Shown: in pieces, positions 1 to 43,589 of the stretch
How the letters are laid out: every line of letters starts with the position of its first letter
How positions within the stretch are numbered: the first letter of the stretch is position 1
Assembly (NCBI GenBank): GCA_031283085.1
Contig: JAITCM010000033.1
Span: 1-43,589 of the forward strand
Length of the DNA: 43,589 nt
Source of the DNA: Chitinispirillales bacterium
Lineage (GTDB): Bacteria > Fibrobacterota > Chitinivibrionia > Chitinivibrionales > Chitinispirillaceae
Direction of reading: 5' to 3'
Notes under the pieces: model-generated
What the model was told of the DNA's origin: nothing
Databases searched by the model: none
Seen by the model: only the letters and a program-made list of their open reading frames with translations
Program-made: the position numbers and the translations under genes

Positions 1-76
1 TACGCTCGCAATGACAGTCATTGCGAGGCGCGAAGCGCCGAAGCAACTTGTTTACTTCGGCGAAGCCAATCCAATC
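1..76. repeat. Family A dispersed palindromic repeat, partial copy
   Basis: The first bases carry a GCAATGAC/GTCATTGC inverted motif, a GGCGCGAAGCGCC hairpin and the core CGAAGCCAATCC. The same blocks recur at 9240-9351, and decayed pieces lie at 3331-3360 and near 4476-4535. The copy is cut by the window edge. The rest of the stretch up to the rpmF ribosome-binding site (77-195) holds no gene that I can see; it contains TTGACC at 80-85, but no convincing -10 box at a suitable distance. Confidence 0.6.
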
Positions 77-195
77 ATATTGACCAAAACCAGTTTACAC
101 AGATTTTGAGACAGTCTCAAATAACGGTTCGGTATGAATTAAACGATTATTATCAACACGTAAAAATACAATAATTTTTAAGGAAGGACGGTAAA

Positions 196-375
196 ATGGC
201 GGAACCTAAGAAGCGTCATACGCATTCCCGTACCCGCAAGAGGCGTAGCCATTTGGCTATCGCGGCGGTAAGCCCGACAATTTGTTCCCATTGCAAGCAG
301 CCCAAGGCGGCGCACCGCGTGTGCGGCAACTGCGGGCACTACGCGGGGGCAGAGGTTTTTGTGCCAGAGGATTAG
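196..375 (+). CDS. rpmF: 50S ribosomal protein L32
   Basis: A 59-residue basic protein of the large ribosomal subunit. The N-terminus MAEPKKRHTHSRTRKRRSH is typical of the family, and two cysteine pairs (C30/C33 and C43/C46) form the zinc-binding type of L32. An excellent Shine-Dalgarno sequence, AAGGAAGGA, lies about 8 bases before the ATG. It stands immediately upstream of plsX, 15 bases apart, the usual bacterial rpmF-plsX-fab arrangement linking ribosome and membrane lipid synthesis. No yceD-like gene is seen upstream, although the window begins only 195 bases before. Confidence 0.96.
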   Translation: MAEPKKRHTHSRTRKRRSHLAIAAVSPTICSHCKQPKAAHRVCGNCGHYAGAEVFVPED

Positions 376-390
376 ACCGCGGTACGCCGA

Positions 391-1320
391 ATGGTGCGTT
401 TAGCCGTAGACGCGGACAGCGGTGATTTCGGCCCGGAGGCTATGGTGCGCGGGGTTATGGCGGCGCGCCTCGCGGCGTCCGAGCCTTTTGCCGTTTGCGT
501 TTGCGGGAATGAGGAGCGGATTAGGCGGGTGCTTGCGGATATCGGCGGCGGGGCGGAGCGGTGCGAGTTTGAGATTGAGCACTGCCCGGATGTGATTTCG
601 GACGGCGACAGGCGGTCTACGGCTTGGAAGACGAAGAGGGGGGCGTCCATCGTCCGTTGCGTCGCGCTGCAAAAAGAGGGCAGGGTGGACGCCTCGGTCA
701 GCGCGGGGGACACGGGGGTATTGATAGGGTCGGCGCTGTTTATACTGGGTTGTGTGGACGGGGTGGCGCGTCCGGCGCTCGCCGCGTTTATCCCGACGCC
801 GAGGAAGCCGGTTCTCATCCTGGACGTTGGCGCGAACATCGACTGCCGGGCGGAGTTGCTGGCGGGCTTTGCGAGACTTGGCTGCGAGTACGTGAGCCGC
901 GTTAGGGGCATCATGGCGCCCAGGGCCGCGCTGCTGAATGTGGGTTCGGAGCCCCACAAAGGCCCCCCCGCGATACGCGCCGCGGCGGGGCTTTTAGACG
1001 GCTATGAGAATTACGCGGGATTCATGGAGGGTAACAGGGTATTTTCAGGCGAGGCGGACGTAGTGGTCTGCGACGGCTTTGTAGGTAACGCCCTGCTTAA
1101 AGCCTGCGAGAGTTTTTACGCCCTGACATCGGAGTTTTTGGCGGACAGCAAAGAGACATACGAGAAGCTGTCGCAAAAAATAGGCGCGCTGAACCCGGAA
1201 AACTACGGGGCGGTGCCGTTACTGGGGATAAAAGGAACGGTACTGAAAGCCCACGGGGGCTCGTCGGTAACATCGATAAAAAACGCGGTATTAACGGCGG
1301 TTAGATATGTAAGCGGTTGA
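391..1320 (+). CDS. plsX: Phosphate acyltransferase PlsX
   Basis: Predicted to make acyl-phosphate from acyl-ACP, the first step of phosphatidic acid synthesis by the PlsX/PlsY route; a peripheral cytoplasmic enzyme. Family blocks are visible: SAGDTGVLIGSALFILG (about residues 105-121), LLNVGSEPHKGP, DVVVCDGFVGNALLKA and the C-terminal GTVLKAHGGSS. At 309 residues it is slightly shorter than usual PlsX (about 330-345). The N-terminal block, normally close to AVDAMGGD, reads AVDADSGD, so two usually conserved positions differ. The Shine-Dalgarno is weak; translation may be coupled to rpmF. Its place between rpmF and fabH supports the assignment. Confidence 0.9.
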   Translation: MVRLAVDADSGDFGPEAMVRGVMAARLAASEPFAVCVCGNEERIRRVLADIGGGAERCEFEIEHCPDVISDGDRRSTAWKTKRGASIVRCVALQKEGRVDASVSAGDTGVLIGSALFILGCVDGVARPALAAFIPTPRKPVLILDVGANIDCRAELLAGFARLGCEYVSRVRGIMAPRAALLNVGSEPHKGPPAIRAAAGLLDGYENYAGFMEGNRVFSGEADVVVCDGFVGNALLKACESFYALTSEFLADSKETYEKLSQKIGALNPENYGAVPLLGIKGTVLKAHGGSSVTSIKNAVLTAVRYVSG

Positions 1321-1364
1321 TTTTGACTTAAAATATTTTGATTCTTACATTACAAAAGAAAAAA

Positions 1365-2339
<975 letters not shown>

Positions 2340-2390
2340 AAATCCCGGTTCGACCCTTATTCATTAAATTAATATTGGAGATACGTAACA

Positions 2391-3329
2391 ATGCCGACAA
2401 TAGCGATGCTGTTCCCCGGACAGGGTTCACACTCCGTAGGGATGGGCAAGGATTTTTACGATAGCGGCGATAACCCGTCCTGCCGTAAGTTTTTTGAGGA
2501 CGCCGACAAAATCTTAGGCCGTGATTTGAGCCGAATCGTCTTTGACGGCCCCATTGAGGAGTTGACGGAAACGCGGAACACGCAGCCCGCCCTGTTTGTC
2601 GTGGAGGCGGCCATTGCCGACTTATTGTTAAAATCCGGCGTTACCCCCGTGTGCGCCGCCGGCCACAGTTTGGGCGAGTACGGCGCTCTTTACGCCGCCG
2701 GCGCGCTCTCTTTTGAGGACGGTGTGCGGTTAGTCGCGGCGCGCGGCGAGGCTATGGCGGAGGCGGGGCGGGCTAATCCGGGCGCTATGGCGGCGGTCTT
2801 GGGGATGGTTCGGGACAGGATAATTGATGTTATAGGGCAAGTGAAGAGCGGAGTCGTCGTCGCCGCGAATGAGAACGCCCCGGAGCAGACGGTGATTTCC
2901 GGCGAGGCAGCCGCGGTGAGCGAGGCTTGTGAGTTGCTGAAGGCGGCGGGGGCAAAGCGGGCGATGCCGCTGCCCGTGAGCGGCGCTTTCCACTCCCCGC
3001 TGATGCTGCCCGCGGCGGATAAGCTCTCCGAGGCGCTAAAATCCGTGAAATTCTCCGCCCCGCGCTGCCCCGTAATAGCGAACGTCACCGCGAAGCCCGA
3101 AACCGACCCCGCGTTATTGAAGGATTTACTGATAAAACAATTAGTCTCCCCGGTACGATGGGTGGAATCAATGAATACGCTTGCGGCACTGTCCCCCCCC
3201 GCCTGCGCGGAAGTCGGTCCGGGGGCGGTGCTCAGGGGTTTGGCAAAAAAATGCGTCCCGGAGATGAATATTTTGGCTTGCGACAGCGTAAATAACTTAT
3301 ATTTTATTGTGGAACAGCTAAAAGGTTAG
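2391..3329 (+). CDS. fabD: Malonyl-CoA:ACP transacylase
   Basis: Transfers malonyl from CoA to ACP, supplying the extender unit for FabH and FabF. The 312-residue protein opens with LFPGQGSHSVGMGK. The nucleophile elbow is GHSLGEYGAL with S93, and the catalytic histidine is H201 in GAFHSPLM. Length and motif spacing match the family. The upstream sequence TTGGAGATACGTAACA gives a GGAG Shine-Dalgarno about 10 bases before the ATG. It lies in the fabH-fabD-fabG order of the canonical cluster. Confidence 0.96.
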   Translation: MPTIAMLFPGQGSHSVGMGKDFYDSGDNPSCRKFFEDADKILGRDLSRIVFDGPIEELTETRNTQPALFVVEAAIADLLLKSGVTPVCAAGHSLGEYGALYAAGALSFEDGVRLVAARGEAMAEAGRANPGAMAAVLGMVRDRIIDVIGQVKSGVVVAANENAPEQTVISGEAAAVSEACELLKAAGAKRAMPLPVSGAFHSPLMLPAADKLSEALKSVKFSAPRCPVIANVTAKPETDPALLKDLLIKQLVSPVRWVESMNTLAALSPPACAEVGPGAVLRGLAKKCVPEMNILACDSVNNLYFIVEQLKG

Positions 3330-3330
3330 C

Positions 3331-3360
3331 GCCGTGTTTATCGCGGCGAAGCCAATCCGG
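3331..3360. repeat. Family A repeat fragment
   Basis: The fabD-fabG spacer contains GCCGTGTTTATCGCGGCGAA followed by GCCAATCCGG. The second part matches the CGAAGCCAATCC core at 61-72 and 9338-9349, and GCCGTGTTTATCG recurs at 4498-4510. It appears to be a decayed piece of the dispersed repeat sitting inside an operon spacer. Confidence 0.4.
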
Positions 3361-3393
3361 ATATTGTCAACACGAAGAAATAAGGGGTAAAAA

Positions 3394-4140
3394 ATGATTG
3401 ATTTGACATCAAAAGCGGCCCTGATAACCGGCTCAGGCCGCGGCATAGGCCGCGAGATTGCCCGCAAACTGGCTCAGGCCGGCGCCGACGTCGTCATAAG
3501 CGACATCGACCTGGGCACGGCTAAGGCTGCGGCCGACGAGATTGCTTCCGAGTTCGGGCATAAAACCGTAGCTCTCGCCGCCGATGTCTCGAACGCCGTC
3601 GACGTGGCGAAGATGTTTGAGGGGGCGCTCGACGCGTTTTCCAAAGTAGACATTTTGGTCAACAACGCCGGCATCACCCGCGACGGGCTGATTATGAGGA
3701 TGAAAGAGGAGGATTGGGAGCTGGTCTTGAACATCAATCTGAAGAGCGCGTTCCTCTGTTGCAGGGAGGCGGCGAGGCCGATGATGAAGGCGCGTTGCGG
3801 GAAGATAATAAACATAGCCTCCGTCGTGGGGCTGATGGGCAACGCGGGGCAGGCGAACTACTCGGCGTCCAAGGCGGGGATGATAGGTCTGACGAAGACC
3901 CTGGCGCGCGAGTTCGCGTCGCGGTCTATCAACGTGAACGCCATAGCTCCGGGTTTCATCCGTACGGCTATGACCGACAAGCTGACGGACGCGGAGAAGG
4001 AGAAGCTGTCGAGCCAAATCCCGATGGCGAAATTGGGCGAGCCCGGCGACGTGGCCGCCGCCGCGCTGTTTTTGGCGTCGGGCCTGTCGGACTACATCAC
4101 CGGCCAGGTAATCACTGTTGACGGGGGATTGGTAATGTAG
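3394..4140 (+). CDS. fabG: 3-oxoacyl-ACP reductase
   Basis: NADPH-dependent short-chain dehydrogenase that reduces 3-oxoacyl-ACP in the elongation cycle. The cofactor loop TGSGRGIG is at residues 12-19, NNAG at 90-93, and the catalytic set is N113, S143, Y156 and K160 (YSASK). The C-terminus GQVITVDGGLVM is typical of FabG. It has 248 residues, the usual length. A Shine-Dalgarno AAGGGG precedes the ATG. The neighbours fabD and acpP fix its role in fatty-acid synthesis rather than in another reductase pathway. Confidence 0.96.
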   Translation: MIDLTSKAALITGSGRGIGREIARKLAQAGADVVISDIDLGTAKAAADEIASEFGHKTVALAADVSNAVDVAKMFEGALDAFSKVDILVNNAGITRDGLIMRMKEEDWELVLNINLKSAFLCCREAARPMMKARCGKIINIASVVGLMGNAGQANYSASKAGMIGLTKTLAREFASRSINVNAIAPGFIRTAMTDKLTDAEKEKLSSQIPMAKLGEPGDVAAAALFLASGLSDYITGQVITVDGGLVM

Positions 4141-4207
4141 GCTTCGGCAATTCGTAAACGTAACCATAAACATAAACCCAAAAAAGACTCTTTGAAAGGA
4201 GCCAAAA

Positions 4208-4444
4208 ATGAGTGATGTTGAATCGGAGGTTAAGAAGATCATTGCCGGAAGGCTGAGCGTGAGCGAGGACAAGATACTTCCCTCGTCGGCGTTTATCGGC
4301 GACTTAGGCGCGGATTCTCTCGACCTGGTGGAGCTTGTCATGGACTTGGAGGAGAAGTTCAATGTATCTATCCCCGACGAGGACAACGACAAGCTGCGTA
4401 CCGTTCAAGACGCCATTGACTACATAAACAAGGCCAGGTCGTAG
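4208..4444 (+). CDS. acpP: Acyl carrier protein
   Basis: A 78-residue acidic four-helix carrier that holds growing acyl chains on 4'-phosphopantetheine. The attachment site is S37 in [12 protein letters not shown]. An AAAGGAG Shine-Dalgarno stands before the ATG. Gene order fabG-acpP-fabF is the standard one. Length and charge pattern fit AcpP, and nothing unusual is visible. Confidence 0.97.
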
Positions 4445-4475
4445 CGGGGAACGTTTCGAGTTTTGTATTGACCGA

Positions 4476-4535
4476 ACTTGTTTATCTCGGCAAGGCCGCC
4501 GTGTTTATCGAGACGGAGTCGGATCGGTTTATACG
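4476..4535. repeat. Decayed family A repeat in the acpP-fabF spacer
   Basis: The 152-base spacer between acpP and fabF contains AACTTGTTTATCTCGGC, close to AACTTGTTTACTTCGGC at 45-61, then a second GTGTTTATCG block and a GGATCGG/CGGATTTT tail. It reads as one or two eroded copies of the dispersed family A repeat. The spacer ends in GGCGC plus an eight-T run (4545-4557), but without a clear stem, so I do not call a terminator. Confidence 0.4.
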
Positions 4536-4596
4536 GATTTTGGGGCGCTTTTTTTTAGTGGCCGTGTTATAGTGTGATGGACTTGGAGGGATTTTT

Positions 4597-5838
4597 ATGT
4601 ACAGAAGGGTGGTGGTTACTGGGGTCGGCGTGACGAGCCCCGTCGGTAATGACGCCGAGTCGTTTTGGGGGGCGCTTTGCGCGGGGCGGTCTGGTATCGA
4701 TGCCGTGACGTCGTTTGACGTTACCGATTTCCCCACGAAGATTGCGGGGGAGGTGAGGGGTCTTGACCTTGCCCGCTATGTTGACCCCAAAGATGTTCGG
4801 CGCAGCGACAGGGCTATTCTTTTGGGGCTTGTCGCCGCGCGTATGGCGCTTGATGACTCCGGCCTTGACCTTGCGAGCGAGAATTTGGAGCGCATAGGCG
4901 TTATTGTGGGTTCCGGCGTTGGCGGGCTGCATACCATGGAGGCCGAGCATATAAAGCTGCTCGACAGGGGGCCGGGGCGCGTTTCCCCGTTTCTCATACC
5001 TATGATGATAACGGATATGCCGGCCGGCTGCATCTCGATGGCGCACGGGCTCAAGGGGCCGAATTACTCGGTGGTGAGCGCCTGCGCCTCGGCGTCGCAC
5101 TCATTGGGCGACGCGTTCATGATGATAAGGTGCGGCATGATGGACGTAGCCGTCGCGGGCGGCACGGAGGCCGCTATCACGCCGCTTTCATTTGCCGGGT
5201 TCTGCTCCATGAAGGCGATGTCCACCCGCAACGATACCCCCCAAAAGGCGAGCTCCCCGTTTGACACCGGGCGCGACGGTTTTGTTATGGGCGAGGGGTC
5301 GGGGGTGGCGATATTGGAGACGTTGGAACACGCGAAAGCGCGGGGTGCCAGGATATACGGCGAGATGTTGGGGTACGGCGCCACCGGCGACGCCTTCCAC
5401 CTGACTCATCCGGCGCCGGAGGGCGAGGGGGCGCAGGCGGCGATGCGGATGGCGCTCTCATGCGCCGGGGTCGCGGTCGGCGACATAGATTATATAAACG
5501 CGCACGGGACATCTACGCCGCTCAACGACAAGTATGAGTCTGTAGCCATTGAGCGCGTCTTCGGGGAGGCGGCGAAGAGGGTCAATATCAGTTCCACCAA
5601 GTCTATGACCGGACATTTGCTTGGGGCTTCCGGCGGGGTGGAGTTTGTGGCGTCGCTGTTCGCCATAAGGGATGGGATTATACCGCCGACTATAAATTAT
5701 GAAAACCCGGATCCGGAGTGCGGGTTGAACTATACGCCTAACGTCGCGGTTAAGCGGCCTGTCAGGTACGCTATGAGCAACACATTCGGTTTCGGCGGGC
5801 ACAACGCGTCGGTGATTGTGGGGCGGTACGATTCGTAG
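4597..5838 (+). CDS. fabF: 3-oxoacyl-ACP synthase II (KAS II)
   Basis: Elongating condensing enzyme of type II fatty-acid synthesis. The Cys-His-His triad is C163 (SACASASHSLGDA), H303 (NAHGTSTPLND) and H340 (MTGHLLGASGG), with K335 in the SSTKSMTGH block. At 413 residues it has full family length. The start ATG follows TTGGAGGG at a good distance. The gene is separated from acpP by a repeat-derived spacer but remains in the canonical fab order. An imperfect hairpin, CGGCCG-TCTT-CGGCCG, lies just after the stop (5842-5857). Confidence 0.96.
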   Translation: MYRRVVVTGVGVTSPVGNDAESFWGALCAGRSGIDAVTSFDVTDFPTKIAGEVRGLDLARYVDPKDVRRSDRAILLGLVAARMALDDSGLDLASENLERIGVIVGSGVGGLHTMEAEHIKLLDRGPGRVSPFLIPMMITDMPAGCISMAHGLKGPNYSVVSACASASHSLGDAFMMIRCGMMDVAVAGGTEAAITPLSFAGFCSMKAMSTRNDTPQKASSPFDTGRDGFVMGEGSGVAILETLEHAKARGARIYGEMLGYGATGDAFHLTHPAPEGEGAQAAMRMALSCAGVAVGDIDYINAHGTSTPLNDKYESVAIERVFGEAAKRVNISSTKSMTGHLLGASGGVEFVASLFAIRDGIIPPTINYENPDPECGLNYTPNVAVKRPVRYAMSNTFGFGGHNASVIVGRYDS

Positions 5839-5906
5839 GGGCGGCCGTCTTCGGCCGGTACTCTTTTGGGTTCAAAATTAAAATCAGGTTCGGAAAGAAT
5901 CAATGG

Positions 5907-6686
5907 ATGATGGGGTCGGTTCGCGATTTCTTTAAGAGGCTCTTTTCCGGCAAGGGCGGCGGCAAAGGCGAGCCCAAGCTGGATGAGTTTCAGCGCGTTA
6001 TCGGTTACAGGTTTAAAGACGCCGCGTTGCTCAGGCAGGCTTTGACTCACAAGTCTTTTGTCGGGCAGGACGATTCTTCCGGGCTTTTGTCCAACGAGCG
6101 GCTGGAATTTCTGGGCGACTCTTTTGTGAACTGTCTTGTTACCGAATATCTCTACGGTACCTATCCGGGCAAGAGCGAGGGGTATCTCTCTAAGATAAAA
6201 TCTTTGGTTGTCAGCCGTAAGATATTGGGCGAGGTGGCGCTTGGGCTGGGATTCGGGGAGTATTTAATAATGAGCGCGGCAGAGGAGAGGTCCGGGGGGC
6301 GCGACCGTTGTTCCACGGTGTCGAACGCGTTTGAGGCGGTTTGCGGGGCTGTCTATTTGGACGGCGGGCTGTCGGAGGTCAAGGCTTTTCTGGCGTGGTG
6401 TCTTTTCGGGCGGATAGGGGCGTTTTGGGAGGACGAGAGCAACGTAAATTATAAGAGCCGGATATTGGAGATGTCGCAGCGCGACGGGTTTGGGATACCG
6501 AGGTATGTGACCGCGGAGGCTGAAGGGCCTGACCATGCCAAACGGTTTACCGTGAAGATATATGTGGGCGGGGCGGAGTTGGGGGAGGGAACGGGTCCCA
6601 GCAAAAAAGCGGCTCAACAGGCGGCGGCGCAGAACGCCGGGGTCAGCTACGACAGGGCGAAAATCGCGGCGCGGCAGGAGGCGTAA
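5907..6686 (+). CDS. rnc: Ribonuclease III
   Basis: Double-strand-specific endoribonuclease for rRNA processing and RNA decay. The catalytic signature NERLEFLGDS is at residues 63-72, preceded by a fold typical of the family (YRFKDAALLRQALTHKS). A double-stranded RNA-binding domain follows at roughly 183-248 and ends with GPSKKAAQQAAAQNA. The 259-residue length is slightly above the common 225-250, because of a basic, glycine-rich N-terminal stretch. Two adjacent in-frame ATGs (5907 and 5910) could both start it. It closes the fab cluster, as in many bacteria. Confidence 0.95.
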   Translation: MMGSVRDFFKRLFSGKGGGKGEPKLDEFQRVIGYRFKDAALLRQALTHKSFVGQDDSSGLLSNERLEFLGDSFVNCLVTEYLYGTYPGKSEGYLSKIKSLVVSRKILGEVALGLGFGEYLIMSAAEERSGGRDRCSTVSNAFEAVCGAVYLDGGLSEVKAFLAWCLFGRIGAFWEDESNVNYKSRILEMSQRDGFGIPRYVTAEAEGPDHAKRFTVKIYVGGAELGEGTGPSKKAAQQAAAQNAGVSYDRAKIAARQEA

Positions 6687-6753
6687 TGTATATTTTATTG
6701 GGATTTGCGGGAGTACGGGATAAAAGACGCCGGATTTACGCGTAAGCGGCGTA

Positions 6754-6778
6754 CGACCGTCCCGGTCGCCTTTCTTTT
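6754..6778 (+). terminator. Probable intrinsic terminator after rnc
   Basis: A 6-bp perfect stem, CGACCG/CGGTCG (6754-6759 and 6763-6768), with a 3-base loop is followed two bases later by TTTCTTTT. It sits in the 138-base gap between rnc and the acyl-CoA dehydrogenase gene and would separate the fab cluster from the next unit. The stem is short, so efficiency is uncertain. Confidence 0.5.
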
Positions 6779-6824
6779 AGCGTTGATTTAATAAAAAAAT
6801 AAATAACCAAAAGGAGCCGAAAGC

Positions 6825-7976
6825 ATGAATTATTTCCTGACCGAAGAACAGCAGATGATAGTGGACACCGCCCGCGACATCGCTCGGAAGAAGATTTTAC
6901 CGGTTCGCGAGAAGTATGACCATGAGGGCATCTTTCCCTGGGACATCGTTAAGGCGCTCTCCGAGGCCGATATGTGCGGGCTTTATATCCCCGAAGAGTA
7001 CGGCGGGTACGGCGGCGGGGTCTTTGACCTCTGCCTGGCGGTGGAGGAGCTCTCTAAGATAGACGGGGGGATATCCCTGGCTATGGCGGCCACGGCTTTG
7101 GGCACGTTCCCTATCCTGCTCCACGCTTCCGAGGAGCAGAAGAAGAAATACCTTCCGGGAATCGCCGCCGGCAAGACCATCGCGGCTTTCGGGTTGACCG
7201 AGGCCAACGCCGGCAGCGACGCGCTCGGTATGCGGACTACGGCGGTCTTACAGGGGAACGAGTGGGTGCTCAACGGTACCAAGCAGTGGATAACGAATGG
7301 GGAGAACGCGCAGGTCTATACCGTATTCGCGAAGACCAATCCGGCTAAGGGGGCTCGCGGTATCTCCTGTTTCATCATAGAAAAGGGGACGCCCGGCTTC
7401 ACTTTCGGCAAGCACGAGGACAAGATGGGCATTAGGGCGTCCAGTACCACGGAGCTTGTCTTTCAGGATTGCCGTATCCCCAAGGATGCCATTATAGCCA
7501 AGGAGGGGATGGGGTCAATCGTCGCCATCCATACGTTGAACAATTCACGCCCCGGCGTAGGGTCGCAGGCTTTGGGCATCGCCGCGGGCGCTTTGGAAGA
7601 CGCCATAAAATACTCTCGCGAGCGCGTTCAGTTCGGTTCCGCGATTTCGTCGTTTCAGGCTGTGCAGCATATACTCGCGGACATGGCGACGGAGGTTGAG
7701 GCCGCCCGCGCGCTGTTGTACGCTACGGCTCGGATGATAGACGCGGGGGCAAAGAATTTTGCCAAGGAGTCGGCGATGAGCAAGCTGTTCTGCTCCGACG
7801 TCGCGATGCGTGTGACTGTGGACGCGCTGCAGGTCATGGGCGGGTACGGCTACATGAGGGAGTATCCTATGGAGAAGCGTATGCGGGACGCCAAGATTAC
7901 GCAGATATACGAGGGTACGAATCAGATACAGCGGAATGAGATTGCGTTGCAGCTTATCAAGGAAGCAGTGGGGTGA
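6825..7976 (+). CDS. Acyl-CoA dehydrogenase (short-chain/butyryl-CoA type)
   Basis: FAD enzyme that oxidises acyl-CoA to 2-enoyl-CoA or runs in reverse with electron-transfer flavoprotein. The 383-residue protein has the full three-domain layout: FGLTEANAGSDA in the first half, the substrate-binding block RVQFG, DALQVMGGYGYMREYPMEK, and the catalytic glutamate E363 in IYEGTNQIQR. This C-terminal glutamate context is that of short-chain and butyryl-CoA dehydrogenases. No ETF or thiolase genes are nearby, so the physiological substrate is open. The Shine-Dalgarno is AAAAGGAG. The next gene starts one base after its stop. Confidence 0.92.
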   Translation: MNYFLTEEQQMIVDTARDIARKKILPVREKYDHEGIFPWDIVKALSEADMCGLYIPEEYGGYGGGVFDLCLAVEELSKIDGGISLAMAATALGTFPILLHASEEQKKKYLPGIAAGKTIAAFGLTEANAGSDALGMRTTAVLQGNEWVLNGTKQWITNGENAQVYTVFAKTNPAKGARGISCFIIEKGTPGFTFGKHEDKMGIRASSTTELVFQDCRIPKDAIIAKEGMGSIVAIHTLNNSRPGVGSQALGIAAGALEDAIKYSRERVQFGSAISSFQAVQHILADMATEVEAARALLYATARMIDAGAKNFAKESAMSKLFCSDVAMRVTVDALQVMGGYGYMREYPMEKRMRDAKITQIYEGTNQIQRNEIALQLIKEAVG

Positions 7977-7977
7977 G

Positions 7978-9141
7978 ATGAGGGGTTGCGACGCGGTGAT
8001 TATCGGCGCGGGGCCGGCGGGGTTGCGCGCCGGCCTGCGCCTGACTTCCATATCCTCCTCTCTCTCGGTGTCGCTGATAGACAGGTACGTTCCGTGGGAG
8101 AGGCCGATTCCATGCGCCGAGGGCGTGGGGCGGCTCGGCTTTGAGGAGGCAATAGAGGTTGACCCCGCGTGGATACGCTTAGTTGTAAGCCGGGCGAACT
8201 TCTACGCCCCAAACGGCGCCTGCGTCTCATATACCGACGCCAACAAGGGTTTTATAATAGACAGGGCGAGGATGCAGAGCGATTTGGCGGAGAAGCTGCG
8301 GAAGCGCGGGGTTGAAATTACCCTGGGCGTCAAGGTTGTGCGCGTGTCGCGGGTTGATAAGGAGGGCAGGCGCGCGGTTTCGTTTGACAAAGGGGAGCCG
8401 CTGTCGGCGCGTGTGGTCATAGACGCCTCCGGTCCCGTTGCGCTCCTCGGGCGCGGCGAGAGTATCTGCTGGAAGCCTTACGATTTGGAGCCGGCCTATT
8501 TTGCGGTGGCTGACGGCGTTGACGCCGCGGACGACGCGGTGCATATCTACGTCGGCGGTAAGGTCGCTCCCGGCGGTTACGCGTGGGTTTTTCCACGCGG
8601 CGGCGGCGCGGCGAATATCGGCGTGGTAGTCGGTCGGAATCAGATAAAAGGCGTCAATATAAGGGAACTTTTGGGAGATTTTTTGACGAAGAACTATCCT
8701 AAGGCCAAAATCAGGACATATTTTGCCGGGTGCATTCCATGCGGTTACCGCAGGGGCAACATAGCGTTGCCCGGCCTGATAAAGTGCGGCGACGCGGCAA
8801 ACGCGACGAACCCTATTTCAAGGGCAGGAATAACGGAAGCCTTAATGTCGGGAGGTTTGGCCGGCAGCGCGGCCTTTGATATGTTGAGCGCGGAGAACGG
8901 CAAGCGTACAAAGAAAATATGCGCCGATTATGAGAAAGCCTGGCTGGAGAAGCGCGGGGCGAGGCACTTAAAATTAGCGAAAGCCAAAGACTCGCTGGCC
9001 GGGGTGCCGGACGAGGATTACAACATGGCGGCTCAAACGTTAAGCGCCCTTTCATCCGACAAGGTATCAATGGCAAAGATTTTCGGCCTGAGTTTAAGCA
9101 GATTTCCGAGGATAGTTTGGGCGATGCGGCATTTGATGTGA
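7978..9141 (+). CDS. Geranylgeranyl reductase-family FAD oxidoreductase
   Basis: A 387-residue flavoprotein. The N-terminal dinucleotide fold DAVIIGAGPAGLRAGLRL binds FAD, and PIPCAEGVGR is the cysteine-bearing block typical of the geranylgeranyl/digeranylgeranylglycerophospholipid reductase family. A second FAD-contact region near GLIKCGDAANATNPISRAGI supports this. The start is the ATG one base after the acyl-CoA dehydrogenase stop; an in-frame start 42 bases upstream would overlap that gene and precede the flavin fold needlessly. In bacteria such proteins reduce isoprenoid or other unsaturated lipid chains; the substrate here is unknown. It may be cotranscribed with the dehydrogenase. Confidence 0.82.
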   Translation: MRGCDAVIIGAGPAGLRAGLRLTSISSSLSVSLIDRYVPWERPIPCAEGVGRLGFEEAIEVDPAWIRLVVSRANFYAPNGACVSYTDANKGFIIDRARMQSDLAEKLRKRGVEITLGVKVVRVSRVDKEGRRAVSFDKGEPLSARVVIDASGPVALLGRGESICWKPYDLEPAYFAVADGVDAADDAVHIYVGGKVAPGGYAWVFPRGGGAANIGVVVGRNQIKGVNIRELLGDFLTKNYPKAKIRTYFAGCIPCGYRRGNIALPGLIKCGDAANATNPISRAGITEALMSGGLAGSAAFDMLSAENGKRTKKICADYEKAWLEKRGARHLKLAKAKDSLAGVPDEDYNMAAQTLSALSSDKVSMAKIFGLSLSRFPRIVWAMRHLM

Positions 9142-9213
9142 GTTCATATTTTGACGTTTTCTTTTGATTATTCCGTTGGTTTTTATTATTTTCATTAATC
9201 ATTATAAATATTG

Positions 9214-9367
9214 GGCATCTCTAAAAAAGGTACATCGTTCTGGATTGCTTCGCTTCGCTCGCAATGACCGTCATTGCCTTGCGGCGAGATAAACAAGTTG
9301 CGAGGCGCAAAGCGCCGAAGCAACGTGTGTATCTCGGCGAAGCCAATCCAGATTTTTAGAGGTTCCC
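9214..9367. repeat. Nested palindromic element (family A, fullest copy)
   Basis: The gap 9142-9401 is filled mainly by this structure. Outer arms GGGCATCTCTAAAAA (9214-9228) and TTTTTAGAGGTTCCC (9353-9367) are inverted repeats matching at 13 of 15 positions. Inside lie CTGGATTGCTTCG (from 9240) and CGAAGCCAATCCAG (ending 9351), again inverted apart from one extra C, plus GCAATGAC/GTCATTGC and GGCGC/GCGCC stems. It has no coding capacity and looks like a REP- or MITE-like mobile palindrome. Parts recur at 1-76, 3331-3360 and about 4476-4535. Confidence 0.7.
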
Positions 9368-9401
9368 TATTATTAATTATAATAAGGAAACGATACGATT
9401 T

Positions 9402-9731
9402 ATGGACAACATACTGGAATTAACCGACCGAAACTTCGACGAGTCCGTCCTCGCGAACCCTCAGCCGGTGGTGGTTGACTTTTGGGCGCCGTGGTGCGGG
9501 CCGTGCAAAATGCTTACCCCAATCATACACGAGCTGGCCGGCGAGTACGCCGGCAGTGTTGTTGTCGGCAAGCTCAACATCGACGACAGTCCGGCCGTCG
9601 CGGCCAAGTACGGTATAGAGACCATTCCGACGCTGCTTTTTTTCAGTAACGGCAACCTTGTGGGCCGGCAGGTCGGTCTTATGGCCAAGGCGCCGCTCAA
9701 GGCGAAAATTGAAGGCGCGTTTAAGGGTTGA
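9402..9731 (+). CDS. trxA: Thioredoxin
   Basis: A 109-residue cytoplasmic dithiol oxidoreductase. The active site is WCGPCK with C32 and C35, and the cis-proline is P76 in ETIPT. Length and the DFWAPWCGPCK context are standard. The radical SAM gene follows 35 bases after its stop. In this cell thioredoxin could serve several reductases; nothing in the sequence ties it to a single partner. Confidence 0.96.
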   Translation: MDNILELTDRNFDESVLANPQPVVVDFWAPWCGPCKMLTPIIHELAGEYAGSVVVGKLNIDDSPAVAAKYGIETIPTLLFFSNGNLVGRQVGLMAKAPLKAKIEGAFKG

Positions 9732-9766
9732 GGGAAAAAAGGGACGACGGGGGAGGGGGGTTGTCG

Positions 9767-11299
9767 ATGAAGATTTTAGCGCTTAACCCGCCGTTTCTGC
9801 CGAAGTATTCGCGGGAGTCGCGTTCTCCGGCGGTTACAAAGAGCGGTACGCTCTACTACCCTATGTGGCTCTGTTACGCGGTCGGTTATTTGGAGAAAGC
9901 CGGCCACGAAATTCAGCTTATCGACGCGCCGGCGTCCGGGATGTCGACGGATGATGTGATTCGCGCCGTCCGCGAGTTTGAGCCCGACATGGCGGTGCTC
10001 GACACCTCCACGCCGTCGATATACGGCGACGTCGCGGTGGGCGAGGAGTTGAGGCGCGTATTCCCCGACATATACATTGTGCTCGTGGGCGTCCACGTGT
10101 CGGCGCTGCCGGCGGAGACGCTTGCCCTCTCGCCCAGGATAGACGCCGTGGCTTTCGGGGAGTACGACGAGACGCTCGTGGAGCTTGCCGCCGCGCTGAC
10201 GGCGGTCAATGCCGGCCCCCCCGCGGTCGGCGCCCCGGCCGATGGGGAGCGGCTCGACCCGAAAGGCGAGGCCCTTAGCGCCGTTAGGGGGCTTGCGTAC
10301 AGGGACGGTTCCGGGCAGGTACGCAGGAACGAGGCGCGCCAGCACATAGAGAACCTCGACGACATCCCGTTTGTCTCGGAAGTCTATCACAGGTTTCTCG
10401 ACATAACCCCCTACTTCTACGGCCACAGCCGCCATCCGTTGGTCGTGATAGTGACCGGCCGCGGCTGCCCGTTTCACTGCACCTACTGCGTGTTGCCGCA
10501 GGTCATGCAGGGGCACAGGTACCGCAAGCGCTCCACCGAGTCCATAGTGCAGGAGTTTTTGTACATAAGAGACAATTTCCCCGGCGTCAAGGAGATAATG
10601 ATAGAGGACGACACGCTTACCGCCGACCGCAAGCGTTGCCGCGAGTTATCCGAGGCGCTTATCGCGACGGGCGGGCACCGTATCCCCTGGTCGGCCAACT
10701 CCCGCGCCGACGTCGATTACGAGACTATGTGCCTGATGCGAAAAGCCGGCTGCCGCCTCTTCTGCGTCGGTTTCGAGAGCGGCGACCAGACCGTTTTAGA
10801 CAATATAAAGAAGTCAATCACGCTGGAAAGGATAACGGCCTTCACCCGCGACGCCAGGCGGGCCGGCATTTTGGTGCACGGCTGTTTCATGGTGGGCAAC
10901 CGGGGCGAAACGGCGGAGACGCTGGAGGCCACGCTGCGTTTCGCGAAAGAGCTCAACCCCGACACGGCGCAGTTCTACCCGATAATGGTCTATCCCGGAA
11001 CGAGCGACTACGGGTATTTCAGCGAGAAGGGCTGGATAGTGTCAAAGGACTTCCGTCAGTGGCTCACGGAAGATGGGCTGCACTCCTCCGTAGTGTCAAA
11101 CCCGGATTTGCGTTACGAGGAGCTCGTGGCTTTTTGTGACCGGGCAAGGCGCGGGTTCTACCTGCGCCCGACATATATGTTCGCGAAATTAAAGCAAATG
11201 GTTACAAATCCGGGGGAGGCCAAACGAATAATCAAGGCGGCCCTGACATTCTTCCGTTACCTGTTACAGCCGTCAATCAAGCGTAAGGATATTCAGTAA
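9767..11299 (+). CDS. B12-binding-domain radical SAM protein
   Basis: A 510-residue protein with an N-terminal cobalamin-binding-type Rossmann fold (residues 1-145, including LVGVHVSALPAET and AFGEYDE) and a radical SAM core with the iron-sulfur motif C234-x3-C238-x2-C241 in GRGCPFHCTYC. The layout matches the BchE-like class, which acts on unreactive carbons or methylates. An in-frame TTG at 9728 would overlap trxA; the ATG at 9767 follows a purine-rich GGGGGAGGGGGG stretch and begins the fold (MKILALNPPF), so it is chosen. The stop overlaps the glycosyltransferase start by one base. The substrate is unknown, perhaps a lipid or glycan given the neighbours. Confidence 0.85.
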   Translation: MKILALNPPFLPKYSRESRSPAVTKSGTLYYPMWLCYAVGYLEKAGHEIQLIDAPASGMSTDDVIRAVREFEPDMAVLDTSTPSIYGDVAVGEELRRVFPDIYIVLVGVHVSALPAETLALSPRIDAVAFGEYDETLVELAAALTAVNAGPPAVGAPADGERLDPKGEALSAVRGLAYRDGSGQVRRNEARQHIENLDDIPFVSEVYHRFLDITPYFYGHSRHPLVVIVTGRGCPFHCTYCVLPQVMQGHRYRKRSTESIVQEFLYIRDNFPGVKEIMIEDDTLTADRKRCRELSEALIATGGHRIPWSANSRADVDYETMCLMRKAGCRLFCVGFESGDQTVLDNIKKSITLERITAFTRDARRAGILVHGCFMVGNRGETAETLEATLRFAKELNPDTAQFYPIMVYPGTSDYGYFSEKGWIVSKDFRQWLTEDGLHSSVVSNPDLRYEELVAFCDRARRGFYLRPTYMFAKLKQMVTNPGEAKRIIKAALTFFRYLLQPSIKRKDIQ

Positions 11300-12444
11300 T
11301 GTTACGGATATTTGAGGCAATGTTTTGGGGGTCTCTCGTCGTCGTGGCCTATTCGTACCTGCTCTACCCGGCGTTGCTGACGCTCTTTGTGTGGCTCTTC
11401 AAGCGTCCGGTGCGCTGCAGCGACGACTACTTGCCCACTGTGGGTATACTTGTGCCGGCCTACAACGAGGAGAAGGTCATCGCGCGAAAGATAACAAACG
11501 TGCTCTCTATGGATTACCCGCCCGACAGGATATCCGTTTGGGTGGGTTCCGACTGTTCCGACGACGGGACGGACGCGATAGTGAAGTCTGTAACCGACCC
11601 GCGCGTTCACTTTTGGCGCTCGCCGGAGCGCGGCGGCAAGACGGGGATAATAAACGGGCTGGTGCCGCGGATGGACGGCGAAATCGTCCTCTTGACGGAC
11701 GCGAATACGATGCACCGCACCGACTGTCTGCGGGCGATGGCGAAGCACTTCTACGACCCGAATGTAGGCGCTGTGGCCGGGCACATAGAGCATAAGCTCT
11801 CCGACGGCAGCGAGAACGCCGAGACGGTGTACCGCAGTTTCGAGTCGCACCAGAAAGTGATGGAGGGCTATTTGCACAGCACGATTTCCGCGTTCGGCGG
11901 TTCCTACGCCATACGCGGGAGTTTGTTTAAGCCCATACCGAAAAACGCCTACTCCAACGACGACGTGCTGATACCGATGAACATTATTCGTCAGGGTTAC
12001 CGGGTGATATACGATATGGACGCCGTATCGGAAGAGGACATGACGGACAAGGTCAGCGCGGAGTTTCAGCGCCGGGTGCGTATAGGCGCGGGAAACTTCC
12101 AGTCGTTTCTGTGGCTGCTGGATTTCTTCAACCCGCTGCGGGGGTGGCCGTGGTTCTGCTATGTTTCGCACAAGGTGACGCGCTGGTTTTCGCCGTTTTT
12201 CATCCTGTTCTGCTTTTTCTCCTGTGTGGCGGTCGCGGCGCTCAGCGGTTCGCCGCTGTACAAGTTCATGCTGTCGTGCGGGGTGATATTCTCGGTGTCG
12301 GGTCTGCTGTATCATCAGATGCCGATAAGGGTGAACCGGCACATCTTTTATTTTTTCGCGATGAACGTGGCGCTGTTGCTTGGGGCGGTCAGGTTTGCGG
12401 GGGGTATCAGGTCGGCTGTTTGGAAGAGGACGGAGAGGAGTTGA
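11299..12444 (+). CDS. Membrane-bound family 2 glycosyltransferase
   Basis: A 381-residue inner-membrane processive-type glycosyltransferase. An N-terminal membrane segment (about residues 8-34) leads into the GT-A domain: VGILVPAYNEEKVIARK, GSDCSDDGTD, the DAN metal-binding region of LLTDANTMHRTD, and FQRRVRIGAG, a QxxRW-like block. Two or three hydrophobic segments follow near the C-terminus (about 295-370). It is translationally coupled to the radical SAM gene and followed five bases later by a sugar phosphomutase. The neighbours suggest assembly of an envelope glycan or glycolipid; the sugar is not evident. Confidence 0.85.
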   Translation: MLRIFEAMFWGSLVVVAYSYLLYPALLTLFVWLFKRPVRCSDDYLPTVGILVPAYNEEKVIARKITNVLSMDYPPDRISVWVGSDCSDDGTDAIVKSVTDPRVHFWRSPERGGKTGIINGLVPRMDGEIVLLTDANTMHRTDCLRAMAKHFYDPNVGAVAGHIEHKLSDGSENAETVYRSFESHQKVMEGYLHSTISAFGGSYAIRGSLFKPIPKNAYSNDDVLIPMNIIRQGYRVIYDMDAVSEEDMTDKVSAEFQRRVRIGAGNFQSFLWLLDFFNPLRGWPWFCYVSHKVTRWFSPFFILFCFFSCVAVAALSGSPLYKFMLSCGVIFSVSGLLYHQMPIRVNRHIFYFFAMNVALLLGAVRFAGGIRSAVWKRTERS

Positions 12445-12449
12445 GCTTT

Positions 12450-13805
12450 ATGGATAATAAAGGTTTGCCGATAATGACGGTTTCCGGGATTCGCGGAAAG
12501 GTCGGCGAGACGCTGAGCGAGGAGTTTGTCTCGCGGCTCGCGTTTATACAGACGCGGCTTGCCGGCGGGGGGAAGATTGTTACAGGCCGCGATACGAGGC
12601 CCTCGGGGCCCGCCCTTACGCGCGCGGCGGCGCGGGGGATTTTTGCCGCCGGCGGGGTTCCGGTTGACATCGGCATCGCGCCCACGCCTACTGTCTGCGT
12701 GGCCGTGCCGGCGCTTGGGGCTTCCGGCGGGCTCATAATCACCGCGAGTCACAATCCGTTGCCGTACAACGGGTACAAGATGGTTCACAGGAGCGGGCGG
12801 CTCTTTCGGGGCGATGAGTGCGAGGAGGTCTACTCGGCGTTTAGGGCCGGCGATTATCCCAAGAACTCTGAGTTTGTCAAGTACGGCGGCGAGCCGTTTG
12901 AGAGCGTGGACGTTTCGTCCGTTCACATTGACAGGATACTTTCGTGTGTGGATGTGTCTCTAATCCGGTCAAGGAACATCCGTATCGCGGTGGATTCGAT
13001 AAACGGCGCCGCCGGCGCGGTGTTTCCCAAGCTGCTTTCCGCGTTGTCCGTGCGGTGGGAGGGCGTGAACAACAAGTTGGACGGCGATTTCGTCCACAAC
13101 CCGGAGCCGCGCCCCGAGCATCTCGGCGATTTGCGCCGTTTGCTTTCGGGCGGCGGTTTTTGGGGCGGTTTTGCCTTTGACCCCGACGCCGACCGCTTAG
13201 CGACGATGGGAGAGGCGGGCCAGGAGGTCTCCGAGGAGATGACGCTGGCGCTGGCGCTGCAGAATATTCTGGCGAAGAAGGCCGGCAACGTGGCCACGAA
13301 CCTGTCGTCGTCAATGGTTATTGACGACGTGGCCGCCGGATACGGCGTCGCGGTCATCAGGACAAAGATAGGCGAGGCGCATGTGGTTGAGGGCATGAGG
13401 GCCAACCGCTGCATAGCCGGCGGCGAGGGCAACGGCGGCGTGATATACCCCGCCGTCTGCATGGCCAGAGACGGCCTGACCGGGTTGGCCGTTATTTTGG
13501 AGGAGATGGCGAAGACGGGGAAAAAACTCTATGAGTTGGCGATGGATTGGCCGATTTATTATATTGTTAAGGAGAAGATACCGTGCGCCGATACCGATAC
13601 GGCGGTATTGATAGACAGGCTAAGCAAGGCGTTCGCGGACGAAAAGATGGACATGACGGACGGGTTGAAGATTATCAGGGATTACGGGTGGGTGCATCTA
13701 AGGGCCTCAAATACCGAGCCGATAATAAGGTGTTACGCCGAGGCAAGGAGTATGGAGCAAGCCAAAGGGCTGGCTGATATGGTGTTGACGTACCGCGTCG
13801 CGTAG
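12450..13805 (+). CDS. Phosphohexomutase (phosphoglucosamine/phosphomannomutase family)
   Basis: A 451-residue alpha-D-phosphohexomutase that interconverts sugar 1- and 6-phosphates. The phosphoserine S100 lies in ITASHNPLPYNGYK, the magnesium loop DPDADR has D244, D246 and D248, the sugar-binding loop GGEGNGG is at 324-330, and the phosphate-binding end is RASNTEPIIR. The GGEGNGG loop and the VSGIRGKVG start resemble the ManB/GlmM-like group found in several non-proteobacterial lineages, so glucosamine and mannose phosphates are both possible. A longer reading frame extends upstream to 12111 but overlaps the glycosyltransferase; the ATG at 12450 is the sensible start. Confidence 0.9.
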   Translation: MDNKGLPIMTVSGIRGKVGETLSEEFVSRLAFIQTRLAGGGKIVTGRDTRPSGPALTRAAARGIFAAGGVPVDIGIAPTPTVCVAVPALGASGGLIITASHNPLPYNGYKMVHRSGRLFRGDECEEVYSAFRAGDYPKNSEFVKYGGEPFESVDVSSVHIDRILSCVDVSLIRSRNIRIAVDSINGAAGAVFPKLLSALSVRWEGVNNKLDGDFVHNPEPRPEHLGDLRRLLSGGGFWGGFAFDPDADRLATMGEAGQEVSEEMTLALALQNILAKKAGNVATNLSSSMVIDDVAAGYGVAVIRTKIGEAHVVEGMRANRCIAGGEGNGGVIYPAVCMARDGLTGLAVILEEMAKTGKKLYELAMDWPIYYIVKEKIPCADTDTAVLIDRLSKAFADEKMDMTDGLKIIRDYGWVHLRASNTEPIIRCYAEARSMEQAKGLADMVLTYRVA

Positions 13806-13831
13806 CGGCGCATACAAAGGAGAGCCGAAAA

Positions 13832-15121
13832 ATGAATCCCGTTAGTGCCGTTAAAGCGTTCAAGATGTCGCTGCTGATGCCGTTCGCCCTTATCCTGTTG
13901 CCGCCGGCTCAAATATTTGCCCGTCCCGTAGTCGCGGCCAGCAGCTTCACCCAGTTCGGCAAGCCCGCGAAGGAGGCGCTTGCCAGGGCACATACCGCCG
14001 CTACCGCCGAGTTTCGGTTGGAGCTGCATGTTTGGCTCAAGGAGAATATGCGTATCGACGTGGATACCGCGAACAGCATAAAGCGGTTCGCGCTTGATAA
14101 GTTGGCGGAGCGCTGCCTTGAGTCCGCGGAGGAGGCCAGCGTGGGCAGGGGGCGCGTGTGGACGCTGTCGCTTACCGTTTCCGAATCCGACGTGCGGGCG
14201 GCTTTGGATTCTCACAACGACTATTTTGACGGGTTGGCCTCGGCGCGTTTTCAGGATGCCCGCGGCAACGACTTGAATGTGGCGTTGCCGGGCGCGATAG
14301 GGGCGCTTTGCGCGGCTATGGCCAAGATAGAGCCGGCGTCGGGGGGCGGCGGGGTGAACGTGGACGACATTCGCGCCAATGTGCAGATACTCTTCGACAA
14401 GATGGAGGTGAAGTCGGCTGCTACGGTTGTGGACGGGCGTCAGGGATCGTTCCCGAACCGGTCGCCGGACGCGGTTTTTACCATAGACGGGGCCCCGCTC
14501 ACCGGTTTTCACCTTACGGCGACGGTTCAGGGCGGGCGCGTGCTGGGGCGATTTGAGACGGACGAGCGCGGCGGGGTGCCGCTGCGGAATTACAAGGTGC
14601 CGTTCGTTCACAACGGGAGTATGCTGAACGTGACCCCCGACGCCCGCGGTTACATAAAGGCGGACGGGTTCATCAGGTACAAGGATTTGGGGATTCGCCT
14701 TAATAAGGGGCAGGACCTCTCCTATATATATAAGGTGCCGACGCTGACCTACACGCTGGAGTACAGGGCGAGTTCTCTCAGCAAGGCCATAGTCGTTCCG
14801 CCCGATTTTTTGGCCGACGCGCACGTCCGCAAGTATTTGAGGGAGTATTGCGGTTTGGTTCCGGCCTCGCGTGGTTCGGCCGACATGAACGTCAAGTTCA
14901 CGGTGGAATTCTCCCAGAACACCTACAACGACACGGAGGAGGACGGTTACGCGATGAGGGCGGTGGCGGAGTTCAGGGGGGGCGGGGTGGAGAGGACGGG
15001 GAAGACGCAGTTTGAGAAGCGGCTGAACTTTGGGCTCACATTGCAGTCCGGTGAGTATTTTTGGGAGGCTTCCGGGGCGCTCAGGAAGCTGATTGGGGAC
15101 GCTTTGAGCCGGGATGATTAA
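13832..15121 (+). CDS. Exported protein of unknown function
   Basis: I do not recognise the family. The 429-residue protein has a plausible signal peptide (K9, K11, then a hydrophobic stretch LLMPFALILLPPAQIF and ARP/VVA cleavage sites), and otherwise looks soluble and periplasmic or surface-located. An early helical block with repeated alanine and glutamate (about 40-100) resembles N-terminal parts of LPP20/FlgT-like proteins, but this is only an impression. The middle has a beta-rich segment around GAPLTGFHLTATVQGG. It follows the phosphomutase by 26 bases with a Shine-Dalgarno AAAGGAGAG and is probably in the same operon. Confidence 0.7.
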   Translation: MNPVSAVKAFKMSLLMPFALILLPPAQIFARPVVAASSFTQFGKPAKEALARAHTAATAEFRLELHVWLKENMRIDVDTANSIKRFALDKLAERCLESAEEASVGRGRVWTLSLTVSESDVRAALDSHNDYFDGLASARFQDARGNDLNVALPGAIGALCAAMAKIEPASGGGGVNVDDIRANVQILFDKMEVKSAATVVDGRQGSFPNRSPDAVFTIDGAPLTGFHLTATVQGGRVLGRFETDERGGVPLRNYKVPFVHNGSMLNVTPDARGYIKADGFIRYKDLGIRLNKGQDLSYIYKVPTLTYTLEYRASSLSKAIVVPPDFLADAHVRKYLREYCGLVPASRGSADMNVKFTVEFSQNTYNDTEEDGYAMRAVAEFRGGGVERTGKTQFEKRLNFGLTLQSGEYFWEASGALRKLIGDALSRDD

Positions 15122-15244
15122 GGCCGATGTTAGAGTTAACGTCGGAATCGGTAAAAAATCGATACAAAATCAGCGTCAAAAAACCGCGAAATTCGTATAG
15201 AAACAGGGGTTCTGAAAAAAAACGCGATTTTTTTCATTTTTTTA

Positions 15245-15273
15245 TTGACTTTCGGTTTGCCATACGGTATATT
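15245..15273 (+). promoter_or_regulatory. Probable sigma-70 promoter of the sulfate operon
   Basis: TTGACT (15245-15250) and TATATT (15268-15273) are separated by 17 bases, close to the housekeeping consensus. They lie about 90 bases before the sbp start in a 242-base AT-rich gap. Just downstream, ATGTATTA (15288-15295) and TAATACAT (15325-15332) form a perfect 8-bp inverted repeat with a 29-base gap that could be an operator for a sulfur-responsive repressor; this is inference. Upstream, around 15215-15245, A8 and T7 runs surrounding CGCGA may terminate the preceding gene. A short reading frame across this gap is not credible as a gene. Confidence 0.6.
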
Positions 15274-15363
15274 CATAGTATTGGGATATGTATTATATGT
15301 TTACTGTGTATTTGTATGGCATATTAATACATCAACACACAACCTGTTATTGAGGAGGGGCAA

Positions 15364-16470
15364 ATGAGCAAGGTGCGAGAACAGTCGGGTACCGTCGGTA
15401 ACGGTCGGGGGTTTTTGTTGCGTATGGGTGTCTTTTTCGTCCTGGCCCTGATATTTACGGCGTTTTTCCACTGCGCTAAGAAGGGTGAGGATAAAGGCGG
15501 CGAGGCTAAAAAGGTTGAGGTCAAAAAGGTTACGCTGCTCAATGTCTCCTACGACCCTACAAGGGAGCTGTATCAGGACTGCAACAGGGCGTTTACCGAG
15601 TATTACAGGAATAAGACGGGCGTTGAGGTGACGGTCAACCAGTCTCACGGCGGGTCGGGCGGGCAGGCGCGGAGCGTTATTGAGGGTAACGAGGCCGACG
15701 CGGTGACTTTAGCGCTGGCTTACGACATAGACGCGATAGCCGACGCCCGTAAGGGGCTAATCGCCGAGGATTGGATTGGGCGGTTTCCGAATAACAGTTC
15801 GCCATATACCTCTACAATCGTCTTTCTTGTCCGTTTGGGCAACCCCAAGGGCATAAAGGACTGGGACGACCTTGTGAGGAAGGGGGTGAATGTTATAACT
15901 CCCGACCCCAAGACTTCCGGCGGCGCCCGCTGGAACTATCTCGCCGCGTGGGCGTACGCCCGTAACAGGTACGGCGGCGATGATAAGGCCCTTGAGTTTG
16001 TTTCAAAGCTTTACGCCAATGTTTCGATTTTGGATCCGGGGGCGCGGGGTTCCACAAATACCTTTGTACAGCGCGGTTTGGGGGATGTGCTGCTGGCGTG
16101 GGAAAACGAGGCCTACCTGACCATCAAGGAGCTTGGCGAGGGTAAGTTTGAGATTGTCACCCCGTCCCTGAGCATTTTGGCGGAGCCGTCCGTCACATAC
16201 GTTGACGGTACGGTGGATAAACGCGGCACAAAGGAAGAAACCGTCGCCTATTTGGAGTACCTGTATTCCGACGAGGCGCAGCGGATTATCGGCAAGCATT
16301 ATTACCGTCCTTCCAATCGGGAGATTGCCAAAGAGTTTTCGAATGTGTTTGCCAGTCTGAGTTTGGTATCGATAGATAATGATTTCGGAGGGTGGAGGGC
16401 GGCGCATAAGGCGCATTTTGCCGACGGCGGCGCGTTTGACCGAATAATGAAGGGGTTGAAGAAAAAATGA
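15364..16470 (+). CDS. sbp: Sulfate ABC transporter substrate-binding protein
   Basis: Periplasmic sulfate or thiosulfate receptor. The 368-residue protein has a basic N-terminus, one hydrophobic stretch (about 19-35) and then C37 in [13 protein letters not shown], which resembles a lipoprotein anchor with a non-standard residue (H) before the cysteine. The mature part shows the Sbp/CysP landmarks [45 protein letters not shown] and LAWENEA. The Shine-Dalgarno is GAGGAGGGG. It overlaps cysT by four bases (ATGA), so receptor and permease are translated together. Confidence 0.93.
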
Positions 16471-17309
16471 GGTTTCCGTTCAAATTGAGAAACGGCAAGG
16501 GCAAGATGCCCGGATTCGGTCTAAGCATGGGGCTAAGTCTTAGCTACCTGTCCTTTCTTATACTGATTCCGATATCTTCCCTTGTCGTTTACGCCGCCAA
16601 AATGCCGCTTAAGGACTACTTCGGGATTATCTTGGACGAGCGGGTTGTCGCCGCGTTCAAGATTTCGTTCTTTTCGGCCATAGCCGCCGCGCTGGTCAAC
16701 TTTGTGTTCGGTTTTATCATCGCGTGGGTATTGGCGCGGTACGATTTCGTCGGAAAGAGGATAGTCGACGCCTGCGTCGATCTGCCGTTTGCCGTTCCCA
16801 CGGCCGTGGCCGGCATTTCGCTCGCGACCGTGTTTTCGGCCAACGGCCTTTTGGGGAAAATTCTCTTGCCGTTCGGTATCTCGCTCGGGTATTCGACCGC
16901 CGGCATAGTGCTTGCCCTTATTTTTATCGGGCTTCCGTTTGTAGTGCGTACCGTGCAGCCCATAATCGAGGAGTCGGACGCCGCGCTGGAAGAGGCGGCG
17001 GCGAGCCTTGGGGCAAACTGGTTCCAGATTTTTGTCAAGGTTATCTTCCCTGCGGTATTGCCCGCTCTCGTTACCGGGGCGACGATGGCTTTCGCGAGGG
17101 GGCTTGGCGAATACGGCTCGGTTATTTTCATATCGAGCAATATGCCCTACGTAAGCGAGATAGTTCCTCTGTTGATTATAAAGAAGCTCATGCAGTTTGA
17201 TTATTTGGGCGCGAGCGCCATCGGCGTGACAATGCTGATAATAGCCTTTATCATGATGTTTGTCACCAATATTCTTCAGAAATATATGTTAAAGGGGCGG
17301 CAATCGTGA
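16467..17309 (+). CDS. cysT: Sulfate ABC transporter permease CysT
   Basis: Inner-membrane permease subunit of the sulfate transporter, 280 residues, with about six membrane segments. The EAA-type coupling region, which contacts CysA, is visible at [21 protein letters not shown], followed by [15 protein letters not shown], typical of CysT/CysU. Start and stop are coupled to sbp (ATGA) and to cysW (GTGA). Nothing is unusual apart from a basic leader of about 20 residues. Confidence 0.94.
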
Positions 17310-18154
17310 TTAAAACCGGAATCGTCCGCGAACCGCGGCGGGTGAAGGCGCTGCTGCTCTTTACCGCCGGCGTATTTTTGTCCGTGTTCATAATACTGCC
17401 GATGGTAACTATCTTTCGCGAGGCGTTGAAAGCCGGCGTCGCGGGCTATCTGAAATCTTTCGTCGACCCCGGCGTCGCTTTTTCGATACGCCTCTCCCTG
17501 CTTACGGTGTTGATTTGCGTTCCGGTCAACACATTTTTCGGCGTCGTTTTGGCGTGGCTTGTGACGAAGTACGAGTTTCCGGGCAAGAAGCTGCTGATTA
17601 CGGTCGTTGAGGTGCCGTTTAGCGTCTCTCCCGTAATCGCGGGGCTTCTGTTTATCTTCCTGTTCGGTTCCTTCGGATGGTTCGGAACGTGGCTTACTGA
17701 CCACAATATAAAAATCGTCTTCGCCGTTCCGGGAATAGTTCTCGCGACGCTCTTTGTCTCTTTCCCGTTTGTGGCCCGCGAGCTTACGCCGCTTATGCGC
17801 GAGTTGGGAAAGGACGATGAGGAGGCCGCCCTCACCTTAGGCGCCTCCGGGCTTCAGATTTTTTGGAAAGTGACCCTGCCGAATATAAAGTGGGGCTTAT
17901 TATACGGAATAATACTGACGAACGCCAGGGCGATGGGGGAGTTCGGGGCGGTCTCCGTCGTGTCCGGGCTTGTCAGGGGCGTAACGACGACCATGCCGCT
18001 CTATATCGATATTCTCTACGGGGAATATATGTTCAAGTCCGCCTTTGCCGTCGCGTCCCTTCTGACATTTTTGGCCGTGGTAACGATTATCGTGAAAGCC
18101 GTTTTGGAGTATGCCATAGCGGTTCAAAGGAAATCCGGGGAGGTACAAATATAG
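17306..18154 (+). CDS. cysW: Sulfate ABC transporter permease CysW
   Basis: Second permease subunit, 282 residues, six predicted membrane segments. It has the coupling region [21 protein letters not shown] and the block [15 protein letters not shown], characteristic of CysW. It starts with GTG overlapping the cysT stop by four bases, with AAAGGGG upstream as Shine-Dalgarno. cysA begins three bases after its stop. Confidence 0.94.
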
Positions 18155-18156
18155 TC

Positions 18157-18948
18157 ATGGGTATCGAGATACGGAATATCAACAAAAAATTCGGTAATTT
18201 TGTCGCGCTGAGCGATATCAGCATCGCCATTCCCAAAGGGGAGATAACCGCCCTCTTGGGGCCTTCCGGCTGCGGCAAGACCACGCTTTTGCGGATTATC
18301 GCCGGTTTGGAGACCCCCGATTCCGGCGTGATAAAATTTTCCGGTGAGGATCAGACAAACAAACGCGTAAAGGACAGGAAAGTGGGGTTCGTGTTCCAGC
18401 ACTACGCCCTCTTCAGGCACATGAACGTGTTTGAGAACATAGCTTTCGGGCTTCGCGTGCGTCCGCGTAAGATACGTCCGGACAGGAAGGCGATACATGA
18501 GAGCGTTATGCGCCTTGTCGCTTTGGTTCAACTTGAGGGTTATGTCAACCGTTTCCCGTCGGAGCTTTCGGGCGGCCAGCGGCAGCGCGTGGCGCTCGCG
18601 AGGGCGCTTGCCGTGGAACCGTCCGTATTGCTTTTAGACGAGCCTTTCGGCGCGCTCGACGCGAAAGTCCGCAAGGAGCTGCGGCGGTGGCTGCGCCGTT
18701 TGCACGATGAGATTCACGTTACCAGCGTATTTGTAACGCACGACCAGGACGAGGCACTTGAGGTGTCGGACACCATAGTCATTGTGAACAAAGGAAAAAT
18801 AGAACAGGCGGGAAGCCCGGAAGCGGTATGCGATTTTCCGGCAAATCCGTTCGTAGCCGATTTTCTCAGTGATATCAACAGGCCGATAGTGACAAGAAAG
18901 AAAAAAACTTTGGCCGGCGTGATAAACGACGACAGGCAGGGAATTTAA
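18157..18948 (+). CDS. cysA: Sulfate ABC transporter ATP-binding protein (short CysA)
   Basis: ATPase driving the CysTW permease. Walker A GPSGCGKT is at residues 35-42, the signature LSGGQ at 137-141 and Walker B LLLDEP with D161/E162, followed by the switch histidine in [10 protein letters not shown]. The protein stops at 263 residues, about 90 short of typical CysA (350 or so), so the C-terminal TOBE-like regulatory part is missing; the end [17 protein letters not shown] is degenerate. A longer reading frame begins at 17863 inside cysW, but GGGGAGG before the ATG at 18157 and the start of the fold fix this start. Confidence 0.92.
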
Positions 18949-18977
18949 AGATTTTGATTTTTTAAGGATAAATTATA

Positions 18978-20654
18978 ATGATGAACCTGGATTTGCGGCG
19001 CATAGACACCGATTTTCTGATTACGGGCGGCGGCACGGCCGGATGCTTAGCCGCTATTGCTTTTCGCGAACGCTCGGATGCCCGCGTTTTGATTGCCGAA
19101 AAAGCCGACATAAGGCGAAGCGGCTGCCTCGCCGCCGGGGTCAACGCGCTCAACGCTTTTATCGCTCCGGGTAAAAAACCGCGAGACTATGTCGATTACG
19201 CCAGATACGACGCGGAGGGCATTGTTCGCGGCGACCTTTTGCTGACAATGGCGGAAGGCCTGAATTCCGCGGTGGAAAAGCTGGAGAAACTCGGCCTGAC
19301 GATTCTTAAAGACAAAGAGGGGCGGTATGCCGCCCGCGGTTGGCGCAACGTCAAAATCAACGGTGAGAATATAAAACCGCTTTTAGCCGGGGCGGTCTCG
19401 GCGCGGGAGAATATAACCGTGCTGAACCGGGCTAACGTGTTTGAGTATATCGTCAAAGACAATCGTATTCTGGGCGCTTACGCGATAGATGTTGACAAAC
19501 CTGTGCTGTATGTTATTTCGGCCAAAGCCGCGCTGTGCGCCGCGGGAGGCGCTTCGGGGCTGTACAAACCGAACCATCCGGGGAATTCCCGGCACAAGAT
19601 GTGGTATCCGCCGTTCAACACCGGAGCCGGCCTTTCAATGGGCATTCGCGCCGGGGCGGAAATGACTACATTGGAAATGCGCTTCATCGCCCTGAGGTGC
19701 AAGGACACAATAGCGCCCGTCGGCACTTTGGCGCAGGGGGTGGGGGCAAAGCAAATCAATTCGTTAGGGGAGGTTTATGAGGACAGATACGGCCTCACAA
19801 CATCGCGGCGTTTGCACGGAACCGTGATGGAAATCCTAAGCGGGCGCGGCCCGTGCCGTTTAAAGACGACCGGCATTACTAAGGAACAGGAGACGGATTT
19901 GCTCAAAGCCTACCTCAACATGGCTCCGAGTCAGAGCCTTCGCTGGTTGGAAAGCGGGCTGCCGCCGGGCGTTCGGGATGTGGAAATTGAGGGAACCGAG
20001 CCCTGCGTCACGGGCGGCCACACCGCCGCCGGTTATTGGGTGGACACAAGCCGGGAAACTACCGTACGCGGCCTGTTTGCCGCCGGAGACGCCGCCGGCG
20101 GCTGCCCGCAAAAATATGTGACGGGCGCCGCGGTCGAGGGAGAAATCGCGGCCGATAGCGCCGTCAAGTATATGAATGAAAAAACATCCGCGTTAAATAC
20201 GGACGATGCCGAGGCGGTAAAGCGGCGGTTGGAGGGCTGTTTGAGCGGTAAAAACAGATATTTTTCCGTTGATGATTTGGAGGAGGAGATGCAGGCGGCA
20301 ATGGACAGGTACGCCGGGGGAATCGGCGAGGCCTACCGCTTTTCGGCGGCGTCGTTAAAAATCGCCGATGATAAAATTCATGAAATAGAAACGCGTTCCG
20401 ACCGTTTATCGGCTAATGATATGCAGGAATTGGTTTACATATTGGAACTGAAAGAACGCCTGACTCTATGCAAATCGCTAATCGCCCACCTGTCGGCCAG
20501 AAAAGAGACGCGCTGGCGCGGCTTCGCCGAGCGTACCGACTTTCCGGACAAAAGCGATAAGTGGGAATGCTACGTAAATTCCCGTTTGGAAAACGGGAAG
20601 ATTAACGTAATCACGCGCCCGTTAATCCGGGAGGATGAAATATATGAGCATTGA
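18978..20654 (+). CDS. aprA: Adenylylsulfate (APS) reductase alpha-subunit-like flavoprotein
   Basis: A 558-residue FAD protein of the fumarate reductase/AprA superfamily. FAD-binding GGGTAGCLAA lies near residues 16-26, RSGCLAAGVNALNAF follows, and the second flavin region is TVRGLFAAGDAAGGCPQKYVTGAA. It is predicted to reduce APS to sulfite and AMP with electrons from the adjoining ferredoxin-like AprB. The neighbours (sulfate transporter, AprB-like protein, ATP sulfurylase, sulfite reductase) argue for an assimilatory role, as seen in clostridia that use AprAB in place of CysH. AprA of sulfate reducers is longer (about 650), so this is the shorter form. Shine-Dalgarno AAGGA. Confidence 0.87.
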   Translation: MMNLDLRRIDTDFLITGGGTAGCLAAIAFRERSDARVLIAEKADIRRSGCLAAGVNALNAFIAPGKKPRDYVDYARYDAEGIVRGDLLLTMAEGLNSAVEKLEKLGLTILKDKEGRYAARGWRNVKINGENIKPLLAGAVSARENITVLNRANVFEYIVKDNRILGAYAIDVDKPVLYVISAKAALCAAGGASGLYKPNHPGNSRHKMWYPPFNTGAGLSMGIRAGAEMTTLEMRFIALRCKDTIAPVGTLAQGVGAKQINSLGEVYEDRYGLTTSRRLHGTVMEILSGRGPCRLKTTGITKEQETDLLKAYLNMAPSQSLRWLESGLPPGVRDVEIEGTEPCVTGGHTAAGYWVDTSRETTVRGLFAAGDAAGGCPQKYVTGAAVEGEIAADSAVKYMNEKTSALNTDDAEAVKRRLEGCLSGKNRYFSVDDLEEEMQAAMDRYAGGIGEAYRFSAASLKIADDKIHEIETRSDRLSANDMQELVYILELKERLTLCKSLIAHLSARKETRWRGFAERTDFPDKSDKWECYVNSRLENGKINVITRPLIREDEIYEH

Positions 20655-20955
20655 AATAAGGCACGAACTATGCACCGCCTGCGGCGTATGTTCGCGAATT
20701 TGTCCCGGAACACTAATCAAACGGAGGGACGGAAAAGCCGTAATCCCCCGCCCGGAACGCTGCTGGGGCTGCGCGGCCTGCGTAAAGGAGTGCCCGTCGG
20801 AAGCGATAGCCCTCTTTTTAGGCGATGATATAGGCGGTCTTGGCGGGAGGATGACAGTACGCCGTGACGGAACATTATTACACTGGACTGTAACGATGCC
20901 CGATTCGAGTTCTCAAACGATTACTGTTAATACGAAGGATTCAAATAAATATTAG
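20644..20955 (+). CDS. aprB: APS reductase beta-subunit-like 4Fe-4S ferredoxin
   Basis: A 103-residue electron-transfer subunit with two 4Fe-4S motifs, [13 protein letters not shown] and [13 protein letters not shown], both complete CxxCxxCxxxC sets. The C-terminal part ([21 protein letters not shown]-like) resembles the AprB tail that wraps the alpha subunit. It overlaps aprA by 11 bases. An ATG nine bases upstream (20635) is in frame, but GGGAGG at 20629-20634 is ideally placed (9 bases) for the ATG at 20644. It is expected to pass electrons to the AprA flavin. Confidence 0.86.
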
Positions 20956-20963
20956 GAGACAAT

Positions 20964-21860
20964 ATGCCGTTAACGCATCTCGACAACTTGGAATCCGAAG
21001 CCATCTACATCTTCCGCGAGGTCGCCGCCGAGTGCGAACGCCCCGTTATGCTCTATTCCATCGGTAAGGATTCGTCCGTAATGCTCCATTTGGCCATGAA
21101 GGCGTTCTTTCCCGAAAAGCCGCCGTTTCCCTTTTTGCACATCGACACGAGCTGGAAATTTCGCGAAATGCTGGCCTTTCGCGACAGGCGGGCGCGTGAC
21201 TTGGGTATCAATATGCTGGTATACCGCAACGAGGAAGCCATAGCCGGCGGTATCAATCCTTTCGACCACGGCGCGGCCTACACCGACATTATGAAGACTC
21301 AGGCGTTAAAAGACGCGCTCTCTAAATACGGTTTCACGGCGGCTTTCGGCGGCGGGAGGCGGGACGAGGAGAAATCACGCGCGAAGGAGCGGCTCTTCTC
21401 TTTTCGCAGCGAGCGCCACGCCTGGGACCCCAAAAACCAGCGGCCGGAAATGTGGAAACTTTACAACACAAGAATCAACAGGGGAGAGAGCATTCGGGTT
21501 TTCCCCATCTCCAACTGGACGGAAAAGGATATATGGCAGTATATCAAACGGGAGAACATTCCCATAGTCCCGCTCTATTTCGCGGCAAAGCGCCCGGTGG
21601 TATGCCGCGACGGTAATATTATTATGGCGGATGACGAGCGGATGCGTTTTTTGCCGGGGGAAAAACCCGATATCAAAAAAGTCCGTTTCCGCACGCTTGG
21701 GTGCTACCCGCTGACCGGCGGCGAGGAGTCGGAGGCGGATACGCTGGACGCGGTAATCGCGGAGACGCTGGCGTCCGTTACCAGCGAGCGCACGAGCAGG
21801 GTTATCGACAGCGAGGCGGCCGGCAGTATGGAGCGCCGCAAGCGGGAGGGATATTTTTAA
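20964..21860 (+). CDS. cysD: Sulfate adenylyltransferase subunit 2 (ATP sulfurylase)
   Basis: Catalytic subunit that makes APS from ATP and sulfate together with the GTPase CysN. The PP-loop [13 protein letters not shown] is at residues 32-44, and [17 protein letters not shown] and [14 protein letters not shown] are family blocks. At 298 residues it is full length. The Shine-Dalgarno is AGGAG. Its stop overlaps the next start by one base (TAATG), coupling it directly to the CysN fusion. Confidence 0.96.
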
Positions 21861-24040
21861 TGAATAACGCTGAACTCGGCCTGTTGAAATTCATCACCTG
21901 CGGAAGCGTCGACGACGGCAAGTCCACGCTTATCGGGCGGCTGCTGTACGACTCAAAGCTGATTTACGCCGACCAGGAACGCGCCCTTATTTTGGACAGC
22001 CGGGTGGGTTCGCGCGGCGGAAAACTCGACTACTCCCTGCTGTTGGACGGGCTAATGGCCGAGCGGGAGCAGGGCATCACTATCGACGTCGCGTACCGTT
22101 ACTTTACAACGGGGAAACGAAGTTTCATTGTCGCCGACACGCCGGGTCATGAGGAGTACACGCGCAATATGGCGGTGGGCGCGTCTTTCGCGGACTTGGC
22201 GGTGCTGCTGGTCGACGCCGCGCTGGGTGTTTTGCCGCAGACAATCCGCCACGCCAGAATTTGCGCGCTGATGGGCATCCGTTACTTTGTCTTCGCGGTC
22301 AACAAGATGGATTTGGCGGGCTATAGCCAAGAACGGTTCAAAGTCATTTCGCGGGAGATAGAAAAACTTCTCGACGAGTTGAAACTTGACAACACGGTAA
22401 TTATCCCGGTGTCCGCCACCGAGGGCGACAACATAACTGAGCGCGGCGGCAATATGCCCTGGTACGACGGGAGCGTACTGCTTTCGTACCTGGAATCCGT
22501 TGATACCGGCGGCGGCGAGCCGGAGGCCGGTTTTTATATGCCGGTACAGCGTGTCTGCCGCCCCGACCGCACATTCCGCGGTTTTCAGGGACAGGTCGAG
22601 TCGGGAACGGTCTCGGTCGGCGATACGCTGACGGCGCTGCCGTCCGGCGAAACCGCCGTCGTGGAAACCATTTACGTTGCCGACAAACAGGCAAACTCAG
22701 CCGCTGTCGGGCAGTCTGTAACACTTCAACTTGACCGGGAAGTGGATGTTTCACGCGGATGCGTTCTCACGCGAAACGCGGGGTTGAAAACCGTCAAGGA
22801 GTTTGAGGCGGCGCTATTATGGATGGACAGTCAAAAGCTCGTTGTCGGTAAGGAATACTGGATAAAAATCGGCACGAAGCTGTCGCCGGCGGTCGTTACG
22901 GGAATCAGGCATAAGGTCGACGTCAACACCGGCGCGCTTATACCGGTCGACGCCGCGGTTAAAAACGAAATCGTCCGCTGTGAAATCGCTGTGACGGAAC
23001 ACATCGTATTGGACGAATTCCGATTGCACAAGACGCTTGGGGAATTGATATTGATTGACAGGGTGAGCCATTCCACCGCCGCTTGCGGGACGGTTGAGGC
23101 TGTTGGGAAACAGCCGGCGGACGCCGTTCTTTCCCGCGGCGGTTCTTCTTTGGGACAGGCTAAAAACACGGCCGTCGATTACAAGGCGCTGAAGAACGGC
23201 GGGTTCATGCGGCAGGTACGGAAGAATAATTTCTCATTGCGGCTGAAAGTCGTGGGGGGGAATCTGACCGCGGAACAATTACAAACCATTGCCGAAATCA
23301 GTAAAAAATACGGGGACGGGTATGTCCACCTGACCTCCCGGCAAGGCGTGGAGATTCCGTTCATCAAATTGGCGGAGAACGAGGAGGTCAAAGCGGAGTT
23401 GAAAGCCGGCGGCGTGGATACCGGCGTCTGCGGTCCGAGGGTACGCACGGTAACCGCCTGCCAGGGCTGTGAGATATGCCCGTCGGGATGTATCGATACC
23501 TACCCGCTGGCCGTGGAGATTTCCGAGCGCTACTTCGGCCGCGAGCTGCCGCACAAGTTCAAGTTCGGCGTTACCGGCTGCGCGAATAACTGCCTGAAAG
23601 CGGAGGAGAACGATATCGGCGTAAAGGGCGGTTACGTTATAGAGTGGCAAAAAGAGGCGTGCGATTTTTGCGGCGTATGCGTAAAAGTATGCCGCGAGGG
23701 GGCTATCACGCGAAGCGACGCGAACGGTATTAATGAGATTTCGCTTGACAAGTCCAAATGCGACAACTGCGGGCGCTGCGTCAAATCCTGCCCCGTAGAC
23801 GCGTGGAGGGGAGACCCCGGTTACATTCTCTCTTTCGGGGGAACGTTTGGAAACCTTATAGCCAAAGGCGAACAAATCTTGCCCATAATCATGAACAGGG
23901 AAACCCTGTTCCGAGTGGCCGACGCGGCGCTGGACTTTTTTGACAAACACGCCAAAAAGAGCGAACGGTTTCGTATCGCCATTGATAGAACAGGCTGGGA
24001 TAAATTTAAAACGGAAATGGAGGCGGCTTATAATGAATGA
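21860..24040 (+). CDS. cysN: CysN GTPase fused to a siroheme sulfite reductase
   Basis: A 726-residue fusion. Residues 1-420 are CysN, the GTPase subunit of ATP sulfurylase: GSVDDGKST (15-23), DTPGHEEY (93-100), NKMD (148-151) and beta-barrel domains to about 415. After a short linker (about 420-437), residues 438-726 form a ferredoxin-type sulfite reductase: siroheme/4Fe-4S cysteines C534, C540, C574 and C578 (TACQGCEIC, TGCANNC), then two ferredoxin clusters (C601/C604/C607/C611 and C634/C637/C640/C644). The usual CysN partner is APS kinase, so this partner is unusual. The junction reads through with no stop. A frame extending upstream to 21701 overlaps cysD; the ATG at 21860 is correct. 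Confidence 0.9.
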   Translation: MNNAELGLLKFITCGSVDDGKSTLIGRLLYDSKLIYADQERALILDSRVGSRGGKLDYSLLLDGLMAEREQGITIDVAYRYFTTGKRSFIVADTPGHEEYTRNMAVGASFADLAVLLVDAALGVLPQTIRHARICALMGIRYFVFAVNKMDLAGYSQERFKVISREIEKLLDELKLDNTVIIPVSATEGDNITERGGNMPWYDGSVLLSYLESVDTGGGEPEAGFYMPVQRVCRPDRTFRGFQGQVESGTVSVGDTLTALPSGETAVVETIYVADKQANSAAVGQSVTLQLDREVDVSRGCVLTRNAGLKTVKEFEAALLWMDSQKLVVGKEYWIKIGTKLSPAVVTGIRHKVDVNTGALIPVDAAVKNEIVRCEIAVTEHIVLDEFRLHKTLGELILIDRVSHSTAACGTVEAVGKQPADAVLSRGGSSLGQAKNTAVDYKALKNGGFMRQVRKNNFSLRLKVVGGNLTAEQLQTIAEISKKYGDGYVHLTSRQGVEIPFIKLAENEEVKAELKAGGVDTGVCGPRVRTVTACQGCEICPSGCIDTYPLAVEISERYFGRELPHKFKFGVTGCANNCLKAEENDIGVKGGYVIEWQKEACDFCGVCVKVCREGAITRSDANGINEISLDKSKCDNCGRCVKSCPVDAWRGDPGYILSFGGTFGNLIAKGEQILPIIMNRETLFRVADAALDFFDKHAKKSERFRIAIDRTGWDKFKTEMEAAYNE

Positions 24041-24278
24041 TATTATTATCGATGAGAGCATAGACATTACGGACGCAGTATGCCCGATAACTTTCGTGAA
24101 AGCGAAAGTAGCGTTAGATGAATTGGATGACGGACAAATTCTGTCCGTCCGCCTAAACGACGGAGAACCCGTACAAAACGTCCCCCGCAGTATCAAGGAA
24201 GAGGGGCACAAAATCCTTAAACTTGTCGATAACGGAGATGGTAGTTATAATTTGATTGTCAGGAAAGTCGGGGATTGA
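24033..24278 (+). CDS. TusA/SirA-family sulfur-transfer protein
   Basis: An 81-residue small protein of the TusA family. The conserved Cys-Pro pair is C17-P18 in TDAVCPITFVKAKVALDEL, with NDGEPVQNVPRSIKEEGH later, as in family members. The cysteine normally carries a persulfide. It overlaps the sulfite reductase stop by eight bases, and the frame upstream (from 23940) lies wholly inside that gene, so the ATG at 24033 is taken. Position suggests it moves sulfur between the reductase product and the ThiS-like carrier downstream; that link is inferred. Confidence 0.88.
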   Translation: MNDIIIDESIDITDAVCPITFVKAKVALDELDDGQILSVRLNDGEPVQNVPRSIKEEGHKILKLVDNGDGSYNLIVRKVGD

Positions 24279-24280
24279 TT

Positions 24281-24475
24281 TTGACGTATGTGTTTTCGCG
24301 CCGCAGTGCGGCGCATATTTGTTTGGTGTTGCGACGCGAAGCGGCGCATGTTTATGGGGGGCGTTGCGGGGGGGCTTTATCCCCCCGCAGGGTGGGTAGC
24401 TCCATAAAATATAGCGGCGTAGCCGCTATATTTTATGGAGCGAGGGAGGGCGCAGCCCTCCCCTTAAAATAGATG
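24281..24475. repeat. Family B hairpin-string element, copy 1
   Basis: This element fills most of the 241-base gap between tusA and thiS. In order it carries GCGCCGC-AGT-GCGGCGC (24298-24314), GCGGGGGG/CCCCCCGC (24366-24373 and 24381-24388), a perfect 20-bp stem with a 3-base loop (24399-24418 and 24422-24441), and GGGAGGGC/GCCCTCCC (24444-24451 and 24455-24462). Thirty bases at 24289-24318 are identical to 34847-34876. Flanks GGGTAGC and GGAGCG recur there too, while the central palindrome differs. A small reading frame across it is not a gene. It could attenuate transcription between tusA and thiS. Confidence 0.75.
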
Positions 24476-24519
24476 TTGACTTTATCATTTTGATTTTAAT
24501 CTTTTCAAAGGAACAAAAA

Positions 24520-24726
24520 ATGAAACTAACAGTATCCGGCAATCAAAAAGACTATGCCGACGGCCTGACCGTATCTCAATTAATCGAATTAGAAAAAGTG
24601 GAAACGCCGATGTACGTGACCGTTTCCATAAACGAAGCCTTTATAGAAAGCGGAGACTTCGCGAAGACCGCGCTTCACGACGGAGACGCCGTGGAGTTCC
24701 TGTACTTCATGGGGGGAGGGCGATAA
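24520..24726 (+). CDS. ThiS/MoaD-like sulfur carrier protein
   Basis: A 68-residue ubiquitin-fold carrier. The C-terminus is FLYFMGGGR: the di-glycine of ThiS/MoaD carriers is present but followed by extra residues, ending in arginine, so the tail must be trimmed before adenylation. This matches carriers such as HcyS, QbsE or CysO-system proteins that work with a JAMM peptidase, and such a peptidase is encoded two genes downstream. An in-frame start 30 bases earlier (24490) is less likely than the ATG at 24520, which follows AAAGGAAC. The activating enzyme gene begins one base after its stop. Role in cysteine or methionine synthesis rather than thiamine is inferred. Confidence 0.85.
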   Translation: MKLTVSGNQKDYADGLTVSQLIELEKVETPMYVTVSINEAFIESGDFAKTALHDGDAVEFLYFMGGGR

Positions 24727-24727
24727 C

Positions 24728-25528
24728 ATGGCCTTGACAAACGATCAATTGGAGCGGTACTCCCGCCACATCATACTCTCCGAGGTGGGGGCGAAAGGGC
24801 AGAAAAAACTTTTGGACGCGAAAGCGCTCATTATCGGCGCCGGCGGCCTCGGTTCCCCCGCCGCCATGTATCTTGCCGCCGCCGGGGTGGGCGCTATCGG
24901 CGTTGCCGACGCGGACGACGTCGATCTGTCCAACTTACAGCGTCAGATCTTACACACCACGGCGGACATCGGCAAGGCGAAGGCGCTCTCCGCCAAAGAG
25001 ACGATTAACGCGATAAACCCGGACGTTAACGTAAACGTCCATCGCCTCTTCGTGGCCGCGGACAACATCATGGAGTTGATTGCGGGCTACGACTTTATCA
25101 TCGACGGAACCGACAACTTTCCGGCTAAGTTTCTCATCAACGACGCGTGCGTGCTGTCTAAGAAGCCCTTTTCCCACGCCGGAATAATACGGTTTAAGGG
25201 GCAGCTCATGACCTACGTTCCGGGGGCGGGCCCGTGCTATCGCTGCGTCTTCCGCGAACCGCCGCCCCCCTCCGCGGTGCCGACCTGCCGGCAGGCCGGA
25301 GTCGTCGGCGCGCTCGGCGGCGTAATAGGCTCCCTGCAGGCGATGGAAGCCGTCAAATACATCATCGGCAAGGGAAAACTGTTGACAGGCTCGCTGCTTA
25401 CTTACGACGCGCTTGAAATGGAATTCCGCAAAATCAAACTTCCGGCGGTGAAAGAGTGCGCCGTGTGCGGAGAGAATCCATCCATATCCAAACCTTTCGA
25501 CTATGAACAGGCGGTATGCGAATTATGA
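24728..25528 (+). CDS. ThiF/MoeB/HesA-type carrier-activating enzyme
   Basis: A 266-residue E1-like enzyme that adenylates the C-terminal glycine of the ThiS-like carrier. The nucleotide loop GAGGLGSP is at residues 37-44, followed by D61-D63 and the NLQRQ block (N69, R72). Zinc cysteines are C170, C173, C244 and C247, and the candidate catalytic cysteine is C187 in PTCRQAGVVG. There is no rhodanese domain, in contrast to long MoeB proteins. It sits one base after the carrier gene and overlaps the JAMM gene by four bases, so the three are translated as a set. Confidence 0.92.
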   Translation: MALTNDQLERYSRHIILSEVGAKGQKKLLDAKALIIGAGGLGSPAAMYLAAAGVGAIGVADADDVDLSNLQRQILHTTADIGKAKALSAKETINAINPDVNVNVHRLFVAADNIMELIAGYDFIIDGTDNFPAKFLINDACVLSKKPFSHAGIIRFKGQLMTYVPGAGPCYRCVFREPPPPSAVPTCRQAGVVGALGGVIGSLQAMEAVKYIIGKGKLLTGSLLTYDALEMEFRKIKLPAVKECAVCGENPSISKPFDYEQAVCEL

Positions 25529-25938
25529 CGACCGTCCGCCTGAGACAATCGGATTACGAGGCAATCGTAGCGCACGCCCGAAACAGCCTGCCCTGCGAGG
25601 CGTGCGGGCTTATCGCCGGAAAAGCGGATGACGGAGTTAAAACGGTGGAGAAGGTCTATCTGTTGTCCAATACGGACAACAGTCCGGAGCATTTTTCCAT
25701 AGACCCGAAAGAACAATTAACGGCGGTAAAGGATATGAGAGCGAACGGATTCGTCCTGTTAGGCAATTTTCATTCCCACCCGTCAACCCCGGCGCGGCTT
25801 TCCGCCGAAGACATACGGTTGGCGCACGACGGTAAAGCGAGTTATCTTGTTTTATCGTTGGCGGAAGAAATTCCGGTGTTAAAGGCGTTTGGGGTTATAG
25901 GCGGGGAGGCCGGCCAACAAACGCTGGAGATTTTTTGA
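25525..25938 (+). CDS. JAMM/Mov34 metallopeptidase (Mec+/HcyD-like)
   Basis: A 137-residue zinc peptidase of the M67 family. The JAMM motif is complete: E25, then H83-x-H85-P-S with S93 and D96 in NFHSHPSTPARLSAED. Standalone prokaryotic members next to ThiS/ThiF genes cut residues after the carrier's di-glycine or release the amino acid made on it. Here the carrier ends GGGR, so trimming is the simplest role. An upstream in-frame ATG (25516) adds three residues; the ATG at 25525 forms the ATGA overlap with the activating-enzyme stop and is preferred. Confidence 0.9.
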   Translation: MTTVRLRQSDYEAIVAHARNSLPCEACGLIAGKADDGVKTVEKVYLLSNTDNSPEHFSIDPKEQLTAVKDMRANGFVLLGNFHSHPSTPARLSAEDIRLAHDGKASYLVLSLAEEIPVLKAFGVIGGEAGQQTLEIF

Positions 25939-25955
25939 GACGGGGGAGGGGCGGT

Positions 25956-27443
25956 ATGTCAAATGATACCGGAAAAAATTTCGAATACAGGATACTCGTC
26001 GTCGACGATGACACGGATATCTGCGACCTGTTGAGCGGGGTTCTCTCGACGCGCTACGACATTACGGTTTGCTTTAGCGGCAAAGAGGCCATAGAGCATT
26101 TGGATAAAGATACGTTTGATTTGGTAATTGCCGACCTTGTGCTTCCCGATGTGTCAGGCATAGATATCCTCGCCCACGCCAAAAGCCGCGACGAGTTCGC
26201 GGAGGTTTTGATGATTACCGGCAACGCCTCGGTGGATACCGCCGCGGCGGCTATCAACGGCGGCGCGGGTTCGTATATGCTAAAACCGTTTTCCATTCGA
26301 GAACTGTGCGGCCGCGTGGACAAGATGATTGCCACACGGCAATTTCTTACGAAGAGCCTGCGGCTCATGTCCAGTTCCGACATCGTTGACCCCGCCGTAA
26401 AAGAGCACATTGACGACATCACCACGCTATATCATTTCACGTGCAAACTCATGTTGACACTTGACGTTTCGGAGATGATGAGGATTGTTTTGGAGGAGGT
26501 CAACCGGAAGATAGGCGCGGAGTTTTGCTCGATTGAGATTAACCATTTGGGCTATAAAGAGGTTTTTTCCATGCCGCGGACAGGGCTTGTCGGCAAAGAA
26601 CTCTTAGACAAAGTTTTTGCGGAGCATTGGAACAGCGCGTTCATTTGCACCGCCAGGGCGATTTTCTTTAAGGGGGCCGTCCCGCACCGCGTCTTTGACG
26701 GGCGGCATGGAAATTTTTCCGAGGCGTCCGGGTATACGTGCCGGAACTATCGGCTCGTGGTACCGGGAAAGACCATCGGCAGCCTCTCCGTGTGGCTGGC
26801 GTCCGACAACGGGATTGACGACAGATTCGACCGGCATCTGCACGTCCTTACTTCAATAGCGTCACCCGTTATAGAGCACGTGTACGCCGACAAACTGGCG
26901 CTTCTTCAAGCCAAGACCGACGGTTTGACAGGCATATCCAACAAGCGTCATTTTTACGAGGCCTTGGGGAGGGAGATAGCGAGAGCCAACCGTAAAAAAA
27001 ATACCTTCGCGCTCGTACTGGCCGACATCGATAATTTCAAGATAATAAACGACACCCACGGCCACCAAATCGGCGACGCGGTTTTGATAGAACTGACAAA
27101 ACACCTGACGGATAACGTCCGCGTCGGCGACGTGGTAGCCCGCTACGGCGGCGAGGAGTTCGTCTTAATACTTCCAGACACCGATTTAGAAGGCGCCGTA
27201 GCGCTGGCGAACAGAATCCGCGAGTCCATCGCGAGCACCCCGTTTGCCAACGCGAAGTACTGCGTTCCATATACATCCAGTTTCGGCCTCGCCATGTACG
27301 ACGGCGCCGCGCCGGTAAGCAAAGACGACCTTATCGTTATCGCGGACACGGCCCTCTACTATTCAAAACACCACGGCAAAAACCGCGTCACGGTCGGCGA
27401 GGACAGGGCCGGGGCGGGAATTGTTTGCAAAGATACGAAATAG
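25956..27443 (+). CDS. Response regulator with diguanylate cyclase (GGDEF) domain
   Basis: A 495-residue cytoplasmic signalling protein predicted to make cyclic di-GMP. The receiver domain (residues 10-130) has the acidic pocket VVDDD, phospho-acceptor D60 in VIADLVLPD and K110. A middle region (about 150-310) looks GAF-like but is not clearly assignable. The GGDEF domain (about 318-485) has an intact active site GGEEF at 398-402, and RVGD at 389-392, five residues before it, is a canonical inhibitory site. The start at 25956 follows GGGGAGGGGCGG; it lies 17 bases after the JAMM gene, so it may be cotranscribed with the sulfur genes. Confidence 0.9.
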   Translation: MSNDTGKNFEYRILVVDDDTDICDLLSGVLSTRYDITVCFSGKEAIEHLDKDTFDLVIADLVLPDVSGIDILAHAKSRDEFAEVLMITGNASVDTAAAAINGGAGSYMLKPFSIRELCGRVDKMIATRQFLTKSLRLMSSSDIVDPAVKEHIDDITTLYHFTCKLMLTLDVSEMMRIVLEEVNRKIGAEFCSIEINHLGYKEVFSMPRTGLVGKELLDKVFAEHWNSAFICTARAIFFKGAVPHRVFDGRHGNFSEASGYTCRNYRLVVPGKTIGSLSVWLASDNGIDDRFDRHLHVLTSIASPVIEHVYADKLALLQAKTDGLTGISNKRHFYEALGREIARANRKKNTFALVLADIDNFKIINDTHGHQIGDAVLIELTKHLTDNVRVGDVVARYGGEEFVLILPDTDLEGAVALANRIRESIASTPFANAKYCVPYTSSFGLAMYDGAAPVSKDDLIVIADTALYYSKHHGKNRVTVGEDRAGAGIVCKDTK

Positions 27444-27496
27444 TCGATGCCCGCGCCGCCCGGTTTTTCAGGCAACAAAACTATATGGTGGAATAT

Positions 27497-27524
27497 TTGA
27501 CTTACATTCGGCACAGAATATATT
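27497..27524 (+). promoter_or_regulatory. Probable promoter upstream of the defence island
   Basis: TTGACT (27497-27502) and TATATT (27519-27524) with a 16-base spacer lie about 65 bases before the restriction gene. Both boxes equal those before the sulfate operon. The 145-base gap is AT-rich and otherwise empty. Confidence 0.5.
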
Positions 27525-27588
27525 TTATACGCGTGGGGCAAAGAATTGCGCGGTTTTTTAATAGACATACTTACAGGTTGCTTCTTAT

Positions 27589-29592
27589 ATGATATTTGAA
27601 GAAGTCTTACAAAAATTCCGCGACATATCCTTTTCCGAGCGGGACAAAGGACGCCGCTTTGAGCGGCTCATGGCGTCTTTCCTAAAAACCTGTCCCCTGT
27701 ATAAAGACGATTTTTCTTCCGTTTGGCTGTGGGACGAGTTTCCGTCCAGGAAAGACTTCGGCTCCGGCAATAAAGACTTAGGCATAGACATTGTAGCCCG
27801 TACCAAAAACGGCGAATATTGGGCTGTCCAGTGCAAGTGCTACAAGGAGGATGCCGTTATTGACAAGGCGGCCGTGGATACGTTTCTCTCTACGTCCGGC
27901 AAGTCTTTTTACGATACGGATGATTTTAGCAAGAAAGTAAAGTTTGCCTGCCGCCTGTGGCTCGACACCACCAATAAGGGTTTTAACCGCGAGGCGGACG
28001 CGACCATCCAAAACCAGTCGCCGGAAGTAAAGCGTTTGGGGTATTATGATTTAATCGATGCCAAGGTTGACTGGCAAAAACTTTACGACGGCCAGTCCGG
28101 CGCAAAGGCCGCGGTCAAAAAGTATGAACCGCTACCGCACCAGCAAGACGCTATTTCGCGAGTTCATGAATATCTTAAAAAGAATGCCCGCGGAAAACTC
28201 ATCATGGCCTGCGGCACCGGTAAAACATATACGAGCCTGCGCATAGCCGAAAAAGAAACGCCAAAAGACGGGGGGCTTGTTTTATTTCTTGTTCCCTCTA
28301 TCGCATTGTTGGGTCAGGTTCTTAGGGAATGGAAGAACCAGTGCGCCAAGCCTGTGCACGCGATTTGCGTCTGTTCGGACGCCACAGTCTCAAAATCAGG
28401 CAAAACCAGCGGCGATGCCGCCCAAATGTCGATGGTTGACCTTGCGTACCCCGCCTCTACCGACGTAAAAAACATCAAAAAACAGGTGAAGTTTGCCCGG
28501 CAACGCCAAGAAACGGAGGGGGGGAATGTCGTAGTCTTTTCGACCTACCAGTCCATTGACGTTATAATTGACGCGCAAAAACATTTTCACAGGGAGAAGA
28601 CGGACAGTTTTCTCTTTGATTTAATCGTTTGCGACGAGGCCCACCGCACGACCGGCGTTACGCTTTCGGATGGCGATGACTCCGCGTTTGTAAAGGTTCA
28701 CGACGATAAGTACATCAAAGCCCGGAAACGTGTCTATATGACGGCCACGCCGCGGATATACTCCGACGGGGCGCAAAAGAAGGCCCGCGAGGCGAATGCC
28801 GCTATTTGCTCTATGGATGACCCTGAGATGTACGGCGGCGAAATGTACCGCATCGGCTTCGGCGAGGCGGTGTCCAAAAACCTGTTGTCGGATTACAAAG
28901 TCTTGGTTCTTACCGTTGATGAAAGTTGGGTGAGCGACGGGTTTAGGAAGTCGATAGATGAAAGGGCGCGTGAAAAGAACATAGAGATAAACGCGGAGTC
29001 TATGCTTAAAATCGTCGGCGCTATAAACGCGCTCTCAAAAAAATCGTTAAATGAAAAGGAACTTTTTGGCGGGGTTGACCCGGCGCTCATGCGGAGCGCG
29101 GTGGTTTTTTGCCAAAAAATAGCCGCGTCAAAAGACGCCGTCCACTTTTTCAACATTTGCGCCGACGCGTACTTTTCCACGTTGACCGAAGAGCAGCGGG
29201 CGGAAGTCGTTGTCGTTGAGGCCGACCACGTCGACGGCACGATGGGGGCACAGGTTAGGGAGCGGAAACTTCACTGGCTCAAATCCGCCGACCCCTCCAA
29301 GCGCGAGTGCAAGGTACTGAACAACGTCCGCTGGGCGTCCGACCGCTTGGACCCGGAGCACGGCGGCGTAATCGGCTTCGTCTCCAACGGCTCGTGGCTC
29401 GACGGCAACGGGCTCGACGGCTTCCGCAAATGCCTTGAAATGGAGTTTTCGTCAATTTATGTCTATAACCTCCGGGGGAACCAGCGGACATCCGGCGAGC
29501 TGTCCCGGAAAGAGGGCGGAAAAATTTTCGGCTCCGGCAGCAGGACGCCGGTGGCGGTTACTATTTTGGTTAAGCGGGGGCGTAAAACCTGA
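27589..29592 (+). pseudogene. Type ISP restriction-modification enzyme, N-terminal part with internal deletion
   Basis: A 667-residue frame resembling LlaGI/LlaBIII-type single-chain enzymes. It has an Mrr-like nuclease at the N-terminus (E25, D67, QCK at 81-83), then a superfamily 2 helicase with GTGKT (209-213), DEAH (349-352) and MTATPR (384-389). At residues 575-582 the helicase block RECKVLNNVR runs straight into WASDRLDPEHGGVIGFVSNG, a segment that in family members lies after the methyltransferase NPPY motif. The end of the helicase and methyltransferase motifs I and IV are therefore absent, probably by in-frame deletion near 29325-29335. The frame ends after GGKIFGSGSR...ILVKRG, and the missing C-terminal part lies at 30297-31703. 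Likely inactive as a restriction-modification enzyme. Confidence 0.8.
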
Positions 29593-29607
29593 AAAAGGGG
29601 CACGGTA

Positions 29608-29931
29608 ATGGGAACCATGGAAAAATTAAAGGAAAACGGCATTTCGCTTGATTATAGCGCCTTAGCCCATTTATGCAAAAAGTATTGCGTAAACGAGCTG
29701 GCGGTGTTCGGCTCGTCTATCCGGGACGATTTTACCCAAAATAGCGATGTGGATATCCTCGTGTCGTTTCTCCGCAATTCAAACATTTCATTATTCGGGA
29801 TAATAGCGTTGGAAAGAGAGCTGTCGCGGCTGCTGGACAGGGAGGTAGACATCGTGGAAAAAGAATCCTTAAAAAACCCCATACGGAAAGAAAAGATACT
29901 GGCGAATATGGAGGTGATATATGCGGATTAA
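29608..29931 (+). CDS. mntA: MntA-like minimal nucleotidyltransferase antitoxin
   Basis: A 107-residue nucleotidyltransferase of the MNT family. The motif GSSIRDDFTQNSDVDILVSF gives G35-S36 and the metal-binding D47 and D49; D81 in REVDIVEKE is the third carboxylate. In known MntA/HepT pairs the enzyme AMPylates and thereby silences the HEPN toxin. The stop overlaps the HepT start by eleven bases, typical for this pair. It starts only 15 bases after the truncated restriction gene. The active site looks intact although the partner toxin is broken. Confidence 0.9.
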   Translation: MGTMEKLKENGISLDYSALAHLCKKYCVNELAVFGSSIRDDFTQNSDVDILVSFLRNSNISLFGIIALERELSRLLDREVDIVEKESLKNPIRKEKILANMEVIYAD

Positions 29932-30304
29932 TGAAAATGACTTGGCTTATCTAATAGATATTGCCGATTGCGTAATCGGCATTGAGGCGTTCATTAAAGG
30001 AATACGGCTTCATGAATTTGAAAAAGACAGGATGAGAAAATTAGCGGTGGAAAGGCTGTTAGAGATTACAGGCCAAGCCGCCAATAACATAAGCAAAGAG
30101 ACATAAAACGCGATACCGGCTATCCCGTGGAAAGACATTGTCGGATTACGGAATAAATTAGCGCATGACTACGGAGAAATATTGGCGGAAAGAATATGGA
30201 TGATAGCTAAAGATTCCATACCGGAATTAAAGCGCGAATTGGAAAATATTGGCGAGTTACAAGAGTACATCAATAAAAAACAGGGCGCCGCGGAAAATGA
30301 ATAA
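29921..30304 (+). pseudogene. hepT: HepT-like HEPN toxin interrupted by a stop codon
   Basis: The frame begins MRINENDLAYLIDIADCVIG and runs to SKET, where TAA at 30104-30106 stops it after 61 residues. The same frame then continues for 65 codons as NAIPAIPWKDIVGLRNKLAHDYGE and onward to a TAA at 30302. That downstream part contains the HEPN RNase motif Rx4HxY: R at 30149-30151, H at 30164-30166 and Y at 30170-30172. One nonsense change, such as CAA to TAA, explains the break. The short product would lack the catalytic motif, so the toxin is presumably inactive unless the stop is read through or is a sequencing error. Confidence 0.87.
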
Positions 30305-31703
30305 AGCCGAAATCTTCTACAAAGACATCGGAGACTGCCTCTCCCGCGAAGAAAAACTGAGGCTCGTCAAAGAGGCAAAGAGCGCGCTGAACCCGGAGTT
30401 TCTGGCGGGAATGGGACGGATTGAGCCCAATGAACACGGGGACTGGGTAAATATGAGAAGTTCGGGGTTTGGGGGGCTTATACCGGTGGCGCCGGAAAAG
30501 AAGTTTGATTTGAAAACGCAGAGCTTTTTTGTCGTGAACGCTATTGGGGTTGCTACGAATAGAGACATATGGGTGTATAATTTTTCTGAAAATTCGCTTA
30601 AAAATAACATGAAGACGATGGTTGATTTTTACAATGAACAGCGTAAGACGATTGAAAGCAAACGGGAAAAGGATCATAACGTAAATATTGACGATTATAT
30701 TGATACCGATTATCAAAAGATAAACTGGACTGTTAATCTAAAAAAAGATATAGAAAATAATGTTGCGCACAAATTCGATGAAAATGTTATAAAAACAGGT
30801 CTGTATAGACCGTTTACGCGAATGAATCTGTTTTTTGATACTAATTTCATCGAACGTCCCGGTATTTGGTCAAAATTATCGCCAACAGAAGACAATGACA
30901 ATCTTTTTATTTGTCTAACAGGCATAGGAGTAAATAAAGAATTTTCCGCAATTATTACAAATGTACTGCCGGATCTTCAATTAATAGCCAATGGGCAGTG
31001 TTTCCCCCTCTACCACTACGACAAAAAGCCCATAATCCCCACCAATTTATTTGAGGACGTCTCCGCCGATTACGTCCGCCGCGACGCCGTCTCCGACTTC
31101 ATCCTCTCCCAGTCCCAATCCCGCTACGGCCCCATGGTAACGAAAGAGGACATTTTCTACTACGTTTACGGCTTGCTTCACAGCCCTGATTACCGTACCG
31201 TCTTTGCCGGCGACCTCAAGAAAATGCTCCCTCGTCTCCCGCTTCTCGAAAAGCCCGCCGATTTTTGGGCATTTTCCAAGGCGGGGCGCGAGTTGGCGGA
31301 TTTGCACCTTAATTATGAGGACGTGCCCGCCCCGGATGACGTATTGATAAACGGCAAGCCAGCCTCAAAAGCCAGCTTTTCGGCGGGCGCGCTTCGTGTG
31401 CAAAAAATGAAATTTCCCGAAAAGGGCAAAAAAGATACCATCGTCTATAATCCATACATAACCGTCTCCAACATCCCTCCCGCCGCTTACGATTACGTAG
31501 TTAACGGCAAGTCCGCCATAGAGTGGGTAATGGAGCGTTACGCGGTAACAACGCACAAGGACAGCGGCATCACGAACGACCCAAACGATTGGGCGGAGGA
31601 GCATGAGAACCCGCGGTACATTTTGGACTTGTTGTTGTCGGTTATAGGTGTTAGCGTTAAGACGGTTGCTCTTGTGGCGGGGTTGCCGGGGTTGGCGTTG
31701 TGA
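30297..31703 (+). pseudogene. Type ISP restriction-modification enzyme, C-terminal specificity part
   Basis: From the ATG at 30297 this encodes 468 residues. It starts with AEIFYKDIGDCLSREEKL, which in Type ISP enzymes follows soon after the GGKIFGSGSR/ILVK block that ends the frame at 29592. The middle (30500-31000) is AT-rich and variable, as expected for a target-recognition region. The C-terminal half (FPLYHYDKKP, DIFYYVYGLLHSPDY, NPYITVSNIP, ILDLLLSVIGVSVKT) is family-typical and complete. A 16-codon upstream extension to 30249 lies inside the hepT frame and is not preferred. Whether it is translated alone is unknown; without the motor and methyltransferase parts it would have no known activity. 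Confidence 0.75.
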
Positions 31704-31843
31704 GGCTCAAACGAGCTTACTACACGCTCGTCCATTGTGGGATATACGATAAACCCGATTAATTATTTTAACGTCGGCATATATTATATTGTTATTAGTG
31801 TGCGGTATGGAAACCATCAATAATTTGGAGGTTTTACGAAAAA

Positions 31844-33037
31844 ATGAAAATTGAATCGATACGCCTTAAAAATTTCAAAGCGTTTCAGGATGTTGAAATG
31901 CGCGATATACCGAAACTTTGTGTTTTAGTCGGGGCCAACGGCACAGGGAAGAGTTCTTTTTTCAGCGTTTTCGGATTTTTGAAAGACGCGTTTAACGGCA
32001 ATGTGAATACGGCGTTGGCAAAGCTTGGCGGGGCTCGCGGCTTTGATGAGGTTATGAGCCGTAATTCATCGGGTTCTATTGAAATAGAATTGAAATTTCG
32101 TGAAAAACCGGCGAAAGATTCACCGTTAATAACGTATTTTTTGCAAATAGGGAAAAAGAACGGACGCGCCTGCGTTGAGAGGGAGATATTAAAATACCGG
32201 CTGGGTAGCAGCGGAAAACCGTGGCATTTTTTGGATTTTGAAAACGGTATCGGCGAAGCCGTGGTAAACGAACTTGATTCGGTAAAAACGGAAAGCGACT
32301 TAGTGAGAGAACCGCAGAACTTAAAATCAAACGATATTCTCGCCGTTAAGGGGCTGGCGCAATTTGAGCGTTTTCCGGCGGCAAGGTTATTGGGCGACCT
32401 TATTGAAAACTGGCACATTTCGGACTTCCACATTAGCCACGCCCGCCGCGAGCAGGATGCCGGCTATGCGGAGCATCTTTCGCGGGACGGCGAAAATTTA
32501 GGCCTTGTCGTGCAATATCTCTTTCAAAATCACAAAGAAACATTCGATAAAATACTGTCCGTTATGACAAAGCGTATTCCGGGCGTGGTTGACGCGAACG
32601 CGGAAACAGATAGCGAGGGGAAGGTACTGTTACGCTTTAGGGACGGGGCGTTTACCGATACGTTTCTTGCCAGGTTTGTTTCGGACGGCACAATAAAGAT
32701 GCTGGCGTATTTGGTTTTGCTTTATGACCCGAATCCGTTTCCGCTATTATGCGTGGAAGAACCTGAAAATCAACTTTACCTGTCAATACTCGTAGAACTG
32801 GTTGAGGAGTTTCGCGATTATGCTCGGCGCGGTGGGCAGGTTTTTGTTTCCACGCACAGCCCTGATTTCTTAAACGCTGTAGAACTCGACGAGGTTTTTT
32901 GGCTGGAGAAAAAAGATGGATACACAAAAATAATGCGTGCGAAAGAGAATAAACAAATAGCTGCGTATATGAACGACGGCGATAAAATGGGGTATCTCTG
33001 GAAACAGGGCTTTTTCGGAGGCGTTGACCCTAAATGA
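31844..33037 (+). CDS. AAA/OLD-like ATPase of a candidate defence pair
   Basis: A 397-residue SMC/RecF-like ATPase of the AAA_21 kind. The N-terminus MKIESIRLKNFKAF leads to Walker A GANGTGKS at residues 30-37. A long middle region holds the usual inserted domain, then Walker B LLCVEEPEN and the STHSPDFLNAVELDEVFWL block follow. It is coupled to the next gene by an ATGA overlap. ATPases of this type paired with a Toprim- or DUF-type effector occur in antiphage systems such as PARIS and OLD relatives. The 140-base gap before it holds a small ACGAGC/GCTCGT hairpin (31711-31731) and a GGAGG Shine-Dalgarno somewhat far from the ATG. Confidence 0.83.
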   Translation: MKIESIRLKNFKAFQDVEMRDIPKLCVLVGANGTGKSSFFSVFGFLKDAFNGNVNTALAKLGGARGFDEVMSRNSSGSIEIELKFREKPAKDSPLITYFLQIGKKNGRACVEREILKYRLGSSGKPWHFLDFENGIGEAVVNELDSVKTESDLVREPQNLKSNDILAVKGLAQFERFPAARLLGDLIENWHISDFHISHARREQDAGYAEHLSRDGENLGLVVQYLFQNHKETFDKILSVMTKRIPGVVDANAETDSEGKVLLRFRDGAFTDTFLARFVSDGTIKMLAYLVLLYDPNPFPLLCVEEPENQLYLSILVELVEEFRDYARRGGQVFVSTHSPDFLNAVELDEVFWLEKKDGYTKIMRAKENKQIAAYMNDGDKMGYLWKQGFFGGVDPK

Positions 33038-33597
33038 AATATTTAGCCTGCTTTTTGGAGGAGCAATCCGCTAAAGAAATGCTCAAAGGCATTTTACCGA
33101 GATTGCTGCCGGATGATATTGAACCTAAATATATTGTTTTTGAAGGAAAGTACGACTTGGAAAAGCAACTTGTGCACAAATTACAGAGATGGTTAGAACC
33201 GGATACGTTTTTTCTGGTAATGCGCGACCAGGATTCTTCCGAGTGCAAAGACGTTAAAAAAAAGTTGTCAGACTTATGCCGTGAGGCGGGCAAGCCGGAA
33301 ACATTGGTACGGATTGCCTGCCATGAATTGGAAAGTTTCTATTTTGGTGATTTAAGCGCGGTCGAAAAAGGCTTAGGGATAAGCAATATTGCCGGGCAAC
33401 AGAAAAAAGCGAAATACCGTGACCCGGACAGTATAATCGATCCGTCAGGCAAACTTAAAATATTAACAAAAGGCAATTATCAGCACATAATGGGTTCCCG
33501 TAACATCGCGCCGCATTTATCGCTTGATAATAACGCTTCGCGCAGTTTTAACGCGTTGGTGTCAGGAATAAAAAAATTACTTGCTACAGCTATTTAG
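33034..33597 (+). CDS. DUF4276-like protein, putative effector partner of the ATPase
   Basis: A 187-residue protein resembling the DUF4276 family. Conserved acidic positions are visible: E9/E10 in CFLEEQSAKEML, D65 and D67 in FLVMRDQDSSECKDVK, and E-rich IACHELESFYFGD near 106-118. The E plus DxD arrangement recalls a Toprim-like metal site. It begins inside the stop of the ATPase gene (ATGA), so both are made together. Families of this kind often act as nuclease effectors released or activated by the ATPase; the function here is inferred from family and context. Confidence 0.78.
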   Translation: MKYLACFLEEQSAKEMLKGILPRLLPDDIEPKYIVFEGKYDLEKQLVHKLQRWLEPDTFFLVMRDQDSSECKDVKKKLSDLCREAGKPETLVRIACHELESFYFGDLSAVEKGLGISNIAGQQKKAKYRDPDSIIDPSGKLKILTKGNYQHIMGSRNIAPHLSLDNNASRSFNALVSGIKKLLATAI

Positions 33598-33758
33598 GTG
33601 TTAGTATGGCATAGTTCGGTAGGAGGGAAATAATGTTTGAACTTAATAGAAAGTTCAACTGCGAAAAGTTTATCATCCTTGTCCCGACCATCTTTGTCCG
33701 CGAGGGTACGAAGGCCCATCTCTACAAGCTAAGATTGCGTTTTAGGGAGGACATCCGC

Positions 33759-34778
33759 TTGAAACTGATGATGACCGGCCTTGACCATAAACGCTCTCCG
33801 CTAAGCGTAAGGGAGAAGTTCGCGGTAACAAAGGAGCGTGCCGCAAAATTGCTGTCGCATTTTGTCAACGAATACGGGGCCGGGGGCTGCGTGATTCTAT
33901 CCACGTGCAATCGGATGGAGCTTTACGTATCAACGCCAAACGACGCCGATTTTCCGTTATCCGAAGCGCTGTGCGCTGCGTTTGGTACAGATTTTGCCGA
34001 ATACGGATACCACCTGGCGGAAAGGGGCGGCGACCGTGTTATGGAACACCTGTGCCGCGTCGCGTCAGGGCTTGACTCACAAATTATGGGGGACAGCCAG
34101 ATAATTACCCAGGTTCGCGAATCGCTGGAATTATCCCGCGGGCAAAACTGTACGGACAGTTGCATGGAAACGATGTTCAATATGTCGATACACGCGGCCA
34201 AGGTCATCAAAGCAAGAATTTTTATCAACTCGCCTGGAACGGGCTCCGTGCCGGAAAAAGCCGTGGAAAAGATAAAAACGGCGTGCCGCCTCCCTCTATC
34301 CGGCAAAAACGCGCTCGTTATCGGCAACGGGAGAATCGGCAGGCGGGTCTGTGAGTTATTGATACGCGAGGGCATGAATGTGACGGTTACGCTGCGCTCT
34401 CACAAAAAAGGCGTTGTCCAAATTCCGGATAAAGCCGGCACTGTCGGTTACGATGAACGATACAAGGCGGTGGAAAGGGCGGATATTGTGGTAAGCGCCA
34501 CGGCAAGCCCGCACTTAACCGTTTCAAAGAACGAATTGACACCGTTAAAACGGGTGCCGGAAATTATTGTGGACCTGGCGGTCCCCAGAGACGTTGAGCC
34601 GTCAATCAACGGGTTTGACGGCGTTACCCTGTTCACGATAGACGACATATCCGGCGACGGAGGGCATCTTCCGCCGGAAAGCGCTGTGATAATCGATAAT
34701 ATCATTGCCGAACACATTGCCAGGTATAACAGGTGGCGTTTGTATAAGGAAAATGGTCATTTCGACTTCGCTCAATGA
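33759..34778 (+). CDS. hemA: Glutamyl-tRNA reductase, C-terminally short
   Basis: Makes glutamate-1-semialdehyde from glutamyl-tRNA, the first step of C5 tetrapyrrole synthesis. The family start TGLDHKRSPLSVREK and catalytic C50 in STCNRMELY are present, followed by RVASGLDSQIMGDSQI and the NADPH fold ALVIGNGRIGRRV. The TTG at 33759 has a perfect AGGGAGG eight bases upstream and gives 340 residues; an in-frame ATG at 33633 also has AGGAGGG, but would add 42 residues with no counterpart in the family. The end is short: the helical dimerisation domain of usual 400-plus-residue enzymes is lacking, and the last residues derive from a repeat region. Near the stop lies a CTCAATGAC tandem motif. Confidence 0.87.
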   Translation: MKLMMTGLDHKRSPLSVREKFAVTKERAAKLLSHFVNEYGAGGCVILSTCNRMELYVSTPNDADFPLSEALCAAFGTDFAEYGYHLAERGGDRVMEHLCRVASGLDSQIMGDSQIITQVRESLELSRGQNCTDSCMETMFNMSIHAAKVIKARIFINSPGTGSVPEKAVEKIKTACRLPLSGKNALVIGNGRIGRRVCELLIREGMNVTVTLRSHKKGVVQIPDKAGTVGYDERYKAVERADIVVSATASPHLTVSKNELTPLKRVPEIIVDLAVPRDVEPSINGFDGVTLFTIDDISGDGGHLPPESAVIIDNIIAEHIARYNRWRLYKENGHFDFAQ

Positions 34779-34832
34779 CCGTTTTGCTCAATGACTATTT
34801 CGCTCAATATATAACAGGTGATGTTTGTATAA
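34725..34832 (+). repeat. Imperfect direct repeat across the hemA 3' end
   Basis: TATAACAGGTGGCGTTTGTATAA (as two blocks, 34725-34747) is repeated at 34810-34832 with two changes, 85 bases apart. The first copy is coding (YNRWRLYK in HemA). In the second copy the same register has TGA in place of TGG. Between them are CTCAATGAC motifs in tandem. This looks like a small duplication or insertion that rewrote the hemA 3' end. Confidence 0.6.
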
Positions 34833-34846
34833 AAGATTTTGACTTG

Positions 34847-35010
34847 TGTGTTTTCGCGCCGCAGTGCGGCGCATATGGCTCGGTGGCTTTGCCACCGGTG
34901 GGGGCGTTGCGGGGGAGTTTTATCCCCCCGCATGGGGGGTAGCGGAAAACAAAAAGGAGACGTATTTTTGGCTCCTTTTTGTTTGGAGCGTGGGGGGCTT
35001 GCCCCCCCTT
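34847..35010. repeat. Family B hairpin-string element, copy 2
   Basis: The 275-base gap between hemA and the siroheme gene is filled with consecutive hairpins: GCGCCGC/GCGGCGC (within the 30 bases identical to 24289-24318), CGGTGGC/GCCACCG, GCGGGGG/CCCCCGC (34909-34915 and 34925-34931), a 13-bp stem AAACAAAAAGGAG/CTCCTTTTTGTTT (34947-34959 and 34972-34984), and GGGGGGC/GCCCCCC. Order and flanks (GGTAGC before, GGAGCG after the central stem) match copy 1, while the central arms are unrelated in sequence. No gene is supported inside; an apparent frame upstream of the sirC start is element sequence. Confidence 0.75.
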
Positions 35011-35053
35011 AAATGATTTTGATTTAAATTATTTGACTTTAACCAGGCCATAT

Positions 35054-35554
35054 ATGATGACAAACCAAAAAACATTATTCCCTATATTTATCGATATAAA
35101 CGGCAAAAAGGCTTTGGTGGCGGGCGGCGGCAATGTGGCCGTGCGGCGGATAAGAACTCTCGCCGCTTTCGGCGCGGACATTACCGTAATATCGCCAAAC
35201 GTTACGGAATACATTGAACAAGCCGCGTTGTCAATTATTAATACTAATATTGATACTGATACCGCTGCTATCCGACTGATAAAACGAAAATACGAAGACG
35301 GCGACATCGCCGCGGTCAATCCGTTTCTCGTTATCGCCGCGACCGACGACAGTCAGGTAAATCGCGCTATAATGACGGAAGCGAAAAGCCTGAATATCCC
35401 GGTATCCGTCGCCGGTTGCCGTAATGACTGTACGTTCTATTTTCCGGCGATAGCGGAAAGCGGCAATTATATCGCCGGGATTATATCTAAAGACGGCAAT
35501 CACGCCGGCGTTAAACTAACGGCGGAGAAGATAAGAAAGGTTATCAACGGATGA
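35054..35554 (+). CDS. Precorrin-2 dehydrogenase / sirohydrochlorin ferrochelatase (CysG N-terminal type)
   Basis: A 166-residue protein matching the N-terminal half of CysG and Met8p. It opens PIFIDINGKKALVAGGGNVAVRR with the NAD loop near residues 24-30, then VISPNVTEYI and VIAATDDSQVNRAI with the aspartates near 98-100, and AGCRNDCTFYFPAI. It oxidises precorrin-2 and inserts iron to give siroheme. Two in-frame ATGs (35054, 35057) are both possible; the longer upstream frame comes from the repeat element. It overlaps hemC by four bases. Siroheme is what the sulfite reductase domain encoded earlier in the window needs. Confidence 0.9.
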   Translation: MMTNQKTLFPIFIDINGKKALVAGGGNVAVRRIRTLAAFGADITVISPNVTEYIEQAALSIINTNIDTDTAAIRLIKRKYEDGDIAAVNPFLVIAATDDSQVNRAIMTEAKSLNIPVSVAGCRNDCTFYFPAIAESGNYIAGIISKDGNHAGVKLTAEKIRKVING

Positions 35555-36438
35555 ACGGAACAATACGGATAGGAAGCCGCGGCGGTTCTCTGGCGGTCGC
35601 GCAGGCGCGAATTGTCATAGACGCGGTCAAGAAAACAAATCCGGGCATTAATTTTGAGACTGTCACAATCAAAACAACTGGCGATAAGATACTTGACAAA
35701 AGTTTAGACTCGTTCGGCGGCAAAGGGGTGTTCACCAAAGAGCTTGAGACCGCGCTTATTGACGGCGGTATCGACATTGCGGTTCACAGCTACAAGGATA
35801 TGCCGATTGACGAAACGGATATGTTGCCGGTTGTCGCGTTGTCCGTTCGAGAGGCGCCTTTTGACGTTTTGGCGTTGCCGAAAGGCGGTATCGCGGTTGA
35901 CAAGTCAAAGCCGGTCGGTTCCTCAAGCCTTAGGCGGACTATACAGTTTTCAAAGTTGTATGATGGGGTAGAGATAAAGGCTGTGCGGGGGAACGTACCC
36001 ACCCGATTGTCGAAATTGGATAACGGCGAGTATTCGGCGTTGATACTCGCGCAGGCCGGCCTCAACCGTTTGTCGCTTCAAGACAGAATCTCCCGCGTTT
36101 TCACGGTTGACGAGATGGTACCGGCCGCCTCCCAGGGAATTCTCGCGGTTCAGGGGCGGCGGGGTGAGGATTATTCTTTTCTTGACGTGTTTCATAGCAG
36201 AGAATCGGAAATCGTGTCTAAGGCGGAGCGGCGGTTCATAAAGACTTTGGGCGGCGGCTGCTCATCGCCGGCCGCGGTATACGGGCGGATAGACAATAAT
36301 ACTTTATTACTTACCGGGATGTACGTTGATTCGCGCGGCAATATCGAAAAAGGAAATATCGGTGGGGATATTGATAATGGCGAACGGCTCGGTGAGACGC
36401 TTGCCGCGCGTTTAAGAGAGAGGGCGGATAATCGATGA
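35551..36438 (+). CDS. hemC: Hydroxymethylbilane synthase
   Basis: Polymerises four porphobilinogens to hydroxymethylbilane. The 295-residue protein has GSRGGSLAVAQA at its start, the catalytic aspartate D83 in HSYKDMP, the substrate arginines in SSSLRRT and RGNVPTRLSKL, and the dipyrromethane-carrying C237 in LGGGCSSP. Length is typical. It overlaps both neighbours by four bases, so the siroheme branch genes are translationally chained. Confidence 0.95.
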   Translation: MNGTIRIGSRGGSLAVAQARIVIDAVKKTNPGINFETVTIKTTGDKILDKSLDSFGGKGVFTKELETALIDGGIDIAVHSYKDMPIDETDMLPVVALSVREAPFDVLALPKGGIAVDKSKPVGSSSLRRTIQFSKLYDGVEIKAVRGNVPTRLSKLDNGEYSALILAQAGLNRLSLQDRISRVFTVDEMVPAASQGILAVQGRRGEDYSFLDVFHSRESEIVSKAERRFIKTLGGGCSSPAAVYGRIDNNTLLLTGMYVDSRGNIEKGNIGGDIDNGERLGETLAARLRERADNR

Positions 36439-37934
36439 AAGTCACTTTAGTCGGAGCCGGTCCCGGAAGCATTGGCCTGTTGACCGTTAAGGGCCTTGAA
36501 ACGTTACAACGCGCCGACGTCGTGCTGTATGACCGCTTTGTAAGCGGCGACATTCTTGCCGTAATTCCCGATTCCGCCGAAATGATAAACGTCGGAAAAT
36601 ACGCGGGCAACCATCCCGTGCCGCAGAATGTCATTAATAATCTCCTGTTGGAAAAAGCGCGGCAGGGCAAAAATGTGGTCAGATTAAAAGGCGGCGACCC
36701 GTTTGTCTTCGCCCGCGGCGGGGAGGAGTTAGAATTTCTATCGGAGAACAATATCCCCTTTGAAGTCGTGCCCGGCGTTACCTCCGCTGTCGCCGCGGCC
36801 GCTTACGCGGGAATTCCGCTAACGCACAGGGATTGCGCGTCGTCCTTTCATGTGATAACAGCCCACGCCAAAAATAACGAAGCGCTTAACATCAATTTTG
36901 ACGCGCTCGTGAAATTAGACGGCACATTAATATTTTTGATGGGGGTTTCGGTAATCGATATTATCTGCGAAAGATGTATTAATGCCGGTATGGACAAGGA
37001 TATGCCCGCCGCCATAGTGGAGAACGCAGCCGTGAATTCACAGCGTAAATTTTTGGGGACGATTACCGCCTTGCCCGAAATAGTCCGCGCGAATAACGTT
37101 AAATCGCCAGCCGTTATCATCATCGGCAAAGTATGTCAATTCTCAACCCGCTGCGACTGGTTCGGTCAAAAATATTTGCCGTTACGCGGCAAACGCGTTG
37201 TTGTAACGCGGGTCAAACATGGTATGTCCGAATTAATTGATAATCTTAGAGAACTCGGCTGCTATGTTGTAGAAATACCGTGTTTAAGAATCGCGCCGCT
37301 TACCGGTTCCGGCAGCGCGTTGGAAAAGAGTTTGAAAAATATAAAAGGCTATTCATGGCTTATTTTCACAAGTTGCGCCGGCGTTAATGTATTTTTCGAT
37401 TACCTTATTGATACCTGTATCGATATAAGGGAACTAAGCGGCGTTAGAATCGCCTGCGTAGGGGCTGGAACCGAAAAGGAGCTAAACAAGCGCGGAATTA
37501 CGGTTGATTATGTTCCCGCCGAATACAACGGGGCGGCGTTGGCGCACGGGTTGGCGGAACTTGTAAAGGACGGCGAAAGAGCGCTTATTCTCAGGGCGAA
37601 AGACGGGGATAAGGAATTAACGCGCTTATTGATTGATGCCGGAATAGATTTTGACGATGTCCCTGTTTACGAAAAAGTCAAAGACACTGCGGTTGTAAGC
37701 ATAGATGCCGACGCAATCGCCGATAACAAATTTGATTTCGCCGCGTTCACAAGCCCGTCCGCCGTGGAATGTTTTGCCGAAGTTGCGGTGTGTGCAAATT
37801 TTAGCGAGATAAAGGCCGTCTGTATCGGAGAGAAGACTGCGGCGGCGGCAATGTCATACGGTATGGACGTTTATGTTTCGACTGATGCAACAGCGGAGAG
37901 TATGGTGGAAAAAATAAAGGAGCTAAGCGCGTAA
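36435..37934 (+). CDS. cobA-hemD: Uroporphyrinogen-III methyltransferase / uroporphyrinogen-III synthase fusion
   Basis: A 499-residue bifunctional enzyme. Residues 1-245 are the SAM-dependent methyltransferase (GAGPGSIGLLTVKG, VVRLKGGDPFVFARGGEE, PGVTSAVAAAAYAGIPLTHR) that makes precorrin-2. Residues about 255-499 are the HemD-type synthase, with KRVVVTRVKHG at its start, IFTSCAGVNVFF and FAAFTSPSAVECF. Such CobA-HemD fusions are common in clostridia and other anaerobes. With sirC and hemC it forms a compact siroheme module. It starts in an ATGA overlap with hemC. Confidence 0.94.
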   Translation: MKVTLVGAGPGSIGLLTVKGLETLQRADVVLYDRFVSGDILAVIPDSAEMINVGKYAGNHPVPQNVINNLLLEKARQGKNVVRLKGGDPFVFARGGEELEFLSENNIPFEVVPGVTSAVAAAAYAGIPLTHRDCASSFHVITAHAKNNEALNINFDALVKLDGTLIFLMGVSVIDIICERCINAGMDKDMPAAIVENAAVNSQRKFLGTITALPEIVRANNVKSPAVIIIGKVCQFSTRCDWFGQKYLPLRGKRVVVTRVKHGMSELIDNLRELGCYVVEIPCLRIAPLTGSGSALEKSLKNIKGYSWLIFTSCAGVNVFFDYLIDTCIDIRELSGVRIACVGAGTEKELNKRGITVDYVPAEYNGAALAHGLAELVKDGERALILRAKDGDKELTRLLIDAGIDFDDVPVYEKVKDTAVVSIDADAIADNKFDFAAFTSPSAVECFAEVAVCANFSEIKAVCIGEKTAAAAMSYGMDVYVSTDATAESMVEKIKELSA

Positions 37935-37935
37935 T

Positions 37936-38916
37936 ATGAAAACAGGGACACGCAGGCTGCGCGGCAACGAAACGTTACGGCGGATGGTTCGTGAGACGCG
38001 GGTTTCCGGCGATTCCCTTGTTTACCCCCTGTTCATACGGGAGGGCAGCGGCATTGAGGAGGAACTGCCCTCGCTTCCCGGACAGGCGCGATACAGCCCC
38101 GACACCGTTGCTAAAGGTATTGACACGGCGCTAAACGCCGGGGCGCGCTCATTCTTATTATTCGGCATACCGGAAACCAAAGATGAGCGCGGTAGCGGCG
38201 CCTGTGATGACGACGGCGTTATTCAACAGGCGCTTAGAAATATTAAACGGGCTTTTGGGGACGCCGCTTACCTCATCACCGACGTCTGCCTGTGCGAATA
38301 CACAACGCACGGGCACTGCGGATTGATTCGCGGCGGCGCGGTTGACAACGACGCCACGCTGCCGCTCCTTTCGCGAACAGCCGTTTCCCACGCCCGCTCC
38401 GGCGCCGATATGGTCGCCCCCTCCGCCATGATGGACGGAACCGTCGCCGCCGTAAGAGCCGCCCTTGACGCGGAGGGATTTAAGGGCATTCCCATAATGA
38501 GCTACGCCGCGAAATACGCCTCCGCGTTCTACGGCCCGTTCCGCGAGGCCGCCGGCTCCGCCCCCAGGTTTGGGGACAGAAAGACTTATCAGATGGATTA
38601 TCATAACGGCAAGGAAGCCTTGAAACGGATAGAGATTGACATTGGTGAGGGGGCGGATATCGTAATCGTAAAACCGGCTTTGCCGTGCCTTGACATAATT
38701 CATACCGCGTCGCAACGGATAAAGCTGCCGATAGCCGGATACAGCGTCAGCGGCGAGTACGCGATGATTAAAGCGGCGGCGGCTCGCGGGTTTATTGACG
38801 AATACAATACAATGTGCGAAAGCGCGGTGGCCGTTTTCCGCGCCGGGGCGGATATTTTGATTACATACTTCGCCAAAGAATTAGCCGGGGCAATTAGAAA
38901 AGGGGATATAGGGTGA
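37936..38916 (+). CDS. hemB: Porphobilinogen synthase (delta-aminolevulinate dehydratase)
   Basis: Condenses two aminolevulinate molecules. The 326-residue enzyme is of the zinc-dependent kind: C118, C120 and C128 in DVCLCEYTTHGHCG bind the catalytic metal. Schiff-base lysines are K193 (SYAAKYASAFYGPFR) and K246 (IVIVKPALPCLD). Length is normal. The ATG is one base after the cobA-hemD stop. Confidence 0.96.
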   Translation: MKTGTRRLRGNETLRRMVRETRVSGDSLVYPLFIREGSGIEEELPSLPGQARYSPDTVAKGIDTALNAGARSFLLFGIPETKDERGSGACDDDGVIQQALRNIKRAFGDAAYLITDVCLCEYTTHGHCGLIRGGAVDNDATLPLLSRTAVSHARSGADMVAPSAMMDGTVAAVRAALDAEGFKGIPIMSYAAKYASAFYGPFREAAGSAPRFGDRKTYQMDYHNGKEALKRIEIDIGEGADIVIVKPALPCLDIIHTASQRIKLPIAGYSVSGEYAMIKAAAARGFIDEYNTMCESAVAVFRAGADILITYFAKELAGAIRKGDIG

Positions 38917-38994
38917 AATAAATATAAGTATTAGCAAACTGTTGCTGTTGACGTATTAAACGAATTTTATTTAAAGACAACGAATAGGGAATAT

Positions 38995-40311
38995 ATGACG
39001 AACGCCCAATCAATGCCCAACCGGTCAAAATCGTTATTCGAACGCGCCGTTCAAATCATCCCCGGCGGGGTGAACAGCCCCGTGCGCGCCTTTAAGGCCG
39101 TGGGCGGGAATCCATTATTTATCGATAAAGCCGACGGTTCAAAAATCTATGACGCGGATGGCAACGAATATATCGACTACGTATGTTCGTGGGGGGCATT
39201 GATATTGGGGCATAATAACGCGGCAATACGAGATGCGGCAATAACCGCCGCTCAAAGGGGAATGAGCTTCGGCGCGCCGACCGAGGCGGAGGTAAAATTA
39301 GCGGAAAAAATCGTGTCGTTTATACCCGGCCTTGAAATGGTACGGATGGTGAATTCCGGCACGGAGGCGGTGATGAGCGCCCTGCGGCTCGCCCGCGCCC
39401 GCACGGGGCGGCGGAAGGTAATCAAGTTTGAGGGGTGTTACCACGGGCACGCGGACGCTATGCTTGTCAAGGCCGGTTCCGGCGCGCTCACGACAGGCGT
39501 TCCCGACAGCGCCGGCGTATCGGAGAACATTGCCGGAGACACGCTTGTCGCTTCGTATAATGATTTGGCGGGGGTCGATGAACTCTTGAGGAAACGCGAC
39601 GTCGCCTGCGTGATTGTGGAGCCTGTGGCCGCGAATATGGGCGTCGTCTTGCCCAAAGAGGGATTTTTAAGCGGGCTGAAGAATCTGTGCGGCGCGTACG
39701 GCGCTCTGCTGGTATTCGACGAGGTGATTACCGGTTTCCGTCTTTGCAAAGGCGGCGCCTATGAGTACTGCGGCGTCGCGGCCGATTTGGTAACCTACGG
39801 CAAAATTATCGGCGGCGGGATGCCGGTGGGGGCCTACGGCGGCAAAAGAGAGATTATGGAACTCGTCGCCCCCGACGGCCCCGTCTATCAGGCCGGGACG
39901 CTTTCGGGCAACCCCGTCGCGATGGCGGCGGGGCTTGCCGCGCTTACCGCCCTCGAAAATCAGGAGGTCTACGACCGTATCGACAGGATGGGCGAAAGAT
40001 TGGCCGCCGGGCTCTCCGAAATAACGCGGCGGTATAAAGTGAAAGCCCGCGTGAATCGGGCGGGCTCGCTCGTCTGCCTGTTCTTCGGGATTGATAGCGC
40101 CGATGACTGTAAATCCGTTAAAAAAGCGGACACGGAGCGTTACGCCCGATATTTCCACGCTATGTTGAGCGCCGGCGCCTGCCTCGCCCCGTCGCAGTTT
40201 GAGGCGATGTTCGTCTCTTACGCCCATACGGAAAATGATATTGACGAGACGCTGGACAGGGCGGAAACGGCGATGCGGCGGGTCATACCGCGGGCGGCGG
40301 CTCCGTTGTAG
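38995..40311 (+). CDS. hemL: Glutamate-1-semialdehyde 2,1-aminomutase
   Basis: PLP enzyme that isomerises glutamate-1-semialdehyde to aminolevulinate, the substrate of HemB. The 438-residue protein shows PGGVNSPVRAF, VNSGTEAVMSALRLAR, the PLP aspartate D242 in FDEVITGFR and the Schiff-base lysine K270 in TYGKIIGGGMPVGAYGG. Length is standard. It lies 78 bases after hemB; TTGACG at 38948-38953 could be part of its own promoter, but no good -10 box follows at a proper distance. Its last 29 bases overlap the convergent FISUMP gene. Confidence 0.96.
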   Translation: MTNAQSMPNRSKSLFERAVQIIPGGVNSPVRAFKAVGGNPLFIDKADGSKIYDADGNEYIDYVCSWGALILGHNNAAIRDAAITAAQRGMSFGAPTEAEVKLAEKIVSFIPGLEMVRMVNSGTEAVMSALRLARARTGRRKVIKFEGCYHGHADAMLVKAGSGALTTGVPDSAGVSENIAGDTLVASYNDLAGVDELLRKRDVACVIVEPVAANMGVVLPKEGFLSGLKNLCGAYGALLVFDEVITGFRLCKGGAYEYCGVAADLVTYGKIIGGGMPVGAYGGKREIMELVAPDGPVYQAGTLSGNPVAMAAGLAALTALENQEVYDRIDRMGERLAAGLSEITRRYKVKARVNRAGSLVCLFFGIDSADDCKSVKKADTERYARYFHAMLSAGACLAPSQFEAMFVSYAHTENDIDETLDRAETAMRRVIPRAAAPL

Positions 40312-41209
40312 ACGGTTCCTCCGTTGCCGGCGGTTCCGTTGAAGCCGGCGGCGCGACATCGCCCTGAATACAACGCACCGAGTGGCCGTCGCCCGGAGGG
40401 TCTAATCTGCCGTAGAACGCGCTGTTTCCGTAGACGCGCCCGTCCCCGTCCCACCAGAAGCAGCCTTGCCCGATATGGTAGAAAGCGTCGCCGTATCGAG
40501 CGCCGCCAGGCAGGGCCGAAAACCCGTAGTCGTCGGTGCCGTTTTCGCTGTTGTTCCAGCCGCCCGTCGATTTTAACTTATCGCCGGCGTTGCCGTTGGC
40601 CGTGATATTCACTAATTTTACAAGTATGTCCCATTCCTCGCGGGTAGGCAGGCGCCACCCCGCCGGGCAGACCGACGGCGCCGTGTTCCAATCGTACAGA
40701 CGCCCGTATTGAGCGCAGTTGGAGTTATCGTTCCCATAACAGCAAGAACCGCTTGGGGTTTCATAATTCAGGTTCTCCGCCATCCAAACCTGTTCGGATA
40801 TCTTTATGTTTTTGTACTTCTTGCCGTCACGGTTATCCACAAAGGACGAGGCGCCGGATTTTATTTTAAAACGATTCCTGTCTACGAAATTCGCGCTCGT
40901 GCTATCGTCATAATCAAGGGTAAGCCGGGCATCCGCCGCCGAAAAACCGCAGCCGAAATCAAAGTCGGTGGAGCGCATTATAAAGCGCCCGTTGTTAGCC
41001 ATCCACATAACGGCGCCGCCGTTGAACGAGCCCGTGCCGTTCTTAAAGAGTTCAATATCTAAGGGTTTACCCTCCGTAGCCCCGCTGATATGTACCCAGT
41101 GCCCCACCAGTTCCGACGGATTGTCGCGCCCGCACCCGAACAAACCGATTGCCCCGAACACCGCCGCCGACAACAACGCCCGTACGCAGTACCGAGTAAA
41201 GAAATTCAT
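40283..41209 (-). CDS. FISUMP-domain lipoprotein
   Basis: A 308-residue exported protein on the minus strand. The signal peptide ends in GLFGC with C26 as the lipid-bearing cysteine. Residues about 30-115 form a variable domain with paired cysteines, and about 125-285 match the Fibrobacter major paralogous (FISUMP) pattern: DNRDGKKYKNIKISEQVWMA, ENLNYETPSGSCCYGND, CAQYGRLYDWNTA, VCPAGWRLPTREEWDIL, GFSALPGGARY and HSVRCIQ. A Pro/Thr/Glu tail ends it. Function of such domains is unknown; surface or glycan binding has been supposed. GGAGGGG precedes the start on its strand. The tail is encoded partly over the hemL 3' end. It is the main taxonomic clue in the window. Confidence 0.9.
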   Translation of the reverse strand: MNFFTRYCVRALLSAAVFGAIGLFGCGRDNPSELVGHWVHISGATEGKPLDIELFKNGTGSFNGGAVMWMANNGRFIMRSTDFDFGCGFSAADARLTLDYDDSTSANFVDRNRFKIKSGASSFVDNRDGKKYKNIKISEQVWMAENLNYETPSGSCCYGNDNSNCAQYGRLYDWNTAPSVCPAGWRLPTREEWDILVKLVNITANGNAGDKLKSTGGWNNSENGTDDYGFSALPGGARYGDAFYHIGQGCFWWDGDGRVYGNSAFYGRLDPPGDGHSVRCIQGDVAPPASTEPPATEEPSTTEPPPAV

Positions 41210-41316
41210 AACCCCTCCTGAAAAGTTGTTTTTACACAGCTCAAACGATTTTAGGTAACAGATAATAAATTTAATAAAAGGAGATTTGAAAAGTCAATAA
41301 AAGATTTAAAATCTTT

Positions 41317-41513
41317 CACTGCCGTCCCATAGAAAAATAAGGCTCTTCAGGGTTTATGGCGGGAATGGGCATTCATGGTAAAGGCGTTTTTGGATTTTGA
41401 CGTTAGCGTATCGCTTTTAGGGCGCACCCCACCGGTGGCGAAGCCACCGAGCCTAGGGGTGCGGCGCTCGGTAGAACTAAAATAAAAATGTGTTAACCCG
41501 GTCAAATATATTA
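41317..41513 (-). repeat. Partial inverted copy of the terminal-repeat element
   Basis: The 345-base gap 41210-41554 is mainly this element. Its left end CACTGCCGTCCCATA (41317-41331) followed by GAAAAATAAGG matches, in reverse complement, the right end of the element closing at 43589. Its other side, 41479-41513, matches the reverse complement of 43233-43267 at 33 of 35 positions. Between them lie nested hairpins CGCACCCC/GGGGTGCG (41423-41430 and 41456-41463) around CGGTGGC/GCCACCG (41433-41439 and 41443-41449). No transposase is present. The second terminal repeat seems to be missing. Confidence 0.65.
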
Positions 41514-41554
41514 CATTTCATTGGAAGCCGGGTTTAAGGCAAAGGAGGGTTGTT

Positions 41555-42460
41555 ATGGCGGTAGCGGCGTTAATGGCGCTCGCCGCGATGTTTCTGGCAT
41601 CGTGCGAATCGGGGCACAAATCAACGGACGGCAAAAGCGCCTGCGTCGGCGCCGATACGCTTTTTTATCACCGGCTGCGGGGCGACCTGTACAAAATTGC
41701 CGGGAAAGAGCGCTGCCCGAATCAACTCAATCGATTAACGGAATTAACGGACTCCGCCAGGTTGACATCACCCGATACGGCTCATTCGGTAACGGTAAGC
41801 GACTCCGACGGGACGCCATACGCGCTGGGTATCGGGCTGCCGTATCATTTTGACCGCAACCGCTCATACCCGTTAATAATATACCTGCACGGGGGAATCG
41901 GCACCGACATATCCACCAAAGGCGAGCGGGCGTGGGAGATGCTCGGCGGGCTTCGGGACAGTATCGACGTTATCATAGCCAGCCCGTCCGGGAACCGCTT
42001 CGCCCAATGGTGGACGCCGCGCGGGATGGGGCGGATAATTCACGCGGTACGTTACGTCAATACCGTTTATAACATTGTTCCCGGCAAAATATTCTTAGCC
42101 GGCGTAAGCGACGGCGCGACCGGCTGCTACGCTTTCGCTTCGGCCGCGGGCGGCGACGGACCGTTCGCCGGGTTCTTCGCCGTATCCGGCTTCGGCGGGA
42201 TGCTGCCGCGCCTGGGAGTACGGCTGTCGATTGACAATTTGAGAAAACGGCCGATATATAATGTTAACGGCGGGAAGGACCGCCTGTATCCCATAGAGGC
42301 GGTAAACGGTTTTATCGAGTATTTGCGCGGGGAAGGGGTTCCCGTTACGAACAGGACTTATCCCGACGAGGAGCACGGGTTCGACTACAGGGAGCGCGAG
42401 TATTCGGAGCTTGCGGAGAGAATCAGAGGCTGGTCTTCGCGGGACTCAACATCCCGATAA
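41555..42460 (+). CDS. Esterase-like alpha/beta-hydrolase lipoprotein
   Basis: A 301-residue lipoprotein hydrolase of the polyhydroxybutyrate-depolymerase/feruloyl-esterase-like kind. The lipobox LASC ends at C17, although the leader MAVAALMALAAMF lacks the usual basic residues. The oxyanion segment is YLHGGIG (about 110-116), the nucleophile S185 in GVSDGATG, and the likely acid and base are D242 (NGGKDRLYP) and H274 (DEEHGFDY). It is predicted to act on ester bonds outside the inner membrane, for example on plant polymers; the substrate is unproved. A good AAAGGAGGG Shine-Dalgarno precedes the ATG. It lies between two opposed repeat copies and may have moved with them. Confidence 0.8.
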   Translation: MAVAALMALAAMFLASCESGHKSTDGKSACVGADTLFYHRLRGDLYKIAGKERCPNQLNRLTELTDSARLTSPDTAHSVTVSDSDGTPYALGIGLPYHFDRNRSYPLIIYLHGGIGTDISTKGERAWEMLGGLRDSIDVIIASPSGNRFAQWWTPRGMGRIIHAVRYVNTVYNIVPGKIFLAGVSDGATGCYAFASAAGGDGPFAGFFAVSGFGGMLPRLGVRLSIDNLRKRPIYNVNGGKDRLYPIEAVNGFIEYLRGEGVPVTNRTYPDEEHGFDYREREYSELAERIRGWSSRDSTSR

Positions 42461-42482
42461 TACTCATCGACAATACGTATAG

Positions 42483-43235
42483 GAGTTTGCAGATGAGATA
42501 GATAGATGGGATGGGAGGCATAACAGGTTATTTGATATTGGACGTACGTCTGAATCACTTAGAAGTATTGGTATGAAAGATAGTGCAATTAAGTGGCATG
42601 GTGCTAAAATTACAAGTATTTTGAATAAACATAGTGGAATGACAAAGGATATTATAAAACAAGTACCAAATGCTTTAGAAGACCCGATTATTGTGTTAAA
42701 ATCACAGACGTCTGATTCCCGAATTGTGATGCTTGGGGAAGTTTATGATAAATATGGGGCTCCAGTACTTGTTGCATTAGAGTTGATGCCCACTAATAGA
42801 AAAGGGTTGCTGATAGATACAAGTATAATTGTAAGTGCATATGGTAAGGATTCTGATATGGCTAAGTTTATTGAACGTAGCGAGGTTTTATATATTAGCA
42901 CAGATAAAAAAAGGACCACTCAATGGTTTCAGGGATTACGGCTCCAATTGCTTTCATATGAAACTATTTGTGGTCCTATTGGCAAAATAACATATTCGGG
43001 CAACCAAATCAATATTTCTGGTGTCCCATTTTCACAGCTATCGCAAAACCTTGCGGCCAATTCGGCCCCCAGGCCTTATTTTTCTAGTGTTGGTAGCTCT
43101 ACTGACCACCACAATACTAATATAATACAATCTTCAGAGAAAAGCAAGAAAAAAAATCACTACCGTCCCATATGTAATCCCAAGCGTTCCCAAACCGCCG
43201 TAGATAGCGTCAAAAAGCCATATATTTCAATATAA
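42483..43235 (+). pseudogene. Fragment of a phage MuF-C-like toxin domain
   Basis: The frame is open from 42483, after a TAG, with its first ATG at 42573 (220 residues to 43235). Sequence before that ATG already fits the domain (LFDIGRTSESLRSIG), so the ATG is internal and the true gene body is missing. The rest (ILNKHSGMTKDIIKQVPNAL, EDPIIVLKSQTSDSRIVML, DTSIIVSAYG, SEVLYIS, QGLRLQL) resembles C-terminal domains of MuF phage proteins, thought to be toxins. At 43158 the frame enters the terminal repeat of the following element, so the last 26 residues are not original. It is very AT-rich compared with neighbours, consistent with phage or plasmid origin. I am fairly sure of the fragment status, less of the family. 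Confidence 0.6.
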
Positions 43236-43589
43236 TATGTTTGACCGAGTTAACACATTTTTATTTTCAACGCTATGTCTTTGCGTAAGTGTTAAACGCC
43301 GCGCAGCGGCGTTACGCCGGCGGTTTTACCGCCGAGCCATTAACCGGGGGTTTTAACCCCCGGTAGCGTAACGCTCGCTCCATCTCAAAGTCCCGCCAGG
43401 GACGACACAATTGTTTTTATCTAACCTCAAATAAAGTGTCGTCCCTGGCGGGACTTTTTAGCTTCACGGCATCCCCTAACCGGCGGTTAAAACCGCCGGT
43501 TAATAGAGTAACGTCCCTAGCGGGACTTTCCGCAATTCCAATTATTAACAATTCCACGAGCGCCTTTATTTTCATATGGGACGGTAGTG
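43158..43589. mobile_element. 432-bp non-autonomous element with 17-bp terminal inverted repeats
   Basis: CACTACCGTCCCATATG at 43158-43174 is the exact reverse complement of 43573-43589, the last bases of the window. The interior has no credible gene but a string of hairpins: AACGCCGC/GCGGCGTT (43295-43302 and 43306-43313), GGCGGT/ACCGCC (43319-43324 and 43328-43333), ACCGGGGGTT/AACCCCCGGT (43343-43352 and 43355-43364), a long 22-bp pair (43387-43408 and 43436-43457) and TAACCGGCGGTT/AACCGCCGGTTA (43477-43488 and 43491-43502). Its left end interrupts the toxin-domain frame. This suits a MITE-like element mobilised in trans; the end could also be that of a larger insertion sequence continuing past the window. 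Confidence 0.65.
43387..43457. repeat. Perfect 22-bp inverted repeat with a 27-base loop
   Basis: The left arm (43387-43408) begins AAAGTCCCGCCAGGGACG and the right arm (43436-43457) is its exact reverse complement ending GGCGGGACTTT. A third, imperfect piece, CGTCCCTAGCGGGACTTT, follows at about 43512-43529. The loop is AT-rich. It is the strongest structure inside the terminal-repeat element. Confidence 0.75.

Follow-up and report, generated by a model that had tools for sequence, protein, structure and literature searches.

Results

Two composite elements in the window

The window analysed here is a stretch of 43,589 nucleotides from a Chitinispirillales bacterium (contig JAITCM010000033.1), and it carries two copies of a palindrome-rich element at 24281-24475 and 34847-35010, the second beside a siroheme-type gene. 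An earlier note on this DNA had described the two as sharing a start and flanks around entirely different hairpins. Both copies indeed exist and share an identical 30-base start (24289-24318 = 34847-34876) as well as GGGTAGC or GGTAGC before and GGAGCG after the hairpin, and their centres differ, with a perfect 20-bp stem in copy 1 and a 13-bp stem in copy 2. The shared flank sequence was thus correctly seen but is not a constant frame around the hairpin, as it forms the paired foot of the same helix. Against shuffled sequences copy 1 folds far beyond chance (z of -7.5 as RNA and -9.2 as DNA) and copy 2 clearly so (RNA z of -3.4). The components of the copies are as follows, TM1 and TM2 being the putative triplex motifs discussed below.

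24298..24314, + strand: copy 1, 5' accessory mini-hairpin GCGCCGC-AGT-GCGGCGC (from sequence and repeat search)
24331..24347, + strand: copy 1, second accessory mini-hairpin GCGACGC-GAA-GCGGCGC, imperfect (from sequence; recurs upstream of other copies)
24356..24389, + strand: copy 1, TM1, GGGGGG-CGTTGC-GGGGGGG-CTTTAT-CCCCCCGCA, a potential R-R-Y intrastrand triplex (from the phylum-wide core pattern)
24390..24396, + strand: copy 1, G-run 1, GGGTGGG, proposed third strand of TM2 (mirrors the purine arm GGGAGGG, its T facing an A-T pair)
24397..24443, + strand: copy 1, central variable hairpin TAGC...GCGA, perfect 20-bp stem with left foot TCC (from folds and covariation), the proposed connecting loop of TM2
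24444..24462, + strand: copy 1, terminal hairpin GGGAGGGC-GCA-GCCCTCCC, proposed duplex of TM2
34856..34872, + strand: copy 2, 5' accessory mini-hairpin GCGCCGC-AGT-GCGGCGC
34877..34899, + strand: copy 2, small palindrome GGCTCGGTGGC-TTT-GCCACCGGT, inserted in place of a portion of the 5' string (also in other copies of the genome)
34900..34932, + strand: copy 2, putative TM1, GGGGG-CGTTGC-GGGGG-AGTTTTAT-CCCCCCGCA
34933..34939, + strand: copy 2, G-run 1, TGGGGGG, proposed third strand of TM2
34940..34991, + strand: copy 2, central variable hairpin, 13-bp stem, foot GGA/GGA with purine mismatches (from fold and covariation)
34992..35007, + strand: copy 2, terminal hairpin GGGGGG-CTTG-CCCCCC, proposed duplex of TM2

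Two further strings, at 41395-41470 and 43295-43502, had been taken for related copies. Both lack the GGGGCGTTGCGGGG core and are palindromes different from the family element, the first having in common with copy 2 only the small inserted palindrome GGCTCGGTGGC..GCCACCGGT. This palindrome has the form GGCTCGG-stem-CCGGT with a changing stem and is found at 34877-34899, at 41427-41453 in reverse orientation and at three other loci (L013, L023 and L029), where it sits inside other palindromes as a nested mini-element.

The window also holds a second dispersed repeat, unrelated to the element, of the AACTTGTTTATCTCGGCGAAGCCAATCC type (42-79, 3328-3365, 4495-4532 and 9319-9356), which is intergenic in related species as well. 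Near its end two 39-nt inverted arms (41479-41517 and 43229-43267, 92% complementary) enclose a 1.7-kb segment that holds an ORF of esterase type (41555-42460) and a second ORF (42573-43235), and may form a transposon-like unit. The sequences CACTGCCGTCCCATA / GGGACGGTAGTG lie near these arms in both orientations (41317-41333, 43159-43175 and 43573-43589) and recur at other loci of the genus.

A dispersed intergenic repeat family

Both copies are members of a large family of DNA repeats, dispersed between genes, that had not been listed before. The source genome alone has 34 sites matching the element pattern, 31 of them complete, with 25 different central hairpins, so that there is neither one fixed centre nor a want of further copies. 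Across five species of the source genus we counted 105 complete copies with 55 different central hairpins, and the centres are far more alike within than between genomes (Jaccard 0.46 against 0.12; maximum difference in permutations 0.045). In this genus the copies are intergenic, none lying inside a called gene as far as the flanks can be resolved. TTTGAC tracts are about four times denser in the element-bearing intergenic regions of G000 than in those lacking it (5.9 against 1.5 per kb) and lie on the strand of the element.

The in-depth search covered Fibrobacterota genomes and collections of plasmids, phages, viral contigs and E. coli genomes. Of 168 Fibrobacterota genomes, 93 contain the core GGGGCGTTRCGGGG..CCCCGYA, against no control matches, and it is followed there by the downstream parts in the same order as in the window; in nearly all of the matches listed a G-C/A-T change in the TM1 stem is compensated. 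A pattern spanning the core gave a single match in a named genome, contig LIUJ01000172 of 'Fibrobacteria bacterium GUT77'. Several family-f8 genomes (L267, L270, L279 and L282) have a copy that apparently overlaps, on the opposite strand, the 3' end of one and the same gene, as if it provided the C-terminal tail of that gene.

Beyond the phylum, a 73-base query taken from a Sphingopyxis plasmid found 27 plasmid records covering most of its length, chiefly from Alphaproteobacteria plus Treponema, and the core is also present on an acidobacterial plasmid; these plasmid matches came with the shorter core query, the full-length window copy having none among plasmids. On several plasmids (L320, L321 and L322) the element is placed immediately upstream of genes of the ArdC-like, toprim or zincin-metallopeptidase kind and faces away from them, and a tie to single-stranded DNA entry in conjugation is conceivable. 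The core occurs in 17 IMG/VR stretches. A phage origin was discarded, as the whole copy had no match in the phage collection and core queries matched only partially. The element is absent from 5,426 E. coli genomes. No known structured RNA family was matched in Rfam 15, in which the window element had no covariance-model match at gathering threshold or at E up to 2 and the element of 12 relatives none at E up to 1. We found no description of the core sequence or of Fibrobacter palindromes in the open-access literature.

The central helix covaries and keeps purine mismatches

The TAGC and GCGA of the flanks pair with each other and close the central helix, whose foot was compared over 54 distinct sequences from 22 genomes. 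Positions 3, 4, 8, 9, 11 and 12 are standard pairs in 89-96% of feet, with several pair types at each. Beside this strong covariation, positions 2, 5 and 7 have two purines opposed in a mismatch in 78-83% of feet (A·G in 44/54, G·A in 45/54 and A·G in 41/54); A·G, G·A and G·G are conserved mismatches. Two-sided pair changes number 91, whereas 500 shuffles gave a mean of 27 and a maximum of 37, and slid controls gave 13-27; as the shuffles ignore relatedness, this count is support and not a probability. With 55 hairpins among 105 copies, the proposal that structure in the central stem is kept without sequence is strongly borne out.

The mismatches are not symmetrical between the strands: read on the G-rich strand, G·T (21) outnumbers A·C (3) and A·G (60) outnumbers C·T (0). 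The tolerated mismatches therefore single out the G-rich strand as the folding one.

Mirror-image G-runs suggest a string of triplexes

While the earlier reading of the central stem stands, it overlooked the mirror-symmetric G-runs that point to triplexes. The helix is preceded by G-run 1 and followed by the terminal hairpin, whose purine arm is the mirror image of G-run 1, for example GAGGGGG...GGGGGAG, GAAGGGG...GGGGAAG, GAGATGGG...GGGAAGAG and GGGTGGG...GGGAGGG. Purine-motif triplexes have a third strand antiparallel to the purine arm and use the base triples G·GC, A·AT or T·AT. Of 37 A-T pairs in the arms, 33 have an A or T opposite them when the runs are aligned in the mirror register and none when they are aligned in the direct register (shuffles: mean 56%, maximum 76%). 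An independent set of plasmid and IMG/VR sequences that had not been used before gave 26 of 26, a value reached by 0 of 1000 shuffles (maximum 77%). Mirror symmetry is cheap in G-runs, and the test rests on these 37 + 26 A positions, in sequences that are partly related.

Of 94 elements, 84 have the layout of TM2, with a third strand, a long loop, a purine arm and a pyrimidine arm, as against none of 94 shuffled ones and 4 of 118 other intergenic regions; the connecting loop of TM2 is a hairpin of 23-103 nt. TM1 has the same arrangement with short loops (about 6 nt in copy 1). Among 177 regions upstream of the core, 30 hold a third arrangement, TM0 (pyrimidine-purine-purine), as does 1 of 177 shuffled ones; the arms of TM0 vary in sequence and the putative third strand follows, as in GGGGGAGATA/AAAGTGGGGG and GGGGGAGAACA/AAAAGAGGGGG. 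Judged from sequence, the family pattern implies one DNA strand that could fold into a chain of triple helices, and our reading is that the element strings together several potential intrastrand triplexes and is kin in kind to the PIT/TM elements of E. coli.

DNA or RNA

The mirror code favours folding as single-stranded DNA, because purine-motif triplexes reportedly exclude RNA strands, an observation attributed to Semerad and Maher in 1994. The main competing explanation is an element acting at the RNA level, where the string would be transcribed with the adjoining gene and its hairpins would protect, process or terminate the mRNA. In the source genus the element is oriented with its co-directional neighbours in a ratio of 53:10 (p = 3e-8), which favours an RNA role or, equally, a place on the lagging-strand template if genes follow replication. 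The tolerance of G·T over A·C on the sense strand, the kept A·G/G·A mismatches, which are typical of RNA helices, and the T-runs that end some central stems also agree with an RNA. Against it, orientation is mixed in three groups outside the source genus (3:4, 2:4 and 8:4), Rfam gave no match, and the mirror third strand is not predicted by an RNA that such triplexes would exclude. Most stems have no terminator T-run, and the central hairpin was rejected as an intrinsic terminator in general. We regard an RNA-level element as unlikely, though likelier than the other rivals.

Spread and the search for a transposase

Near-identical copies at different places, together with a copy number that differs strongly between genomes, imply that the element spreads. 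A link to a REP-type transposase had been raised, and a non-autonomous element of REP/BIME type, moved by a Y1 (RAYT) transposase reading a GTAG-hairpin, would be palindromic, intergenic and mosaic as this one is, with GGTAGC at the 5' foot in the source genus; a Y1 transposase is present in G000, G001 and G002. The link found no support over the phylum, however, where core and Y1 are independent (44 genomes with both, 49 with the core only, 36 with Y1 only and 39 with neither; odds ratio 0.97, p = 1, 168 genomes). No Y1 transposase was found in G007, a genome 68% complete with 55 sites, and the one Y1 gene of the source genome has no flanking copies. The GTAG is moreover not conserved, the 5' foot being TAGC, CAGC, TGGC, TGAT or TGCG, and the foot is paired. 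Movement by such a transposase is in our judgement improbable.

Orthologous places inform on turnover more than on insertion. The site upstream of thiS is occupied in both species compared, and the siroheme-type gene beside copy 2 has no element upstream in G007, where synteny is lost; at shared sites the central stem differs, and insertion polymorphism was not shown. MITEs are defined by terminal inverted repeats and a target-site duplication; terminal inverted repeats of about 20 nt (AGGGCAAACGCATCTTAATTT / AAATTAAGATGCGTTTGCCCT) surround some copies (L234, L257 and L264) in G055, a Fibrobacterota genome of another family than the source, and are not found in the source genus.

The G-runs might alternatively form a G-quadruplex, or serve as alternative Watson-Crick partners of the C-runs. 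There are four G-runs on one strand, and in the RNA fold of copy 2 G-run 1 does pair with the distal C-run. Yet neither structure predicts the mirror match of A and T in G-run 1 to the A-T pairs of the duplex, and Watson-Crick pairing predicts the opposite register to the one observed; we hold either structure to be quite improbable as an explanation of the runs.

Stem turnover, probably by template switching

In G000 and G007 the element occupies one shared position at the thiS site, where its flanks agree and its stems differ, and this orthologous pair from two species supports the idea of a swappable centre. A subset of copies in the source genome points to how stems may be exchanged, as the GGA/GTA left foot of all other species is there replaced by the exact complement of the right foot: left TCC goes with right GG in 8 of 8 cases and TAC with GT in 2 of 2, in the source genome only. 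The assembly also contains the thrS-infC region in two alleles, one with a GTA block where the other has TAC. These alleles lie on contigs C89 and C92 of G000 and are about 88-95% alike at the protein level, and the assembly thus probably mixes two strains. Such arm-complement blocks look like the mark of template switching between the arms of a palindrome, a process that creates and maintains hairpins (PMC8794818). Template switching explains the turnover of stems; it explains neither the kept purine mismatches nor the mirror repeats. For this reason we find it least likely of all that these are neutral palindromes made perfect by template-switch mutation alone, with no triplex and no selection: the three-base arm-copying changes and the known capacity of switching fit, but switching would erase purine mismatches that are kept across families, and mirror repeats, which are not palindromes, and core conservation across the phylum and beyond would go unexplained.

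Discussion

We think it probable, on balance, that each of these dispersed intergenic repeats is a chain of potential purine-motif intrastrand triplexes borne by its G-rich strand. From 5' to 3' the string comprises an optional TM0 (pyrimidine arm, purine arm, purine third strand), TM1 (GGGG-CGTTGC-GGGG-TGT-CCCC) and TM2 (G-run 1, central hairpin, G-run 2, short loop, C-run), with the variable central hairpin of TM2 as the loop that would join the third strand to the duplex. For the reason given above, folding is expected when the G-rich strand is single-stranded, most likely as lagging-strand template or as incoming plasmid DNA. The fold would hinder polymerases, and template switching within the stalled palindromes would copy one arm onto the other, so that stems could change wholesale and yet remain perfect. 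Copies may spread by single-stranded DNA or recombination routes supplied by the host, the weakest step of this scheme, and any role in the cell would be mild at most. Two further points count against the triplex reading: no stable triplex of the E. coli TM motif was seen in vivo (Holder et al., PMC4666352), and an RNA role would give the same orientation bias of 53:10 in the source genus.

A wider hypothesis, which we put forward more tentatively, sees a multi-phylum DNA element that in single-stranded form would be a succession of intrastrand triplexes, a hairpin occupying the loop, and that single-stranded DNA machinery would recognise or propagate; its third strand would be evolutionary covariation evidence that a bacterial intrastrand DNA triplex both forms and matters in vivo. 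As to the formation of such triplexes in cells, footprinting of the E. coli motif was negative (PMC4666352). A proposed third strand that tracks its duplex across phyla offers a testable evolutionary argument for formation on single-stranded DNA, and the family is at the same time a natural record of whole-stem replacement and, probably, of arm-to-arm template switching.

Several known systems resemble the element in part. In quasipalindrome evolution by template switching (PMC8794818, PMC7202029) multi-base changes likewise make one arm the exact complement of the other; this is however a mutation process and not an element family, and covers stem turnover only. REP and BIME sequences (PMC3733652, PMC2817692) are also short intergenic palindromes in mosaic arrangement with many copies per genome. 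Unlike them, our element has no conserved unpaired GTAG/CGTC tag and no associated RAYT transposase, and it has mirror repeats of the triplex type. Closest are the PIT/TM_ECO elements of E. coli (Hoyne and Maher; Holder et al. 2015, PMC4666352), intergenic triplex repeats without promoter or terminator activity that are associated with local genome variability. In both, a dispersed repeat combines one purine and one pyrimidine arm with a third strand of purines in mirror image, following the G·GC, A·AT, T·AT code in the mirror/inverted register, and in both copy number differs strongly between relatives. TM_ECO is a single class II motif of 34-37 nt with loops of 3-6 nt, whereas the element strings several motifs together; it also differs in core sequence and host range, and its sequence departs from the TM_ECO pattern CCCTCNCCC-N3-6-GGGNGAGGG-N3-GGGNGAGGG. 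Published searches limit the loop to 1-6 nt (ITxF) or 0-10 nt (Hoyne) (PMC4666352), so that the 23-103-nt hairpin of TM2 exceeds them and existing searches exclude it. What is new here, as predicted from these sequences, is that the connecting loop in one of the triplexes is itself a long hairpin, free to change.
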